NCBI GenBank assembly: GCA_947168825.1
Contig: CAMVNH010000003.1
Span: 37,180-101,179, forward strand
Source of the DNA: an uncultured Candidatus Saccharibacteria bacterium
Lineage (GTDB): Bacteria > Patescibacteriota > Saccharimonadia > Saccharimonadales > Saccharimonadaceae
Length of the DNA stretch: 64,000 nt
Direction: 5' to 3'
The first letter of the stretch is position 1, and the number at the start of each line of letters is the position of its first letter. A model generated the notes under the pieces. The model did not search any database and was not told the origin of the DNA. It saw nothing but the letters and a program-made list of their open reading frames with translations. A program made the translations under genes and the position numbers. Positions 1-64,000 of the stretch are shown here, one piece after another.

Positions 1-517
1 CAAACCCCACTTTTTCGCCAATTTTCACCCAGTAATCTTTAGTCATGTCTTCAATCATCGGCGATTCCTTAGATACCCCTATCCCCTTAGAATGATAATC
101 CTTCCAGAGAGATTTTAGCGCCGCATGATAGTATTCCCAGAACTTATCTTCTTGTGTTGCACAGTATGTACCAGCCGCTCCCCAACGAGACATTCCAGTC
201 TTATGTTCACCGTATTCATACAAGAAATCTGTCACGCGTACTTCGTATAAAATATCCTTACCTTCGATATAGTCACGCTTAAACTCCTCAAAATTATCCA
301 TCAAGTTCCTGGAAAATACGCTGCAGTATGGGCAGGCAAGATCAGTATACTGTACATAATAATTTTTCGCATTAAGGCTCCCGACGGTAGTTCGCGAATC
401 CCAAACCTTGTCACCACTGGAAGGTTTTGTCGCTGCACTGAGTATAATAAGCATCAGTACTGCTACGCTCACCACTACCAGCCCAACAATGCGTACGATT
501 TTTCCGGCTTGTTTCAT
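1..517 (-). CDS. DsbA/thioredoxin-fold oxidoreductase, membrane anchored (3' end outside window)
   Basis: Own reverse-strand translation: MKQAGKIVRIVGLVVVSVAVLMLIILSAA...NYYVQYTDLACPYCSVFSRNLMDNF... with CPYC active-site motif; start overlaps the TGA of the upstream gene (ATGA). Confidence 0.8.
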   Translation of the reverse strand, partial: MKQAGKIVRIVGLVVVSVAVLMLIILSAATKPSSGDKVWDSRTTVGSLNAKNYYVQYTDLACPYCSVFSRNLMDNFEEFKRDYIEGKDILYEVRVTDFLYEYGEHKTGMSRWGAAGTYCATQEDKFWEYYHAALKSLWKDYHSKGIGVSKESPMIEDMTKDYWVKIGEKVGF

Positions 518-1107
518 TTTTTCTCCTTAAGATTTAGCCTACATCCATTCAATCCATTACCAACCTTATACAAAGCGAACAATGCCACAATAACCGACAA
601 TAAAGTAATTACACGCGAGATTACGCCGGCAATCGCATACCCACCGGTCGAAAAAATCGTCGCTAAAATTGGCGTTATTAGAGCCGTACCACATGTTGGA
701 CAACCGCTTCCGAGAATCGCGAGCCCAGCTACAATTCCAGAACTTTGCAAACTCTCCTGATCTTTGTTCCTTTTCCACGCTACTCCAATCGCCCCTATTA
801 AAGTAGCCTGCAAAAAGGTCACCACAAAAACCACTAGCCAGTCCAGGAAGAACTGACCAATTCCAAAAAGACCTAAGAAGGCATCCAGGATAATCTTCAT
901 TTTTCCACCGAATCCAGATACGGCAAGCAGACTAAAAGATGCCGTTCCGCCGCCGAGTAGATTTAGCAGTGTTCCAAAAATTATGAAAGTTAGCACGAAA
1001 AACCCCCAGAACCTTCGCGTGCGCATCGCTGATTTTAGGCCAGTAAAAGCCAAACCCAAACCCTCCAGCCACTTATCTAGCCAAGATTTTTTTCCTCCAC
1101 TTGTCAT
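514..1107 (-). CDS. Polytopic membrane protein with GSGCPTCGTAL motif, coupled to DsbA-like gene
   Basis: 197 aa ORF, several hydrophobic segments, CPTCG motif, 4-nt overlap with downstream DsbA-like ORF; TATACT box 6 nt before ATG. Confidence 0.7.
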   Translation of the reverse strand: MTSGGKKSWLDKWLEGLGLAFTGLKSAMRTRRFWGFFVLTFIIFGTLLNLLGGGTASFSLLAVSGFGGKMKIILDAFLGLFGIGQFFLDWLVVFVVTFLQATLIGAIGVAWKRNKDQESLQSSGIVAGLAILGSGCPTCGTALITPILATIFSTGGYAIAGVISRVITLLSVIVALFALYKVGNGLNGCRLNLKEKK

Positions 1108-1266
1108 GCCCTAAGTATAGCAAATAAAACTAAAACTGTCTAGCATATATAAACATAAAATAAAGAAAAATCAAGCACAAACTGTTCGGTTTTCCTCTGT
1201 TACAGCATGATAAAAAATCTGTGGAAAACGTTTTAGCTAAAACAGAAAAGAAACTTAATTTCAATC

Positions 1267-1296
1267 TTGACAAGCTCTACCTAGATAACTTAAAAT
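1267..1296 (+). promoter_or_regulatory. sigma70-type promoter (TTGACA - 18 - TAAAAT)
   Basis: TTGACA at 1267-1272, TAAAAT at 1291-1296. Confidence 0.55.
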
Positions 1297-1302
1297 ATAA
1301 AT

Positions 1303-1416
1303 AAGGATATCGGACGAAAGTTGAGAGCCGCCCGATCTCCCGAGTTAGGAGTGTTTCTGGCTAATATGCCTAGAAAGACTATTAAAAATGCGTCCTCGAC
1401 CCGGGCGCATTTTCTT
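1303..1416 (+). ncRNA. Candidate structured small RNA / leader RNA ending in a terminator-like hairpin
   Basis: Downstream of a TTGACA promoter; stems ATCGG/CCGAT, GTgTTTCTGGC/GCCtAGAAAgAC, and AAAATGCG...CGCATTTTCTTT at the end; not plausibly coding. Confidence 0.45.
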
Positions 1417-1434
1417 TATGGTATAATAAGTTAT

Positions 1435-2385
1435 ATGTTAAAAAATATAATGAAGACTTTTTTCGCCACACTCCTCTGTATCTTATTAATAATCGGCGGA
1501 TTTTTTGCACTCTCTAAGCTTAAACCGGATAACACTCAGGCAGCATCGATCATCGCTACGAACTTTATTGGTTATGACCTTACCCGCGCCATAACAGGTA
1601 ACTCAGGCTCCGTAGAATTATTGCTAAAGCCCGGCAGCGATATGCATAGTTTTGAACCTACTCCGCAAGATATTATTGATATTTCTAATGCTGACCTTTT
1701 TATCTATAATGGCGGAGAATCGGAGAAATGGGTTGATAGGCTTCTTGCCGATAATAATATTCCGCGCGAAAAAACCCTACGTCTTATGGACTTCGTCAAT
1801 TTAAAAACCGAAGAGCTTACTGAGGGTATGGAATCAGACGAAACGGAAGATGACAGCCCGGAATATGATGAACATATCTGGACTAGCCTGAAGAACACCG
1901 TGAAGCTATTAGCAGCTATCCGCCAGAAACTATCTGAAAAAGACCCAGAAAATTCCGAAAAATATCAGACTAATGCCGACCAATACGCCGCCGAAATCAT
2001 CAAACTTGACCAATCTTTCCGCGATTTAGCCACAAATAATAAAACTTTAATTTTTGCCGATCGCTTCCCGTTCCGCTACTTTGTAGATGAGTACGGATTC
2101 GAATACTTCGCAGCTTTTCCTGGTTGTTCTGAACAAACCGAAGCCAGCAGCGGCACGGTAGCCTTCTTAGTCGACAAAGTCAAATCAGAAAACCTCAAGA
2201 CAATTTTCAAAACCGAATTTACCTCAGACAAGCTCGCACGAACCATCTCCGAAGCCACCGGCGCAGAAGTTAAAGAACTAAACGCCGCTCACAATATCTC
2301 TCCCTCCGACTTCGAATCCGGTATCACCTTTGTCGACATTATGAAAAATAACCTCAAAATTCTAACCGAATTCTTCAACTCTTAA
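1435..2385 (+). CDS. znuA: Metal (Zn/Mn) ABC transporter substrate-binding protein
   Basis: SBP_bac_9-like: GSDMHSFEPTPQDI, DEHIWTSLKN, FAAFPGCSEQTEAS; start reassigned from 1321 to ATG 1435, 7 nt after TATAAT 1422-1427. Confidence 0.85.
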   Translation: MLKNIMKTFFATLLCILLIIGGFFALSKLKPDNTQAASIIATNFIGYDLTRAITGNSGSVELLLKPGSDMHSFEPTPQDIIDISNADLFIYNGGESEKWVDRLLADNNIPREKTLRLMDFVNLKTEELTEGMESDETEDDSPEYDEHIWTSLKNTVKLLAAIRQKLSEKDPENSEKYQTNADQYAAEIIKLDQSFRDLATNNKTLIFADRFPFRYFVDEYGFEYFAAFPGCSEQTEASSGTVAFLVDKVKSENLKTIFKTEFTSDKLARTISEATGAEVKELNAAHNISPSDFESGITFVDIMKNNLKILTEFFNS

Positions 2386-2413
2386 AAAAATCCCCTATCT
2401 CAAGAGGACTTTC

Positions 2414-2498
2414 TGGTGCCCGAGATGGGACTTGAACCCATATGGATTGCTCCATTCGATTTTAAGTCGAACGCGTATACCAATTCCGCCACTCGGGC
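2414..2498 (-). tRNA. tRNA-Leu(TAA)
   Basis: Reverse complement GCCCGAG TG GCGG... CGACTTAAAATCG ... CTCGGGC A CCA; long variable arm; encoded CCA. Confidence 0.9.
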
Positions 2499-2571
2499 TA
2501 GCTCGTTGAATCACGAACAAACCAATTATACCACACTTGCGCCCAGTTCTCAAACCATCTATAATTATAAG

Positions 2572-3252
2572 GTGAGCTTAATTAAACTAAAAAACCTCTC
2601 ACTTGGGTATAATAATCAATCCATCCTTGAAAACCTAAATCTAGAGATAGACGAAGGCGATTTTATTTGCATCGTCGGCCCGAACGGTGCCGGTAAATCA
2701 ACGCTCATTAAAGGTATTCTGAAACTTTTAAAACCGCAAAAAGGTAAAATCGTCTACAACAAGAATCTAAAGCAGAACTTTGTCGGCTATATGCCTCAAG
2801 AAACCAAGGTTGATGCAAATTTTCCAGCCTCGGTTTATGAAATTGTATTATCAGGCACCCTAAACCGTCTCGGCGCACGTCCGTTTTACCAAAAATCAGA
2901 AAAAACTCTCGCCAAGAATGCTCTTAAAACCCTAAAAATCGAGCATCTTGCCCGGAAGAACTTCTGCGATCTTTCCGGCGGCCAGCGCCAAAAAGTTTTG
3001 CTCGCCCGTAGCCTTGCCGCCACGACAAAGCTTTTGATTCTGGATGAACCGGCCAACAATCTTGACCGCGATGCTAGAACTAGTTTTTATCAAACCTTGA
3101 CCGACCTAAACAAACAGGGAATTACAATCTTGATGATTACCCACGACTTGGACCACGATACTCTTATCGGCAACAAAGTCCTCTCGCTCAGGCCTGGCAG
3201 CATTTTCTTCGGCAACGTCAAAGATTTTTATAAAAAGGTGCACCATGAATAA
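2572..3252 (+). CDS. znuC: Metal ABC transporter ATP-binding protein
   Basis: Walker A GPNGAGKST, signature LSGGQRQKVLLARSLA, Walker B LLILDEPA; GTG start 2572, 6 nt after TATAAT (the ORF-track start lies inside the antisense tRNA). Confidence 0.85.
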   Translation: MSLIKLKNLSLGYNNQSILENLNLEIDEGDFICIVGPNGAGKSTLIKGILKLLKPQKGKIVYNKNLKQNFVGYMPQETKVDANFPASVYEIVLSGTLNRLGARPFYQKSEKTLAKNALKTLKIEHLARKNFCDLSGGQRQKVLLARSLAATTKLLILDEPANNLDRDARTSFYQTLTDLNKQGITILMITHDLDHDTLIGNKVLSLRPGSIFFGNVKDFYKKVHHE

Positions 3253-4060
3253 TCTCCTAGAAATATTCTCCTATACTTTCATGGTCCGCGCTCTTATCGT
3301 CGGGGTGCTTATCTCCCTCTGTTCCGCACTCGTTGGCGTGCCACTTGTTCTTCGCAAAAATTCCATGATTGGCGATGGCCTTTCTCATGTTGCTTTCGGT
3401 GCTTTTGCTATCGCCACGGTGCTCGGTTTTGCACCAGTCGAATTTGCCATCCCTGTCGTTGTCCTATCCTCATTTTTCATTTTAAGACTTAGCGAAAATA
3501 GCAAAATCAATGGCGACGCCGCCATCGCCATCGTTTCCGCCAGCGCTCTTGCTATCGGTACCTTCGCAGTTTCGGTCGTGGAGGGAATCAACGTTGATTT
3601 AAACAGCTATCTTTTCGGCAGCATTTTATCGCTCGGCGAGAGCGATGTTCTGATTAGTATTATTCTTTCCATCGCCGTTCTCGCGCTCTACATTCTGTCT
3701 TACCACAAGATTTTCGCCCTCACTTTTGATCAAAAATTCGCCCAGTCCATTGGTGTGCGCGTTGGGTTATATAATGCGATTTTCGCGGTTTTATGCTCTG
3801 TTGTAGTCGTGCTCGGCATGCGCCTGATGGGTGCACTCCTGATTTCCAGCCTGATTATTTTCCCGACTCTCTCCGGTTCGCAAATCTTCAAGACTTTCAA
3901 GTCCGTCGTCATCTCCGGGGTTTTCATCTCTAGTATCTCGTTTGTCCTCGGGCTAGTCATTTCTTATCTCTGCTCGACCCCCACCAGCTCCACCATCGTC
4001 CTAGTCAACCTTGCTGTCTTCCTTCTCGCCAAACTCCTGTCCAGCATTAAAAACACCTGA
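3245..4060 (+). CDS. znuB: Metal ABC transporter permease
   Basis: ABC-3 family membrane protein (RKNSMIGDGLSHVAFGA), overlaps the end of the ATPase gene. Confidence 0.85.
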   Translation: MNNLLEIFSYTFMVRALIVGVLISLCSALVGVPLVLRKNSMIGDGLSHVAFGAFAIATVLGFAPVEFAIPVVVLSSFFILRLSENSKINGDAAIAIVSASALAIGTFAVSVVEGINVDLNSYLFGSILSLGESDVLISIILSIAVLALYILSYHKIFALTFDQKFAQSIGVRVGLYNAIFAVLCSVVVVLGMRLMGALLISSLIIFPTLSGSQIFKTFKSVVISGVFISSISFVLGLVISYLCSTPTSSTIVLVNLAVFLLAKLLSSIKNT

Positions 4061-4132
4061 AACATTTTCACCAAAATATTGCAATTTTGTTTCAGGTGTA
4101 TGGATACAAAAAACAGCCTACGGCTGTCTTAA

Positions 4133-4209
4133 TGGTGCGAGCGAAGAGATTCAAACTCTCGACCTCTTCCTTGGCAAGGAAGCGCTCTAATCAGCTGAGC
4201 TACGCTCGC
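4133..4209 (-). tRNA. tRNA-Gly(GCC)
   Basis: GCGAGCG TA GCTCAG ... CTTCC TTGCCAA GGAAG ... CGCTCGC A CCA. Confidence 0.9.
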
Positions 4210-4265
4210 ACGATATGAACATTATAGCATGGACGCATAAAAAAATAAAGACCTTTTCCATTAAA

Positions 4266-4291
4266 AAATCTCCCCAAATAGCAGGGGAGAT
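4266..4291 (-). terminator. Rho-independent terminator for the 4300-4836 gene
   Basis: AATCTCCCC / GGGGAGATT stem, T-run on the minus strand. Confidence 0.6.
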
Positions 4292-4299
4292 TCGCGGAG

Positions 4300-4836
4300 T
4301 CATTCGGCCTCGTCAATGCTTTTCGCGGTATTTACGAGAATCTGCTTCAGTTGACTATCGATATTAAAACGTTTCGCATTCTTTTCGATACTTTTCAGCA
4401 AGTTACCATTTTTATTACGCTTCGCAGATGCTCTCCAATCGCAAAGCATCTCAACCAAATCAACCAACGTCATATCATTAATCCCATTATCAAAATGTTC
4501 AGGATGATGGCGATTTTTCGCGTAATGATGGTCAATGGTAGCCTGCAGCTCCTCAAGTTCACGTTCATAAGCCTCCGAACCATACTCCAGGTGTTCAAGC
4601 CTAGGGGTGTGTTCGGCGAAAGCCTCCACCTCGGGAGACTTCAGCTTTGACTTATCGTGGTTTACTCCACGGTTCGTTAGTTTATCGGTAAACCAACGAA
4701 TATTCTTGCGAACCTCTTCAATGTGTAACATCGTATGAACCTGGCACTCCGGAATCGTCATGCGGCGATCTCTGACCGATTCAAGCTCTGTCCGCGCCGA
4801 GCCACTCTTCTCTTCTGACATAGCTACCACCTCCAA
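4300..4836 (-). CDS. DUF5662-like protein
   Basis: HDKSKL..., IDHHYAKNRHHPEHFDNGINDMTLVDLVEMLCDWRAS. Confidence 0.65.
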   Translation of the reverse strand: MEVVAMSEEKSGSARTELESVRDRRMTIPECQVHTMLHIEEVRKNIRWFTDKLTNRGVNHDKSKLKSPEVEAFAEHTPRLEHLEYGSEAYERELEELQATIDHHYAKNRHHPEHFDNGINDMTLVDLVEMLCDWRASAKRNKNGNLLKSIEKNAKRFNIDSQLKQILVNTAKSIDEAE

Positions 4837-4980
4837 ACAGATTCACTAAGTTTCTAAAACCAGCATAACTGCTGGCTTTCCATCTCCAATATTAACATTT
4901 TCGGCCAAAAAAGTCAAACTACTAGGCGTCTCGACCGAATATTACTCAAAAAGCCGACTTTTATGTTAAAATATAAATAT

Positions 4981-5054
4981 GGCGCTGTGGCGGAGTGGTT
5001 ACGCAGAGGTCTGCAAAACCTTGTACACCGGTTCAATTCCGGTCGGCGCCTCCA
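4981..5054 (+). tRNA. tRNA-Cys(GCA)
   Basis: GGCGCTG TG GCGGAGTGGTTACGC AGAGG TCTGCAAA ACC... CGGTTCAATTCCG GTCGGCGCC T CCA. Confidence 0.9.
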
Positions 5055-5068
5055 AGAAAAACCAGAAT

Positions 5069-5091
5069 CCGCACGAATAGTGCGATTTTTT
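5069..5091 (+). terminator. Terminator after tRNA-Cys
   Basis: CGCAC GAATA GTGCG ATTTTTT. Confidence 0.6.
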
Positions 5092-5325
5092 ACTTTTGTA
5101 AAAGAGTTTCGTTGATAAAAACTACTGTACTCGGTTGTGTACATTTTGTAAAGCTTGGAGTTGGAATCTAGCCGCCGATAACGACGACTAAATGTCAACA
5201 CAAAAATCAGGTTCCCTAGAGACTTGGTCTCCTTTATATCCTTATTATATCAAACTTAAGCGATTTTGTCCACTCTTCTCGACAATTTCCTCCACTTTCC
5301 CCCTCAATTTGTTATAATAAAACTG

Positions 5326-6267
5326 ATGAGTCTGAAGGAAACGAAAATCTATAAGCGCCAACGTTTTTACGTCCATCCAGAGGCGGAAATTGATGATAAA
5401 GTCAAGGTAGCGGTAACCGGGGACTGGCATATTAGTCCGATTGTTACCGAGTCTCAAAAATATGCAATTTACCAGACTATGCTTAAGATTGAGCCGGATT
5501 TGATTGTTCTTCAAGGTGACCTCGTGGATAGTCCGACTGAACTTTTTGATCAGAATTCCCTCAAGAAGCTGAAAGATACGATGAAACTTTGTTCTGATTC
5601 TGCGCCGACAGTCCTTGTTCTTGGTGGTCATGATTTCATTACTCCGACTGATCCTGGAGTTGAACTCGATGTAGTGCCGATTTGGCGTGAAATTTGCGAA
5701 GAAACAGATGTAAAGCTTCTACAAGATGAGTGGTTTGAACTTGAAAATATCCGTGTTTTTGGCTGTTTTCAGGAGGTGGATACGGTGATGGACCAGGATG
5801 GTCACAGAAAGGATAATTCACGTCCGTTCCAGGAAAAATTGCAGTCTCTCGATTTGAAGCCGAAGCCGGATAAAATTAATTGGTTTGCTGCCCATGCTCC
5901 AAATTTGACTAGGAAATCGATTAAGGCTCTGAAGAATTTTGATGTTATTAGTTTTGGTCATACGCACGGCGGTTGTGTGCCGATTGGGTTAGATAAACTT
6001 CTGGATATTACACATTCAAATCTAGGTTTGATTTCTCCAGAGTTGAAGCCTTTTCCGAAAACAGCTCGCGGCGCTAAGATGCTTAGTACGGACACAACGC
6101 TTATTATTAATACTGGTCTTGTCGCGACACATTTTAGTGCAGCAAAACCACTTCAGTATCTGAATCCGTTTAAGAAAGGCGAGATTACCGAAGTGATTTT
6201 TGAACCAGAAGTCGACCCAGATAATATTGAAAAATCCGACGAAGTTGAAGAACTAGAAGACTTCTAA
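5326..6267 (+). CDS. Metallophosphoesterase
   Basis: GDWHIS, LQGDLVDSP, VLGGHDF, AAHAPN, FGHTHGG calcineurin-like motifs; leaderless TATAAT 5313-5318. Confidence 0.8.
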   Translation: MSLKETKIYKRQRFYVHPEAEIDDKVKVAVTGDWHISPIVTESQKYAIYQTMLKIEPDLIVLQGDLVDSPTELFDQNSLKKLKDTMKLCSDSAPTVLVLGGHDFITPTDPGVELDVVPIWREICEETDVKLLQDEWFELENIRVFGCFQEVDTVMDQDGHRKDNSRPFQEKLQSLDLKPKPDKINWFAAHAPNLTRKSIKALKNFDVISFGHTHGGCVPIGLDKLLDITHSNLGLISPELKPFPKTARGAKMLSTDTTLIINTGLVATHFSAAKPLQYLNPFKKGEITEVIFEPEVDPDNIEKSDEVEELEDF

Positions 6268-6313
6268 AAATAAACGACAAGTGTTATAATGGAATTATAA
6301 TTAAGGAGATAAT

Positions 6314-6874
6314 ATGATTATTGGAATTGTAATTTTAGTAGTCGTCCTACTTGTAGTCATCTACATCTGGAGTACATATAATAGTCTAGTCAAGCTTGAT
6401 GAGCGCGTGAATGAGGCTTGGTCTGATATTACGGTACAGCTTAAGCGTCGCGCTGATCTAATTCCGAATCTTCTAGAAACGGTCAAAGGGTACGCAAAAC
6501 ACGAAACCGAAGCAATTAAGGCTGTTTCCGAAGCCCGCGCAAAGATGATGGGCGCTCGTACGGTTAAGGCTACCGCTGAGGCTGACAATTCTTTCATGGG
6601 TGCTCTCTCTCGTATTATGGCTGTTACTGAGTCTTATCCTGAACTTAAGGCTGACAAAAATTTTCAACAGCTTATGACTGAACTTTCTGACACTGAGGAT
6701 AAGATTGTTGCTGCTCGCAGGTTCTACAACGCTGGTGCCAAAGAAATTAATACTAAGATTAAGCTCTTCCCAATCAACCTGTTTAATGGTTTCGGTTTTA
6801 AAAAGCGTGACTATTATGAGGTCGACGAAGCCGAGAAGAAGCGTATCGACAAGGCTCCCGAAGTAAAATTCTAA
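6314..6874 (+). CDS. lemA: LemA family protein
   Basis: YNSLVKLDERVNEAWSDITVQLKRRADLIPNLLETVKGYAKHE; SD AAGGAGAT. Confidence 0.9.
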   Translation: MIIGIVILVVVLLVVIYIWSTYNSLVKLDERVNEAWSDITVQLKRRADLIPNLLETVKGYAKHETEAIKAVSEARAKMMGARTVKATAEADNSFMGALSRIMAVTESYPELKADKNFQQLMTELSDTEDKIVAARRFYNAGAKEINTKIKLFPINLFNGFGFKKRDYYEVDEAEKKRIDKAPEVKF

Positions 6875-6875
6875 G

Positions 6876-7725
6876 ATGTATAAGCAAATCGCCGCCAACA
6901 AACGAAACACGGTCATTATCATGATCGGTTTCGTTTTGGTGATTGGTTTAATTGGCGCTGCGTTTTCCTACTTTTTTGGCAACACCTATATATTGCTTTG
7001 GTTTGCGCTTATCTCACTCGCTTATACCTTATTTCAGTACTTCGCCGCCAGTCACCTCGCCGTAGCTATGACCGGCGCGAAAGAGATAGAGAAAAAAGAC
7101 AATCTTCGGTTATATAATACGGTCGAGAATTTAGCTCTAACTGCTGGCCTGCCGATGCCGAAAATTTACATTATCGACGATCCTGCTCCGAATGCCTTTG
7201 CAACTGGCCGCGATCCGGAACATTCTGTTGTCGCTGCCACTACTGGGCTTCTCGATATTATGGATAACAAAGAACTTACCGCCGTCATGGCTCATGAGAT
7301 GTCACACGTAAAGAATTATGATATCCGTGTTTCAACTTTGGTTTTTGGTCTGGTTTGTTTAATTGGTTATGTTTCTGACCTTGGTATTCGTATGCTCTGG
7401 CTTAGTGACGACGATGATCGTAGTCCAGTTGGTGCAGTTATCGTGGTTATCACTTCGATTTTGGCCCCGATTGCTGCAACTTTGGCTCAGCTTGGAGTCT
7501 CGCGCGAACGCGAATATCTTGCCGATGCGAGCGCAGTTAACCTTACGCGCTACCCCGAAGGTATGATTGCTGCACTCAAAAAACTCGATACCCACGCTCA
7601 GCCGATGAAGCGTCAGAATTCCGCAACTGAGGCCTTATTTATTAATAATCCACTTAAAAAATCTGCCGTCTCTCACCTTTTTAGTACTCATCCTCCTATC
7701 GAAAAACGCATTGAAAGGCTAGAAA

Positions 7726-7745
<20 letters not shown>
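6876..7745 (+). CDS. htpX: M48 family zinc metalloprotease HtpX
   Basis: TAVMAHEMSHVKNYD (HEXXH), FSTHPPIEKRIERL. Confidence 0.9.
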
Positions 7746-10750
<3,005 letters not shown>

Positions 10751-10803
10751 AAATCCCAATATTTACAAGCAAAAAATAATATTAAAAAATATCGTGCTCA
10801 AGC

Positions 10804-10833
10804 TTGTAATTTTTGAATTTTTTGTTCTATAAT
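10804..10833 (+). promoter_or_regulatory. Promoter of 6S-like RNA (TTGTAA - 18 - TATAAT)
   Basis: TATAAT 10828-10833 sits just upstream of the structured RNA. Confidence 0.5.
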
Positions 10834-10839
10834 TCGCGC

Positions 10840-10999
10840 GTGGGCCAGATTAGATATTAGCAAATTAACTTAATCTCTCTGCGAACTAAAAATTCTAGGC
10901 AAGTTGTCTGCTAGTAAAGACACCTAACTCTCTTGGGGGAACTGCAAAATATTGAGCACACAGAATAATCTCTCACTCCATGCTAATGAAATCTGGCCT
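10840..10999 (+). ncRNA. ssrS: Structured RNA, 6S-RNA-like
   Basis: Closing stem GGCCAGATT (10843-10851)/AATCTGGCC (10990-10998); second stem ATTAGCA (10856-10862)/TGCTAAT (10981-10987); apical TAGG..GTCT..AGAC.CCTA hairpin; about 160 nt rod-like fold with internal bubble. Confidence 0.5.
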
Positions 11000-11005
11000 A
11001 AGCAC

Positions 11006-12322
11006 CTAATCTCGTTCAAGCTTTAGATGACGCAAGTCGTCAATCAAGTTAAAGTCAAAATGTAATTTCGAGTTTCCTTCCTCGATTCGCATTAACTCAT
11101 TGTATTTAGCGATACGTTCTGACCTCGACATCGAGCCGGTCTTTATCTGTCCAGCACCCAATCCAACCGCCAAGTGTGCAATCGAAGTATCTTCGGTTTC
11201 TCCGGAACGGTGCGAAATTACGGTCTTGTAGCCGGCAGCTTTTGCCATTAGTACCGCATCGATCGTCTCCGAGAGTGTTCCAATCTGGTTCGGCTTGATT
11301 AAGATCGCGTTACCGACATGCTCATCGATCCCACGCTTTAGGAGTTTAGTATTCGTCACAAACAAATCATCTCCGACTAGTTGCGTACGTCCACCGAGCT
11401 TCTCGGTCATTTCTTTCCATCCCGCCCAATCATTCTCTGACAGACCATCCTCGATCGAGGCCACTGGGTAATTGTCCAAAATCCAAGTATACCAATCGAT
11501 TAAATTATTTGACCACTTCCAGTCGCCGTTAGTTTTTAGTTCATAATGGTCATCATGATAAAACTCTGAAGCTGCAATATCCATCGCTATGAAGAAGTCT
11601 ATGCCAAGCTTATATTTTGCCTGTTCTATTGCAAGTTTGATACATTCTAGCGGTTCATTATCACCATCACGCAGTCGTGGCGCATAACCACCTTCATCGC
11701 CCACCGTAGTAACGTAGCCACGCTCTTTTAAAACTCCCTTCAATGCATGGAATACATCGGCCCCCATTCGCACTGCTTCATCCATCGTCCCCGCTCCGAG
11801 TGGCATAATCATATATTCCTGAAAATCGGTTGACCAATCTGCATGCACACCACCATTCATCACGTTCATCATCGGCATCGGTAGCGACATTTTCTCGGTT
11901 GTTCCAGCTAATTCCGCTATATATTCATAAAAATGTACATGTCGCGCCTTCGCCACCGCCTTTGCCGTCGCTAGTGACACAGCCAGAATAGCATTTGCCC
12001 CGAGACTAGATTTATTCTCAGTGCCATCAAGCTCTAGCAGCAGCTGGTCTACCGTTTTTTGCTCTGCGGTGTTTTCAACTAGTACATCTCGAATTCTATT
12101 GTTGACATTCCATACGGCTTTTAGCACGCTTTTACCATCGTAATAATATTTATCACCATCCCGTAGCTCTAGAGCTTCGCCTGCACCAGTTGAGGCCCCA
12201 GATGGGACTGCCGCTCTCCCTACATGACCAGAGGACAAGAATACGTCCGCTTCTATCGTAGGGTTACCACGGCTATCTAAAATCTGCCGTGCTTTTATAT
12301 CCGAAATTATAAGACTATCCAT
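11006..12322 (-). CDS. eno: Enolase
   Basis: [50 protein letters not shown]. Confidence 0.95.
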
Positions 12323-12364
12323 AAGCATTATTATATCACACCAGAAAATGTTATAATAATAAAA

Positions 12365-13639
12365 ATGGTCAACAAATCTGAAAAATTACGAGAGAAACTG
12401 AAAACCTTGCCTAGTAGTCCAGGAGTTTATTTTCATAAGGACAAAAATGGCAAAATTATTTATGTTGGTAAAGCTGCAGTCTTAAAAAACCGTGTTCGCC
12501 AATACTTCCAAAACACCGAGAAGGACCCCAAAACTGAGGCCCTAATTGAAGAAATCGCCGATACTGATTGGACAGTAGTCGATACCGAGATGGACGCACT
12601 CTTCCTTGAGAATGAGATGATCAAGCGATATAAACCAAAATGGAATATTTTGCTTCGTGATGACAAAAATGTCAGCTACGTTCGCATTGATCTAAAATCT
12701 GAAGTTCCGTATGTCTCGATTACTCGCACTCCACTTGATGATGGTGCAAGATATATCGGTCCGTTCTACGCTAAAAACACTATCTCCTCTGCACTCCGAA
12801 TCTTAAGAAGAATTTTCCCATATTATGACCGGCCATATACCGGAAAAAAGACCCTGAATACCGATCTCGGTCTGACCCCTGGTATTGAAATTGGTAAAAT
12901 GGCACCAGAAGATTACAAAAAATCGCTCAGACGCCTAATTTCTTATCTAGAAGGGAACCGCGCTGCTCTCATAAAAAGTCTTGAGAAAACTATGAAAGAG
13001 GAAGCGAAGGCCGGTAACTTTGAAGAGGCTGCCCGCATCCGTGACCAGCTTTTCGGACTTAAGGGACTAAAGAAGAAAATTGTCTTTTCCGACAAGGAAT
13101 TCCTCGACATCTCCTCCGATCATGCGCTGGTCCAACTCCAAGTCTTACTTGGTCTCAAACGACCCCCAAAGCGCATCGAGGGCTATGACATTTCACATAT
13201 TCATGGAACCGATGTTGTCGGTAGTATGGTGGTTTTCGTAAACGGCGCCTCAGACCGTGCTGAATATCGAAAATTCAAACTCCATCGTCAAAAAAACGAT
13301 GACTTAGCTAACTTGCGCGAAATCTTGGTGCGTCGCTTAAAGCATCAAGAATGGCCGTTCCCAGATCTTATCGTGCTCGATGGTGGAAAACTTCAGCTCG
13401 AGGCGGTAAAAGATGCCATCCCAGATAATATACCAATCATCGGTCGCGATAAATCTGGTGATCATACCAAGAATGCCGAAGTAAAAATTGTCATTCCAAA
13501 GGAAGACGGCCAGTATCGCACGGTCCACCTTAAATCAGACGATCATATTTCCCGCCTTATTGCTCGTATTGACGAGGAGGCTCATCGCTTCGCTATTACG
13601 TATCACCGTTTACTCCGTAATAAAAAAATGTTAAAATAA
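12365..13639 (+). CDS. uvrC: UvrC excinuclease, compact form
   Basis: GIY-YIG ([19 protein letters not shown]), UVR motif, [20 protein letters not shown] RNaseH-like domain; ends after [18 protein letters not shown] with no HhH2 domain. Confidence 0.9.
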
Positions 13640-13644
13640 TCCAT

Positions 13645-14013
13645 ATGTTTAAAAAATGGATAATCAGTTTTGTCGCTCGTTGGTCATTATCTACCCTTGG
13701 TATGTGGCTCAGCATTACTTTCCTTGGCTCAGTCTCTGGACAACCTAACCCACTTGACTTCATTCTCGCCGGTCTATTTTTCTCCCTAGCTAACTCTTTC
13801 GTCCGCCCACTTGCCACTACACTAACTCTGCCATTGATCATCTTCACCATGGGTCTTTTCACCTTAATTATTAATACCGCTATGGTTGCCCTTGCCATCT
13901 GGCTGACCCCTAATGTCAGCATGGACTTCGCTGGTGCTATTCTTAGCTCCCTCGTCATGAGCGCCGTAAATGGGGTTGTAAATTTCTGGATTACGCCGTA
14001 TACTAGTAGATAG
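13645..14013 (+). CDS. Phage holin superfamily IV (4-TMS) membrane protein
   Basis: 122 aa, four TM helices, SFVRPLATTLTLPLIIFTMGLFTLIINTAM. Confidence 0.75.
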   Translation: MFKKWIISFVARWSLSTLGMWLSITFLGSVSGQPNPLDFILAGLFFSLANSFVRPLATTLTLPLIIFTMGLFTLIINTAMVALAIWLTPNVSMDFAGAILSSLVMSAVNGVVNFWITPYTSR

Positions 14014-14014
14014 T

Positions 14015-14242
14015 ATGAGTATGGATATTATTTTACGGACATCAACTTTAATTTCGGCTATTTTGTCAATTCTGTTGATTTTATTGCAGCAACGCGGAGC
14101 TTCTCTTGGTGCTGGCTTTGGCGCAAGCGGTGAACTTTACACTACGCGTCGCGGCCTCGATAAATCATTATTCAACGCCACGATCGTATTCGTCATTGTC
14201 TTTATTCTATCTATCTTAGGATTATTATTAATTCCGTCGTAG
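14015..14242 (+). CDS. secG: Preprotein translocase subunit SecG
   Basis: LILLQQRGASLGAGFGASGELYTTRRGLDKSLFNATIV. Confidence 0.85.
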   Translation: MSMDIILRTSTLISAILSILLILLQQRGASLGAGFGASGELYTTRRGLDKSLFNATIVFVIVFILSILGLLLIPS

Positions 14243-14245
14243 CCT

Positions 14246-15973
14246 ATGAAGAAACTTCTAGAAAAGCGTGGGCAGAGAATCGTTAGAAATCTTTCTCGTT
14301 TTTCGAAGAAGGCTAGTACTGATAGTCGCGAACATATCCAAGAGAATGTAGTCGACAAACTTCCTCACATCCGCAAAATTCGGCTTCTAATTCTTGAGTG
14401 GGCGCTGCTGATTACTGCTCTCATCATGCTCGCTATCACCCAAGCTTTTTGGTACAAAGAATCCTATGCCATTACTACTTGGGGTAAAGGTGGCACCTAT
14501 ACCGAAGCCACACTCGGTAAGGTTAACTCACTAAACCCACTTTTTGCCTCTACTAGTAGTGAACGTACGCTCTCCAAGCTAATGTTTGCTACTCTTTCAT
14601 CCCCAGACTACTCAGGACATATTGGACCGGAACTCGCATCTTCGATTAAAACTGATGAATCCGGTCTTGTTTGGACCGTGAAACTCCGTGAAGGTATTAA
14701 ATGGTCCGATGGGGAACCAATTACCAGTGAAGACGTTCTCTATACCGTCTCAATCCTCCAGCACCCATCAGTTAAGTCCACGTACTCTGCCAACCTTACT
14801 AATGTCAAAGTTTCCGAAGAAGACGGCGCAATCATCTTTACCTTACCTTCTGCTTACGCCAGTTTCTCTTCTGCCTTGAACTTTCCAATTTTGCCGGCCC
14901 ATATCTTAAAAAACGTTGAGCCAGACCTTCTTCTCGAGGATCCATTTAGCCTCTCTCCAGTCACTTCTGGCGCATTTTCATATAATGCGACCCAGGTTAT
15001 TGGCACTACTGGCGAGAAAATTGTCTATCTTTCCCCAAACCCAGCCTATTATAACGGTGAGCCGCGACTTGCTAGCTTCGCAGTACACGCTTACACAACA
15101 ACCGAAGATATTGTTGCCGCCGTCAAAAATGGATCAGTAACTGCCACCGCCGAACTTTTGCCGTCCGATTCTCAAGAGGTTGCGTCCGGCCTAATTTACG
15201 AAAAACAAGCCGCCATCTCTAGCGGTGTTTATGCCTTCTTCAACACAACTGGCGACATTTTCAGCAATAAAGCTTTACGCAAAGCGGTTCAAGAAGGGAT
15301 TGATATGCGTTCGCTCCGTGCGCCAATTGGCGACGAGTTGCCACTAGACTACCCACTCCTAAAAACCCAAGTCGACATCAAAGATTTCCCAAGCCTACCA
15401 GACTATAATCCAGAACATGCTAAAGAAAAGATTAGCGAAGCTAATGTCGGGAACACCCTGCGCCTAGTCACGACTAATACCGGGTATCTATCTAGCGTCG
15501 CCGAAAACTTGAAATACCAACTCGAAAATCTAGGATTTAAGGTTGAGCTCACTATCTATGATCCTGGCCAAGATTTTCTACTTGCTGTCATTCGCCCACG
15601 CGACTACGATATTCTAATCCAGGAAATTGAACTTGGTGCAGATCCAGATCTTTTCGCCTATTACCACTCTTCTCAAGCTACTTCCACTGGTCTCAACCTC
15701 TCAAACTACAACAACACAATCGCCTCCGACCTCATTCTTGCTGCTCGTGGCACTATGGATGCCGAAGTCAGAAACGCCAAATATGAGGCATTCTTAAAAC
15801 TCTGGGTCGATGACGCTCCAGCCATCGGTATCTATCAGGTCAATATGTCGTATTACGTCAATAAAAACGTCCGCAGCTTTTCCGAAGACGACCGTCTAGT
15901 TACACCAGTAGACCGTTTTAACGATGTTTCTTACTGGTCCACAGAGAAAATTGTAAAAAACCGCACACCGTAA
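14246..15973 (+). CDS. ABC transporter family-5 (peptide) substrate-binding protein
   Basis: WTVKLREGIKWSDGEPITSEDVLYTV; N-terminal TM. Confidence 0.85.
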   Translation: MKKLLEKRGQRIVRNLSRFSKKASTDSREHIQENVVDKLPHIRKIRLLILEWALLITALIMLAITQAFWYKESYAITTWGKGGTYTEATLGKVNSLNPLFASTSSERTLSKLMFATLSSPDYSGHIGPELASSIKTDESGLVWTVKLREGIKWSDGEPITSEDVLYTVSILQHPSVKSTYSANLTNVKVSEEDGAIIFTLPSAYASFSSALNFPILPAHILKNVEPDLLLEDPFSLSPVTSGAFSYNATQVIGTTGEKIVYLSPNPAYYNGEPRLASFAVHAYTTTEDIVAAVKNGSVTATAELLPSDSQEVASGLIYEKQAAISSGVYAFFNTTGDIFSNKALRKAVQEGIDMRSLRAPIGDELPLDYPLLKTQVDIKDFPSLPDYNPEHAKEKISEANVGNTLRLVTTNTGYLSSVAENLKYQLENLGFKVELTIYDPGQDFLLAVIRPRDYDILIQEIELGADPDLFAYYHSSQATSTGLNLSNYNNTIASDLILAARGTMDAEVRNAKYEAFLKLWVDDAPAIGIYQVNMSYYVNKNVRSFSEDDRLVTPVDRFNDVSYWSTEKIVKNRTP

Positions 15974-15997
15974 GCTTTTTGTGCTACAATATATAAT

Positions 15998-17485
15998 ATG
16001 CGAGGTAGAGTGAAGGATAATAAAAAAGTCAATTTTTGGCTTGCAGTAGCCATAACGATTGTCTTCGTCGTAGTCGGTGTTTTTCTAATTTTCCATCATG
16101 AACCATGGTGTGATGAAGCTAATCCTTGGCAAATAGCCAAGATTATCAACTTCGGAAATCTTTTCGAGGTTACGAAATATGAACCACACTCCCCACTCTA
16201 TCCTCTCTTTCTTGCTCCGTTCGCCCAAGCTGGCCTCCCATTCATCACTACGAATTTCCTGTCCTTAGCAATAGTCTCTTTAGCCGTATTTCTCTTGCTC
16301 TGGAAATCACCGTTTAAATGGTGGCAAAAAATCGCCATCATCTTATCAGCTGGCTTCTTCTACTATAACTCGGTCTTCGCGCGCGACTATAGCTTCATTG
16401 TCCTCGGTGTCGTCCTAGTCGGACTAACCTACGCTGGGCGCCACGAGCATCCAATACGTTATATTCTTTCGCTCGCTCTACTCTCTCAGTCTCATATCTT
16501 GGCCGGCGGATTTGTCGCCCTACTCTCTATTGGATTCTTCGTCGAATGCATTAAAGCAAAGAAATTTACCCAGATGATTGTCCCGGCATTCATCCTGATA
16601 GGTGCCCTCGCACTCTTGTTGCCAGCGATATTCACGACCCTCCACAGCCACCAAATCATCACTCCTTCATTAAACGGTCAGTACCGTATGAACCTGACAG
16701 AGTACATGCGATCTTTCAATCTGGTCCTGTTCGGTCTAGCTATGCCGATTACCGAGCTCAGTCTCCTATTTATCATGATTTACTTCTTTGCACGCTACCC
16801 GAAAATTTTTCTCTACTCACTTTTCGGCTTCGGTTTTTATTTCTCAGTACTCTTTATCGCTTACAATACTACGATTATGCCACACAAGCCAGCCATCTTC
16901 ATCCTTCTGATCACCTTAGCTGTCTGGCTTACTAAATCAGAGCAACGTCGAAAACGCAGTATCTTGGACCGTCTAACTGGCAAACTCGAACTGTATAAGC
17001 TCATTTCTTACTACATCCCAATCGGCACTTTTTGTTTCGTGCCGATTATCCTCTCCGTACCACACACTATCTCCGAAGCTTACTATGATATGGACAGTCA
17101 ATATAGCTATTCTAAGGAAGTATCCGACGTTCTCAACTCGCTAGAGAATAATGCCGTAATCTTAGTTGGGTCCGATGATACCCTTACACCGGCGATTAGT
17201 TTTGTGCCATATCTAAAAGGAGACCGAATCATTTATGACGTCGTAGATGATAAACCATTTGATTATATGGTTTGGGACTCCGAAGCCAAGACCGTCGACG
17301 ATAGCGAGTTGGATGCAACAATCCTAAAATTCCAAGATCGCCCGACATATATCATCGCCAGATTCAACGCATGTGGCAACTCTATGGGCGAGGCCAATAT
17401 CAAGGGGATCTGGAAAGAAATAGGAACCTTCTCTCCACAGAACAAAGCCTACGACCCAGCAATCCGCATTTACAAAATCAACTAA
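15998..17485 (+). CDS. Polytopic membrane glycosyltransferase-like protein
   Basis: 495 aa, EPWCDEANPWQIAKI followed by many TM helices, GT39/PMT-like topology. Confidence 0.55.
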   Translation: MRGRVKDNKKVNFWLAVAITIVFVVVGVFLIFHHEPWCDEANPWQIAKIINFGNLFEVTKYEPHSPLYPLFLAPFAQAGLPFITTNFLSLAIVSLAVFLLLWKSPFKWWQKIAIILSAGFFYYNSVFARDYSFIVLGVVLVGLTYAGRHEHPIRYILSLALLSQSHILAGGFVALLSIGFFVECIKAKKFTQMIVPAFILIGALALLLPAIFTTLHSHQIITPSLNGQYRMNLTEYMRSFNLVLFGLAMPITELSLLFIMIYFFARYPKIFLYSLFGFGFYFSVLFIAYNTTIMPHKPAIFILLITLAVWLTKSEQRRKRSILDRLTGKLELYKLISYYIPIGTFCFVPIILSVPHTISEAYYDMDSQYSYSKEVSDVLNSLENNAVILVGSDDTLTPAISFVPYLKGDRIIYDVVDDKPFDYMVWDSEAKTVDDSELDATILKFQDRPTYIIARFNACGNSMGEANIKGIWKEIGTFSPQNKAYDPAIRIYKIN

Positions 17486-17518
17486 GTGTGCTATACTAGA
17501 CTAGTACCTTATAAATTT

Positions 17519-17608
17519 GCGCCTGTGGTGGAATTGGTAGACACGCTACCTTGAGGTGGTAGTGGCCGTTTTTTGGCTGTGCTAGTTCGAGTCTAGTCAG
17601 GCGCACCA
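17519..17608 (+). tRNA. tRNA-Leu(GAG)
   Basis: GCGCCTG TG GTGGAATTGGTAGAC... CTACC TTGAGGT GGTAG ... long variable arm ... CAGGCGC A CCA. Confidence 0.9.
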
Positions 17609-17661
17609 GGTACTTTTTTGTTCCTGTGGAAAAGTCTTAATAAAAAGTTCAAAAAAGGATA

Positions 17662-17690
17662 TTGACACAAGCTTTTTAGTAATATAAAAT
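17662..17690 (+). promoter_or_regulatory. Strong promoter (TTGACA - 17 - TAAAAT) for surface protein
   Basis: TTGACA 17662-17667; TAAAAT 17685-17690. Confidence 0.6.
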
Positions 17691-17735
17691 AAAAATTACA
17701 AAAAGGTTATATATAAAAATAGAAAGGAAACAAAA

Positions 17736-18461
17736 ATGTCCAAATCTACAAAAATTATTGCTGCATTAGGTGTTGTCGCTGGTCTCGGCGTCGCCGCTCT
17801 ACCTCTCAGCTCCTATGCTACTGAAGGTGAAGTTTCCGGCAACGTCACCATTAGCGCAACAATCACTGATTCTATCGCAATGCGAATTCAGTCCAACTCT
17901 GATAGCACCAACGCCAATGCGCAAAGCGGTTATGGCGTAGTTCAATACAATCCAAGCTCTATGCAGAATTCTGGTGACCCTACTGCCACCACTGGTCCAT
18001 CCCTAGCATCCGTATCGCTCGCAGCTAACACTTATAATTATGATACACTCTATTCGGACATCGAAGTACGCTCCAACACTGGCTATTTCAAAGTTACATT
18101 GCAGGATGCCGATACCACCAATACTTTAGATGGCGCTAGTGCTTCCATTCCTGCTGTTAGTACTGAGTCTGCACAACCAGGTGGGGATCCTACTCCATCC
18201 GGTACCCTCAGTCAGTATACTGCAGGTTGGGGCTACCACGTAGGCGCAGTCGCAGAACAAGATGCAGCATCTGCCGTATGGAATGCAGTCCCAACTTCTA
18301 ATGCTGCCTCAGCAGATACTATCGTAGAGCACACTGCAAGTAACTGGGGTGGCACCGCAACTAAGGTTGTCTACGGCGTAGCAACTGGTCAAACTGCAAC
18401 TGGTACTTACACTGACACTGTGGTTTACACCGCTACTACCGACACTGCAAATAACGGCTAG
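17736..18461 (+). CDS. Secreted surface protein (family A, GTYtDtVVYTAt C-terminus)
   Basis: Signal peptide MSKSTKIIAALGVVAGLGVAALPLSSYA; low-complexity Ser/Thr/Ala; paralogue of the 18743-19438 gene. Confidence 0.75.
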   Translation: MSKSTKIIAALGVVAGLGVAALPLSSYATEGEVSGNVTISATITDSIAMRIQSNSDSTNANAQSGYGVVQYNPSSMQNSGDPTATTGPSLASVSLAANTYNYDTLYSDIEVRSNTGYFKVTLQDADTTNTLDGASASIPAVSTESAQPGGDPTPSGTLSQYTAGWGYHVGAVAEQDAASAVWNAVPTSNAASADTIVEHTASNWGGTATKVVYGVATGQTATGTYTDTVVYTATTDTANNG

Positions 18462-18474
18462 TACAAGCTATCAT

Positions 18475-18502
18475 AAAAAAGACCGCTAAGGCGGTCTTTT
18501 TT
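18475..18502 (+). terminator. Rho-independent terminator
   Basis: AAAAAAGACCGC TAAG GCGGTCTTTTTT. Confidence 0.9.
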
Positions 18503-18687
18503 AGTGTTGTCATAACGTCCAGAGCTTACCTCCTCCTATTAGACCTCCTTCATTTAGCACTTATGCAAATCAGGACTAACGACGAAGATATAGATACGGT
18601 AGCATGGCACGCTCAATAAATCAGGAATGGGAGGCCTAGGTTGCTTCATTATGTACTCTATTCGCGCCATTAATCTGAAATATCCAT

Positions 18688-18730
18688 CTTAACATAGAAA
18701 TCACCCTTGGCGGGTGATTTCTATGTTAAG
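18688..18730 (-). terminator. Long perfect hairpin (19 bp stem, 5 nt loop) downstream of the 18743 gene
   Basis: CTTAACATAGAAATCACCC TTGGC GGGTGATTTCTATGTTAAG. Confidence 0.65.
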
Positions 18731-18742
18731 TGGATGTTATGA

Positions 18743-19438
18743 TTATTTCGTTGTTGCCGTATAAACTACGATGTCACTATAAGTTCCGGTCTTGATTGAC
18801 CCAGAAGCCACACCGTAGTTTACTGTTGTCACATCACTATAGGCAGCTGCCGGAGAAACGTCGTTCGCACCATTATTTATGATTACAAGTGCTGATCCGC
18901 TCGAAGCTGGCATAGCTGTCCAGTTGGTAATATCCCCACCTCTAACTGCCCAAGAAGCAGTATTCGCAACTGGGGTCCCACTTGCAGTTGGGATGTATTC
19001 ACCGACGGTGTTGCTAGGAGTTGCTAGATTTAAGTTTGTGTTATCGTCAGCATCTTTTAAGGTCAAGGTAAATGCGCCAGTATTAGAACGGACGTCAATT
19101 TCAGATTTAAGAGTTGTCAGGTCTACTTGATTTGCGGCCAAACTTAGGCCAGTCGCCTGAGAATTACCAGAGGTCGAATCATCTGGGCTCGGCTCTGAGC
19201 CGTCAGGACCATATCCTATGAAACCATAAGTCACATCTGCGTTAGATTTAATGCGCATTGCGATAACCGGATTCACAGTGATGTCGACGTCTACATTGTC
19301 GGCACATTGACGACCATTATTGGTGCAGGTTACGGTACCATACGCAGCCAAAGGCAGCATCGAAACGCAAGAAGTGGCTACTATGCCAGATACTGCTAGA
19401 ATAGTGTTCATTTTCATTAGGGTATAGCTCCTGTCCAT
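18743..19438 (-). CDS. Secreted surface protein (family A paralogue)
   Basis: Shares VIAMRIKSNAD, LSLAANQ..., EIDVRSNTGAFTLTLKDAD, TGTYSDIVVYTATT with the 17736 gene. Confidence 0.75.
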   Translation of the reverse strand: MDRSYTLMKMNTILAVSGIVATSCVSMLPLAAYGTVTCTNNGRQCADNVDVDITVNPVIAMRIKSNADVTYGFIGYGPDGSEPSPDDSTSGNSQATGLSLAANQVDLTTLKSEIDVRSNTGAFTLTLKDADDNTNLNLATPSNTVGEYIPTASGTPVANTASWAVRGGDITNWTAMPASSGSALVIINNGANDVSPAAAYSDVTTVNYGVASGSIKTGTYSDIVVYTATTK

Positions 19439-19526
19439 TTATGTGACCTTATATATAGTCTTATTCTACCAAAGCATAGGCTAAATAGCAAGACCTTTAT
19501 GCTAAAAAGTTTATGAAAAAATGTGG

Positions 19527-19555
19527 TTGATTTTCGCTTTATGCTCGTGTATAAT
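19527..19555 (+). promoter_or_regulatory. Promoter TTGATT - 17 - TATAAT
   Basis: TTGATT 19527-19532; TATAAT 19550-19555, upstream of an AAGGAGG SD. Confidence 0.6.
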
Positions 19556-19577
19556 CGAACGTATAACAAGGAGGTTA

Positions 19578-20567
19578 ATGGCTATAAAATACACAAAATT
19601 GTTCTCTGCTGTGCTTTTTGCACTAGCATCAGTTGGCTCCGCGCTTCTGACGCCTATTACCGCTGCCGCCGAAGGAGTCCCGCCAGCTTTTATTCAGATT
19701 ACACCTACGAAACAGAAGGTTTCAATCGAACCGGGTGGAAGTTATACTTCCTCGATGAAGGTTCAGAATATTGGCGATGGTGATTTTAATTATAGTGTCG
19801 AAGCAGTACCGTATAACGTAGTAGACGAAAACTATACTCAAAATTATAATAATGTTGGAACATACAGCCGAATCGCTGAATGGATCACATTTGATGAAAA
19901 GACTAAGAGCGGTACTCTCGCCGCAGGAGAATCGGTAGACGTTAACTTTACCGTTAATGTTCCGAAAGATGCCCCGGCTGGTGGTCAGTACGCCGCGATT
20001 ATGGCTTCTACTGGTGACGGTTCTAGTGAGGCGAATAACGTTCGTACTATTTCTCGCGTCGGCATGATCTTCTATGCTTCGATCGCCGGTGAGACCCGTA
20101 AAGAAGGTTCAGTCGTTAGTAACAGTATTCCTAGTATCGTTTTTGAGCCACCACTCACGGTCACCTCGCTCGTAGAGAATAACGGTAACGTCGAGGCAAC
20201 CGCTGAATATACTTTCAAGATTTGGCCACTTTTCGACAAAGAGACGATTTACAATAACGAAGATAATAAGGGTACGCTCGATGTCATGCCAGAGACCAGG
20301 CGTTTTGGTACTATGAGTTGGGATGGTGCACCTAGACTCGGTATCTTCTGGGTCGAACAAACCGTTAGCTTCCTTGACCAAGTTTCTACGAACAAAAAGC
20401 TAGTATTTATTTGTCCAATTTGGCTATTATTTATCATCTTTGCCATTATCTTCTTCATGATCTTCTGGCTTATCTCTCGCGCTCACAAGCGTGGCGGTAA
20501 AGAAAGCAAGGTTTCTCGCAAAAAGAAAGGTGATTCTGAAAAAAAGGAGGAAACTGAAAATGAGTAA
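19578..20567 (+). CDS. Secreted, membrane-anchored DUF916/WxLIP-like protein
   Basis: IQITPTKQKVSIEPGGSYTSSMKVQNIGDGDFNYSV...PAGGQYAAIMAST, C-terminal TM plus basic tail; start reassigned to ATG after AAGGAGG. Confidence 0.65.
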   Translation: MAIKYTKLFSAVLFALASVGSALLTPITAAAEGVPPAFIQITPTKQKVSIEPGGSYTSSMKVQNIGDGDFNYSVEAVPYNVVDENYTQNYNNVGTYSRIAEWITFDEKTKSGTLAAGESVDVNFTVNVPKDAPAGGQYAAIMASTGDGSSEANNVRTISRVGMIFYASIAGETRKEGSVVSNSIPSIVFEPPLTVTSLVENNGNVEATAEYTFKIWPLFDKETIYNNEDNKGTLDVMPETRRFGTMSWDGAPRLGIFWVEQTVSFLDQVSTNKKLVFICPIWLLFIIFAIIFFMIFWLISRAHKRGGKESKVSRKKKGDSEKKEETENE

Positions 20568-21540
20568 ACGTTTAGTAAGTATTTTAGCAGCAGCCGCGAT
20601 AGTATTAAGCTCGCTCGTTGCTGCTACTCCGACGGCTTATGCCGAGGATACTGAAAATTCTTCTTCAGAAGAATCAAAGCCTGCTATTTGGCTCCAGATT
20701 TCGCCAGTATCTAATAAGGTAACTTTAATTCCTGGCGAGGACAGCGACTATAGTTTTACCGTATCGAACATCGGCTCCGAAGATTTTGGCTATCATGTCT
20801 ACGCCGCTCCATATTCGGTAAACGATGAAGATTATAATGTTAGTTTCAGCAACGAAACTAATCGTACTCAAATTTCGCGTTGGATCCAATTCTATAAAGA
20901 CGACGGCTCCTTGACTAATGATGCCCACTTTAAGCTTAACAAGGGCGAGAAGCAAACTGTTCGCTATCGCATCTCGGTTCCAGACAGTATTCCTGCTGGT
21001 GGTCAATATGCCACCATCTTTGCCGAATCCGACGAGGTCGAGGGTAAAGTTTCCGGTTCCGGTATTAAGACTGTCTCCCGTGTTGGCCTGATTGTTTACG
21101 GTCACACTGATGGCGATACTGTTGATGAAGCAAAAATTACCGATTTTGGTTTCAAAACCTTTATGACTTCCGGCAGAATTTCGGCTAGCTCTCGTGTAGA
21201 GAATAATGGTAACACCGATTTTGAGGCTATCTACGAACTTGATATCCAATCCCTTTTTGGCAAACAACTTTTCTCGAAGAGTAGTTCATATAATATTCTC
21301 CCAGACACCGCTCGCCGCGTTACCACCGAGTGGGAAGAGACCCCATTACTCGGTTTTTACAAAGTCCGCTACAAGGTCAGCGCGCTAAATAACTCTGTAG
21401 TAGAGGAAAAAACTAAGATCGTCGTAATCATGCCAGTGTTTGTGATGATTTTAAGCATAATCCTCTTGACATTAATTATTATCTGGGTTATAATCCTAGT
21501 CAGGAAGCGCAGAGAGCGCAAATCTAGACTCCTCGTCTAA
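20560..21540 (+). CDS. Second DUF916/WxLIP-like membrane-anchored protein
   Basis: WLQISPVSNKVTLIPGEDSDYSFTVSNIGSEDFGYHV...PAGGQYATIFAES; overlaps stop of upstream paralogue. Confidence 0.65.
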   Translation: MSKRLVSILAAAAIVLSSLVAATPTAYAEDTENSSSEESKPAIWLQISPVSNKVTLIPGEDSDYSFTVSNIGSEDFGYHVYAAPYSVNDEDYNVSFSNETNRTQISRWIQFYKDDGSLTNDAHFKLNKGEKQTVRYRISVPDSIPAGGQYATIFAESDEVEGKVSGSGIKTVSRVGLIVYGHTDGDTVDEAKITDFGFKTFMTSGRISASSRVENNGNTDFEAIYELDIQSLFGKQLFSKSSSYNILPDTARRVTTEWEETPLLGFYKVRYKVSALNNSVVEEKTKIVVIMPVFVMILSIILLTLIIIWVIILVRKRRERKSRLLV

Positions 21541-21615
21541 GATTTGAAAAATTGCGAGTACGCTACTCTGCGAAGCCAAAACAAAAACTAAAAATAAAAA
21601 GAAAGAGTGTAGAGT

Positions 21616-22620
21616 ATGCAAAAAAGCAAAAAACGTATACTTGGCATAGGCGGTTTAGCTGTAGTTGGAGCTATAACCGCTTATGCCATTACTGTTCCTA
21701 TGCCGGACGTCGACGCCGTTGGTAGTGTCAGTGGAGAGGTTAATCTTAGGGTTAACATTTTCGACAGTGTGGCTAGCCTAGACATTACGAGTCCGACCAA
21801 CGGAACAATTACTTTAAATAATAACATGGAAATCGGTCTCTTCTATTCGCAGGCCGTCAAGATTTCCTATACGATTACCAATACCACTACTGGTGAATCC
21901 AAGAATGGTGAATATCTGCCAGCCGAACTTAATGGCACATATGCGCTACCTATCGATCTCAACGCCAATGGGTTAGGTTTTGGTAGATATCGTTTTGACT
22001 CCTCAATTAATGATGGTGCGGATTATGCAAGCGTAGAATTCTACTACATACCTCTTAAAATGGGCACAGTTGCTAACGCTGAAAATGGCGATCCAACAGT
22101 AGAAATTGAATATGCTTCCACTGTTAACTCGGTCGACATTCAGGCCTACGACTCTTCCAATAGGCCAGTATTCTCCAATCCAATCAATATGCCAATCACT
22201 AATCCAGGAATCATAGGTACTCAGATCATTACGCTACCGTTTGGAGATAATCATGTTAGCAGTGGCCAATATACTATTGCTGCAATAGCTAAGAATGCTG
22301 CCGGCGATGTTCTACCTTCGGCCACTGGCATAGTAAGTAGCGAGGCAAACTACGTTTCTCCTGATGGTCCTGATGGTCCTGATGGCCCAGATGGTCCTGA
22401 CGAACCTGATAATCCGGATGAGCCGGATAATCCAGATATCCCAGATACCGATGGCGATCAGGATGAAGTTACACCAGACATCCCGAAGACAGGCGGATTT
22501 CTTGCTGAACTTAATATGTCGAGATTTGACTATCTGATTTCTGGCCTAATTATCTTCACTGTTGCTACGGTCTTAGCATTTATTGTCTTACGTAAGCAGA
22601 AGAATGGTCATAAGAGGTAA
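21616..22620 (+). CDS. Surface protein with PDG/PDN/PDE repeat stalk and IPKTGG sortase-like anchor
   Basis: Signal peptide, VSGEVNLRVNIFDSVAS, PDGPDGPDGPDGPDEPDNPDEPDNPDIPD, DIPKTGG + TM + RKQKNGHKR. Confidence 0.7.
   Translation: MQKSKKRILGIGGLAVVGAITAYAITVPMPDVDAVGSVSGEVNLRVNIFDSVASLDITSPTNGTITLNNNMEIGLFYSQAVKISYTITNTTTGESKNGEYLPAELNGTYALPIDLNANGLGFGRYRFDSSINDGADYASVEFYYIPLKMGTVANAENGDPTVEIEYASTVNSVDIQAYDSSNRPVFSNPINMPITNPGIIGTQIITLPFGDNHVSSGQYTIAAIAKNAAGDVLPSATGIVSSEANYVSPDGPDGPDGPDGPDEPDNPDEPDNPDIPDTDGDQDEVTPDIPKTGGFLAELNMSRFDYLISGLIIFTVATVLAFIVLRKQKNGHKR
22364..22444 (+). repeat. 9-bp tandem repeats (CCTGATGGT-like) encoding PDG/PDx
   Basis: CCTGATGGT CCTGATGGT CCTGATGGC CCAGATGGT CCTGACGAA CCTGATAAT CCGGATGAG CCGGATAAT CCAGATATC. 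Confidence 0.85.
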
Positions 22621-22670
22621 ATCAAGAGGTACTACTCTTTAAAATAGTGTTTGTTTTTGGCTAACTTTTG

Positions 22671-22701
22671 GGCGTCCCAGTGCGAGGTGGGACGCCTTTT
22701 T
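22671..22701 (+). terminator. Rho-independent terminator
   Basis: GGCGTCCCA ... TGGGACGCC TTTTT. Confidence 0.85.
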
Positions 22702-22769
22702 CTAATATTTCGCAAAAATATAACAAAAAATATCCCGTAAAGGATATCATATCAACCATTCAATGTTAA

Positions 22770-22846
22770 TGGTGGGCGACAAGGGAGTCGAACCCCTGAC
22801 CTCGTCTACGTCAAAGACGCGCTCTAGCCAACTGAGCTAGCCGCCC
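22770..22846 (-). tRNA. tRNA-Val(GAC)
   Basis: GGGCGGC TA GCTCAG ... CGTCT TTGACGT AGACG ... GTCGCCC A CCA. Confidence 0.9.
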
Positions 22847-22943
22847 ACGACCTGAGATTATTCTATCATATATTTTTCCAAAAATAAAGGCTATTTTTTT
22901 ATATAGGGCGGTGTTATAATAGGAAACATAAGGAGTTTTTACT

Positions 22944-23519
22944 ATGAAAGAAATGAAAAAGAAAATAAATGGCTTTATTAATACGGCCATGATCTCGGCG
23001 CTTTTACTGGTCGTTTTAGGTCTTGTTTTTCTACTTGCACCAGACACCTCGCTGGATATTATCCGTTGGATTATCGCAATTTTTTGTCTTGTGTCCGGAA
23101 CCTATCTCGTGGTCTCCGATTTTCGTCGTCGCATCCTGCCATTTTTTAGCACATCATTTGTCGGAGTAGTCTTACTTGTACTCGGATTCCTTTTTGCCGT
23201 ACGCCCATCAGTAATGAACATCTTTCCAAGTGTTATTGGTTGTTGGTTTATTGTGAGCGCAATCGCCTCCGGCCGCTTCTCTGCAGCACTCCGTGGCACC
23301 AGCTCTGGCACATTTGCTATCGTTGCTACCATCCTATCGTTAATCTGTGGTATTTTACTCATCCTCAACCCTTGGGAAGGGCAAATCGCCATGGTCACTT
23401 TCGCCGGAGTAATGATGATTATTTACGGAGTTTCAAGTTTAATTGATACAATTATCATCAAGCACAATATCGACGAAGTCAGTAAGAGTATTAAAAAAGC
23501 AGTAATTATTAAGGAGTAA
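22944..23519 (+). CDS. HdeD/DUF308-type membrane protein
   Basis: 191 aa with repeated TM units, LLVVLGLVFLLAPDTSLDIIRWIIAIFCLVSGTYLV. Confidence 0.65.
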   Translation: MKEMKKKINGFINTAMISALLLVVLGLVFLLAPDTSLDIIRWIIAIFCLVSGTYLVVSDFRRRILPFFSTSFVGVVLLVLGFLFAVRPSVMNIFPSVIGCWFIVSAIASGRFSAALRGTSSGTFAIVATILSLICGILLILNPWEGQIAMVTFAGVMMIIYGVSSLIDTIIIKHNIDEVSKSIKKAVIIKE

Positions 23520-23522
23520 AAG

Positions 23523-24284
23523 ATGTTTGATCTAAAAGATAAAGTTGCAGTTGTTACAGGTGCTAGTTCCGGCCTCGGTGTTCAGATGGCTACTGCTTTC
23601 GCTCGCCAAGGTGCCAGCCTAGTGATTCTTGCCCGTCGCGTCGAGCGTTTGGAAGAATTAGCAAAGAAGCTGAAAAAAGAATTTAATACTAAAGTCTTGC
23701 CACTCAAATGCGATGTAACCTCGACTGAGGATATCGAAGCTGCCGCTAAAGCTGCCGAAAAAGAATTCGGTCATGTCGACATCTTGCTTAACTGCGCCGG
23801 CTCCTCGAAGGATAAAGGCGTAGTCGATATGAGTGATGATGAATGGGATTTCACTATTGCGACCGATATGACCTCAGTTTTCAAGATGACCCGTGCCTTT
23901 GCGAAGATTATGCAGAAAAACCACTACGGCCGTATTATTAATATCGCTTCTATGTATGGTTTAGTCGGCAATACCGAGATTCATACTGTTGCTTATCATT
24001 CTTCAAAAGGCGGCGTTGTAAACTTCACTCGTGCTGTTGCTGCCGAACTGGCTCTCGACGGAATCACTTGTAACGCAATTTGCCCAGGCTATTTCGAGAC
24101 TGAGCTAACAAAACCAGTACTCGATACCCCACGTTTCCAAGAATTTGCAAAAACTCATGTCCCGATGGAACGCTATGGCAAGCCAGGCGAACTCGACGCT
24201 GCCGCAGTTTTCCTAGCTAGTAAAGAGGCTAGCTATGTTACCGGCGTAATCCTCCCAGTCGATGGCGGCTACACCTGCATTTAG
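23523..24284 (+). CDS. SDR family oxidoreductase
   Basis: VTGASSGLGVQMA, NCAGSS, YHSSKGGVVNFTRA, VDGGYTCI. Confidence 0.9.
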   Translation: MFDLKDKVAVVTGASSGLGVQMATAFARQGASLVILARRVERLEELAKKLKKEFNTKVLPLKCDVTSTEDIEAAAKAAEKEFGHVDILLNCAGSSKDKGVVDMSDDEWDFTIATDMTSVFKMTRAFAKIMQKNHYGRIINIASMYGLVGNTEIHTVAYHSSKGGVVNFTRAVAAELALDGITCNAICPGYFETELTKPVLDTPRFQEFAKTHVPMERYGKPGELDAAAVFLASKEASYVTGVILPVDGGYTCI

Positions 24285-24369
24285 GCTCAGAAGTCTAGGT
24301 GCTAGTGCTTGTAAATTTTTCGAAATTTGATATATACTCGTGCGTATAAAATTAAAAAGGACTAAAAAT

Positions 24370-24584
24370 ATGCACGAAGAAAATAATAAACATCAGCTAT
24401 TATCTCACAAACCCATAATGGATTATGGTATGTTCCATTTGAATTCCAAGGTAGATTAGAGACCGCTGTGCTTTCTCAAGCCAGAACTTACAGCACATCT
24501 AGATTATATAGCCGTATTGGCCAATTACCAGCCACAGACTCAAATAAAATTTGGGAAGGATTCTATAAGCTATACTCTAGATAA
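24370..24584 (+). pseudogene. Remnant of a PemK/MazF-like toxin gene (frameshifted or 5'-deleted)
   Basis: Frame opening at ATG 24370 stops at 24459; a second frame reads SQTHNGLWYVPFEFQGRLETAVLSQARTYSTSRLYSRIGQLPATDSNKIWEGFYKLYSR*, resembling a MazF/PemK C-terminus. Confidence 0.4.
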
Positions 24585-24769
24585 AAATGTCCCCTAGCCT
24601 TTTGACTAGGGTGCGGGTATTCCCGAATATGACTCCATTATATCAAATCTGGGTACTCTTGTCCAGATAAATTTAAAGCATAAAAAATAGTGAGTCGGAC
24701 GCTTCGTGCCCTCTTCTCACCTGCGATTTCTCAAAAAAAGAGAGCAAGCTCTCTTTTTACTCGAAATCT

Positions 24770-24846
24770 TGGTGAGTCGGGAGGGGCTCGAACCCTCGAC
24801 ACCGGGCTTAAAAGGCCCGTGCTCTAACCAGCTGAGCTACCGACCC
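24770..24846 (-). tRNA. tRNA-Lys(TTT)
   Basis: GGGTCGG TA GCTCAG ... CGGGC CTTTTAA GCCCG ... CCGACTC A CCA. Confidence 0.9.
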
Positions 24847-24912
24847 ACGGTCTAACCTAGTATAACACATCAGGGATATTTTGAAAACCCTTAATTTTAA
24901 ACAATATTTCCT

Positions 24913-24982
24913 AATTATACCACAGATTTCTCTTTTTGTCAATAATACCCCTGTTGACTATATATGTAATCTGTGATATAAT
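24913..24982. promoter_or_regulatory. Divergent consensus promoters (tRNA-Lys leftward, typA rightward)
   Basis: Minus: TTGACA-17-TATAAT; plus: TTGACT-17-TATAAT; both share AATCTGTGnTATAAT. Confidence 0.65.
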
Positions 24983-24991
24983 GGGTAAGTT

Positions 24992-26797
24992 ATGAACAAA
25001 GACAGAATCCGAAACGTTGCTATTATCGCTCATGTCGACCACGGTAAAACTACTCTCGTCGACGGTCTTTTGAAGCAATCCCATACTTTCCGCGAAAATC
25101 AAGCGGAAATGTCTCAAACTTTAATTATGGATTCTATGGATCAGGAACATGAGCGGGGAATTACCATTACCGCGAAGCAAACCGCCGTATTTTATGACGG
25201 TTATAAGATCAATATTATTGACACCCCTGGTCACGCCGATTTTTCCGGCGAAGTTGAACGAACTTTGAACATGGCTGACGGTGTTCTACTTATTGTTGAT
25301 GCTCAAGAAGGACCGATGCCTCAGACTAAATTCGTTCTGAGCAAAGCCCTTGATCTAAAACTAAAACCTGTTGTCATAATTAATAAAATCGATAAACCTG
25401 CTGCTCGTATAGAAGAAGTGAAATCCGAAATCGAAAGTCTTTTCCTGGAACTTGCAACCGACGAGTCTCAGCTGAACTACCCAATCTATTATGCTATTGC
25501 CCGCGAGGGTAAAGCTGGTAAAACTACGGATCTCGATGACGACCTTCATGTAATTTTCGAATCTATTATTAACGATATTCCAGCCCCAAAAATCGATGAA
25601 CACGCCGAGAAGGGCGCCCAGCTTCTCGTTGCCGCTCTTGCCGCCGACAACTATCTTGGCAAATACGCTATCGGCAAAATCGCACGTGGCAAGCTTAAAA
25701 AAGGCGAAACCGTCAAAGTTTTACCAAACAACAAACAAGCTAAAATTGATAAGATTTTTACTTACCGCGGTCTTGGCAAAGAGGAAACCGACGAGGCTAT
25801 TGCTGGCGACATTGTTGCATTGACCGGTGTCCAAGACGCTAATATTGGCGACACTATTGCGACCGGCGAAAACCCGACCGCTCTTCCAACCATCGAGCTT
25901 GAGCCGCCGACCCTATCTATTTACATCGGCCCGAATACTAGCCCACTTAAGGGTAAGGAAGGCGAATTTACTACTTCTCGCCAAATTGCCGAACGTCTAG
26001 AAAAAGAACTCGAGACGAATATCGCCCTAAAAATCCAGCCTGATGGTCTCGGCTACAAAGTTTCCGGTCGCGGCGAACTTCATCTTTCCGTCTTGATTGA
26101 AACCATGCGTCGTGAAGGTTATGAACTCGAAGCTGGTCGTCCAGAAGTCGTTTACAAAGAAGAAAACGGCCAGAAGCTCGAACCAGTCGAGGATTTAACT
26201 ATCGAAGTCGACTCCGAATTTGTTGGCGCTGTCAGTCAGGAAATGGGCATCAGAAAAGCCGAGCTAAAATCTCAGGAATTAACCAGTCAGAACACTACTC
26301 GTTTCACTTATGAAATCACCACTGCCGCCCTGATTGGTCTGCGCAACAATCTGCTTACCGCCACGAAGGGTACTGTGATTATGTCTAGTATTCCTCATGG
26401 ATATCGACCTGCTGATAGTAAATATAAGCCCGAACGAAATGGCGCACTGATTAGCTTCGAAACTGGTGTTTCGACTGCCTATGCTCTAGATGCTGCTCAG
26501 GCTCGCGGCGTGCTTTATATTCCGCCGCAGGTTCCAGTTTACCAAGGTATGATCGTCGGCCTATCGAACAAAAAGGACGATCTCGATATTAACGTCTGTC
26601 GCGAAAAACAGCTTACAAATATGCGCACTCATGCTAGTGACGGTGCCATCCAGCTCACCCCATACACTCAGTTAAGCCTTGAACAATGTCTTGATTTTCT
26701 GCTTGACGATGAACTTCTCGAAGTTACACCTAAATCCCTAAGGCTTAGGAAACGCCAGCTTGACCCGATTAAGCGCAAGCGTGAAGCTCGTCAGTAG
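24992..26797 (+). CDS. typA: Ribosome-associated GTPase TypA/BipA
   Basis: IAHVDHGKTTLVDGLL, ERGITITAKQTAV, DTPGHADFSGEVER. Confidence 0.95.
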   Translation: MNKDRIRNVAIIAHVDHGKTTLVDGLLKQSHTFRENQAEMSQTLIMDSMDQEHERGITITAKQTAVFYDGYKINIIDTPGHADFSGEVERTLNMADGVLLIVDAQEGPMPQTKFVLSKALDLKLKPVVIINKIDKPAARIEEVKSEIESLFLELATDESQLNYPIYYAIAREGKAGKTTDLDDDLHVIFESIINDIPAPKIDEHAEKGAQLLVAALAADNYLGKYAIGKIARGKLKKGETVKVLPNNKQAKIDKIFTYRGLGKEETDEAIAGDIVALTGVQDANIGDTIATGENPTALPTIELEPPTLSIYIGPNTSPLKGKEGEFTTSRQIAERLEKELETNIALKIQPDGLGYKVSGRGELHLSVLIETMRREGYELEAGRPEVVYKEENGQKLEPVEDLTIEVDSEFVGAVSQEMGIRKAELKSQELTSQNTTRFTYEITTAALIGLRNNLLTATKGTVIMSSIPHGYRPADSKYKPERNGALISFETGVSTAYALDAAQARGVLYIPPQVPVYQGMIVGLSNKKDDLDINVCREKQLTNMRTHASDGAIQLTPYTQLSLEQCLDFLLDDELLEVTPKSLRLRKRQLDPIKRKREARQ

Positions 26798-26815
26798 TCG
26801 TGCTATAATTAGTCT

Positions 26816-27628
26816 ATGCTAATAGATTCCCATTGTCATATCCACGATCGCGAAACTTACGATTTTGCGATTAATCGCCAGCAAATCTCGAAGAAACTTC
26901 TGCGCAGCCACCCAGAGATACCTCATGAAAAAGCCGATTTTCTGCCGGATGATATTATATCTCGTGCCAATTTAAATGATGTCAGAAAAATGATTACTGT
27001 TGGCACTTCTCATCCCGATAGTATCGTCGCGCGCGATTTTGCCGCGAAGCATAAAAATGTGTTTTGGTCTTACGGTATTCACCCCGACGAAGCCGACGGT
27101 CATTACGGAGAATTTCCGACGGAAAACGCTAACAAACTTGTGGCTATCGGCGAAATCGGCTTAGACTATCGCGACGGTACAGATAACCGTAGAAGGCAAA
27201 TTGATCTTCTCGAGTACATGCTTGATCTCGCACAGGCCAGATCTCTGCCATGTATTTTCCACGTTCGAGAAGCTTTCGATGATTTTTTTGCCGTGCTCGA
27301 CAATTTTCCAAAAATCGAAAATGCCGTCGTCCACTCTTTTTCGGATAGCCCTGAAAACTTAAAAAAGTCACTAGGCCGCGGATTTTTCATTGGTATTAAT
27401 GGTCTTGCCACCTTTGCCGATATCTATCCAGAAGGTTTGCCACCACTCGACCGCACCTTGCTTGAAACTGATGCTCCTTTTCTCGCCCCCGTTCCGGTTC
27501 GTGGTCGCGTTAATGAGCCGGCCTATATTAAGGACATCGCCGAATTTTTGGCCGAGCATCATCATCTTTCGTTCGAAGAAGTTGCATCCATCACCACAAA
27601 AAATTCCGAAAAATTCTTTAAGATTTAG
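26816..27628 (+). CDS. tatD: TatD family DNase
   Basis: LIDSHCHIHD, YGIHPDEAD, AIGEIGLDYRD, LLETDAPFLAP. Confidence 0.9.
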   Translation: MLIDSHCHIHDRETYDFAINRQQISKKLLRSHPEIPHEKADFLPDDIISRANLNDVRKMITVGTSHPDSIVARDFAAKHKNVFWSYGIHPDEADGHYGEFPTENANKLVAIGEIGLDYRDGTDNRRRQIDLLEYMLDLAQARSLPCIFHVREAFDDFFAVLDNFPKIENAVVHSFSDSPENLKKSLGRGFFIGINGLATFADIYPEGLPPLDRTLLETDAPFLAPVPVRGRVNEPAYIKDIAEFLAEHHHLSFEEVASITTKNSEKFFKI

Positions 27629-27693
27629 TAAAAATCTGCTATAATCGTTTATGTCCAAGATAGGATGTACTTTTATTTTTAGGAGGTGGTTTT

Positions 27694-28377
27694 TTGAATT
27701 ATTTTCTCTATACTATGGACAAAAAGGAGTATCTAGGATTAGCAGAGAAAAAAACTCGCGCTAATCTAGACGAAGGAAAATGTACAGAGCTTCCGAGCTT
27801 CAACATCACATGTTTTAGCGGGAAGGAGAAACCTGAACCTGGGGATCGGATAAAGTTTAATAATTTCCCACTCACATTCAGAGTGAAAGATAGCTACTAT
27901 GGCTATCCGAGCACCAACAATGCTGGAATACCTTACTATAGGGGGTATGTTCATTTAGCCTGCGAGGGCACCCCCGAGGTAATCTTTACAGAGAGTGTAC
28001 TCGGCGATGCTTGTCCAGACACTATTGAATGTAGTATTAATACCGGCAATGAATCGGTCATGGTTGCTATGATTCGGTTTTTTCATTTCAACAATAAGCC
28101 TGGGCACGGCGGTATTTACGATACGGCGGAAATTTTTGTCTTTAGGGTTGAATGTCTCCAATCGTTCTATAGTTACCAGAAAATAGTCGAATGTGTATAC
28201 CAAAAGGTTCTGTCTCTTTCGAGGTTAGACTTTGGGATTCCACTGAGAATTTATAGTGTCGCCAACTATACTGGTTTCAGCGCACTATGGCTATTCGAAG
28301 GTTGCAAGAAACTTTATACTAAAAAACGTCATCGGAACTTAGTGACATTCCATTTCTCTGGTCCAGTTGATGACTGA
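27694..28377 (+). CDS. Hypothetical protein (TTG start, strong SD)
   Basis: 227 aa ORF, AGGAGGTGG 4-5 nt before TTG; followed by a terminator. Confidence 0.6.
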   Translation: MNYFLYTMDKKEYLGLAEKKTRANLDEGKCTELPSFNITCFSGKEKPEPGDRIKFNNFPLTFRVKDSYYGYPSTNNAGIPYYRGYVHLACEGTPEVIFTESVLGDACPDTIECSINTGNESVMVAMIRFFHFNNKPGHGGIYDTAEIFVFRVECLQSFYSYQKIVECVYQKVLSLSRLDFGIPLRIYSVANYTGFSALWLFEGCKKLYTKKRHRNLVTFHFSGPVDD

Positions 28378-28394
28378 TCCTCCTCTAGTCACCT

Positions 28395-28422
28395 GGCCGG
28401 CTCTAGCAGCCGGCCACTTTTT
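28395..28422 (+). terminator. Rho-independent terminator
   Basis: GGCCGGCT CTAGC AGCCGGCC ACTTTTT. Confidence 0.8.
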
Positions 28423-28439
28423 ATGTTATAATATTAATT

Positions 28440-29459
28440 ATGAAAACAGTTTATCTTGGTATGTCTGGCGGCGTTGATAGCTCGCTCTCCGCTGTACTCT
28501 TAAAAGAGCAGGGCTACCATGTTGTTGGCGTTTATATGAAGAACTGGTCCAAAGATCTTCCGGGCATGAAGTGTCCCTGGGCGACTGATCTTGCCGATGC
28601 CAAGCGCGTAGCAGTAAAACTCGACCTCGATTTCAAAGTTTTTGATTTTGAATCCGAATATAAACAAAAAGTTGTAGATTACATGCTTGAAGAGTTTAGA
28701 AAGGGCCACACTCCAAACCCTGATATCATGTGTAACCAGGAAATTAAGTTTAAACTTTTCTATGAAACCGCAAGGGAACAAGGCGCCGATTTAATTGCTA
28801 CTGGACACTATGCACAAATTAAAAATGGCGATCTATGTAAGGCTGTTGATAGTAACAAAGATCAGACCTATTTCCTCTACCGCATCTCTGAGGATGCGAT
28901 TAATCATACGATTTTTCCAATCGGACATTTATTAAAGCCAGAAGTCAAACGCCTTGCTGCCGAAAAAGGTCTGGACAATGCCTACAAAAAGGAGTCTATG
29001 GGCGTCTGTTTTGTTGGCGACGTCGGCATGGATGACTTTTTGCACGAATATTTTGAGACCAATCCAGGGCCAATCGTCGAGGAAGAGACCGGCAGGGAAC
29101 TTGGTACTCACGATGGCGCAATTTTTTACACGCTCGGTCAGCGACACGGTTTAAATCTCGGCGGTGGTCTCCCATACTACGTCGTTCGAAAAGATATTGA
29201 AAAAAATATTGTCTTCGTTTCTAAAAATCTTAACGCCACCGGGCTCTGGACGAACGAACTTTCGCTCGAAGATATCATTATCCGCGGCGAAGCGCCATCT
29301 AAGATTGACGTCCGCTTGCGCCACCGCGCACCACTTATTCCGGCCACCTTCGCTGGCGACAAGTTACTCTTTGCTCAGCCAATCAAACGTCCTGCCGTAG
29401 GTCAGTCTGCTGTGTTTTACAGTGGCGACGTATGTGTTGGTGGCGGAATTATAAGATAA
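28440..29459 (+). CDS. mnmA: tRNA 2-thiouridine(34) synthase
   Basis: GMSGGVDSSLSA, TPNPDIMCNQEIKF, ATGHYAQI, DQTYFLYRI, GVCFVGDV. Confidence 0.95.
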   Translation: MKTVYLGMSGGVDSSLSAVLLKEQGYHVVGVYMKNWSKDLPGMKCPWATDLADAKRVAVKLDLDFKVFDFESEYKQKVVDYMLEEFRKGHTPNPDIMCNQEIKFKLFYETAREQGADLIATGHYAQIKNGDLCKAVDSNKDQTYFLYRISEDAINHTIFPIGHLLKPEVKRLAAEKGLDNAYKKESMGVCFVGDVGMDDFLHEYFETNPGPIVEEETGRELGTHDGAIFYTLGQRHGLNLGGGLPYYVVRKDIEKNIVFVSKNLNATGLWTNELSLEDIIIRGEAPSKIDVRLRHRAPLIPATFAGDKLLFAQPIKRPAVGQSAVFYSGDVCVGGGIIR

Positions 29460-29484
29460 AAAAGCGGGCCGCTTGCGCGGCCCT
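29458..29484 (-). terminator. Terminator for the 29501-30514 gene
   Basis: GGGCCGC GCAA GCGGCCC followed by T-run on the minus strand. Confidence 0.75.
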
Positions 29485-29500
29485 AATATTGAGGTGGAAT

Positions 29501-30514
29501 TTAGTTATAGTAGTTGGCTGGATTCTTAATCAAATCTTTGACGCCGTCTCCGCTAACTACTTTCTTGCCTTGCTTGAATACCTGTTTATTACTCTTCTGG
29601 ACATGTGTAAATGTGAATGTCCAGTAAGAAGTGCCTTCCGAAGGCTTACCTTTGTAAGTAACCTTTGTAACTACCTTGTTAGAGTTGCTAGATTTCCGCA
29701 CATAAGTGTACTTAGTCCAGCCGTTAGCCTTGGCCAACTCATCTAACTTCTTCAGATTCTTATAGGCTTTCTTCTCTAAACTGGTTGTCCTTTTCAGATC
29801 CGAAAGTTTATAAGAGGGCTCAACAGTTACTGTGTTTTCGGAATTGCCAGAACCCGAGTCCGAATTATTGGAATCAGTATTTGTATTTCCTGATCCTGTA
29901 TTCGTGCTCGTTCCAGAATTTCCGCTAGGAGAAACAGGCTTCTCCGTTACAGTTGTCAATGTCCCGAAGGTAACTCCTGATACACTGTAGCTCGTCAGCG
30001 ACATCGTTGTCGCTTCGGAAACTACATATTGGTTACCAGATACACCATACTTTACCACCTTAATTGCCGATGGTGTAGTATAATGCTTCTCGATCAGTAG
30101 GTTGTTATTATAAATGGATATCTCGCGACCATTAGAGGTCATCATGGATGCCCCAACCCACTTACTGGTTAAGGTCTGAAGTTCGTTTACTGGGGTGGAA
30201 ATTTCCACCGTTGTATTATTCGAACTATCGGACTTATATGACCAGCGAGCAACTCCGTTCGTCAACACGGCGTCACCATTCCCCTTATCATATGTAAAGG
30301 TGATAGCTTTAGTAACGGTTCCGTTTTCTACAACGTTTATCGTATATTTAGTAACGTTACCGTTCACCGTGCTACTCATCACGCCGCTCTCAGAAGTCGT
30401 TGTCCTTTCGGTCGAAATGACCTCCGTCACAGTATTCGCTGCCTGAGCCTGTACGGGTACGAAGTTTACAGTTACCATGAGCGCTACAAAAGTAGCAAAT
30501 AATTTCTTTAACAT
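29501..30514 (-). CDS. Secreted hypothetical protein with Ser/Asn/Gly linker
   Basis: Signal peptide MLKKLFATFVALMVTVNFVPVQAQA; linker SGNSGTSTNTGSGNTNTDSNNSDSGSGNSE; C-terminal basic domain; GGAGGA SD. Confidence 0.65.
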   Translation of the reverse strand: MLKKLFATFVALMVTVNFVPVQAQAANTVTEVISTERTTTSESGVMSSTVNGNVTKYTINVVENGTVTKAITFTYDKGNGDAVLTNGVARWSYKSDSSNNTTVEISTPVNELQTLTSKWVGASMMTSNGREISIYNNNLLIEKHYTTPSAIKVVKYGVSGNQYVVSEATTMSLTSYSVSGVTFGTLTTVTEKPVSPSGNSGTSTNTGSGNTNTDSNNSDSGSGNSENTVTVEPSYKLSDLKRTTSLEKKAYKNLKKLDELAKANGWTKYTYVRKSSNSNKVVTKVTYKGKPSEGTSYWTFTFTHVQKSNKQVFKQGKKVVSGDGVKDLIKNPANYYN

Positions 30515-30666
30515 AGTTCTTCCTCCTCTAAAAGTGCCTGGGTGATACCCAGGGTAAAAGTCTACTGGTTACCACCTCAATACCCTCATTATAGCACACA
30601 TGCTTAAAAAAGTCAATATTAAAACGTCAACTTTTGCAAAAAGTCAAAACCTGATATAATGGAGTA

Positions 30667-32553
30667 ATGAATGCAAACGAAATCCGTCAAAAATACTTAA
30701 ATTTTCAGAAATCAAAAGGGCATATCGAAATTCCTCCTGCACCTCTCGTACTCGAAAATGACCCCACTACCCTTTTCACCGGTGCCGGTATGCAGCCACT
30801 TCTCCCTTATCTCCTCGGTAAAAAACACGAAAAAGGCACTCGACTCACTGATTCCCAGCCATGCTTGAGATTACAGGATATCGAAGACGTCGGTGATCCT
30901 CGTCATACCACGGTTTTCGAAATGCTTGGCAACTGGTCCCTTGGCGATTACTTCAAAAAGGAACAGATTGAAAACTATTTCGAATTTCTGACCCAGGTTA
31001 TCGGTCTTGACCCTGAGAAAATCTTCGTCACCTGCTTTATTGGTAATGAAAAATACGGTATCCCGAAGGACGACGAAGCTGCTAATATCTGGCAAAAAGT
31101 CTTTGAAAATGCTGGCGTCGAGGCTAAGATTGTCGAAATCGACACTGCCGAAAACGGCGACAAGCGAGGAATTAAGCCCGGCGAGCGCATTTTCTTCTAC
31201 AACGACAAGGAAAACTGGTGGTCCAGAGGTGGCGGTATCGAAGATACGCCAATCGGCGATCCTTGCGGTCCAGATTCGGAGGTCTTCTATGATTTCGGCG
31301 AAGACAAGCAAGATGTTGAAAAATACGGAAAGTCCCACCCCGCCTCTGACGGCGCACGCTTTATGGAAATCGGTAATCAAGTTTTCATGCAATATCGTCG
31401 CAACGAAGACGGCACTTTCTCAGAATTAGAGCACAAGAACGTTGACTTCGGCGGCGGTTTGGAGCGCCTTGCGGCTGCTTCTATCGGTAGTTTTGATGTC
31501 TTCAAAATCTCCCTTATGCGCCCAATTATCGAAAAACTAGAATCGCTCTCGAATAAATCCTACGAAAACAACACTGACGAGATGCGTATTATTGCAGATC
31601 ATCTAAGAGGCGCCTACCTCTTAGCCGCTCAGGGGCTTACCCCTTCGAACAAAGCTCAGGGTTATGCCATGCGCCGCTTGATTCGTCGTGCAATTTTAAA
31701 AGCTTTGGATCTCGGCATTGCTCAGGACTTCTTAAAAGAGACAATCAAGCCCATCGCTACCGAATACGAATCTCTCCCTAATTACATTTTGACTAATCGT
31801 GACGGCGCTCTTGATGTTCTTGAAAAAGAGGAACGCACCTTCCGCCAAACTCTAAGCAAAGGCCTAAAAGAGATGCATAAGATGGTTGGCCGTGATGCCG
31901 ACGGTGTTTTGAGTGGCGAAGATCTTTTCAAACTTCAGGACACCTACGGCTTCCCATTAGAGCTCTCTGTCGAGGAGGCCTTCCACCAGAATATTCCACT
32001 TTCAAAAGATTACCAGCAAGAATTTAGCGCCGCCCTCGAAGAACAGCGTAACCGTAGCAAAACTGCAAGCAAAGGCATGTTTAAGGGTGGTCTCGAGGAC
32101 CACAGTGAAATGAGCACAAAATATCATACCGCGACCCATCTTCTTCTTGCCGCTCTCCAGAAGCATATTGATAAAAATATTTCGCAGAAGGGTAGCAACA
32201 TCACCCCTGAACGCATGCGTCTCGACTTTAATATCGACCATAAGCTCACGTCTGAAGAACTAAAAGTCGTCGAGGACCAGGTAAACGATTGGATTAAAGA
32301 GGATCTAAAAGTGGAATTCGCCGAATACGACAAAGATTTCGCAAAAAATGAGCTGAAGGCACACGGTTCATTCTGGGATCGTTATCCTGAAAAAGTTACC
32401 GTCTACACTATCGGCGACTCTAAAAACCCGGCTTCGCGCGAAGTCTGTGGTGGTCCTCACGTCGAAAACACTGGTATTCTTGGCAAATTCCACATTAAAA
32501 AAGAAGAATCTAGCTCCGCCGGTGTTCGTCGCATAAAAGCCGTGCTTGAATAA
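30667..32553 (+). CDS. alaS: Alanyl-tRNA synthetase, short form
   Basis: FTGAGMQPLLPYLLG, CLRLQDIEDVGDPRHTTVFEMLGNWSLGDYFK, CGGPHVENTG; 628 aa, ends after the SAD domain. Confidence 0.95.
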   Translation: MNANEIRQKYLNFQKSKGHIEIPPAPLVLENDPTTLFTGAGMQPLLPYLLGKKHEKGTRLTDSQPCLRLQDIEDVGDPRHTTVFEMLGNWSLGDYFKKEQIENYFEFLTQVIGLDPEKIFVTCFIGNEKYGIPKDDEAANIWQKVFENAGVEAKIVEIDTAENGDKRGIKPGERIFFYNDKENWWSRGGGIEDTPIGDPCGPDSEVFYDFGEDKQDVEKYGKSHPASDGARFMEIGNQVFMQYRRNEDGTFSELEHKNVDFGGGLERLAAASIGSFDVFKISLMRPIIEKLESLSNKSYENNTDEMRIIADHLRGAYLLAAQGLTPSNKAQGYAMRRLIRRAILKALDLGIAQDFLKETIKPIATEYESLPNYILTNRDGALDVLEKEERTFRQTLSKGLKEMHKMVGRDADGVLSGEDLFKLQDTYGFPLELSVEEAFHQNIPLSKDYQQEFSAALEEQRNRSKTASKGMFKGGLEDHSEMSTKYHTATHLLLAALQKHIDKNISQKGSNITPERMRLDFNIDHKLTSEELKVVEDQVNDWIKEDLKVEFAEYDKDFAKNELKAHGSFWDRYPEKVTVYTIGDSKNPASREVCGGPHVENTGILGKFHIKKEESSSAGVRRIKAVLE

Positions 32554-32581
32554 AAAAACACAAGCATGTTATAATGGAAAT

Positions 32582-33016
32582 ATGAAACATCGCAAATTCT
32601 TTCAATTTTCACCAATCGCTCGTAAAATCGCTATTGGTGTAGTTATTATCTCTATTCTCGCCGTTGCCGGCTACCTTTTCGCCGCCAACTATTTCGCCCC
32701 AGAAAAAATGGCACATCGTGAATTAGAGAAAATCTCCAGAGACTACTACGAGAACTTCTTTTATGACAATTTTGTAGCTCGGCTTACCGGAGACCAAAAG
32801 CAGGCCGAATTCGAAAAATACACCGAAAATGGCTTCCCGCGCGTCTATCTACGCGAGCTCTTCCTCTACGACAATGAAAAACATGCCGATTCTAAACAGT
32901 ATTTCAAATATCAAGACTACACCTGCAACACTGATCAAACTTATGTCACCTTCTACCCGACCGCTCCGTTCGGTGACAGAGACTATCGTATCGAATACAA
33001 CTACAGCTGCGAATAA
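32582..33016 (+). CDS. Membrane-anchored hypothetical protein
   Basis: N-terminal TM; TATAAT 6 nt before ATG. Confidence 0.6.
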   Translation: MKHRKFFQFSPIARKIAIGVVIISILAVAGYLFAANYFAPEKMAHRELEKISRDYYENFFYDNFVARLTGDQKQAEFEKYTENGFPRVYLRELFLYDNEKHADSKQYFKYQDYTCNTDQTYVTFYPTAPFGDRDYRIEYNYSCE

Positions 33017-33057
33017 AGACCACAAAAAAGAGCCAAATGGCTCAAATTCTGATTCAA

Positions 33058-33132
33058 TGGTGATCTCGGCGGGAGTCGAACCCGCGTTGACGGGATGAAA
33101 ACCCGTTGTACTAACCGTTATACTACGAGACC
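33058..33132 (-). tRNA. tRNA-Glu(TTC)
   Basis: GGTCTCG TA GTATAACGGTTAGTAC ... TTTCATC loop ... CGAGATC A CCA. Confidence 0.9.
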
Positions 33133-33298
33133 GAGTGAGGAAAAACAAGCGAAAGCTTGCTTTTACCTTGTTTTAACGAACGAGGTTTCGAAGCCGAAGG
33201 CTACGAGATCGAGCTGTATACTACCCCATTATATCAGAAAGCCTCGCACAAATCAACCCTATAAACCCTGAAAAGTTTATGTTATAATGAAAAACAAT

Positions 33299-34732
33299 AT
33301 GAGTAAACAACTTTTTAAACGTACCAAGATTTTGGCCACGATTGGCCCATCCGTATTTACGGAGGAGAAGATTAATGAATTGATTATAGCTGGCGTGAAC
33401 GGTTGTCGTTTAAATTTTTCGCATGGCGATTATACTGAACGCGACCAGCAGATTGCCTGGATTAGACAAGCTGCCGAGAAGAAAGGCCGCTCGGTTGCGA
33501 TTTTACAAGATTTACAGGGTCCAAAAATCCGTCTCGGCAAACTCAAAGATGACAAGATGGATGTTAAAGCTGGCGACGAGCTAATTTTAGACCATGCAGT
33601 AACAGAGCACGATGGCAGTAACCGTCTTCCGGTCCAGTACAACCTCGCCGAAAAAGCCAAGGTTGGCGAGCCTATCTTTATCTTTGATGGCAAAATCAAA
33701 ACTCATGTCACCGCTATCGAGAGCTCGACCGCGATCAAAGTTAAAGTTGAGAATGACGGTTTCATCATGAGCCGCAAAGGCTTAAATCTTCCTGACACCG
33801 ATTTTGCCGGTGATATCATCACGGAAAAAGATATGGCCGACATCGAGTTTGGTGCAAGTCGCGATTTTGACTATGTCGCGCTTAGCTTTGTTCAGTCCGC
33901 TCAGGACATTGAAAAATTACGCCAAATTTTGCTTTCTCACGGATCTACTGCTCAGATTATCGCAAAAATTGAGACTAAAAAAGCTATTGAGAGTGACGAG
34001 GCTATGGAGGCTATCGTCGAAGCTACCGATGGCATCATGGTTGCACGCGGCGATATGGCAGTCGAAGCTGGCGCCGAAGTTGTACCTATTGTTCAGAGAA
34101 AATTGATTTCTCTTTGTCGTAAACACTCCAAGCTCTGTATTGTCGCCACTCAGATGATGGGTTCTATGGTTGATAATCCCGAGCCTTCTCGTGCCGAAGT
34201 TTCCGACGTGGCGAATGCCGTGATTCAGGGCGCCGACGCAGTCATGCTCTCGGACGAGACTGCAAATGGTCAGTATCCGATTGAGGCAGTTCAAGCTATG
34301 AAAAAAGTTATTCTCTATACCCAGAACAATTCTCACGTCCGCCAAGTCGATGAGGTCTCTGGCGACTTTAAGAGCTATGATGCTATTTCTGACGCCGTTG
34401 CTCGTTTAGCTGAAAAAATCGAGGCTGACGTCATCGTTTGTCAGACTGCTACCGGTTCTACCGCTTCGGCTATTGCTGCGCAACGTCCAAACGTACCGAT
34501 TATCACAGTAACTAGCAACCAACGTGTTGCCGGCCAGCTAGCCTTAACCTATGCCAACTCTGCCTTTGTCCGCCCTTACACCCCTACTTACGGCCTTGAT
34601 TTGGCTCAAGACCTGAAATCTGCTGGCTACCTGCAGCTTAGCGACGGCCAGGATCAGCTCACGGCCGTGATTGTTTCCGGACATAAAAACCGCATTGGCG
34701 GTACCGATACTATCCAAATCGTTAAAATCTAG
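33299..34732 (+). CDS. pyk: Pyruvate kinase
   Basis: KILATIGPSVFTEEKI, GCRLNFSHGD, ILQDLQGPKIRLG, MVARGDMAVE; first ORF-track ATG overlaps the -10 so start set at 33299. Confidence 0.95.
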   Translation: MSKQLFKRTKILATIGPSVFTEEKINELIIAGVNGCRLNFSHGDYTERDQQIAWIRQAAEKKGRSVAILQDLQGPKIRLGKLKDDKMDVKAGDELILDHAVTEHDGSNRLPVQYNLAEKAKVGEPIFIFDGKIKTHVTAIESSTAIKVKVENDGFIMSRKGLNLPDTDFAGDIITEKDMADIEFGASRDFDYVALSFVQSAQDIEKLRQILLSHGSTAQIIAKIETKKAIESDEAMEAIVEATDGIMVARGDMAVEAGAEVVPIVQRKLISLCRKHSKLCIVATQMMGSMVDNPEPSRAEVSDVANAVIQGADAVMLSDETANGQYPIEAVQAMKKVILYTQNNSHVRQVDEVSGDFKSYDAISDAVARLAEKIEADVIVCQTATGSTASAIAAQRPNVPIITVTSNQRVAGQLALTYANSAFVRPYTPTYGLDLAQDLKSAGYLQLSDGQDQLTAVIVSGHKNRIGGTDTIQIVKI

Positions 34733-34750
34733 TCTATTCTAAGGAGGTAA

Positions 34751-35815
34751 ATGAACGACAAACTGACTATTAAAGATGTAAAAATTCGTGGACAAAATGT
34801 ATTAGTGCGCACTGATTACAATGTGCCGATGAAAGACGGCCAAATTACTGATGACCTACGAATTCGGGCCAGTTTGCCGACTCTAGAATTCCTTCGTAAA
34901 AAAGGCGCTCGCCGCATTATCATCATATCTCATCTTGGTCGTCCAGAAGGGAAAAAAGTTCCAGAACTTTCGCTTCGCCCAGTAGCCGCTCGTCTTGCAG
35001 AGCTACTTCCAGACGCCAAAGTTAATTTTATCGATGATGTTGCCGGTCCGGACGTCGAAGAGGCTGTTGAAAAAACTTCTGTCGGCGGGATCCTCGTCCT
35101 TGAGAATCTGCGTTTCTTCCCAGGTGAAGAGGCCGACTCCTCTGATTTTGCCCGTGAAATTGCCGAATGTACCCATACTGACCTCTTCGTTCAGGATGGT
35201 TTTGCTGTCGTCCACCGCGCCCATGCCTCCACTGATGCTATCACTAGGGAAATGACCTCTGTTGCTGGTTTATTGCTTGAGAAAGAGCTTACTAACCTCT
35301 CTAAGCTAACCACCGCCCCTGTACACCCATTCCTAATCATTATTGGCGGTGCTAAAGTTGACGATAAACAACCCCTGATTGATAAATTTGGTAAAATTGC
35401 CGACAAAATCGCCGTAGGAGGCAAGATAGCCGCAGATGGCTATACCACCCCACTTTCGACTGTTTACGTCGCAGAGGACTTTGTAGACGCCTCTAAGCGC
35501 GATATTGGCGAAAAATCGACCGCAAAAATCGTCGAAATGGTCAAAAATGCCAAGACTGTTCTCTGGAACGGTACGCTCGGCCTCGTTGAAGAACCGGAAT
35601 ATGCTAAAAGTTCGACTATTGTCGCTGAGACTATCGGCCGCACCGAAGGTATCACCTCTGTAATATGCGGTGGCGACACGACTGGTTTTGTGGAAAATCT
35701 TGAAAAAACCGAGCCAGATTTGAAATTTTCACTTATTTCTACTGGTGGCGGAGCTGCTCTAGAATTCCTCTCTGGCGATCCTCTCCCTGGTGTTGAGGCC
35801 CTAGACGATAAATAG
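34751..35815 (+). CDS. pgk: Phosphoglycerate kinase
   Basis: VLVRTDYNVPMKDG, IIISHLGRPEGK, LENLRFFPGEE, GGDTTGFVE. Confidence 0.95.
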   Translation: MNDKLTIKDVKIRGQNVLVRTDYNVPMKDGQITDDLRIRASLPTLEFLRKKGARRIIIISHLGRPEGKKVPELSLRPVAARLAELLPDAKVNFIDDVAGPDVEEAVEKTSVGGILVLENLRFFPGEEADSSDFAREIAECTHTDLFVQDGFAVVHRAHASTDAITREMTSVAGLLLEKELTNLSKLTTAPVHPFLIIIGGAKVDDKQPLIDKFGKIADKIAVGGKIAADGYTTPLSTVYVAEDFVDASKRDIGEKSTAKIVEMVKNAKTVLWNGTLGLVEEPEYAKSSTIVAETIGRTEGITSVICGGDTTGFVENLEKTEPDLKFSLISTGGGAALEFLSGDPLPGVEALDDK

Positions 35816-35856
35816 AATCTAGTATTTACTCTAAGAATCGTGCTATAATAAAAGAG

Positions 35857-36144
35857 ATGAAAATTACACGCGAGGAAATTGATCATCTGGCGATGCTTTC
35901 TAATTTTTCTCTTACAAACGAGGAAAGCGAGAGCTTGGGCCAGGATCTAGAAAATATTATTGGCTATATTTCTCAGCTTGATGAGCTTGATACTGAGGGG
36001 GTGGAGCCCACCTATCAAGTTTTCGAGATGGAGAATATCTGGCGCAGTGACGAAATTATGCCACAAGATGCGGACAGGGAAGAATTGCTAGCCCTAGCCC
36101 CAGAGTCACAGGATAATCAAATTAAAGTTCCAAAGGTTTTATAA
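35857..36144 (+). CDS. gatC: Asp-tRNA(Asn)/Glu-tRNA(Gln) amidotransferase subunit C
   Basis: ITREEIDHLAMLSNFSLTNEE..., gene order gatC-gatA-x-gatB. Confidence 0.9.
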   Translation: MKITREEIDHLAMLSNFSLTNEESESLGQDLENIIGYISQLDELDTEGVEPTYQVFEMENIWRSDEIMPQDADREELLALAPESQDNQIKVPKVL

Positions 36145-36227
36145 TGGACGAGGACTTAGAAAAATTACTCGAGTCCGAACGAACCGAAAATGAAAAGGAA
36201 GGTGACGAGCATGCAGATTGCTACTAA
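36144..36227 (+). CDS. Possible 27-aa acidic micro-ORF between gatC and gatA
   Basis: MDEDLEKLLESERTENEKEGDEHADCY*, overlapping gatC stop (TAATG) and gatA start. Confidence 0.25.
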   Translation: MDEDLEKLLESERTENEKEGDEHADCY

Positions 36228-37581
36228 AGAAGTTTCGGCGGTTGACATGGTTAAAACCGCTTTAGAAAAAGCTAAACGTTTCGAAAACTACAACATTTTC
36301 ATTAGCTTAAACGAAGAAAATGCTCTTAGGAAGGCTAAAGAAATCGACGAAAAAATCAAAAAAGGCGAAAATCCTGGTAGGCTCGCTGGCGTTCCTTATG
36401 CTTTAAAAGACAACTTTCTCAACCCCGAGGGAAACAGCACTGCCGCTAGTAAAATCCTCGAACCTCTTGGCTCTCCGATTACTGCTACTGCGGTTGAAAA
36501 ACTAGAAAAAGAAGGTGCCATCATGATAGGCCGCGCTAACCTTGATGCTTTTGCCCACGGGTCTTCGACCGAAAACTCATATTTTGGCCCAACCAAAAAC
36601 TCTAAAGATGAGGCTCGCGTTGCTGGTGGCTCATCTGGTGGCTCCGCCGTAGCCGTTGCTCTTGATATTGTTCAGTTTGCTACTGGTACTGATACTGGCG
36701 GATCTATTCGTCAGCCAGCCAGCTTTAACGGCGTCTTTGGTTTTAAGCCAACCTATGGCACAATTTCGCGCTATGGTGTGGTCGCTATGGCTAGCTCTAC
36801 CGATGTAATCGGCTTTTTCACCAAATCTGCCGATGACATGGACCTTCTAATGTCCATTTGTGCCGGTCAAGATCCTAAAGACATGACTACTCTTCCAGAT
36901 TACTACAACCAGACACCAGCTAAAGATGTAAAGAGAATTGGCGTGATTAAAGATTTCGACAACGATAAGGTCGCACCTGAAATTCGCGAAGCCCTTAAGT
37001 CTGAGGTCAAAAAGCTAGAGTCCAAAGGTTGTGAAATAGTCGAGCTCGATATGCCTACCTTAAAATACGCCCTCGCAGTCTATTATATTATTGTCCCTGC
37101 CGAGGTTAGTAGCAATCTTAGCCGCTATGATGGTATACGCTACGCTTATCGTAGTGACGACGCTAAAGACCTCGCAGACGTCTATAGCAAAACTAGAAAC
37201 GACGGCTTCATGCCAGAGAATAAGCGCCGCATCATGATTGGTAACTTTGTTCTTTCTTCTGGTTTCTATGATGCCTATTATCTTAAAGCCCAAAAGGCAC
37301 GCACTAAAATTATTGAAGAATACAGCAAAGCTTTTGAGAAGTGCGACTTCATTCTTACTCCAGTCGCGCCGAACCCAGCCTTTAAACTTGGCGAGAAGGT
37401 TAATGACCCAGTCTCCATGTACCTCGAGGATGTCATGAGCGTGCCGATTAACCTTGCTGGCCTACCGAGCCTATCGCTTCCTGTCGGCGAGACTAAAGAC
37501 GGTCTTTCTCTCGGCTTGCAGCTTATTGGCCCGAGGAGAAGTGATAAGAATATCCTCGCCTTTGCAAAGGAGCTAGCTTAA
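36211..37581 (+). CDS. gatA: Asp-tRNA(Asn)/Glu-tRNA(Gln) amidotransferase subunit A
   Basis: GVPYALKDNFLNPEGNSTAAS, GGSSGGSAVAVA, GTDTGGSIRQPASF amidase signature. Confidence 0.9.
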   Translation: MQIATKEVSAVDMVKTALEKAKRFENYNIFISLNEENALRKAKEIDEKIKKGENPGRLAGVPYALKDNFLNPEGNSTAASKILEPLGSPITATAVEKLEKEGAIMIGRANLDAFAHGSSTENSYFGPTKNSKDEARVAGGSSGGSAVAVALDIVQFATGTDTGGSIRQPASFNGVFGFKPTYGTISRYGVVAMASSTDVIGFFTKSADDMDLLMSICAGQDPKDMTTLPDYYNQTPAKDVKRIGVIKDFDNDKVAPEIREALKSEVKKLESKGCEIVELDMPTLKYALAVYYIIVPAEVSSNLSRYDGIRYAYRSDDAKDLADVYSKTRNDGFMPENKRRIMIGNFVLSSGFYDAYYLKAQKARTKIIEEYSKAFEKCDFILTPVAPNPAFKLGEKVNDPVSMYLEDVMSVPINLAGLPSLSLPVGETKDGLSLGLQLIGPRRSDKNILAFAKELA

Positions 37582-38000
37582 TGGATGCGTCCCTGTTATT
37601 TTTACTCATCGCAATTCTGATTGTCGCGGTCTTCGTCTTCATCGCAGTTAATCTTTCGTCGAAAAAGTCCTATACTTTTGACGTTGAAAAATACCAAGTA
37701 GCTTGGTTAAAAATCGAAAATTCGCTCAGCCGCGACAACAAAGCCTCTTATGCTGCCGCCGTTATCGAGGCCGATAAGTTACTCGATAAGGCTATGAACG
37801 AGATGGGCGTCTTAGGAAAGACTATGGGGGAGCGTCTAAAAAAAGTTGGTAGCCGCTTTTCTGAGCTTAACTCCGTTTGGTATGCGCACAAGCTTCGCAA
37901 TCAGATTGCCCATGAACATGGTTTCGAAATCAGCTATAACCAAGCCGTCCACGCCCTCTCTACCTTTAAAAAAGCCTTAAAAGATTTAGGAGCTATCTAA
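37581..38000 (+). CDS. Membrane-anchored hypothetical protein inside gat operon
   Basis: N-terminal TM then helical domain (SYAAAVIEADKLLDKAMNEMG..LRNQIAHEHGF). Confidence 0.65.
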   Translation: MDASLLFLLIAILIVAVFVFIAVNLSSKKSYTFDVEKYQVAWLKIENSLSRDNKASYAAAVIEADKLLDKAMNEMGVLGKTMGERLKKVGSRFSELNSVWYAHKLRNQIAHEHGFEISYNQAVHALSTFKKALKDLGAI

Positions 38001-38001
38001 T

Positions 38002-39411
38002 ATGAAATATGAAATTACTATCGGTATCGAATGTCACGTCCAGCTCGCTACTAAGACCAAGCTTTTTAGTGAAGTCGACAATGACGCTCGCGGCAAAGAG
38101 CCAAATTCCTGCGTTTCTCCAGTTGACTACGCTCTCCCTGGCATGCTTCCGCGGTTGAACGGCGAAGCGATTAACTTTGCTATTCGTGCTGGTCGCGCTA
38201 TGAATTGCAAGATCAATGGCCAATCTCGCTTTGACCGCAAACACTATTTTTACCCAGATTCACCAAAAGGTTACCAGATTACTCAGTTCTATCATCCAAT
38301 CATTGGTGAAGGCTACGTTGAACTTCCGGATGGCAAAAAAGTCCGTATTGAACACGCTCATCTCGAAGGTGATGCTGGTAAGTTGACCCATTTTGACACC
38401 TATTCGCTAGTAGATTTAAACCGCGTCGATACTCCTCTCTTGGAAATTGTCTCTATGCCAGATATCCATTCTGCTAAAGATGCCCATGATTATTGTAAAG
38501 CTCTCTGGCGTTTGATGTGCTTTGCCGGAGTGACAAATGGTGACCTCTATAATGGCAATATGCGTTTCGACGTCAATACTTCGCTAGCGAAACCTGGCGA
38601 ACCGCTTGGCACTCGTACCGAAGTCAAAAATCTCAATAGTTTCCGCAGCGTTGAGCGTGCTGTCGAATATGAGGTTAAGCGTCAGGCCAAGTTATTAGAC
38701 AAAGGAGAAAAAGTAGTCCAGGAGACTCGTGGTTGGAACGACGCCACAGGCGAAACTACTGGTCAGCGCAGCAAGGAAGAGGCTAAAGATTATCGTTATA
38801 TGCCTGAGCCAGACCTTCCGCCGCTAAATCTCAGCGCCGAATTTATCGCCAAACAACTCGAGAACTTCCCGCTCATGCCATCCGACTACCGCGAGAAATT
38901 TGCCGGTAAAATTGCTGACGATACTTTAGAAATCTTGCTCGATTACCCAGCATTAATGCAAAAACTCGCCGAGGTCAAAGACGCAAAGCGTGTTTCTAAC
39001 TGGTTCGCCAGCGTTCTGCTTGCCGAGGAAAAGTCTGCAGAGTACCTAAATGACCTTCCGACTGCAAAGCAGCTTGATGATCTCGCCGAAATGACCGAAA
39101 AAGCCGAACTCAGCTCCACCGGCGCCAAAGACGTCTTTCTGCATCTTTTTGACCCACAGATGAAAACCAGAGATGCTAGAACCATCGCCAAAGAGTTGAA
39201 CGTCTTGCAGGAAAATGACTCGTCAGCCCTCGAGGCTATCGTTGACCAAGTTTTGCAGGATCCAGCCTGCGCCAAGGCGATTGAAGATTTCAAGAACGGT
39301 CAGGAAAAAGTCCTCGGCTTCCTCGTTGGCCAGGTCATGAAAGCCAGCCAGGGAAAGGCCAACCCTGCCGCCGTCCAGCCAATCTTGCGCCAGAAGATCA
39401 CCGACAGGTAA
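38002..39411 (+). CDS. gatB: Asp-tRNA(Asn)/Glu-tRNA(Gln) amidotransferase subunit B
   Basis: IGIECHVQLATKTKLF, DSPKGYQITQFYHP, EVKNLNSFRSVERA. Confidence 0.95.
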   Translation: MKYEITIGIECHVQLATKTKLFSEVDNDARGKEPNSCVSPVDYALPGMLPRLNGEAINFAIRAGRAMNCKINGQSRFDRKHYFYPDSPKGYQITQFYHPIIGEGYVELPDGKKVRIEHAHLEGDAGKLTHFDTYSLVDLNRVDTPLLEIVSMPDIHSAKDAHDYCKALWRLMCFAGVTNGDLYNGNMRFDVNTSLAKPGEPLGTRTEVKNLNSFRSVERAVEYEVKRQAKLLDKGEKVVQETRGWNDATGETTGQRSKEEAKDYRYMPEPDLPPLNLSAEFIAKQLENFPLMPSDYREKFAGKIADDTLEILLDYPALMQKLAEVKDAKRVSNWFASVLLAEEKSAEYLNDLPTAKQLDDLAEMTEKAELSSTGAKDVFLHLFDPQMKTRDARTIAKELNVLQENDSSALEAIVDQVLQDPACAKAIEDFKNGQEKVLGFLVGQVMKASQGKANPAAVQPILRQKITDR

Positions 39412-39497
39412 CGACCCGGTATTGACTTTTTGTTCCACCTGTGATACAATAAGAAGATATGCTCGTAGACATAGTACATTAAATGGAGGTGGATGAA

Positions 39498-39827
39498 TTG
39501 ATAGCAAAAAATCATTTGTATCATGACTATCAAATCAGAAAGGTCGCTCAACTGTTTAATATGACTAGAGAGGAGTTTAAGGTTTATGACTCCTCTGGTG
39601 ATATTATTACGGTCCCAGTACAGGATCCGGAAGAATTTTTCGAGCAACATTCGGAAAAAATTCCATTCGACGTCCTGTTCGTAGTGGACGGAGAGACTAA
39701 GCAGCAAGTCGAAAAATATTGCGACGAGCGGTTTCTGGGTTACATTTCAGATCGACATACCGGCAGGGGTAAAGCCGAGATTTGCTACATCAGGAGTCTT
39801 GATGACGGCTACGACGTCAGACTATAA
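39498..39827 (+). CDS. Hypothetical small protein (TTG start, GGAGGTGG SD)
   Basis: SD GGAGGTGG 39485-39492, TTG 39498. Confidence 0.5.
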   Translation: MIAKNHLYHDYQIRKVAQLFNMTREEFKVYDSSGDIITVPVQDPEEFFEQHSEKIPFDVLFVVDGETKQQVEKYCDERFLGYISDRHTGRGKAEICYIRSLDDGYDVRL

Positions 39828-39941
39828 TAATTTTCTTTGTAGGGACTCGCTAAAATGCGGGTCCTTTTTCTTGCCAAAAACGGGGAGAGTATGCTACAAT
39901 ATAGAAAAGTACTAAATTTTTATTGCAATAAAAAGGAGCAT

Positions 39942-42029
39942 ATGGCAAACGATTTAAGCAAACTCCGTAATATCGGCATTATCGCCCATATTGACGCGGG
40001 TAAAACTACCACTTCCGAGGCGATTCTTTATCGCACTGGCCTAAAACATAAAATTGACCTTGTGAAAGGTGGCACCGGTGGTGCCGAAACTGACTGGATG
40101 GAGCAGGAAAAAGAGCGTGGTATCACGATTACCTCTGCTGCCGTTACCGCACATTGGAAAGGTCACCAGATTAATATCATCGATACCCCGGGCCACATCG
40201 ATTTTACCGCCGAGGTAGAACGCTCTCTTCGCGTTCTTGATGGCGCCGTCGTGGTCTTTGATGGTAAGATGGGTGTCGAGGCTCAGTCTGAGACTGTTTG
40301 GCGCCAGGCTACAAAATACGGCATTCCTCGTATCTGTTTCGTTAACAAAATTAACCAGATTGGTGGCGATTTTTACAAGTCTCTAGAGAGTATTCATAAA
40401 CGCCTTAGCAAAAATGCTGTCGCGATTCATCTCCCTATCGGTTTCGAAAAAGATATTTGCGGCGTAGTCGATCTTGTCGACATGAAAGCTTATACCTACA
40501 AAGATTACGCTGACCACGAACTTACCGTCGGCGAAATTCCAGCCGATATGCTCGAAAAAGCCAAAAATGCTCGTTCCGTTCTCGTTGAAGAGGCAGTTGC
40601 AGCTGATGAAGAGCTCATGGAAAAATTCTTTGAAAATGGTGAAGAGGCTATCTCTCAGGAGGAGCTAAAGCGTGCTCTTAGAAAACGTGTTCTTGATGGC
40701 GACTTCTTCTTGGTTACTGGTGGTGATGGTCGTGGTGTAATCGTCGAAAAAGTTCTCGATCTCATGACCGACTACCTTCCATCTCCACTCGACCGTGACC
40801 AGGGCCAGACTGTAGGCACAGACCCTAAGACCGGCGAAGAGATCATCAGGAAAGCTGACGACAAAGAACCTCTTACTGCCCTTGCGTTTAAGATTGCTAC
40901 CGACCCATTCGTTGGTAAATTAATCTTCATCCGTGTCTATGCTGGCGTACTCAAATCCGGTTCTTATATTCTAAACGCTACTACTGGAAATAAAGAGCGT
41001 GTTGGTCGTATCGTCCGCATGTTTGCAAACAACCGTGAAGAAATTTCCGAAGTCACTGCTGGCGACATTGCTGCTGTAGTCGGCCTCAAAGACACTACTA
41101 CTGGTACCACACTCTGTGATCCAGCCCACCCAATTCACCTAGAAAGTATCGAATTCCCAGACCCTCCAGTATCCATTGCTGTTGAGCCTAAGACTAAATC
41201 CGACCAGGAAAAGATGGCCCTTGGTTTGTCCAAACTTGCCGAAGAAGATCCAACCTTCCGCGTACACACCGACGAAGAGACTGGTCAGACTATTATCTCT
41301 GGTATGGGTGAGCTCCACCTCGAGATTATTATTGACCGCTTGAATAAGGAGCACGGTGTTGAAGCTAATACCGGTGCACCTCAAGTCGCCTATCGTGAAA
41401 CTATTCGCGGTACCGCTGAGGCTCAGGGTAAACATGTCAAACAGTCCGGTGGTCGTGGTCAGTACGGTGATGTCTGGATTAAGTTTGAGCCAAATGAAGT
41501 TGGTAAAGGCTTCGAATTCATCGATCAGATTAAAGGTGGTGTCGTTCCTCAGGAATACAGAAAACCAGTCCAGCAAGGTGTTGAAGAAACCTTGAATGGC
41601 GGCGTTATTGCTGGTTACCCAGTTGTCGATGTTAAAGCCACCCTTTACGATGGTTCCTACCACGATGTCGACTCCTCCGAGCTCGCCTTCAAACTTGCTG
41701 GCTCCCTTGCAACTCGCGAAGGTATTAAGAATGCAAACCCAGTACTTCTTGAGCCAGTTATGAAGCTTGAAATTACTACCCCAGAAGAGTTCATGGGTGA
41801 TGTCATTGGCGATATTAACTCTCGCCGTGGTCGCATCGATGAGATGGAAGATTTGAACGGTGGAGCTAAGCTCATCAAAGCCTTCTGTCCACTCGCAAAT
41901 CTCTTTGGTTACACTTCTGACCTCCGTAGCATGTCACAGGGTCGTGCCGCCTCATCTATGGAGCTCTTCGCTTACGAAGAAGTACCACCAAACGTAGCTC
42001 AGGATATTATTGCCGAACGCAATAAATAG
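39942..42029 (+). CDS. fusA: Elongation factor G
   Basis: IAHIDAGKTTTSEAILYRTG, ERGITITSAAVT, DTPGHIDFTAEVERS; start ATG after AAAAAGGAG. Confidence 0.95.
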   Translation: MANDLSKLRNIGIIAHIDAGKTTTSEAILYRTGLKHKIDLVKGGTGGAETDWMEQEKERGITITSAAVTAHWKGHQINIIDTPGHIDFTAEVERSLRVLDGAVVVFDGKMGVEAQSETVWRQATKYGIPRICFVNKINQIGGDFYKSLESIHKRLSKNAVAIHLPIGFEKDICGVVDLVDMKAYTYKDYADHELTVGEIPADMLEKAKNARSVLVEEAVAADEELMEKFFENGEEAISQEELKRALRKRVLDGDFFLVTGGDGRGVIVEKVLDLMTDYLPSPLDRDQGQTVGTDPKTGEEIIRKADDKEPLTALAFKIATDPFVGKLIFIRVYAGVLKSGSYILNATTGNKERVGRIVRMFANNREEISEVTAGDIAAVVGLKDTTTGTTLCDPAHPIHLESIEFPDPPVSIAVEPKTKSDQEKMALGLSKLAEEDPTFRVHTDEETGQTIISGMGELHLEIIIDRLNKEHGVEANTGAPQVAYRETIRGTAEAQGKHVKQSGGRGQYGDVWIKFEPNEVGKGFEFIDQIKGGVVPQEYRKPVQQGVEETLNGGVIAGYPVVDVKATLYDGSYHDVDSSELAFKLAGSLATREGIKNANPVLLEPVMKLEITTPEEFMGDVIGDINSRRGRIDEMEDLNGGAKLIKAFCPLANLFGYTSDLRSMSQGRAASSMELFAYEEVPPNVAQDIIAERNK

Positions 42030-42040
42030 ATATTCCTCCC

Positions 42041-42079
42041 AAAAAATCAAGCCACTAGCATAAGTGGCTTGATTTTTTT
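42041..42079 (+). terminator. Rho-independent terminator of fusA
   Basis: AAATCAAGCCACT AGCATA AGTGGCTTGATTTTTTT. Confidence 0.9.
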
Positions 42080-42136
42080 AAAAAGCTGTGATATAATAAA
42101 AGGATAACTATTGTTTGTACTTTAGGAGGTGGTTTA

Positions 42137-42511
42137 ATGGTATTCTTTATTTGGGCTACACTTTTCGTAGGCATTGTGACTGCATTTTTTAGCGGTCTTC
42201 AGTCGAAGCGAAATATCATGTTAGCACTAAGAGTTGTGTCCAGTCTCAGTATTATTGCCTTTGTAATTTTACTCTACCTTACAGATTTCAATATCTTCTT
42301 TGTTGGCCGAGTGGCTTTAGCTACTTTCTTCTCTATGGCCTCTTTTTATAAAGGGACATCTATTGTATGTGATTCTGATAAAATTGTGGACTATAATATT
42401 AGCGCAAAACAGTTTGAAACGCTAATAGCAATTTTCGTAGCTGGCGCAGCTGCTTTTTGGGGATACATCATTGCTATTGGTATCACCTTGATTTTTCGCT
42501 GGCCTTCCTAG
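42137..42511 (+). CDS. Hypothetical membrane protein (strong SD)
   Basis: AGGAGGTGG SD; four hydrophobic segments. Confidence 0.6.
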   Translation: MVFFIWATLFVGIVTAFFSGLQSKRNIMLALRVVSSLSIIAFVILLYLTDFNIFFVGRVALATFFSMASFYKGTSIVCDSDKIVDYNISAKQFETLIAIFVAGAAAFWGYIIAIGITLIFRWPS

Positions 42512-42592
42512 GCCAACATTATACGCGCGGACTTCCTCTCTGAGTCCGCGCCTTTTCTTGCCAAAAGTATGTTTCTGTTGTAAAATAATACC

Positions 42593-44023
42593 ATGCAAAA
42601 AACCTATATTACCACAGCCATACCTTATGTTAACGGTACACCTCATCTTGGTCATGCCATAGATTATCTTCTGGCTGATACCTATGCGCGCTATCGAACT
42701 CAGCAGGGTGACGAAGTTCGTCTCCAGGTCGGTACTGACGAGCATGGTAATAAGATTTTTAAAAAGGCAAAAGAGCTGAATATTCCGGTTGAAGATTATG
42801 TATCTGAAAATTCCAAAAAATTTCAACAATTCATTACAAAGTTAGGGGTTGAGCCTACTGACTTTATCCGTACTACCGATCAGGACCATGAACGTCGGCT
42901 TCAAGAAATTTGGCATAGGCTAGAAGACCATATTTATAAAGATAGCTACGAAGGTTGGTACTGTGAAGGATGTGAGGGCTTCGTGACTCAAAAGGAATAC
43001 GACGAAAACGACGGAATCTGCCCAGACCACAAAAAACCTTACGAAAAAATCTCTGAAGAAAACTACTATCTTCGCATCGCTGATTTTAAGGACAAGATTA
43101 AAACTGCCATCGAAACCGATGAAATGAAAATTTTGCCAGATTTTCGCAAAAAAGAAATTCTCAAATTACTTGAAGATTCTCCTGACGTTTCAATTTCCCG
43201 TCCGAGAGAGCATTTGACTTGGGGTATACCAGTCCCCGGTGATGAAAATCAGGTGATGTATGTCTGGATGGATGCACTCGCCAACTATATTACAGTGCTC
43301 GGTTACCCTGAGCAGGACATTTCTGATTTTTGGCCAGCGAACGTTCAAATCGTCGGCAAAGACATCCTTAGGTTCCATGCAATTATTTGGCCGGCAATGT
43401 TACTTGGTCTAGGGCTGCCTTTACCAAAAACGCTTCTTTCTCATGGTTTTGTTCTCGTAGATGGCGCCAAAATGAGTAAGTCCATCGGCAACGTAGTTGA
43501 TCCACTCGATGTGCTTAGTCGTCACGGCCTTTCAGCCTTCCGTTATTACTTCCTTAGGCACGCCGATACTTTTCTAGATTCTGACTATACTGATGAGAAA
43601 TTTGAAGAGGCTTACAATAACGAATTAGCTAATGATTTCGGTAATTTAGTCCAACGCTTAGCTACTATGTGTAAAAAACAGAATCTAAACGGCCTTGCAG
43701 ATTTTTGCCCGTCCATTGACGAAGAGTATAATAATCTCATGGATAACTTCTGTTTCAGCCGCGCTTTTGATTATGCTTGGGCAAAAATTCAAGCCATCAA
43801 CAAGCGCATTGACGACACTAAGCCTTGGGCTCTAGCCAAGGAAGGAAAAAACGAAGAGCTAAAATCCCTCCTTGAGAGTCTGGTCTCAGATTTAATGAAT
43901 GCGAACTATCTTTTAAAACCTTTCTTACCTGAAGCTTCCGAAAAAGTCGAAGCCGTTTTTAAGTCTTCGGATCAAATTATTCCACCGCTGGCTCCGCTAT
44001 TTCCAAAATTGAGATCCGCCTAG
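42593..44023 (+). CDS. metG: Methionyl-tRNA synthetase
   Basis: TTAIPYVNGTPHLGHAIDYLLAD, GTDEHG, KMSKSIGNVVDP. Confidence 0.95.
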   Translation: MQKTYITTAIPYVNGTPHLGHAIDYLLADTYARYRTQQGDEVRLQVGTDEHGNKIFKKAKELNIPVEDYVSENSKKFQQFITKLGVEPTDFIRTTDQDHERRLQEIWHRLEDHIYKDSYEGWYCEGCEGFVTQKEYDENDGICPDHKKPYEKISEENYYLRIADFKDKIKTAIETDEMKILPDFRKKEILKLLEDSPDVSISRPREHLTWGIPVPGDENQVMYVWMDALANYITVLGYPEQDISDFWPANVQIVGKDILRFHAIIWPAMLLGLGLPLPKTLLSHGFVLVDGAKMSKSIGNVVDPLDVLSRHGLSAFRYYFLRHADTFLDSDYTDEKFEEAYNNELANDFGNLVQRLATMCKKQNLNGLADFCPSIDEEYNNLMDNFCFSRAFDYAWAKIQAINKRIDDTKPWALAKEGKNEELKSLLESLVSDLMNANYLLKPFLPEASEKVEAVFKSSDQIIPPLAPLFPKLRSA

Positions 44024-45889
44024 TATATCGTAAACCACGAGCCCGTAATCGGAGATTACTTGGTCACTATTGACATTGTCTAGATAACGCGCCGAGAGAA
44101 TCGGCTCTGTTTTACATACGTCGTCTAGTAAATACCCTAAAGTTGGCTTCTTTAAATTTAAAGTATTCGATAATGTGTTTGCTAAACAGTTTGGCGTTGT
44201 TGTCGGTAAACTCATTTTTTTAATTTTTGCGGGCAAATTCTCCGCCGCACCATAGTTTACTCCAGCATAATTATAATCAAAATTAGTGTAAATAAAGTAT
44301 GGAGTTAGTTGCGTAAGATTCCGCACGCGGGCATCGTCGCTAGTATTAGCACGCGCAAAAACTCCAGGACTATGGTCGCCAAAGAATAATACCACTGTCG
44401 GCTCTTCATAATTATCTAATTCTGCCAAAAACTCACCGAGATATTTATCGGAATTATGGAGCGACTGTAAATAGGTTTCTATAGCTTCTCGGTTATTTTG
44501 GTCATCAACATCTGTCACCGTAAAATCGTGGGTATAATAATTATCATAATGATATGGTAGGTGATTCTGCATCGTCACTAGCTCAATCATTTGCGGCCCC
44601 TCTTTTTCGCGCAGGGTCTTTAATGTTTGTGCATACGCAGATTTATCGTTTACATATTGCGAGTCGTCATCGTGTTCCGTAAAATCAAAACTTAGCACAT
44701 CCAAAAATTCATCATATCCTTCGACTTTAAGCGCGATATTCCGCTTATACATCCCACCGTTATACGGATGTAATGCAGTTGCTTTATAGCCATTCTTCTT
44801 CGCGTAACTTGCTATGCTCGGTACGGATTTAAGCTTTGGAAAAATGTCAGTGTATGGTACTGTATCGGCCCAAAAATTCGTTAGCCCAGTAAATACCTCG
44901 TACTCTATATTTGCTGTCCCGCCGCCATAATCCGTCGAGTACATGAATCCGCTTGGATATTTTTTCGCAATTTTATGCCAATTTGGCGTCACATCCCCAC
45001 CGGTAATGTGATAGTATTCCTTCAAAAGTTCCGGATCATAAAAAGACTCATCCAGAATAATTACTAAGTTATATCCAGAGTCCGACAAACTTTTTCTTGC
45101 GACATCTACGGTCCTTTTCTCTTCGTAACGACTCCAAATTTCAGAAATTTTTTCTGCGCTATAATCCTCCGGTTCTTCCAAAGAAACTTTTTTCCAGTTA
45201 TATAGGAATCCTAATATGAATCCGTTCTCATCGTAATTACGGTTCTGATTCCAAGCCGTTAGCTTCGTATTCAAAAAATCTATACGTTCATATGCGGTTC
45301 CAGCATGATTTCTAATGAAATCTGTAGAGACCATAAAAATCCCAGCCAGAATAACCGCTATGGCCACTCTCGGAATCCATAATTTTTTTAACCAGAAAGG
45401 TAGATTTCCTGGGATTTCAATTTTTAGCCATCGGGAAGTTTTTTGGTCTAAAAATCCCCCTATTACTAGAACTATTATAGTCGCAAGTATCATCCTAACA
45501 AGCGACCAAATATCGATAAATCCTACCAACGCACCAGCTTGATCCGCTAACTGGAAATCTTCCGGTAGTAGTGGGGTCCCGCGAGAAGCGAATTTATTGA
45601 TATGTATATAAGTAACGATAATTATAAAAGCCCATGACACTGAAATCGCCGTAAACGATCTCCATGACATCATGTATAGTACCCCTAATGTTAGTAGCAC
45701 TAAAAATGCATTGAACAAAAACACTCTCGGTCTATCAAATACAAAGTTCCAAGCCTCATTAGCGTCGTGCATAAAATAGCGATATTCTAGAAACCAAGTC
45801 ACAAAAATCGCCCCAGATACAAGTACTAAAATGTTCAGTAAAATCCTTACAATGATTTTTCTTTGTCCAGCAGTAAACAACCTTGCCAT
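43997..45889 (-). CDS. LTA synthase-like membrane sulfatase/phosphoglycerol transferase
   Basis: Five N-terminal TM segments then ILDESFYDPELL, YSTDYGGGTANIEYEVFTGL, LFFGDHSPG. Confidence 0.8.
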   Translation of the reverse strand: MARLFTAGQRKIIVRILLNILVLVSGAIFVTWFLEYRYFMHDANEAWNFVFDRPRVFLFNAFLVLLTLGVLYMMSWRSFTAISVSWAFIIIVTYIHINKFASRGTPLLPEDFQLADQAGALVGFIDIWSLVRMILATIIVLVIGGFLDQKTSRWLKIEIPGNLPFWLKKLWIPRVAIAVILAGIFMVSTDFIRNHAGTAYERIDFLNTKLTAWNQNRNYDENGFILGFLYNWKKVSLEEPEDYSAEKISEIWSRYEEKRTVDVARKSLSDSGYNLVIILDESFYDPELLKEYYHITGGDVTPNWHKIAKKYPSGFMYSTDYGGGTANIEYEVFTGLTNFWADTVPYTDIFPKLKSVPSIASYAKKNGYKATALHPYNGGMYKRNIALKVEGYDEFLDVLSFDFTEHDDDSQYVNDKSAYAQTLKTLREKEGPQMIELVTMQNHLPYHYDNYYTHDFTVTDVDDQNNREAIETYLQSLHNSDKYLGEFLAELDNYEEPTVVLFFGDHSPGVFARANTSDDARVRNLTQLTPYFIYTNFDYNYAGVNYGAAENLPAKIKKMSLPTTTPNCLANTLSNTLNLKKPTLGYLLDDVCKTEPILSARYLDNVNSDQVISDYGLVVYDILGGSQFWK

Positions 45890-45916
45890 ACTACCTAACA
45901 TTATATCATGTCAGTG

Positions 45917-46174
45917 CTAAATTAGCGCAATCACAACTAATGAAATTAGCGCTAGCACAACTAATACCGCCCAAATCCAGGAGAATTTATTAGTCTTTTT
46001 TAGGTCGCGTGCATAGTCAGAATCTTCGACTAAATCTGGGTCCTTTTTATTTTTTAAATCTTTCCCGACCCCACCAGCGCTGCCGTTTCTCTGGGCACGC
46101 TCACGCAAATCAGCATTAATTCTTTCAGCCAACTTCGAATTCTGATCTTGGTCTTTCGAAACGATGACTCCCAT
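45917..46174 (-). CDS. Small C-terminally anchored hypothetical protein
   Basis: 85 aa, C-terminal TM; AGGAGG SD. Confidence 0.55.
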   Translation of the reverse strand: MGVIVSKDQDQNSKLAERINADLRERAQRNGSAGGVGKDLKNKKDPDLVEDSDYARDLKKTNKFSWIWAVLVVLALISLVVIALI

Positions 46175-46268
46175 TTTACCTCCTAATTTTATTTTTGGAA
46201 AAAAGTTCTTTGATAATTATACCACACTTGTGCTATAATGAATCTAATATCAAATTAAAGGAGGTTAA

Positions 46269-47192
46269 ATGGCTAATACTAAGTCAAAGAAGACAAACGC
46301 AAAAAAGTCTTCAAAGCCAGCTAGCGCCAAAGTCAAAGAAGTCAAGAAGACTGAAAGCAAGACCGCAAAAGTTGAAACTCGCGAGGAAGTTACGACTGCT
46401 GGCAACCCATTCAAAGGCTTTTTCGCCCGCAAATGCGACGAAAAAGAAAATATTTTAACAATTTTCAAGAGTCCTCGTATTTATGGTGCAATTATCGGCG
46501 AGGTCGTCGGTACTATGCTCCTCACCATCATTCTCTTAACTCTCGGTATCTATCAGCCACTCTACGTCATGTTTGGCCTTTTGGCGATTACCGCTGCAGT
46601 TTATGGTTTGTCTGGTGCCAACCTTAACCCAATCATCACCGCTGGTATGATGGCTTCTCGCCGCGTATCCGCTATCCGTGGTGTACTCTATATACTCTCA
46701 CAGATCCTCGGTGCTTGGTTCGGTTTGCTTATTACTAACGCTTTCCGTTTAGCTGGAGAAGGTGCTGTCGAACTTCCTTCTATGTCTGAAATTGAAGGCG
46801 GTCAGTTCTGGGTAGTCACCATGATTGAATTTGTTGGTGCTATTATGCTAGCGTTCTTCTTCGCTCGAGCGCTTGCCTACAAAAAGAGCCCACTCACTTT
46901 TGCTACCATTGTTGCGACTGGGGCCTGTATCGCATTGTTATTCGCCATCGTTGTTTCTTCAAACTTCGTAGGCCTTCAGAATAACTTTGCTTTGAATCCA
47001 GCAGTTGCCTTAATGTACCAAATTCTACCAACTAGCGGCGATACCTTTGGTACCGTTCTCGGTGGCGTAGCCCTTGCACTCGTTACTTACTGGGTATTCC
47101 CAGTACTTGGCGGTATTATCGGCTTCGCAATTTCTGATGTCGCTGGTAGACTTTCTGGCGAATGCTGCAAAGCTTGCGATAAGAAAAAATAA
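46269..47192 (+). CDS. MIP/aquaporin family channel with lysine-rich N-terminal extension
   Basis: SGANLNPIITAGMMASRRVS and NFALNPAVALM loops, six TM segments. Confidence 0.75.
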   Translation: MANTKSKKTNAKKSSKPASAKVKEVKKTESKTAKVETREEVTTAGNPFKGFFARKCDEKENILTIFKSPRIYGAIIGEVVGTMLLTIILLTLGIYQPLYVMFGLLAITAAVYGLSGANLNPIITAGMMASRRVSAIRGVLYILSQILGAWFGLLITNAFRLAGEGAVELPSMSEIEGGQFWVVTMIEFVGAIMLAFFFARALAYKKSPLTFATIVATGACIALLFAIVVSSNFVGLQNNFALNPAVALMYQILPTSGDTFGTVLGGVALALVTYWVFPVLGGIIGFAISDVAGRLSGECCKACDKKK

Positions 47193-47207
47193 CCACACAT
47201 TAGAAAC

Positions 47208-47241
47208 AAAAATAGTACTCTCTTCCGGGGGTACTATTTTT
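47208..47241 (+). terminator. Terminator between aquaporin-like gene and pheS
   Basis: AAAAATAGTAC ... GTACTATTTTT immediately adjacent to the pheS -10. Confidence 0.75.
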
Positions 47242-47257
47242 GTGGTATAATATTTTT

Positions 47258-48205
47258 ATGTCAACAGTCGAGGAAATCAAGAAAGAATTAAAGGCCTTAA
47301 ATGCCGAGTATGCCAAAATCAAAACTATTGCACCAGAAGAGCGCAAGACTTTTGGCATAGAGCTTAATAAAAAACGTCAAGAATTAGAAAAACGGCTTAA
47401 GTCTGCCGAAGAGGCTGCGGAATCTGAAAATATTGAACCAATCGATATTACTGCTCCAAGCGCTCCGAATGAAAAAATTCCAGAAATCAAACAGGGAAGT
47501 AAACATCCACTAATGACTGAGCTTAGCCATGTCCTCGATATTTATTCTCGTATGGGCTTCAATATTATGGAAGCTCGTCAACTCGACGATGAGTTCCATA
47601 TGTTCGAAAGCCTAAACTTCCCAGAAGGCCATCCGGCTCGTGATGGTTACGATACCTTCCGTACCAGAGAAGGTTTTATCCCTCCGGCTCATACTTCCAC
47701 TATGCAGTACCGGGCTCTTACGCGCTATAAATCCGACCTTGAAGCTGGCGGTCAAATTGCCGTAGTGATTCCAGGCCGCGTGTTTAGAAACGAAGATGTT
47801 GACGCGACCCATGAACACACATTCTATCAGTGCGAAGGGGTTTTCGTCTCTAAAGATGCAACTATGGGCCAGATGCTTGGTGTCCTAAAAAGCCTATTTG
47901 AAACTTATTACGGTCAAGATTTAAAAATCAAGACCCAACCTGGCTACTTCCCGTTCACCGAGCCAAGCCTAGAACTTCTCATCGAAAAGCCAAAATCACT
48001 TGGAGGTAAAGGTGATGGCTGGTTAGAAATGCTTGGCTGTGGCATGATTCATCCTAATGTTTTGAAAACTGCTGGTATCGACCCAGATAAATACAAAGGT
48101 TTTGCTTGGGGTGGTGGCATCGACCGACTTGCCATGTTGAAATACGGCTTGACTGATGTTCGTTATTTTGAATCTGGTAAGTTAGAATTTTTGGAGGAAT
48201 TTTAA
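47258..48205 (+). CDS. pheS: Phenylalanyl-tRNA synthetase alpha subunit
   Basis: GSKHPLMTELSHVLDIYSRMGFNIMEARQLDDEFHMFESLNFPEGHPARD. Confidence 0.95.
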   Translation: MSTVEEIKKELKALNAEYAKIKTIAPEERKTFGIELNKKRQELEKRLKSAEEAAESENIEPIDITAPSAPNEKIPEIKQGSKHPLMTELSHVLDIYSRMGFNIMEARQLDDEFHMFESLNFPEGHPARDGYDTFRTREGFIPPAHTSTMQYRALTRYKSDLEAGGQIAVVIPGRVFRNEDVDATHEHTFYQCEGVFVSKDATMGQMLGVLKSLFETYYGQDLKIKTQPGYFPFTEPSLELLIEKPKSLGGKGDGWLEMLGCGMIHPNVLKTAGIDPDKYKGFAWGGGIDRLAMLKYGLTDVRYFESGKLEFLEEF

Positions 48206-48206
48206 G

Positions 48207-50579
48207 ATGAAAATTAGCCTGAACGAAATTAAAAAATTAGTACCCGTTGAAGTCGAAACTGACGAATTAATTCGTCTAATCGGTTCTAGACTGGTCGAAG
48301 TCGAAGGTAGCGAAGACTGGGGCAAAAAATTCGAAAATATTTATATCGTTAAAGTTCTTTCCGCAGAGCCAATCCCAGATACCCATCTACACCTTTGTCA
48401 GATTGACGCCGGAAAAGATCCAATTCAGGTAGTTTGCGGTGCACCAAACGTACGCGCCGGTATGTTTGCGGTTTGGATTGCCCCTGGGGCCATCGTCCCA
48501 GCAACCTATGGCACTGACGACGAATTTAAAATCGACTCTCGCAAACTTCGCGGCTACGAGTCTCACGGCATGCTCGCTGGCCTGGACGAACTTGCGCTCG
48601 GTGATGATCATTCTGGCATCGTCGAAATCGATCCAACAAACGCAAAACCCGGTACAACTTTTGCCGAAGCCTTCGACTTAAATGACATTATTCTCGATAT
48701 TGAAAATAAATCGCTTACTCATCGCCCAGATTGTTTTGGACTAATTGGCTTCGCACGTGAGGTTGCCGGTATTCTAGGCGTAAAATTTAATGAACCAAGC
48801 ATGAGTAGCTTGGATCTAAACGACAAAAATCTTGAGATTCAAATCGAAGATGAGAAACTTTGCCAGCGTTATTCATGTGCTGTGATGCAGTTCAGCGACG
48901 CCCCACATTCTAAATATCTGACGAGCGATGACGTGTTCTTGGCCAAGGCTGACATGCGTGGAATTTCGCCTATCGTCGACATTACTAATATTCTAATGTT
49001 AAAAACTGGTCAGCCACTCCACGCTTTTGATTATGACAAATTTGTAAAAGTCGGTGGCACTAATCAGCCAAAAATCATTATCCGCGCCGCAAAAAATGGT
49101 GAGAATCTTGAGCTCCTCGACAGTAAAACTATCGAGTGTGACGAGAACGACATTCTGATTACGAGTAATGATGTCCCGGTTGCATTAGCTGGTGCTATGG
49201 GCGGCAAGAATACCGAAATCGATGAGAACACTAAGCATATCATTCTAGAAAGTGCTACCTTTTCCCTTTACCATCTGCGAAAAACCCAGATGAAACACGG
49301 CATTTTCTCTGAAGCGATTACCCGCTTTACGAAAGGTCAGCCAGCCAGTCAGACTATGCCGGTGCTTGCTACTGCAGTCAAAATGTTAGGCGGTAATGCA
49401 CTTGAGGTAGCAGATTGTTTCCCAGCTCGACCAGAGCAACCAAAGATCTCACTCTCCCTAGAAGATATCAACTCGCTCCTCGGCACCTCGTATGACTCCG
49501 AGTTGGTCACTAAAACGCTTGAAAATGTTGGCTTCTTAGTTGAAGGAGAATTCACTATTAAGGCGCCACTCTGGCGTACCGATATCCATATCAAAGAAGA
49601 TATTATTGAGGAAGTAGGGCGCTTGCTCGGTTACGATAATATCCCACTCGATTTTGCAAAACGTCCGTTTATCGGCGCACATATTGATGAGCTTTTGGCT
49701 CTCAAAAACCGTCTCCGTGGCGTTCTTTCCGACAGACTCTCTGCTCATGAAGTGCTAACTTACTCGTTTGTGAACCAGAAGCTCCAAGAAACCGTTGGCG
49801 AGGATCCGAATGACAGCTACGAAATCGTCAACTCAATCTCTCCGGATTTACAGCGTTTTCGTCAAACTCTAGCCCCGAGCCTGCTTGAAAAAACCGCAAT
49901 GAACCTAAAAGCTGGCTACCGAGATTTCTCTATTTACGAAATTAATCAAATCACCAAAAAATCTTACGGCCTAAATTCGGAGAATGTTCCAGAGATGCAT
50001 ACCTATCTCGCTTTCGTAACCACTGGCGATTTCTACCAAGCAAAAGCCTACTTAGTTGCCATGTTAAATGACCTTGGACTTAACGATATTGACTTCTCTG
50101 AATTCAAGGCAAGCAAAGATTTTCCATATCTTGAGCCTCGTCATTCTGCTGAATTAAACGACATTTGCGCTCTTGGCGAGGTTAAAGCTAGAGTTCTAAA
50201 GGCCCTAAAGATTGATCAGACTATTAGCCTCTTTGAGCTAAATCTAGAAAAATTACTAGAGATTTTGCCAAAAACGAACCAAAAGGACCTAAAGTTCAGT
50301 CGCTTCCCGTCAGTCTCGCGTGATATTACGCTAAAAGTAGAGTTAAAAACCAAATTTGAAGACCTCAAAAAGAATATTGAAAACGCATTGTCGGAAAAAT
50401 GTGTTATCTACAGTGTTGAACCGGTATCAATATACCAGGCCGAAGCAGAAGTAAAAAACCTCTCCTTTAAACTTACTTTCTCCAGCCTAGACCACACCTT
50501 GAATGCCGAAGAAATCTCTGATATAATGAAAAAAGTCGAATCATCAGTAACGAAAAATTATCAAGCTGAAATCGTTTAA
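48207..50579 (+). CDS. pheT: Phenylalanyl-tRNA synthetase beta subunit
   Basis: QIDAGKDPIQVVCGAPNVRAG, B3/B4 and B5 domains, C-terminal FDX-ACB. Confidence 0.95.
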   Translation: MKISLNEIKKLVPVEVETDELIRLIGSRLVEVEGSEDWGKKFENIYIVKVLSAEPIPDTHLHLCQIDAGKDPIQVVCGAPNVRAGMFAVWIAPGAIVPATYGTDDEFKIDSRKLRGYESHGMLAGLDELALGDDHSGIVEIDPTNAKPGTTFAEAFDLNDIILDIENKSLTHRPDCFGLIGFAREVAGILGVKFNEPSMSSLDLNDKNLEIQIEDEKLCQRYSCAVMQFSDAPHSKYLTSDDVFLAKADMRGISPIVDITNILMLKTGQPLHAFDYDKFVKVGGTNQPKIIIRAAKNGENLELLDSKTIECDENDILITSNDVPVALAGAMGGKNTEIDENTKHIILESATFSLYHLRKTQMKHGIFSEAITRFTKGQPASQTMPVLATAVKMLGGNALEVADCFPARPEQPKISLSLEDINSLLGTSYDSELVTKTLENVGFLVEGEFTIKAPLWRTDIHIKEDIIEEVGRLLGYDNIPLDFAKRPFIGAHIDELLALKNRLRGVLSDRLSAHEVLTYSFVNQKLQETVGEDPNDSYEIVNSISPDLQRFRQTLAPSLLEKTAMNLKAGYRDFSIYEINQITKKSYGLNSENVPEMHTYLAFVTTGDFYQAKAYLVAMLNDLGLNDIDFSEFKASKDFPYLEPRHSAELNDICALGEVKARVLKALKIDQTISLFELNLEKLLEILPKTNQKDLKFSRFPSVSRDITLKVELKTKFEDLKKNIENALSEKCVIYSVEPVSIYQAEAEVKNLSFKLTFSSLDHTLNAEEISDIMKKVESSVTKNYQAEIV

Positions 50580-50591
50580 TAAGGAGGTAAT

Positions 50592-51299
50592 ATGCCGGAA
50601 AAAGAATTGAAAACGTCTCTAAAACAAAGAATCTTTATTATTGTTATTGCCGTTATTCTGCTTGGCTCAACTATTGCTGCCTACGTCGCTACCGTGGTAA
50701 TTGGTGATTTGCAGAAAACCTCCTCCAAAATTAATAACGAGGAGCTAACCGCTCTTGAGGACGAATACTCAGCCAAACAGAGCGAAATCAACGATTACGG
50801 CAACGAACTCTCGAAGAAGTATTTCGACACGATGAAGTCATACACTTCTCGCGTCAAAGCCTATAATGCCACCTCTATCAATAATGACGGTCTGAAAACT
50901 AAGGACCTCAAAGAGGGAACTGGTCGCGAGCTCAAAGACGGCGACACCGATTATTTCGCCTACTATATTGGTTGGTGTGCTGACGAATCAGTCTTTGACT
51001 CCTCATTTAACGACGAAGACAATCCTACTTCGCTCAACGCGCCGCTTTCGGCTAGTGTTGGTCTCATCGAAGGTTGGGATCAGGGTGTTATCGGTATGAA
51101 AATCGGCGGCGTTCGCGAACTCAGTATTCCTGGCGAGCTTGCCTATGGGGACACACAAGAAATTTGTGGTGGAAAAAATTCACCTCTCAAGTTCGTCGTT
51201 ATGGCTATCGATGACGACAAGCTTTCTACTTTGAATTCGGAACTCAGCGAAATTTCTTCAAAGATAAACGAGGTTTACTACGGCTCCGCCAATAATTAG
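50592..51299 (+). CDS. FKBP-type peptidyl-prolyl isomerase, membrane anchored
   Basis: N-terminal TM; LIEGWDQGVIGMKIGGVRELSIPGELAYGD. Confidence 0.85.
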   Translation: MPEKELKTSLKQRIFIIVIAVILLGSTIAAYVATVVIGDLQKTSSKINNEELTALEDEYSAKQSEINDYGNELSKKYFDTMKSYTSRVKAYNATSINNDGLKTKDLKEGTGRELKDGDTDYFAYYIGWCADESVFDSSFNDEDNPTSLNAPLSASVGLIEGWDQGVIGMKIGGVRELSIPGELAYGDTQEICGGKNSPLKFVVMAIDDDKLSTLNSELSEISSKINEVYYGSANN

Positions 51300-51393
51300 C
51301 ATAAGCCATTGACTTTTTCAGGAAAGTATGCTATAATACAAAGAGTGGGTCTGCAATAGGGCGACTCAGGTATATTCATATAGGAGGTGGAAT

Positions 51394-52017
51394 ATGAATA
51401 ATTTTAACTATTGGTTTGTAGTAGCTCCGTTAATGCTGTTTGTTATCTGGACGGTAGCATTCCTATCCGTAAAGGTGTCCGACTCGGGCGAACTGGAAGA
51501 GCGTCTTAGCGATAGCCTACTTAATATATTGTGTAGCATCGCATCACTAATTTTCTTCTTTATGCTGACTAGTGAATCCGGTCTCGGAATTATCCAATTG
51601 ACAGCAAACCAAGAAGATGGCCGTGGCCCCAGTATCTTAGCAGCTGCTTTCGTTACTATTGGTGCTGCTCTAACGTTCTTTGTCATTTCATGGGCAAGCG
51701 CCGGCTTTATCAATATGTGCCGCTTTGAATATCTAAACGGTGTATGCGATAAAGTTAAAAAGGGCGTTCACGACGATTTAATGAAGAAGCTCGACGCTGA
51801 ATATGGCGACTATATCGAGGCTCTTCACGAAGAGCTAGGCTATCAGCCTGGCTTCCCTAAGGAGTTTGGCAGGGTCGATGATATCGAGGAAGGACGAAAT
51901 AGCAGCGAGATCTCTCGTTCGCTCGACGTTCAGATTTTCCAGGCTTACGAAAACCTGGAGAAAGCCAGAGACAAAGCACTGGCTAAGATCCAGGCTTCTT
52001 GCGAAGCTTATCTATAA
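51394..52017 (+). CDS. Hypothetical membrane protein (strong SD)
   Basis: AGGAGGTGG SD, three N-terminal TM segments, soluble helical C-terminus. Confidence 0.6.
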   Translation: MNNFNYWFVVAPLMLFVIWTVAFLSVKVSDSGELEERLSDSLLNILCSIASLIFFFMLTSESGLGIIQLTANQEDGRGPSILAAAFVTIGAALTFFVISWASAGFINMCRFEYLNGVCDKVKKGVHDDLMKKLDAEYGDYIEALHEELGYQPGFPKEFGRVDDIEEGRNSSEISRSLDVQIFQAYENLEKARDKALAKIQASCEAYL

Positions 52018-52025
52018 ACCTCTAT

Positions 52026-52052
52026 CCCCCGCATTTGCGGGGGTATTTTTTA
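52026..52052 (+). terminator. Rho-independent terminator
   Basis: CCCCCGCATTTGCGGGGGTATTTTTT. Confidence 0.9.
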
Positions 52053-52078
52053 TTGGGTAAAAATGCTAGAATAAACCT

Positions 52079-53434
52079 ATGGCACAAACTTTTTTCTTTT
52101 ACGATCTTGAGACCTCCGGACTTAATCCGCGCGACGATCGTATTATGCAGTTCGCCGGGATTCGCACAGACCTGGAGTTTAACCAACTTGGTGAGCCGGT
52201 CAATTTACTCGTAAAGCTAGATGAAGATACTCTCCCTTCGCCAGAAGCTATCATGGTTACAAAAATCACTCCTCAGCAAACTCGACTGGACGGTCTATCC
52301 GAGCGCGAATTTTGCGATTTTGTCTCGAATGAAATTTTTACACCTAATACCGTTGCGATTGGCTACAACTCAGTGCGTTTCGACGATGAGTTCATGCGTG
52401 CCACTTTCTGGCGCAATTTTTATGACCCTTATGAATGGCAGTGGAAGGATGGACGTAGCCGTTGGGACTTACTAGATGTTGTGCGACTTACGCGTGCTCT
52501 TAGACCAGAAGGCATAGAGTGGCCATTCCGTAGTGATGGCACTCCAACGAATCGCCTCGAACTAATTACGAAGCTTAATAATATTGAGCATACTCATGCA
52601 CACGATGCACTTTCTGATGTTGAAGCTTTAATTAGTGTTACTAAACTCATTCATGATAAACAACCAAAACTGTATGAATATTTATTTACCATGCGTGACA
52701 AAAAACAGGTCATAAAACTTGTAAATCTGGACCATCCTCGACCATTCGTTTATGCCTGTGGCGAGTATCCGTCCGAGTTCAATAAGGCTTCGGTTGTCTA
52801 TCCTATAGCGCCAGGAAAAAACGGTAGTATCCTCGTTTATGATTTGCGTTACGACGTTGAGAAGCTTGAAAAAAACGAGACCTATTTTCCCATAGTAAAA
52901 GAGCTTGCGCCGAACAAATGCCCGGCTGTCGCACCTATTGGCGTGCTAGACATTGAGAACGGTTGGCAAAAAATTGGGCTTGAAAAAGCCGTAGTAGAAG
53001 AAAATCTTCAAAAACTGCTTAACCACCCGGAATTTATTTCCCAAGTTAAAAACCGTCCAGAACCAGAATATGCAAAACCCATCGACGCCGAGAACGCCCT
53101 CTATGATGGTTTTCTTGAGGATGTAGATCGTGTTCGCGTCGAGGCTGTTCGAAACGCCGATAGTACTAAACTGAAGAACTTCCACCCGCCGTTTAAGGAC
53201 AAACGTCTACCAGAAATTTTCCTTCACTATAAAGGACGTAATTTTCCGGAAATCATGACCGAGCAGGAAACCACGGCTTGGGAAAAATTCCGCACCGAAC
53301 GCCTCAACCGCCATGCACCAGGATTTTTAAAGGCCCTTCAGAATTTACAATCTACCGGAAAAACCCTGCGTGGCGACGACGCTGACCCCTATATTCTAGA
53401 AGAACTCAGTCTTTGGTACCAGAGCCTAATTTAG
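52079..53434 (+). CDS. sbcB: Exodeoxyribonuclease I
   Basis: FFFYDLETSGLNPRDDRIMQFAGIRTD, GYNSVRFDDEFMR, HTHAHDALSDVEALI. Confidence 0.9.
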   Translation: MAQTFFFYDLETSGLNPRDDRIMQFAGIRTDLEFNQLGEPVNLLVKLDEDTLPSPEAIMVTKITPQQTRLDGLSEREFCDFVSNEIFTPNTVAIGYNSVRFDDEFMRATFWRNFYDPYEWQWKDGRSRWDLLDVVRLTRALRPEGIEWPFRSDGTPTNRLELITKLNNIEHTHAHDALSDVEALISVTKLIHDKQPKLYEYLFTMRDKKQVIKLVNLDHPRPFVYACGEYPSEFNKASVVYPIAPGKNGSILVYDLRYDVEKLEKNETYFPIVKELAPNKCPAVAPIGVLDIENGWQKIGLEKAVVEENLQKLLNHPEFISQVKNRPEPEYAKPIDAENALYDGFLEDVDRVRVEAVRNADSTKLKNFHPPFKDKRLPEIFLHYKGRNFPEIMTEQETTAWEKFRTERLNRHAPGFLKALQNLQSTGKTLRGDDADPYILEELSLWYQSLI

Positions 53435-53438
53435 TAAA

Positions 53439-53465
53439 TTAGCACTCTTGCATTTAGAGTGCTAA
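53439..53465. promoter_or_regulatory. CIRCE element (HrcA operator)
   Basis: TTAGCACTC-N9-GAGTGCTAA, perfect match, 5 nt upstream of the TATAAT of the Clp gene. Confidence 0.95.
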
Positions 53466-53482
53466 TTTGTTATAATGGGGTT

Positions 53483-55963
53483 ATGCAAGACGAATTTAAC
53501 GAAATTATGAGTCATCTTTCTGAAAATGCACGTTTTGCAATTCAGAAATCTGACTTTTTCGCGAAAACTTATAATAATGGCTATATGGGGACTGAGCACC
53601 TGATGATGGGTATTCTCGATCAGGATACTTCCACTGGCGCCAGAATCTTGAGGGATGAAGGAGTAGACCTAAAAGAGGTTGAAAAAAGTTTAGGACGTCC
53701 AGCCCAAGAAGTTAAGCAGGATGCCTCGATGGCTATGATGTCACTTTCCGAGGCTACGGTTTTAACTTTGCGTATGGCTGCAAACTATGCCCAGGAACAG
53801 GGTAGCGACGTAGTTGGGACCGAGCATATTCTTTATGCCATCGTGATGCAGCCTAGCTCTAGAGCCGTTGCTATTTTAAAACACTTAAAGGTGGATATCG
53901 CCGAGTTGATTAGTCAGATTGACAGGCTAATAGAGGAACAGACCAGCGCCGCAAAAAACGAGGCAGAAAGACAAAAATACATCAGTCGACCGAAATTGAA
54001 GTGGCTTTCCCGATATGGCCAAGATTTGACCAATATGGCCAAAGCTGGCAAATTAGACACAGTTATCGGTCGTGACGCCGAAATCGAGCGCACGATTACC
54101 GTACTTTGTCGTCGTACAAAATCGAACCCAGTCTTAATTGGTGAAGCCGGCGTCGGCAAAACTGCGATTGTCGAAGGTCTAGCTAGTCGCATTGCTAAAA
54201 ACGAGGTCCCCGGCCTCCTGATAGATAAGCATATTTATCAGATCGATCTTTCTGCTATGGTTGCTGGAACGAAGTTTCGAGGTGAATTTGAAGAGCGTAT
54301 TAAAGGCGTCATCGATGAAGCTATGGAAAATCCAGAAGTTATCCTCTTTATCGACGAGCTACATCTCCTCGCTGGCGCTGGATCTTCCGAAGGTACTATG
54401 GATGCGGCGAACATTTTGAAACCCGCTCTTGCTCGTGGTCAAATCCACCTCATTGGCGCTACTACTCTCGACGAATATCGTAAAAACATTGAAAAAGATA
54501 AGGCCCTCTCGCGTCGTTTCCAGACTGTTATGGTCGAGGAGCCAAGCCCGACCGTTACTTTGCGAATTCTAAAAGGCATCAAAAAACATTACGAGAGACA
54601 TCATGGCGTAGAAATTCCTGACGAGATTCTCGAAACCGCTATCAATATGTCTCGTCGCTACATTAATGATCGCTATATGCCGGACAAAGTTATCGATATT
54701 ATTGATGAAGCTTCCGCTATTGCCAAAGTTGCCGCCGACAAGAAAGACGGTGGAAAGTACAAAAAGCTAAAAATCGAAGAAAAATCTCTCGATGAAAAGG
54801 TTGTTGAGGCTGCTGAAGCGCAGGACTATGAAAAGGCTGCACTTTATAAAACTAATCTCGAAAAAGTTAAAAAAGAGTTAAAAAAGCTAGAAAAATCCGG
54901 CGCCGATAAAGAAGTTACGCCAAAGCTCACTGAAGAAAACTTAGCTAAGGCTGTTTCCTTAAAGACTGGTATCCCAGTTAGCAAAGTTCACGGTTCTGAA
55001 CTAGAATTACTTACCAAGCTCGAAGGTCATATCGATAAGGCTATCATTGGTCAAGATGAGGCGGTTCATGCCGTTGCGAAAGCTATTCGTCGCGGTCGTT
55101 CTGGTATTGCCAATCCGAATCGTCCGATTGGCTCCTTCCTCTTTATGGGACCAACTGGTGTCGGTAAAACCGAGCTCGCTCGTGTGATTGCGCGCGAGGT
55201 CTTCGGTGGCGAAAACGCACTCTTTAAGATTGACATGTCCGAGTTTGGCGAGAAACATAATGTTTCGCGCCTCGTTGGTGCTCCAGCTGGTTACGTTGGC
55301 TACGACGATGGCGGTAAACTTACTGAGGCGATTCGTCGCAGACCATACTCAGTTGTCTTGTTTGACGAAATCGAAAAAGCTCATCCAGACGTCTTTAACC
55401 TCCTTCTTCAGATTCTCGAAGACGGTGTCCTCACTGATGGCCAGGGAAACAAAATTAAATTCAATAACACGATTGTTATCCTAACTTCGAATCTCGGTTC
55501 CGAAGCCATGTACAATGAAGACAACTTTGGTTTTACCGCTAAAACCAAGCGCGACAAAAAAAACCGTGACGCCGAATATGCACTTCAGAAAGAAGCGGCT
55601 ATGCGCGCCTTAAAGAAGAATATGCGCCCAGAACTAATCAACCGTCTTGATGCTGTGCTCGTCTTTCACTCCCTAACCGAAAAACAGGTTGAGCAGATTT
55701 TTGACACTATGCTTGAAGATTTGAAGAAGCGCCTCGCGACTAAGTCTCTTGGCCTCAAAATCACACCGGAAGTCAAAAGGCATCTTATCAAAATCGGTTA
55801 CGATCCGAAAAACGGCGCTCGCCCACTTCGTCGCGCAATTGAAGACAATCTTGAAGCTCTAATTTCTGACGATATTATTTCTGGCAAACTAAAAGAAGGT
55901 GATATTATTACAGTCAAGCTATCAAGAAAAGGCGAGTTAGAATTAAGTGTCGGAAAGGAATAA
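53483..55963 (+). CDS. clpC: Clp protease ATPase subunit, ClpC type
   Basis: Clp-N repeats, [18 protein letters not shown]-like [37 protein letters not shown]. Confidence 0.9.
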
Positions 55964-55964
55964 A

Positions 55965-56957
55965 ATGGCCAGAAAATCTCGGAATCTCATCCTTGGACTT
56001 ATTGCCACCGCCACACTCGTTGCTGCTGGTTTCTTTATGGACAAGATTATCGCTTTCTTTGGCTATACTTTTAATAATATTACTTATAGCACCCCGGCTG
56101 AAATTAGCCAAATCGCAGAAGATATCGGCTTAACTAATTACGCTAAATTTATCTTCGGTGGCACTAAGCCAAATGTTGAGGACCGTGATACTTTTAATGT
56201 TAACTGCAATAGTCATGATGTCGAAATTTCCACGCTCGGTTGTTATCATAATGGTGAAATCCATATCTACAATGTTGATTCTGATGAACTTGCCGGCATC
56301 AAAGAATCGACCGCTGCGCACGAGCTTATGCATGCCGTTTGGGCTCATCTGAATGTTTTCGAGCGGCAACAACTCGAAAAAGCTATTCTTGAAGTTTATA
56401 ACAGTGAGCAACATAACGCAAATTTTAAAAAACAGCTTGAGACCTACAGCGAAGATGAGCTAGTCGAGGAGCTTCATTCTCGTTTTGCGACCGAAGTTAA
56501 AGATTTACCAGAAGTATTAGAAAAACATTACGCTAAATATTTCAAAAATCAAGATGAACTTGTCAATTTTTATGAACATTATCGTCTGCCTTTTGAGAAG
56601 CTAGATGCACAGTTCCAAGCTTTATCTAATGATCTCAAAACTTTGCAGACAGACCTTGATGAGCTGCAGCTTGATTATGAAGAAAAATCTGCAAGCCTCG
56701 AGAAAGAAATATCTGAATTCAATAGCTGCGCCGATACGGTCGGTTGCTTTACTTCCGACTATGTTTTCAACTCTCGTCGAAATGAGCTCGTGCAAGCTCA
56801 GGTCGCACTCGAAGATTTATACAGCGAACTTTCCCAAAAAGTTGATGAGTATAATGCTAAAGTTGATGAGTATAATAACAGTATTTTGCGTGGTGAAGAA
56901 TTAGATAGTAAGATGAATTCGAATAGTAAAAATGAAAGGAGAATTAATGACAACTAA
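55965..56957 (+). CDS. Membrane-anchored protein with HELMH zinc-protease-like motif and coiled coil
   Basis: N-terminal [18 protein letters not shown] (HEXXH), C-terminal coiled-coil. Confidence 0.6.
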
Positions 56958-57537
56958 GAACTATCTCGTACCAACCGTAGTTGAGGAAACTGCTAAGGGT
57001 GAGCGCGCTTATGATATTTACTCGCGCCTACTAAACGATCGTATCATTTTCCTTGGCGAAGAAGTAAATAGTCATACCGCAAACCTTGTGGTAGCACAAC
57101 TACTCTTTCTCGCACATGAAGATCCGAAAAAAGATATTAAACTTTATATTAACTCTCCTGGTGGATCCGTATACGATGGCCTCGCAATTATCGACACTAT
57201 GAATTATATTGAGCCGGATGTCCAAACCATCGGCATTGGCCTCCAAGCCTCTATGGGAGCTATGCTTTTGAGTTGTGGCGCAAAAGGTAAACGCTGTGTG
57301 CTCGAAAATTCTCGTGTCATGATACATCAGCCATCCTCTGGCACCGAAGGCAAGATTACTGATCAAGAGATTATGCTAAAAGAAGGTATTTTCTTGAAGA
57401 AACGCCTCGCTGAAATTTTTGCCAAGAATACTGGCAAAACACTCGCTCAGGTCGAGAAAGATATGGATCGTGATCATTGGATGTCCGCCGACGAAGCTAA
57501 AGACTACGGTATTGTCGATGAGGTAATTCGTGGCTAG
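56947..57537 (+). CDS. clpP: ATP-dependent Clp protease proteolytic subunit
   Basis: [48 protein letters not shown]. Confidence 0.95.
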
Positions 57538-58882
57538 AAAAACCAACTTTGTTTGCAATAATTGTGGCAAAACTTTTGCCAAATGGGCTGGAAGATGCGA
57601 AAATTGCGGCACCTGGAATTCACTAGTTGAGCAAATTATCGAAGACGAGGCCTCCGCAAAGTCTGCTATTGCAAAAGGTCAAGTTTCTGGTCGCGAATTG
57701 AAAGTCGATGGTATCAAAAATATTGAGCCTTCTGACGCCAAAGCTCGCCTAAAAACCGAGTTCAAAGATCTAAATACTGTACTTGGTGGTGGTATTTTGC
57801 AGGGCTCGGTCTCGCTACTTTCCGGTCAACCTGGTATCGGTAAATCCACTCTCCTCATGCAAATCTGTGCCGAAATCAGTAAAACTGCGCCAGTTTTATA
57901 CATCTCTGGCGAGGAATCAGCCGGTCAAGTCAAACTTCGGGCTAAGCGCCTCGGCGCCGAATCGGATCAACTCTTCTTCGCAAGTAGTACATCTGGCAAT
58001 GACATTGCAAAAACTATCGAAAGTGGAAAATTCAAGCTCGTCATTGTTGATTCAATTCAGACTCTCAGTCTCGCCGAAATTTCTTCCGCCCCAGGCACTG
58101 TTTCGCAGGTCAACAATTGTGGCAATTTAATCATTCGCGCCGCCAAGGCAACCGATACAGCTGTGGTGATTGTTGGTCACGTTACGAAAGATGGTACTCT
58201 CGCCGGTCCAAAAATTTTAGAGCATCTAGTTGACGTAGTCCTCAACTTTGAGGGCGATCGTTATGGTGGATTCAAAACTGTCCGCGCCGTCAAAAACCGC
58301 TTCGGCGGCACTAATGAGGTAGCGATTTTCGAGATGAATGAGCAGGGCTTGAAAGAAGTTCAGAACCCATCTGCTGCTCTTCTCGCTGAACGCCAAAATA
58401 CCGACGGATCAATTATCCTTGCGACTATGGAGGGAGCGAGACCTCTCCTCGTTGAAATTCAAGCCCTAGTTACGAGGTCTAATTTCGGTTACCCAAAACG
58501 TACCGCTTCTGGTTTTGACCTGAACCGCCTCAATTTACTGATTGCCGTTATTGAACGTCGTACAAAATTAAAACTTGATGATAAGGATATCTTCATTAAC
58601 GTTGTTGGCGGTATTAAACTTCAAGATTCTGCTGCTGATCTTGCAATCTGCATGGCCATCGCTTCTGCCGCTGCCGGCAAAAAACTCTCTGAAGATTATG
58701 TAGTTTTTGGCGAAGTTGGGCTCGGTGGCGAGATTCGCTCTGCTTTTCGCCCGGACCAACGTATTGCCGAGGCCAAAAAGCTAGGTTTTAAACATGCCCT
58801 TGCCCCGCAAACAGTAAAGGATAAGTTTGTTTTGCCAGCGAAAGATTTACGCACAACTTTGATTAAATATGTCAACGAATGA
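57530..58882 (+). CDS. radA: DNA repair protein RadA
   Basis: Zn finger [49 protein letters not shown]. Confidence 0.95.
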
Positions 58883-58904
58883 TATAATTAAAAAAAGGAG
58901 AATT

Positions 58905-59450
58905 ATGGCTACAGATTTTAATAGCTCAAAAACTAAGAAAAACCTCGAAGCAGCTTTTGCTGGCGAGGCTCAGGCTTATACCAAATATCAATACTATGCA
59001 AGTAAAGCAAAAAAAGATGGCTTCGAACAAATCGCCAGCATCTTTGATGAGACTGCGAGCAACGAAAAAGAGCATGCTAAAATTTGGTTTAAAATCCTGC
59101 ATGATGGCACCGTGCCAGACACGACCGAAAATTTAAAAGATGCTATCGCTGGTGAAGATTATGAATATACCGATATGTATAAGCGCTTCGCTGAGGATGC
59201 CCGTGCCGAAGGCTTTGATGATATCGCAGACAAGTTCGAGATGATTGGCAACATCGAAAAAGAACACGAAGAGCGTTATCAAAAATTACTGAAAAATGTC
59301 GAGGACGATGTTGTCTTTAAATCTGACAAAGTCACGGTTTGGAAATGCCGCAACTGCGGCTACATTTTCGTTGGTGAAGAGGCTCCAGAAGTCTGCCCAG
59401 CCTGCGACCATCCACAGGCATTCTTTGAAATTCGTGCCACGAATTACTAG
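58905..59450 (+). CDS. Rubrerythrin
   Basis: EAAFAGEAQAYTKYQYYASKA, ... EKEHEERYQKLL, C-terminal rubredoxin WKCRNCGYIFVGEEAPEVCPACDHPQAFFE. Confidence 0.95.
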   Translation: MATDFNSSKTKKNLEAAFAGEAQAYTKYQYYASKAKKDGFEQIASIFDETASNEKEHAKIWFKILHDGTVPDTTENLKDAIAGEDYEYTDMYKRFAEDARAEGFDDIADKFEMIGNIEKEHEERYQKLLKNVEDDVVFKSDKVTVWKCRNCGYIFVGEEAPEVCPACDHPQAFFEIRATNY

Positions 59451-60031
59451 CGATTTTTTAGCGCCTCGCGGATTCGTTCCTCGACGGACAGGGAAGCATC
59501 CACGGTCGCCAATGCGGCCGTGGCTTCTTTTAATGGGAAACCAAGTGCAATTAGCGCATCCAACGCTTCATCACTCTTGCCGGCCACCGGTACAGAAATC
59601 CCGGTAACCTCTGTCGCGCCATAATGCGAAGGTGTACCAACCTTATCGCGTAGATCCACAATCACCCGCTCCGCAGTTTTCTTGCCTACTCCCGAGGCCT
59701 TCGCCACAAATGCCGCATCAGTATTTGCGATTGCGTTTCTTACTTCCTCTGGTGCTGCAAGTGATAAAATCGCCATTGCCGCTTTTGGACCAACGCCCTG
59801 TACTCCGATTAGTAGTTCGAATAACTTTTTCGCCGCTAGACTGGAAAAACCGTAAAGCTCCTCTGCGTTTTCGCGCACTGAATGATAAGTATAAAATTTT
59901 CTTTTCTCATTTAAGTTTGTATCATCAAAATCAATATTCGAGAGTGACACTTCGTAACCAACGCCGTTTACATCAACAATCACCGCTCCCGCAAATTTTT
60001 CAACCACCTCACCTTGAATATGTGCAATCAT
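59447..60031 (-). CDS. ruvA: Holliday junction helicase subunit RuvA
   Basis: MIAHIQGEVVEKFAGAVIVDVNGVGYEV, LLIGVQGVGPKAAMAIL. Confidence 0.9.
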   Translation of the reverse strand: MIAHIQGEVVEKFAGAVIVDVNGVGYEVSLSNIDFDDTNLNEKRKFYTYHSVRENAEELYGFSSLAAKKLFELLIGVQGVGPKAAMAILSLAAPEEVRNAIANTDAAFVAKASGVGKKTAERVIVDLRDKVGTPSHYGATEVTGISVPVAGKSDEALDALIALGFPLKEATAALATVDASLSVEERIREALKNR

Positions 60032-60033
60032 AT

Positions 60034-60516
60034 TTACATTGTACCACGAATATTTAAAGAATGAGTAATCGCTGCCGCTAGCGCATCGGCTGCATCATCT
60101 GGCTTCGGCGCCGTTTCTAGCCCAAGATGTAATCGTACCATTTCCTGCATCTGCTTCTTGTCGGCATTACCATACCCAGTTAGCGCTTTCTTAATTTCAT
60201 TCGGCGTATACTCAAAAATCGGCAAGTTATTCTGCCGAGCCACGAGTAGACAGATTCCGCGCGCCTCCGCAACCGAAATCCCCGTTGTGATATTTTTAGT
60301 AAAGAATAATTTTTCAATTGAAATTAGATCGGGCTTATCCTGCTCGACTATCTCGTGCATCGACTGATAAATATCCAACAATCTATCTGGCAGCGGCGTA
60401 TGCGCCGGCGTCGTAATTACGCCGTTATCCAGCATTTTCACTTTATTGTTTTTGCTAATTTCTATCACTCCAAATCCGCAAATTCCAGTCCCTGGATCAA
60501 TCCCTAAAATCTTCAT
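60034..60516 (-). CDS. ruvC: Holliday junction resolvase RuvC
   Basis: MKILGIDPGTGICGFGVIE, ISIEKLFF, GYGNADKKQMQEMV, KPDDAADALAAAITH. Confidence 0.95.
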   Translation of the reverse strand: MKILGIDPGTGICGFGVIEISKNNKVKMLDNGVITTPAHTPLPDRLLDIYQSMHEIVEQDKPDLISIEKLFFTKNITTGISVAEARGICLLVARQNNLPIFEYTPNEIKKALTGYGNADKKQMQEMVRLHLGLETAPKPDDAADALAAAITHSLNIRGTM

Positions 60517-60561
60517 AGTCCTATTCTATCATCTTTGTGTGCCATGTGCTATAATGAAACC

Positions 60562-61830
60562 ATGAACATCATCAAAAAAGTCATACCAGATAATCATGAC
60601 GACCCGCATTACGATGATGATGCTATCCTCGCGCTCGATATTGGTACTGAATTTGTAAAAGCTTTAATTGCAAAGCCAAACAAAGATAATACCCTGAAAA
60701 TTATCGGTGTTGGCAAGGCTCATCAACAGGGCGCCAACATGTATGCTGGAGCGATCGCTGACATTAGCGCCGTTACTGCCGTTTGTGAAAAAGCTCTGAT
60801 CGAGGCTGAGGATCAGGCCAAAGTTCGCACAAAAACTGCCGTAGTTGGTATTGCTGGTGAATTAATTAAGGGCAACACTTCCACTGTTCATTATCGCAGA
60901 AAGGACGGAAATAAGCCGCTCTCTGAACAAGAGATGCATCTAATCATCAAACGCGTTCAAGAAAAAGCTGGCGAAAAAGCCAGAAAAGAAGTTGCGCTTG
61001 AAACTAATAATCCCGATGTCGAGGTGAGACTAATTAACTCCGCGATTGTTAGCCTTAGTATTGATGGCTATAAAATTAGTAACCCCATCGGCTTCAAGGG
61101 TACAGACCTTACCATCCAGTTCTATACCGCCTTCGCACCTCTCGTGCATATTTCTGCTATCGAGAAAGTTTGCGCCGAGCTAAATCTCGACCTCTTAGCC
61201 GTTGCGGTAGAACCGTTTGCGGTTTGCCGTGCTTGTCTCGGTGACGATCTTGATAGTAATTTTTCTGCCATCGTTATGGACATCGGTGGCGGCACTACTG
61301 ATATTGCTATTGTTGATGACGGCGGCGTCGAAGGCACAAAAATGTTTAGCATCGGCGGCCGCAGCTTTACTCATCAAATTGCGGAAACGTTGGGCGTAGA
61401 CTATGACACTGCAGAAGACCTAAAATTAAATCCCGAAAAAGCCGAAGGTAAAATCGCCAGCAAACTCGAAAAAGCCATCCAAAAAAATCTCGTAGTTTGG
61501 ACTTCTGGTGTGCAGCTTGCTCTGGAAGATTTTCCACTCATGGAGGTCTATCCGAATAAAATCCTACTTTGTGGTGGCGGTGCCGGCCTCATGGAGATTC
61601 AGGAAGAACTTGCCACTTCTGATTGGTATGTAGATTTACCTTTTTCGCGCCGTCCGCTTATCCATCTAGTCGACGCTTCCGATTTGCCTGGAATTGAAAA
61701 TGCCACCGACACCGAAGTTGACCACTCTTTCGTTACTGCTTTTGGGCTCTTGCGTGTCGCCCTTGACACTCTTGACGGCATGCCTCAGCAGGGCTTCAAA
61801 GAACGCCTTGCAAAATTACTAGAAAATTAA
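60562..61830 (+). CDS. ftsA: FtsA-like actin-fold ATPase
   Basis: ALDIGTEFVKALIAKP, VMDIGGGTTDIAIVDDGGV, SIGGRSFTHQIA, LCGGGAGL. Confidence 0.8.
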   Translation: MNIIKKVIPDNHDDPHYDDDAILALDIGTEFVKALIAKPNKDNTLKIIGVGKAHQQGANMYAGAIADISAVTAVCEKALIEAEDQAKVRTKTAVVGIAGELIKGNTSTVHYRRKDGNKPLSEQEMHLIIKRVQEKAGEKARKEVALETNNPDVEVRLINSAIVSLSIDGYKISNPIGFKGTDLTIQFYTAFAPLVHISAIEKVCAELNLDLLAVAVEPFAVCRACLGDDLDSNFSAIVMDIGGGTTDIAIVDDGGVEGTKMFSIGGRSFTHQIAETLGVDYDTAEDLKLNPEKAEGKIASKLEKAIQKNLVVWTSGVQLALEDFPLMEVYPNKILLCGGGAGLMEIQEELATSDWYVDLPFSRRPLIHLVDASDLPGIENATDTEVDHSFVTAFGLLRVALDTLDGMPQQGFKERLAKLLEN

Positions 61831-61873
61831 AAAAACACTTGCATCAAAATTCTCAACGTACTATAATAAGCTT

Positions 61874-63862
61874 ATGATTTCTACGAGATATAACCTTGTC
61901 CACAGCCCTAGCATCAAACCTGTGCATAACTTTGCCGCTGGGGGGGGGCAACTATTAGCAACCTTTAAAGCTCTCGCAGTCTTCTTATTCGCCTTCACTA
62001 TCTCCTACCTCTCCTCTTCTCACTTCGCTCCCGTTACCCGTTCCGATGCCGCTGCCGGCACCTACTATGCCAACATTAGTAACTCCGGCAACATTAACCT
62101 CACATTAAACTCCACCCCAGACGGAGTCTACAAAGTAGGAAAAGACAGCCTCACTATTAGTACTAACACCACGCTAGGCTACAAGCTCTACGTCAGCACT
62201 ATAGACCATAGCGGTGATTCTCCAGCCCTCCCTAGCGCTACCCCGTCCAACGGGCTTATTAATGGTTCCAGTACAGGTTACTATCTCTCGCCTAGTACTG
62301 GAACCATTAATACGCCAGTTAGACTAGCTACCAACACTTGGGGCTACACCGTTAGCCGAGCTAACAGTACAGATACTAGCACTACCTACACTGATAACGA
62401 TGCCGCCCCTACAGAAGCCGCTGGCGGACAAGCAGTCTGGCGCGCCGTCCCAGAATACGGTACCGAAGACCTCTTCTACACTAATACCACCCCAGCTACT
62501 TCTAGCACTAATAGCGTAGACGTCTACTATGCCGTAAACGCCAGTACCGCTCTCCCAAGCGGCACCTATACTAATACCGTAGTCTACACTGCACTCGCCG
62601 AAGGAAACACCCCTAGTACTTCCTCTACCGACCCTACCATCTCCCCAACCTCCCAGAACGGTCTCTCTGCTGGACAAACTATCACAATTAACACTGGCCT
62701 CTACCCAGGTCTCTCTTCCCCTACCACATCCGAACTCTCTTCCTTCCTAGGTACTATTAGTGTTACTATCGGATCAAGTGCCTGTACCTCCCCTACCCCT
62801 AGCCTAGATAGCACTAACGGCAACCTCATCATCACTTGCTCTGCTCCTTCCCAATCCTCCTACACCACCTACAATGTCTCTATCTCTATCTCCAAGCTAG
62901 GTTACAGCAAGACCCTGACGAATGCGTATGAGTATATCAACCCAACCCCTGCTTTCTTCACCATTACCAAGATGCAACAAATGACCCATGATATTTGTAC
63001 CGATGCTAAGCTCCCTACCCCAGTTGCAAATGAAACCACTGCCCTTACCGCCTCTACTTGGGCTTCTGGTTCCCGTACCGGCATCCCAACCACCACCCTC
63101 CTAGACGATCGTGCTGGACAAGTATCCTACACAGTAAAGAAACTCGCAGATGGCAAATGCTGGATGACGGAGAACCTAGCTTTGCCTGCTGGAGCAGTCC
63201 TGACTGCATCTGATTCCGATCTTGATGGGACTGTGGTGTCCAGCTATACCATTCCATCTAGCAGAACCCCATTTGTAAACGACCCAGCCTACGATATCGA
63301 GGCTATGAACAGCGACTATACTAATACTACAAACGACCCAAGAGGCTACAAAACCGGCAACTACTACTCCTGGCGTACTGCTACCGCTGGTAATGGTAGA
63401 GGCTCAGAATCAAACGGAGCGCCAACTGATGCTTTCGGTAGACCTATGACAGCACAAAACATCAATACTCTCGTCTCCATCTGCCCTAAAGGCTGGCGTC
63501 TCCCAACATCAGGCGGTTACTCCACTACTGGCACTACCGACGTTACTACTCCAGGCTCTGCTACCAATCTCGTAAACGGAGACTTTGCCGCTCTTTACCA
63601 GGCTTATGGTGGTACAGGTACAGAAGGTTCAGACACCACTATGTACGCCCAGATGACCGGTACCTCGTATGGTCCTAATTTATCGCTCAGTGGCCTCATC
63701 AGCACCAGCGGTCGCCGCCTCGGGGGCGCCGGCAACTTCTGGTCTAGTACGGTGTACAATTACGCCTACGCGTATAACCTGCGCCTGGATACGTCGCGCG
63801 TCCTCCCGCAGAACTACAGCTACAAGTACACCGGATTTCCAGTCCGCTGCTTGGCTCGGTAG
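61874..63862 (+). CDS. Large secreted surface protein with C-terminal FISUMP/C-lectin-like domain
   Basis: Signal-like TM ATFKALAVFLFAFTISYLSS; GTYTNTVVYTAL; KLADGKCWMTENLALP...SICPKGWRLPT...NFWSSTVYNYAYAYNLRLDTSRVLPQNYSYKYTGFPVRCLAR. Confidence 0.8.
   Translation: MISTRYNLVHSPSIKPVHNFAAGGGQLLATFKALAVFLFAFTISYLSSSHFAPVTRSDAAAGTYYANISNSGNINLTLNSTPDGVYKVGKDSLTISTNTTLGYKLYVSTIDHSGDSPALPSATPSNGLINGSSTGYYLSPSTGTINTPVRLATNTWGYTVSRANSTDTSTTYTDNDAAPTEAAGGQAVWRAVPEYGTEDLFYTNTTPATSSTNSVDVYYAVNASTALPSGTYTNTVVYTALAEGNTPSTSSTDPTISPTSQNGLSAGQTITINTGLYPGLSSPTTSELSSFLGTISVTIGSSACTSPTPSLDSTNGNLIITCSAPSQSSYTTYNVSISISKLGYSKTLTNAYEYINPTPAFFTITKMQQMTHDICTDAKLPTPVANETTALTASTWASGSRTGIPTTTLLDDRAGQVSYTVKKLADGKCWMTENLALPAGAVLTASDSDLDGTVVSSYTIPSSRTPFVNDPAYDIEAMNSDYTNTTNDPRGYKTGNYYSWRTATAGNGRGSESNGAPTDAFGRPMTAQNINTLVSICPKGWRLPTSGGYSTTGTTDVTTPGSATNLVNGDFAALYQAYGGTGTEGSDTTMYAQMTGTSYGPNLSLSGLISTSGRRLGGAGNFWSSTVYNYAYAYNLRLDTSRVLPQNYSYKYTGFPVRCLAR
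61940..61948 (+). repeat. G9 homopolymer in coding sequence (candidate contingency tract)
   Basis: GCCGCT GGGGGGGGG CAACTATTAG. Confidence 0.9.
62257..62312. repeat. Perfect 18-bp inverted repeat, 20-nt spacer, within CDS
   Basis: TATTAATGGTTCCAGTAC (62257-62274) / GTACTGGAACCATTAATA (62295-62312). Confidence 0.9.
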
Positions 63863-64000
63863 TGCCCCCGCGCTTCGCAGCCTTGCCTCCCTTTGCGGCG
63901 ACGGAGCCGCCGCGGAATAAGGAAAAAGGGCGGCAAAAAGATATAGAAAGGAAGAGAAAATGTTGGTGGCAACCTGCACTCCTAGTGACCCATCTGCTTA

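Follow-up and report, generated by a model that had tools for sequence, protein, structure and literature searches.

A probable poly-G contingency locus with a putative DGR-targeted tip in a surface-protein gene of a Saccharibacterium

What might a pure run of nine guanines be doing within the first codons of a surface-protein gene of an episymbiotic Saccharibacterium, directly in front of the segment expected to export its product? The gene lies in the window analyzed here, a 64-kb stretch (G000:C3:37180-101179) of a draft genome of 578 kb that is 87% complete and distributed over 8 contigs; C3 is the contig of the window, and C1, C2, C4, and C8 are further contigs of the same source genome (G000), whose RadA is 78–83% identical to that of Candidatus Saccharibacteria sampled in the jejunum of roe deer and the ileum of sheep, which points to an origin in the Patescibacteria. 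A sequence-only reading of the window had proposed that slippage in the G9 run switches this 662-aa protein ON and OFF. Our analysis leads us to consider it very probable that the gene is indeed a simple-sequence contingency locus, in which a poly-G ON/OFF tract at the 5' end is combined with a probable DGR-target tip at the other.

The position given in that reading for the tract, just before a hydrophobic segment, is exact (table 1): the nine guanines form codons 23–25 of the protein, and the export segment QLLATFKALAVFLFAFTISYLSS begins immediately 3' of them. The tract is also as singular as had been claimed, no other G or C run of at least 6 being found in the 64-kb window, in which the longest A run is an A8 at 55556. 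In-silico translation likewise bears out the early stops announced for single-base slips: the frame is open at G9 (662 aa), as it also is at G12 (663 aa), and ends after 30 aa at G7, 27 aa at G8, 31 aa at G10, and 28 aa at G11. The loss or gain of a single G is enough to abolish the frame, and no downstream start rescues it, as in-frame ATG, GTG, or TTG codons are absent from the ~275 codons that follow the tract. On this ground, we reject a true start located 3' of the tract, which the sequence-only reading had itself named as a finding that would refute it. Moreover, only 6 nt separate the -10 TATAAT from the ATG at 61874, with a TAAAAT found at a similar distance from the ATG in the paralogues of C8 and C1; since the promoter ends so close to the ATG, translation very probably starts 5' of the tract, and the same promoter position suggests that the mRNA is nearly leaderless. 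With regard to the product, its family and position point to a possible role as an adhesin, in host recognition or in phage evasion, and a search for related loci among the named genomes confirmed no relatives of its N-terminal part.

Table 1. Features of the 662-aa gene and its surroundings (positions in the window)
Feature	Position	Strand	Basis or details
662-aa surface protein gene: MISTR start, poly-G, export segment, FISUMP C-terminal domain	61874..63862	+	ORF; PF09603, TIGR02145
G9 tract, proposed switch	61940..61948	+	ON: G9, G12; OFF: G7, G8, G10, G11
Hydrophobic export/anchor segment	61949..62011	+	Hydropathy 2.2, Kyte-Doolittle, 15-residue window
Promoter: -35 TTGCAT (61839-61844), 17-nt spacer, -10 TATAAT (61862-61867)	61839..61867	+	Read directly
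FISUMP (Fib_succ_major) domain	63152..63853	+	PF09603 E=1.8e-11; TIGR02145 E=2.4e-13
Probable DGR variable region, homologous to template repeat G000:C2:94559-94764(-)	63681..63882	+	28/36 substitutions at template adenines
GC-rich inverted repeat GCGGCGAC..GCCGCCGC, possible DGR stem-loop (putative function)	63895..63913	+	Common to C1 start, C4
Stretch 100% identical to C8 paralogue, 896 nt; possible recombination/conversion seam	61949..62844	+	Sequence comparison

At the scale of the source genome, the tract stands above the background of guanine runs. In 186 kb of sequence, the counts fall from 472 runs of length 4 to 94 of length 5, 12 of length 6, and 7 of length 7, and three runs of at least 9 are observed genome-wide when ~0.2–0.6 would be expected; the runs of at least 7 comprise seven G7, zero G8, and one each of G9, G10, and G12. 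These last three, the only G runs of at least 8 in the genome, occupy the equivalent position in three paralogues that all have the MISTR start and have ATGATTTC(C/T)AC(A/G)AGA and GCT-Gn in common. Read from the common ATG, both phases are represented: the C3 copy is ON with G9, the C8 copy is OFF with G10 (stop after 28 aa), and the C1 copy, which would be ON at G8 and G11, is OFF with G12 (stop after 26 aa). In the two OFF copies, the open frame 3' of the tract is unbroken over 582 aa (C8) and 661 aa (C1), which fits a reversible switch and not a decaying pseudogene. This polymorphism, seen between paralogues rather than between alleles of one locus, extends to near-identical copies, as the 896 nt that follow the tract are the same in C3 and C8, yet the tract is G9 in the former and G10 in the latter. 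Such a pattern sits poorly with the idea that the tract is stable in cells and merely encodes a glycine stretch of the N-terminal tail, for which one could invoke that GGG is a permitted run of residues and that the window copy is in frame at G9: two of the three copies are OFF despite intact downstream ORFs, G runs of at least 6 are otherwise rare in this genome, and there is no MutS, all of which renders a tract devoid of any switch role very improbable.

The relationship between C3 and C8 raises two further alternatives. Their identity starts at GCT-Gn (window 61934-62844), the ~55 nt located 5' of it, promoter and first codons included, being unlike, and C8 and C1 for their part have 35 bp around the start in common. 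An identity that starts at the tract could reflect a cassette exchange, and the comparison of the two copies would be consistent with a recent exchange whose seam lies at the tract, the one-base change in length having occurred afterwards or along with it, a chimeric assembly keeping some residual probability. The tract might then be mainly a homology seam through which surface-protein cassettes swap their 5' stubs, made up of the promoter and the first ~20 codons, changes in length being a by-product. While this would be compatible with a contingency locus, we hold it to be unlikely, as a G run of 9–12 bp is short for homologous exchange, as such tracts are found in promoters too, and as a single seam could equally stem from a chimeric assembly. 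Homopolymer lengths and the exact 896-nt repeat of C3 and C8 are, moreover, spots prone to assembly error, and the stop codon of the window gene lies 141 nt from the end of its contig. Considering that the source genome is a draft MAG with several paralogues at contig ends, and that each tract length is that of one assembled consensus, with one genome per species, it could be argued that the observed lengths are assembly or sequencing errors and that all copies are truly in frame and fixed, an argument on which the other genomes of the genus bear directly.

Indeed, runs of at least nine guanines were found in 69 of the 118 genomes of the genus, with a maximum of 15 per genome, and in 20 of 80 genomes sampled from the order. 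We classified 106 tracts of the genus, hand-picked from part of the matches in draft genomes and with start codons and export segments called heuristically: 30 occupy -35/-10 spacers, 28 are found close to an ORF start, and 48 belong to neither class and may be chance runs or mark unrecognized promoters. The promoter-spacer tracts are framed by near-consensus -35 and -10 elements, with spacers of 15–22 nt, and this position is far more frequent among the tracts (30/106) than among the G4-5 runs of the same loci (8/1243; Fisher p=3e-28), as is the position before an export segment (16/106 vs. 32/1243; Fisher p=2e-7). OFF frames concern 17 of the 28 ORF-start tracts against 66 of 262 controls (p=2e-4), those among the controls being wrong start calls. 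The comparison of tract lengths across related genomes, advocated in the sequence-only reading as a check, also reveals unequal tracts between paralogues with near-identical flanks in G098 (G9–G11), G102 (G9–G13), and G084 (G10–G11), as in the source genome. OFF and length-variant tracts thus recur at constrained positions in many independent assemblies, OFF frames are far rarer for shorter G runs of the same loci, and the 30 promoter-spacer tracts lie where frame has no bearing, which makes it very improbable that the lengths are errors. These promoter-spacer tracts probably represent a second, transcriptional class of switches. They also weigh against another scenario: long homopolymers are able to promote transcriptional slippage, and slippage of the RNA polymerase or of the ribosome on the tract could yield a constant in-frame fraction at any DNA length, hence tuning rather than switching. 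Because this would leave the tracts in the -35/-10 spacers of the same genus unexplained, we regard it as quite improbable.

Among the loci of the genus, L089, L092, L224, L249, L284, and L292 are examples in which a G9–G14 run lies between a -35 TTGACA and a TATAAT-like -10, in promoters of surface-protein and other genes. As for the proteins encoded 3' of the tracts, 15 of the 63 scanned are FISUMP proteins, and the others include LRR and InlB-like proteins as well as a T4SS pilin; most FISUMP homologues retrieved in relatives with an N-terminal query have no nearby tract. Two genomes from other genera of the order, G142 and G169, hold the unusually high numbers of 24 and 51 runs of at least nine guanines, respectively, possibly as a further tract-rich lineage or through an effect of composition.

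In the absence of mismatch repair, single-base slips in G9–G14 tracts are expected to be frequent, as is established for other bacteria. In this regard, MutS (MutS_V) was absent from all 25 genomes searched, the source genome included, when the control was present in 11 of 14, and Saccharibacteria have been reported to be devoid of both MutS and MutL (PMC8406219). The missing MutS gives a concrete ground for expecting high slippage rates in these tracts. Taken together, paralogue lengths, intact OFF frames, tract placement, and the lack of MutS agree at the sequence level with every testable prediction of the ON/OFF slippage first proposed for this locus.

Beyond what the sequence-only reading contained, the analysis brought to light, in addition to the G10 and G12 paralogues, the genus-wide tracts, and the promoter-spacer class, a probable DGR variable region at the C-terminal end of the protein. 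The last 60 codons of the window gene resemble two short antisense stretches of the source genome (C2:94559-94764 and C1:2190-2372), each adjoining an RT ORF with RVT_1, IGNLSSQ, and YVDD, in keeping with DGR-type RTs ([ILV]GxxxSQ, YxDD), and both RTs are encoded on contigs other than that of the window gene. The changes in the window variable region are strongly biased toward template adenines (28 of 36; hypergeometric p=4.5e-11); the 8 changes at other bases and a 3-nt gap suggest an old or chimeric/recombined target and no fresh product. The bias is also seen in the C2 target (21/21), the C4 copy (23/24), and the C1 copy (20/28). The C8 paralogue, which aligns poorly to either template, was rejected as a DGR target. 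A conserved GC-rich stretch with an inverted repeat (63863-63913) follows the variable region and is a candidate for the IMH and stem-loop of a DGR. The source genome holds two DGR cassettes, at G000:C2:90846-94764 (L036) and G000:C1:135-2372 (L039), which both comprise a target, cut at the contig start in the second case, an accessory ORF, an RT, and an antisense template. The accessory ORFs, 261–293 aa long and located 5' of the RTs, are candidates for an Avd-like protein, and those scanned had no match in NCBIfam and none above cut-off in Pfam. With respect to the C-type-lectin fold expected of a DGR target, the C-terminal part of the protein has a Fib_succ_major domain; a single-sequence AF2 model of the C-terminal 302 aa had a pLDDT of 29.4, and a sequence search of the PDB returned no relative.

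In two other species, all these components are gathered in a single locus, with a FISUMP target, an accessory ORF, an RT, and an antisense template: G019:C16 (L309) has a G13 tract and is ON (587 aa), and G091:C6 (L308) has a G12 tract and is OFF; template adenines account for 28 of the 32 changes in the former and for 14 of the 17 in the latter. This one-locus layout is the strongest sign of a recurring design, rather than of a coincidence in one genome, and, with switch and RT in the same locus, the switch may influence the expression of the RT too.

From the tract, its frames, the lengths of the paralogous tracts, and the mismatches between variable region and template, we infer how switching, display, and binding could be linked. 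Replication slippage would add or remove a G in the tract, unchecked because the lineage is without MutS, and each slip, located just 5' of the export segment, would close or restore the frame of the surface protein. ON cells would display a FISUMP-type protein with a DGR-targeted C-terminal tip, and the gene family would hence unite two mechanisms, stochastic ON/OFF switching at the 5' end and adenine-directed hypermutation at the 3' end, the purpose of which would probably be either a varied attachment to the bacterial host or an evasion of recognition by phages or by the host. On a broader level, it is likely that a MutS-less lineage of episymbiotic Saccharibacteria diversifies its surface in two layers: numerous surface genes would be under poly-G switches, located either in the coding frame or in a promoter spacer, and some of these genes would also have DGR tips, leaving to chance both whether an adhesin is shown and which version of it.

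Neisseria and Campylobacter provide the classic cases of poly-G phase variation (PMC3786947, PMC6321876). Like Neisseria hmbR/hpuA and Campylobacter jejuni surface genes, which have a pure G tract within the reading frame, ON/OFF switching by +/-1 frameshift, and several loci per genome (PMC3786947, PMC6321876, PMC4965091), the window gene has such a tract and is predicted to switch; unlike them, it belongs to a reduced-genome Saccharibacterium without MutS, is probably near-leaderless, and is probably also a DGR target. The promoter poly-G of Neisseria porA (PMC3639595) is comparable to the tracts found in the -35/-10 spacers of the genus, whereas the window gene has the coding-frame layout and not the promoter one. 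DGRs, for their part, are common in CPR bacteria, Fib_succ_major being among the domains that DGRs can target (PMC8144416, PMC4159848), and the source genome resembles the DGRs of Patescibacteria and gut bacteria by its IGNLSSQ and YVDD RT, antisense template, adenine-specific mismatches, and Fib_succ_major target (PMC8144416, PMC4159848); by contrast with known cellular DGRs, the window target has a putative 5' poly-G switch and is remote from both RTs. Finally, the PTD-repeat gene of a Gracilibacterium (PMC6851277) is likewise a CPR surface gene, whose hypervariation within a population was discussed along with slipped-strand mispairing, but it differs from the window gene by its 9-mer repeats, its synonymous variation, and the absence of ON/OFF switching.

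The sequence-only reading knew of no described phase variation in episymbiotic Patescibacteria, and our full-text searches, which covered non-subscription papers, returned no paper on it for Saccharibacteria, nor any in which a DGR target is switched by poly-G. In the papers searched, the coupling of an ON/OFF switch and targeted hypermutation in one gene was not found. If the proposed switching is true, phase variation reaches bacteria of ultra-small size living on bacterial hosts, where selective pressure would be exerted by the host cell and by phages instead of chiefly by an immune system, and the apparently broken state of such genes in assembled genomes would be accounted for. It also yields a testable statement on how Saccharibacteria could change or keep hosts.

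With regard to the promoter layout, we considered and rejected the possibility that poly-G in promoter spacers is unique to Saccharibacteria: among the matches listed, it is widespread, mostly in gut Clostridia and Bacilli. Several of these loci, such as L128 (Streptobacillus notomytis), L147, L161, L177, and others from gut Clostridia and Bacilli, have two promoter-spacer poly-G sites per 8-kb stretch, and such paired sites suggest that some host-associated bacteria have large sets of promoters of this type.
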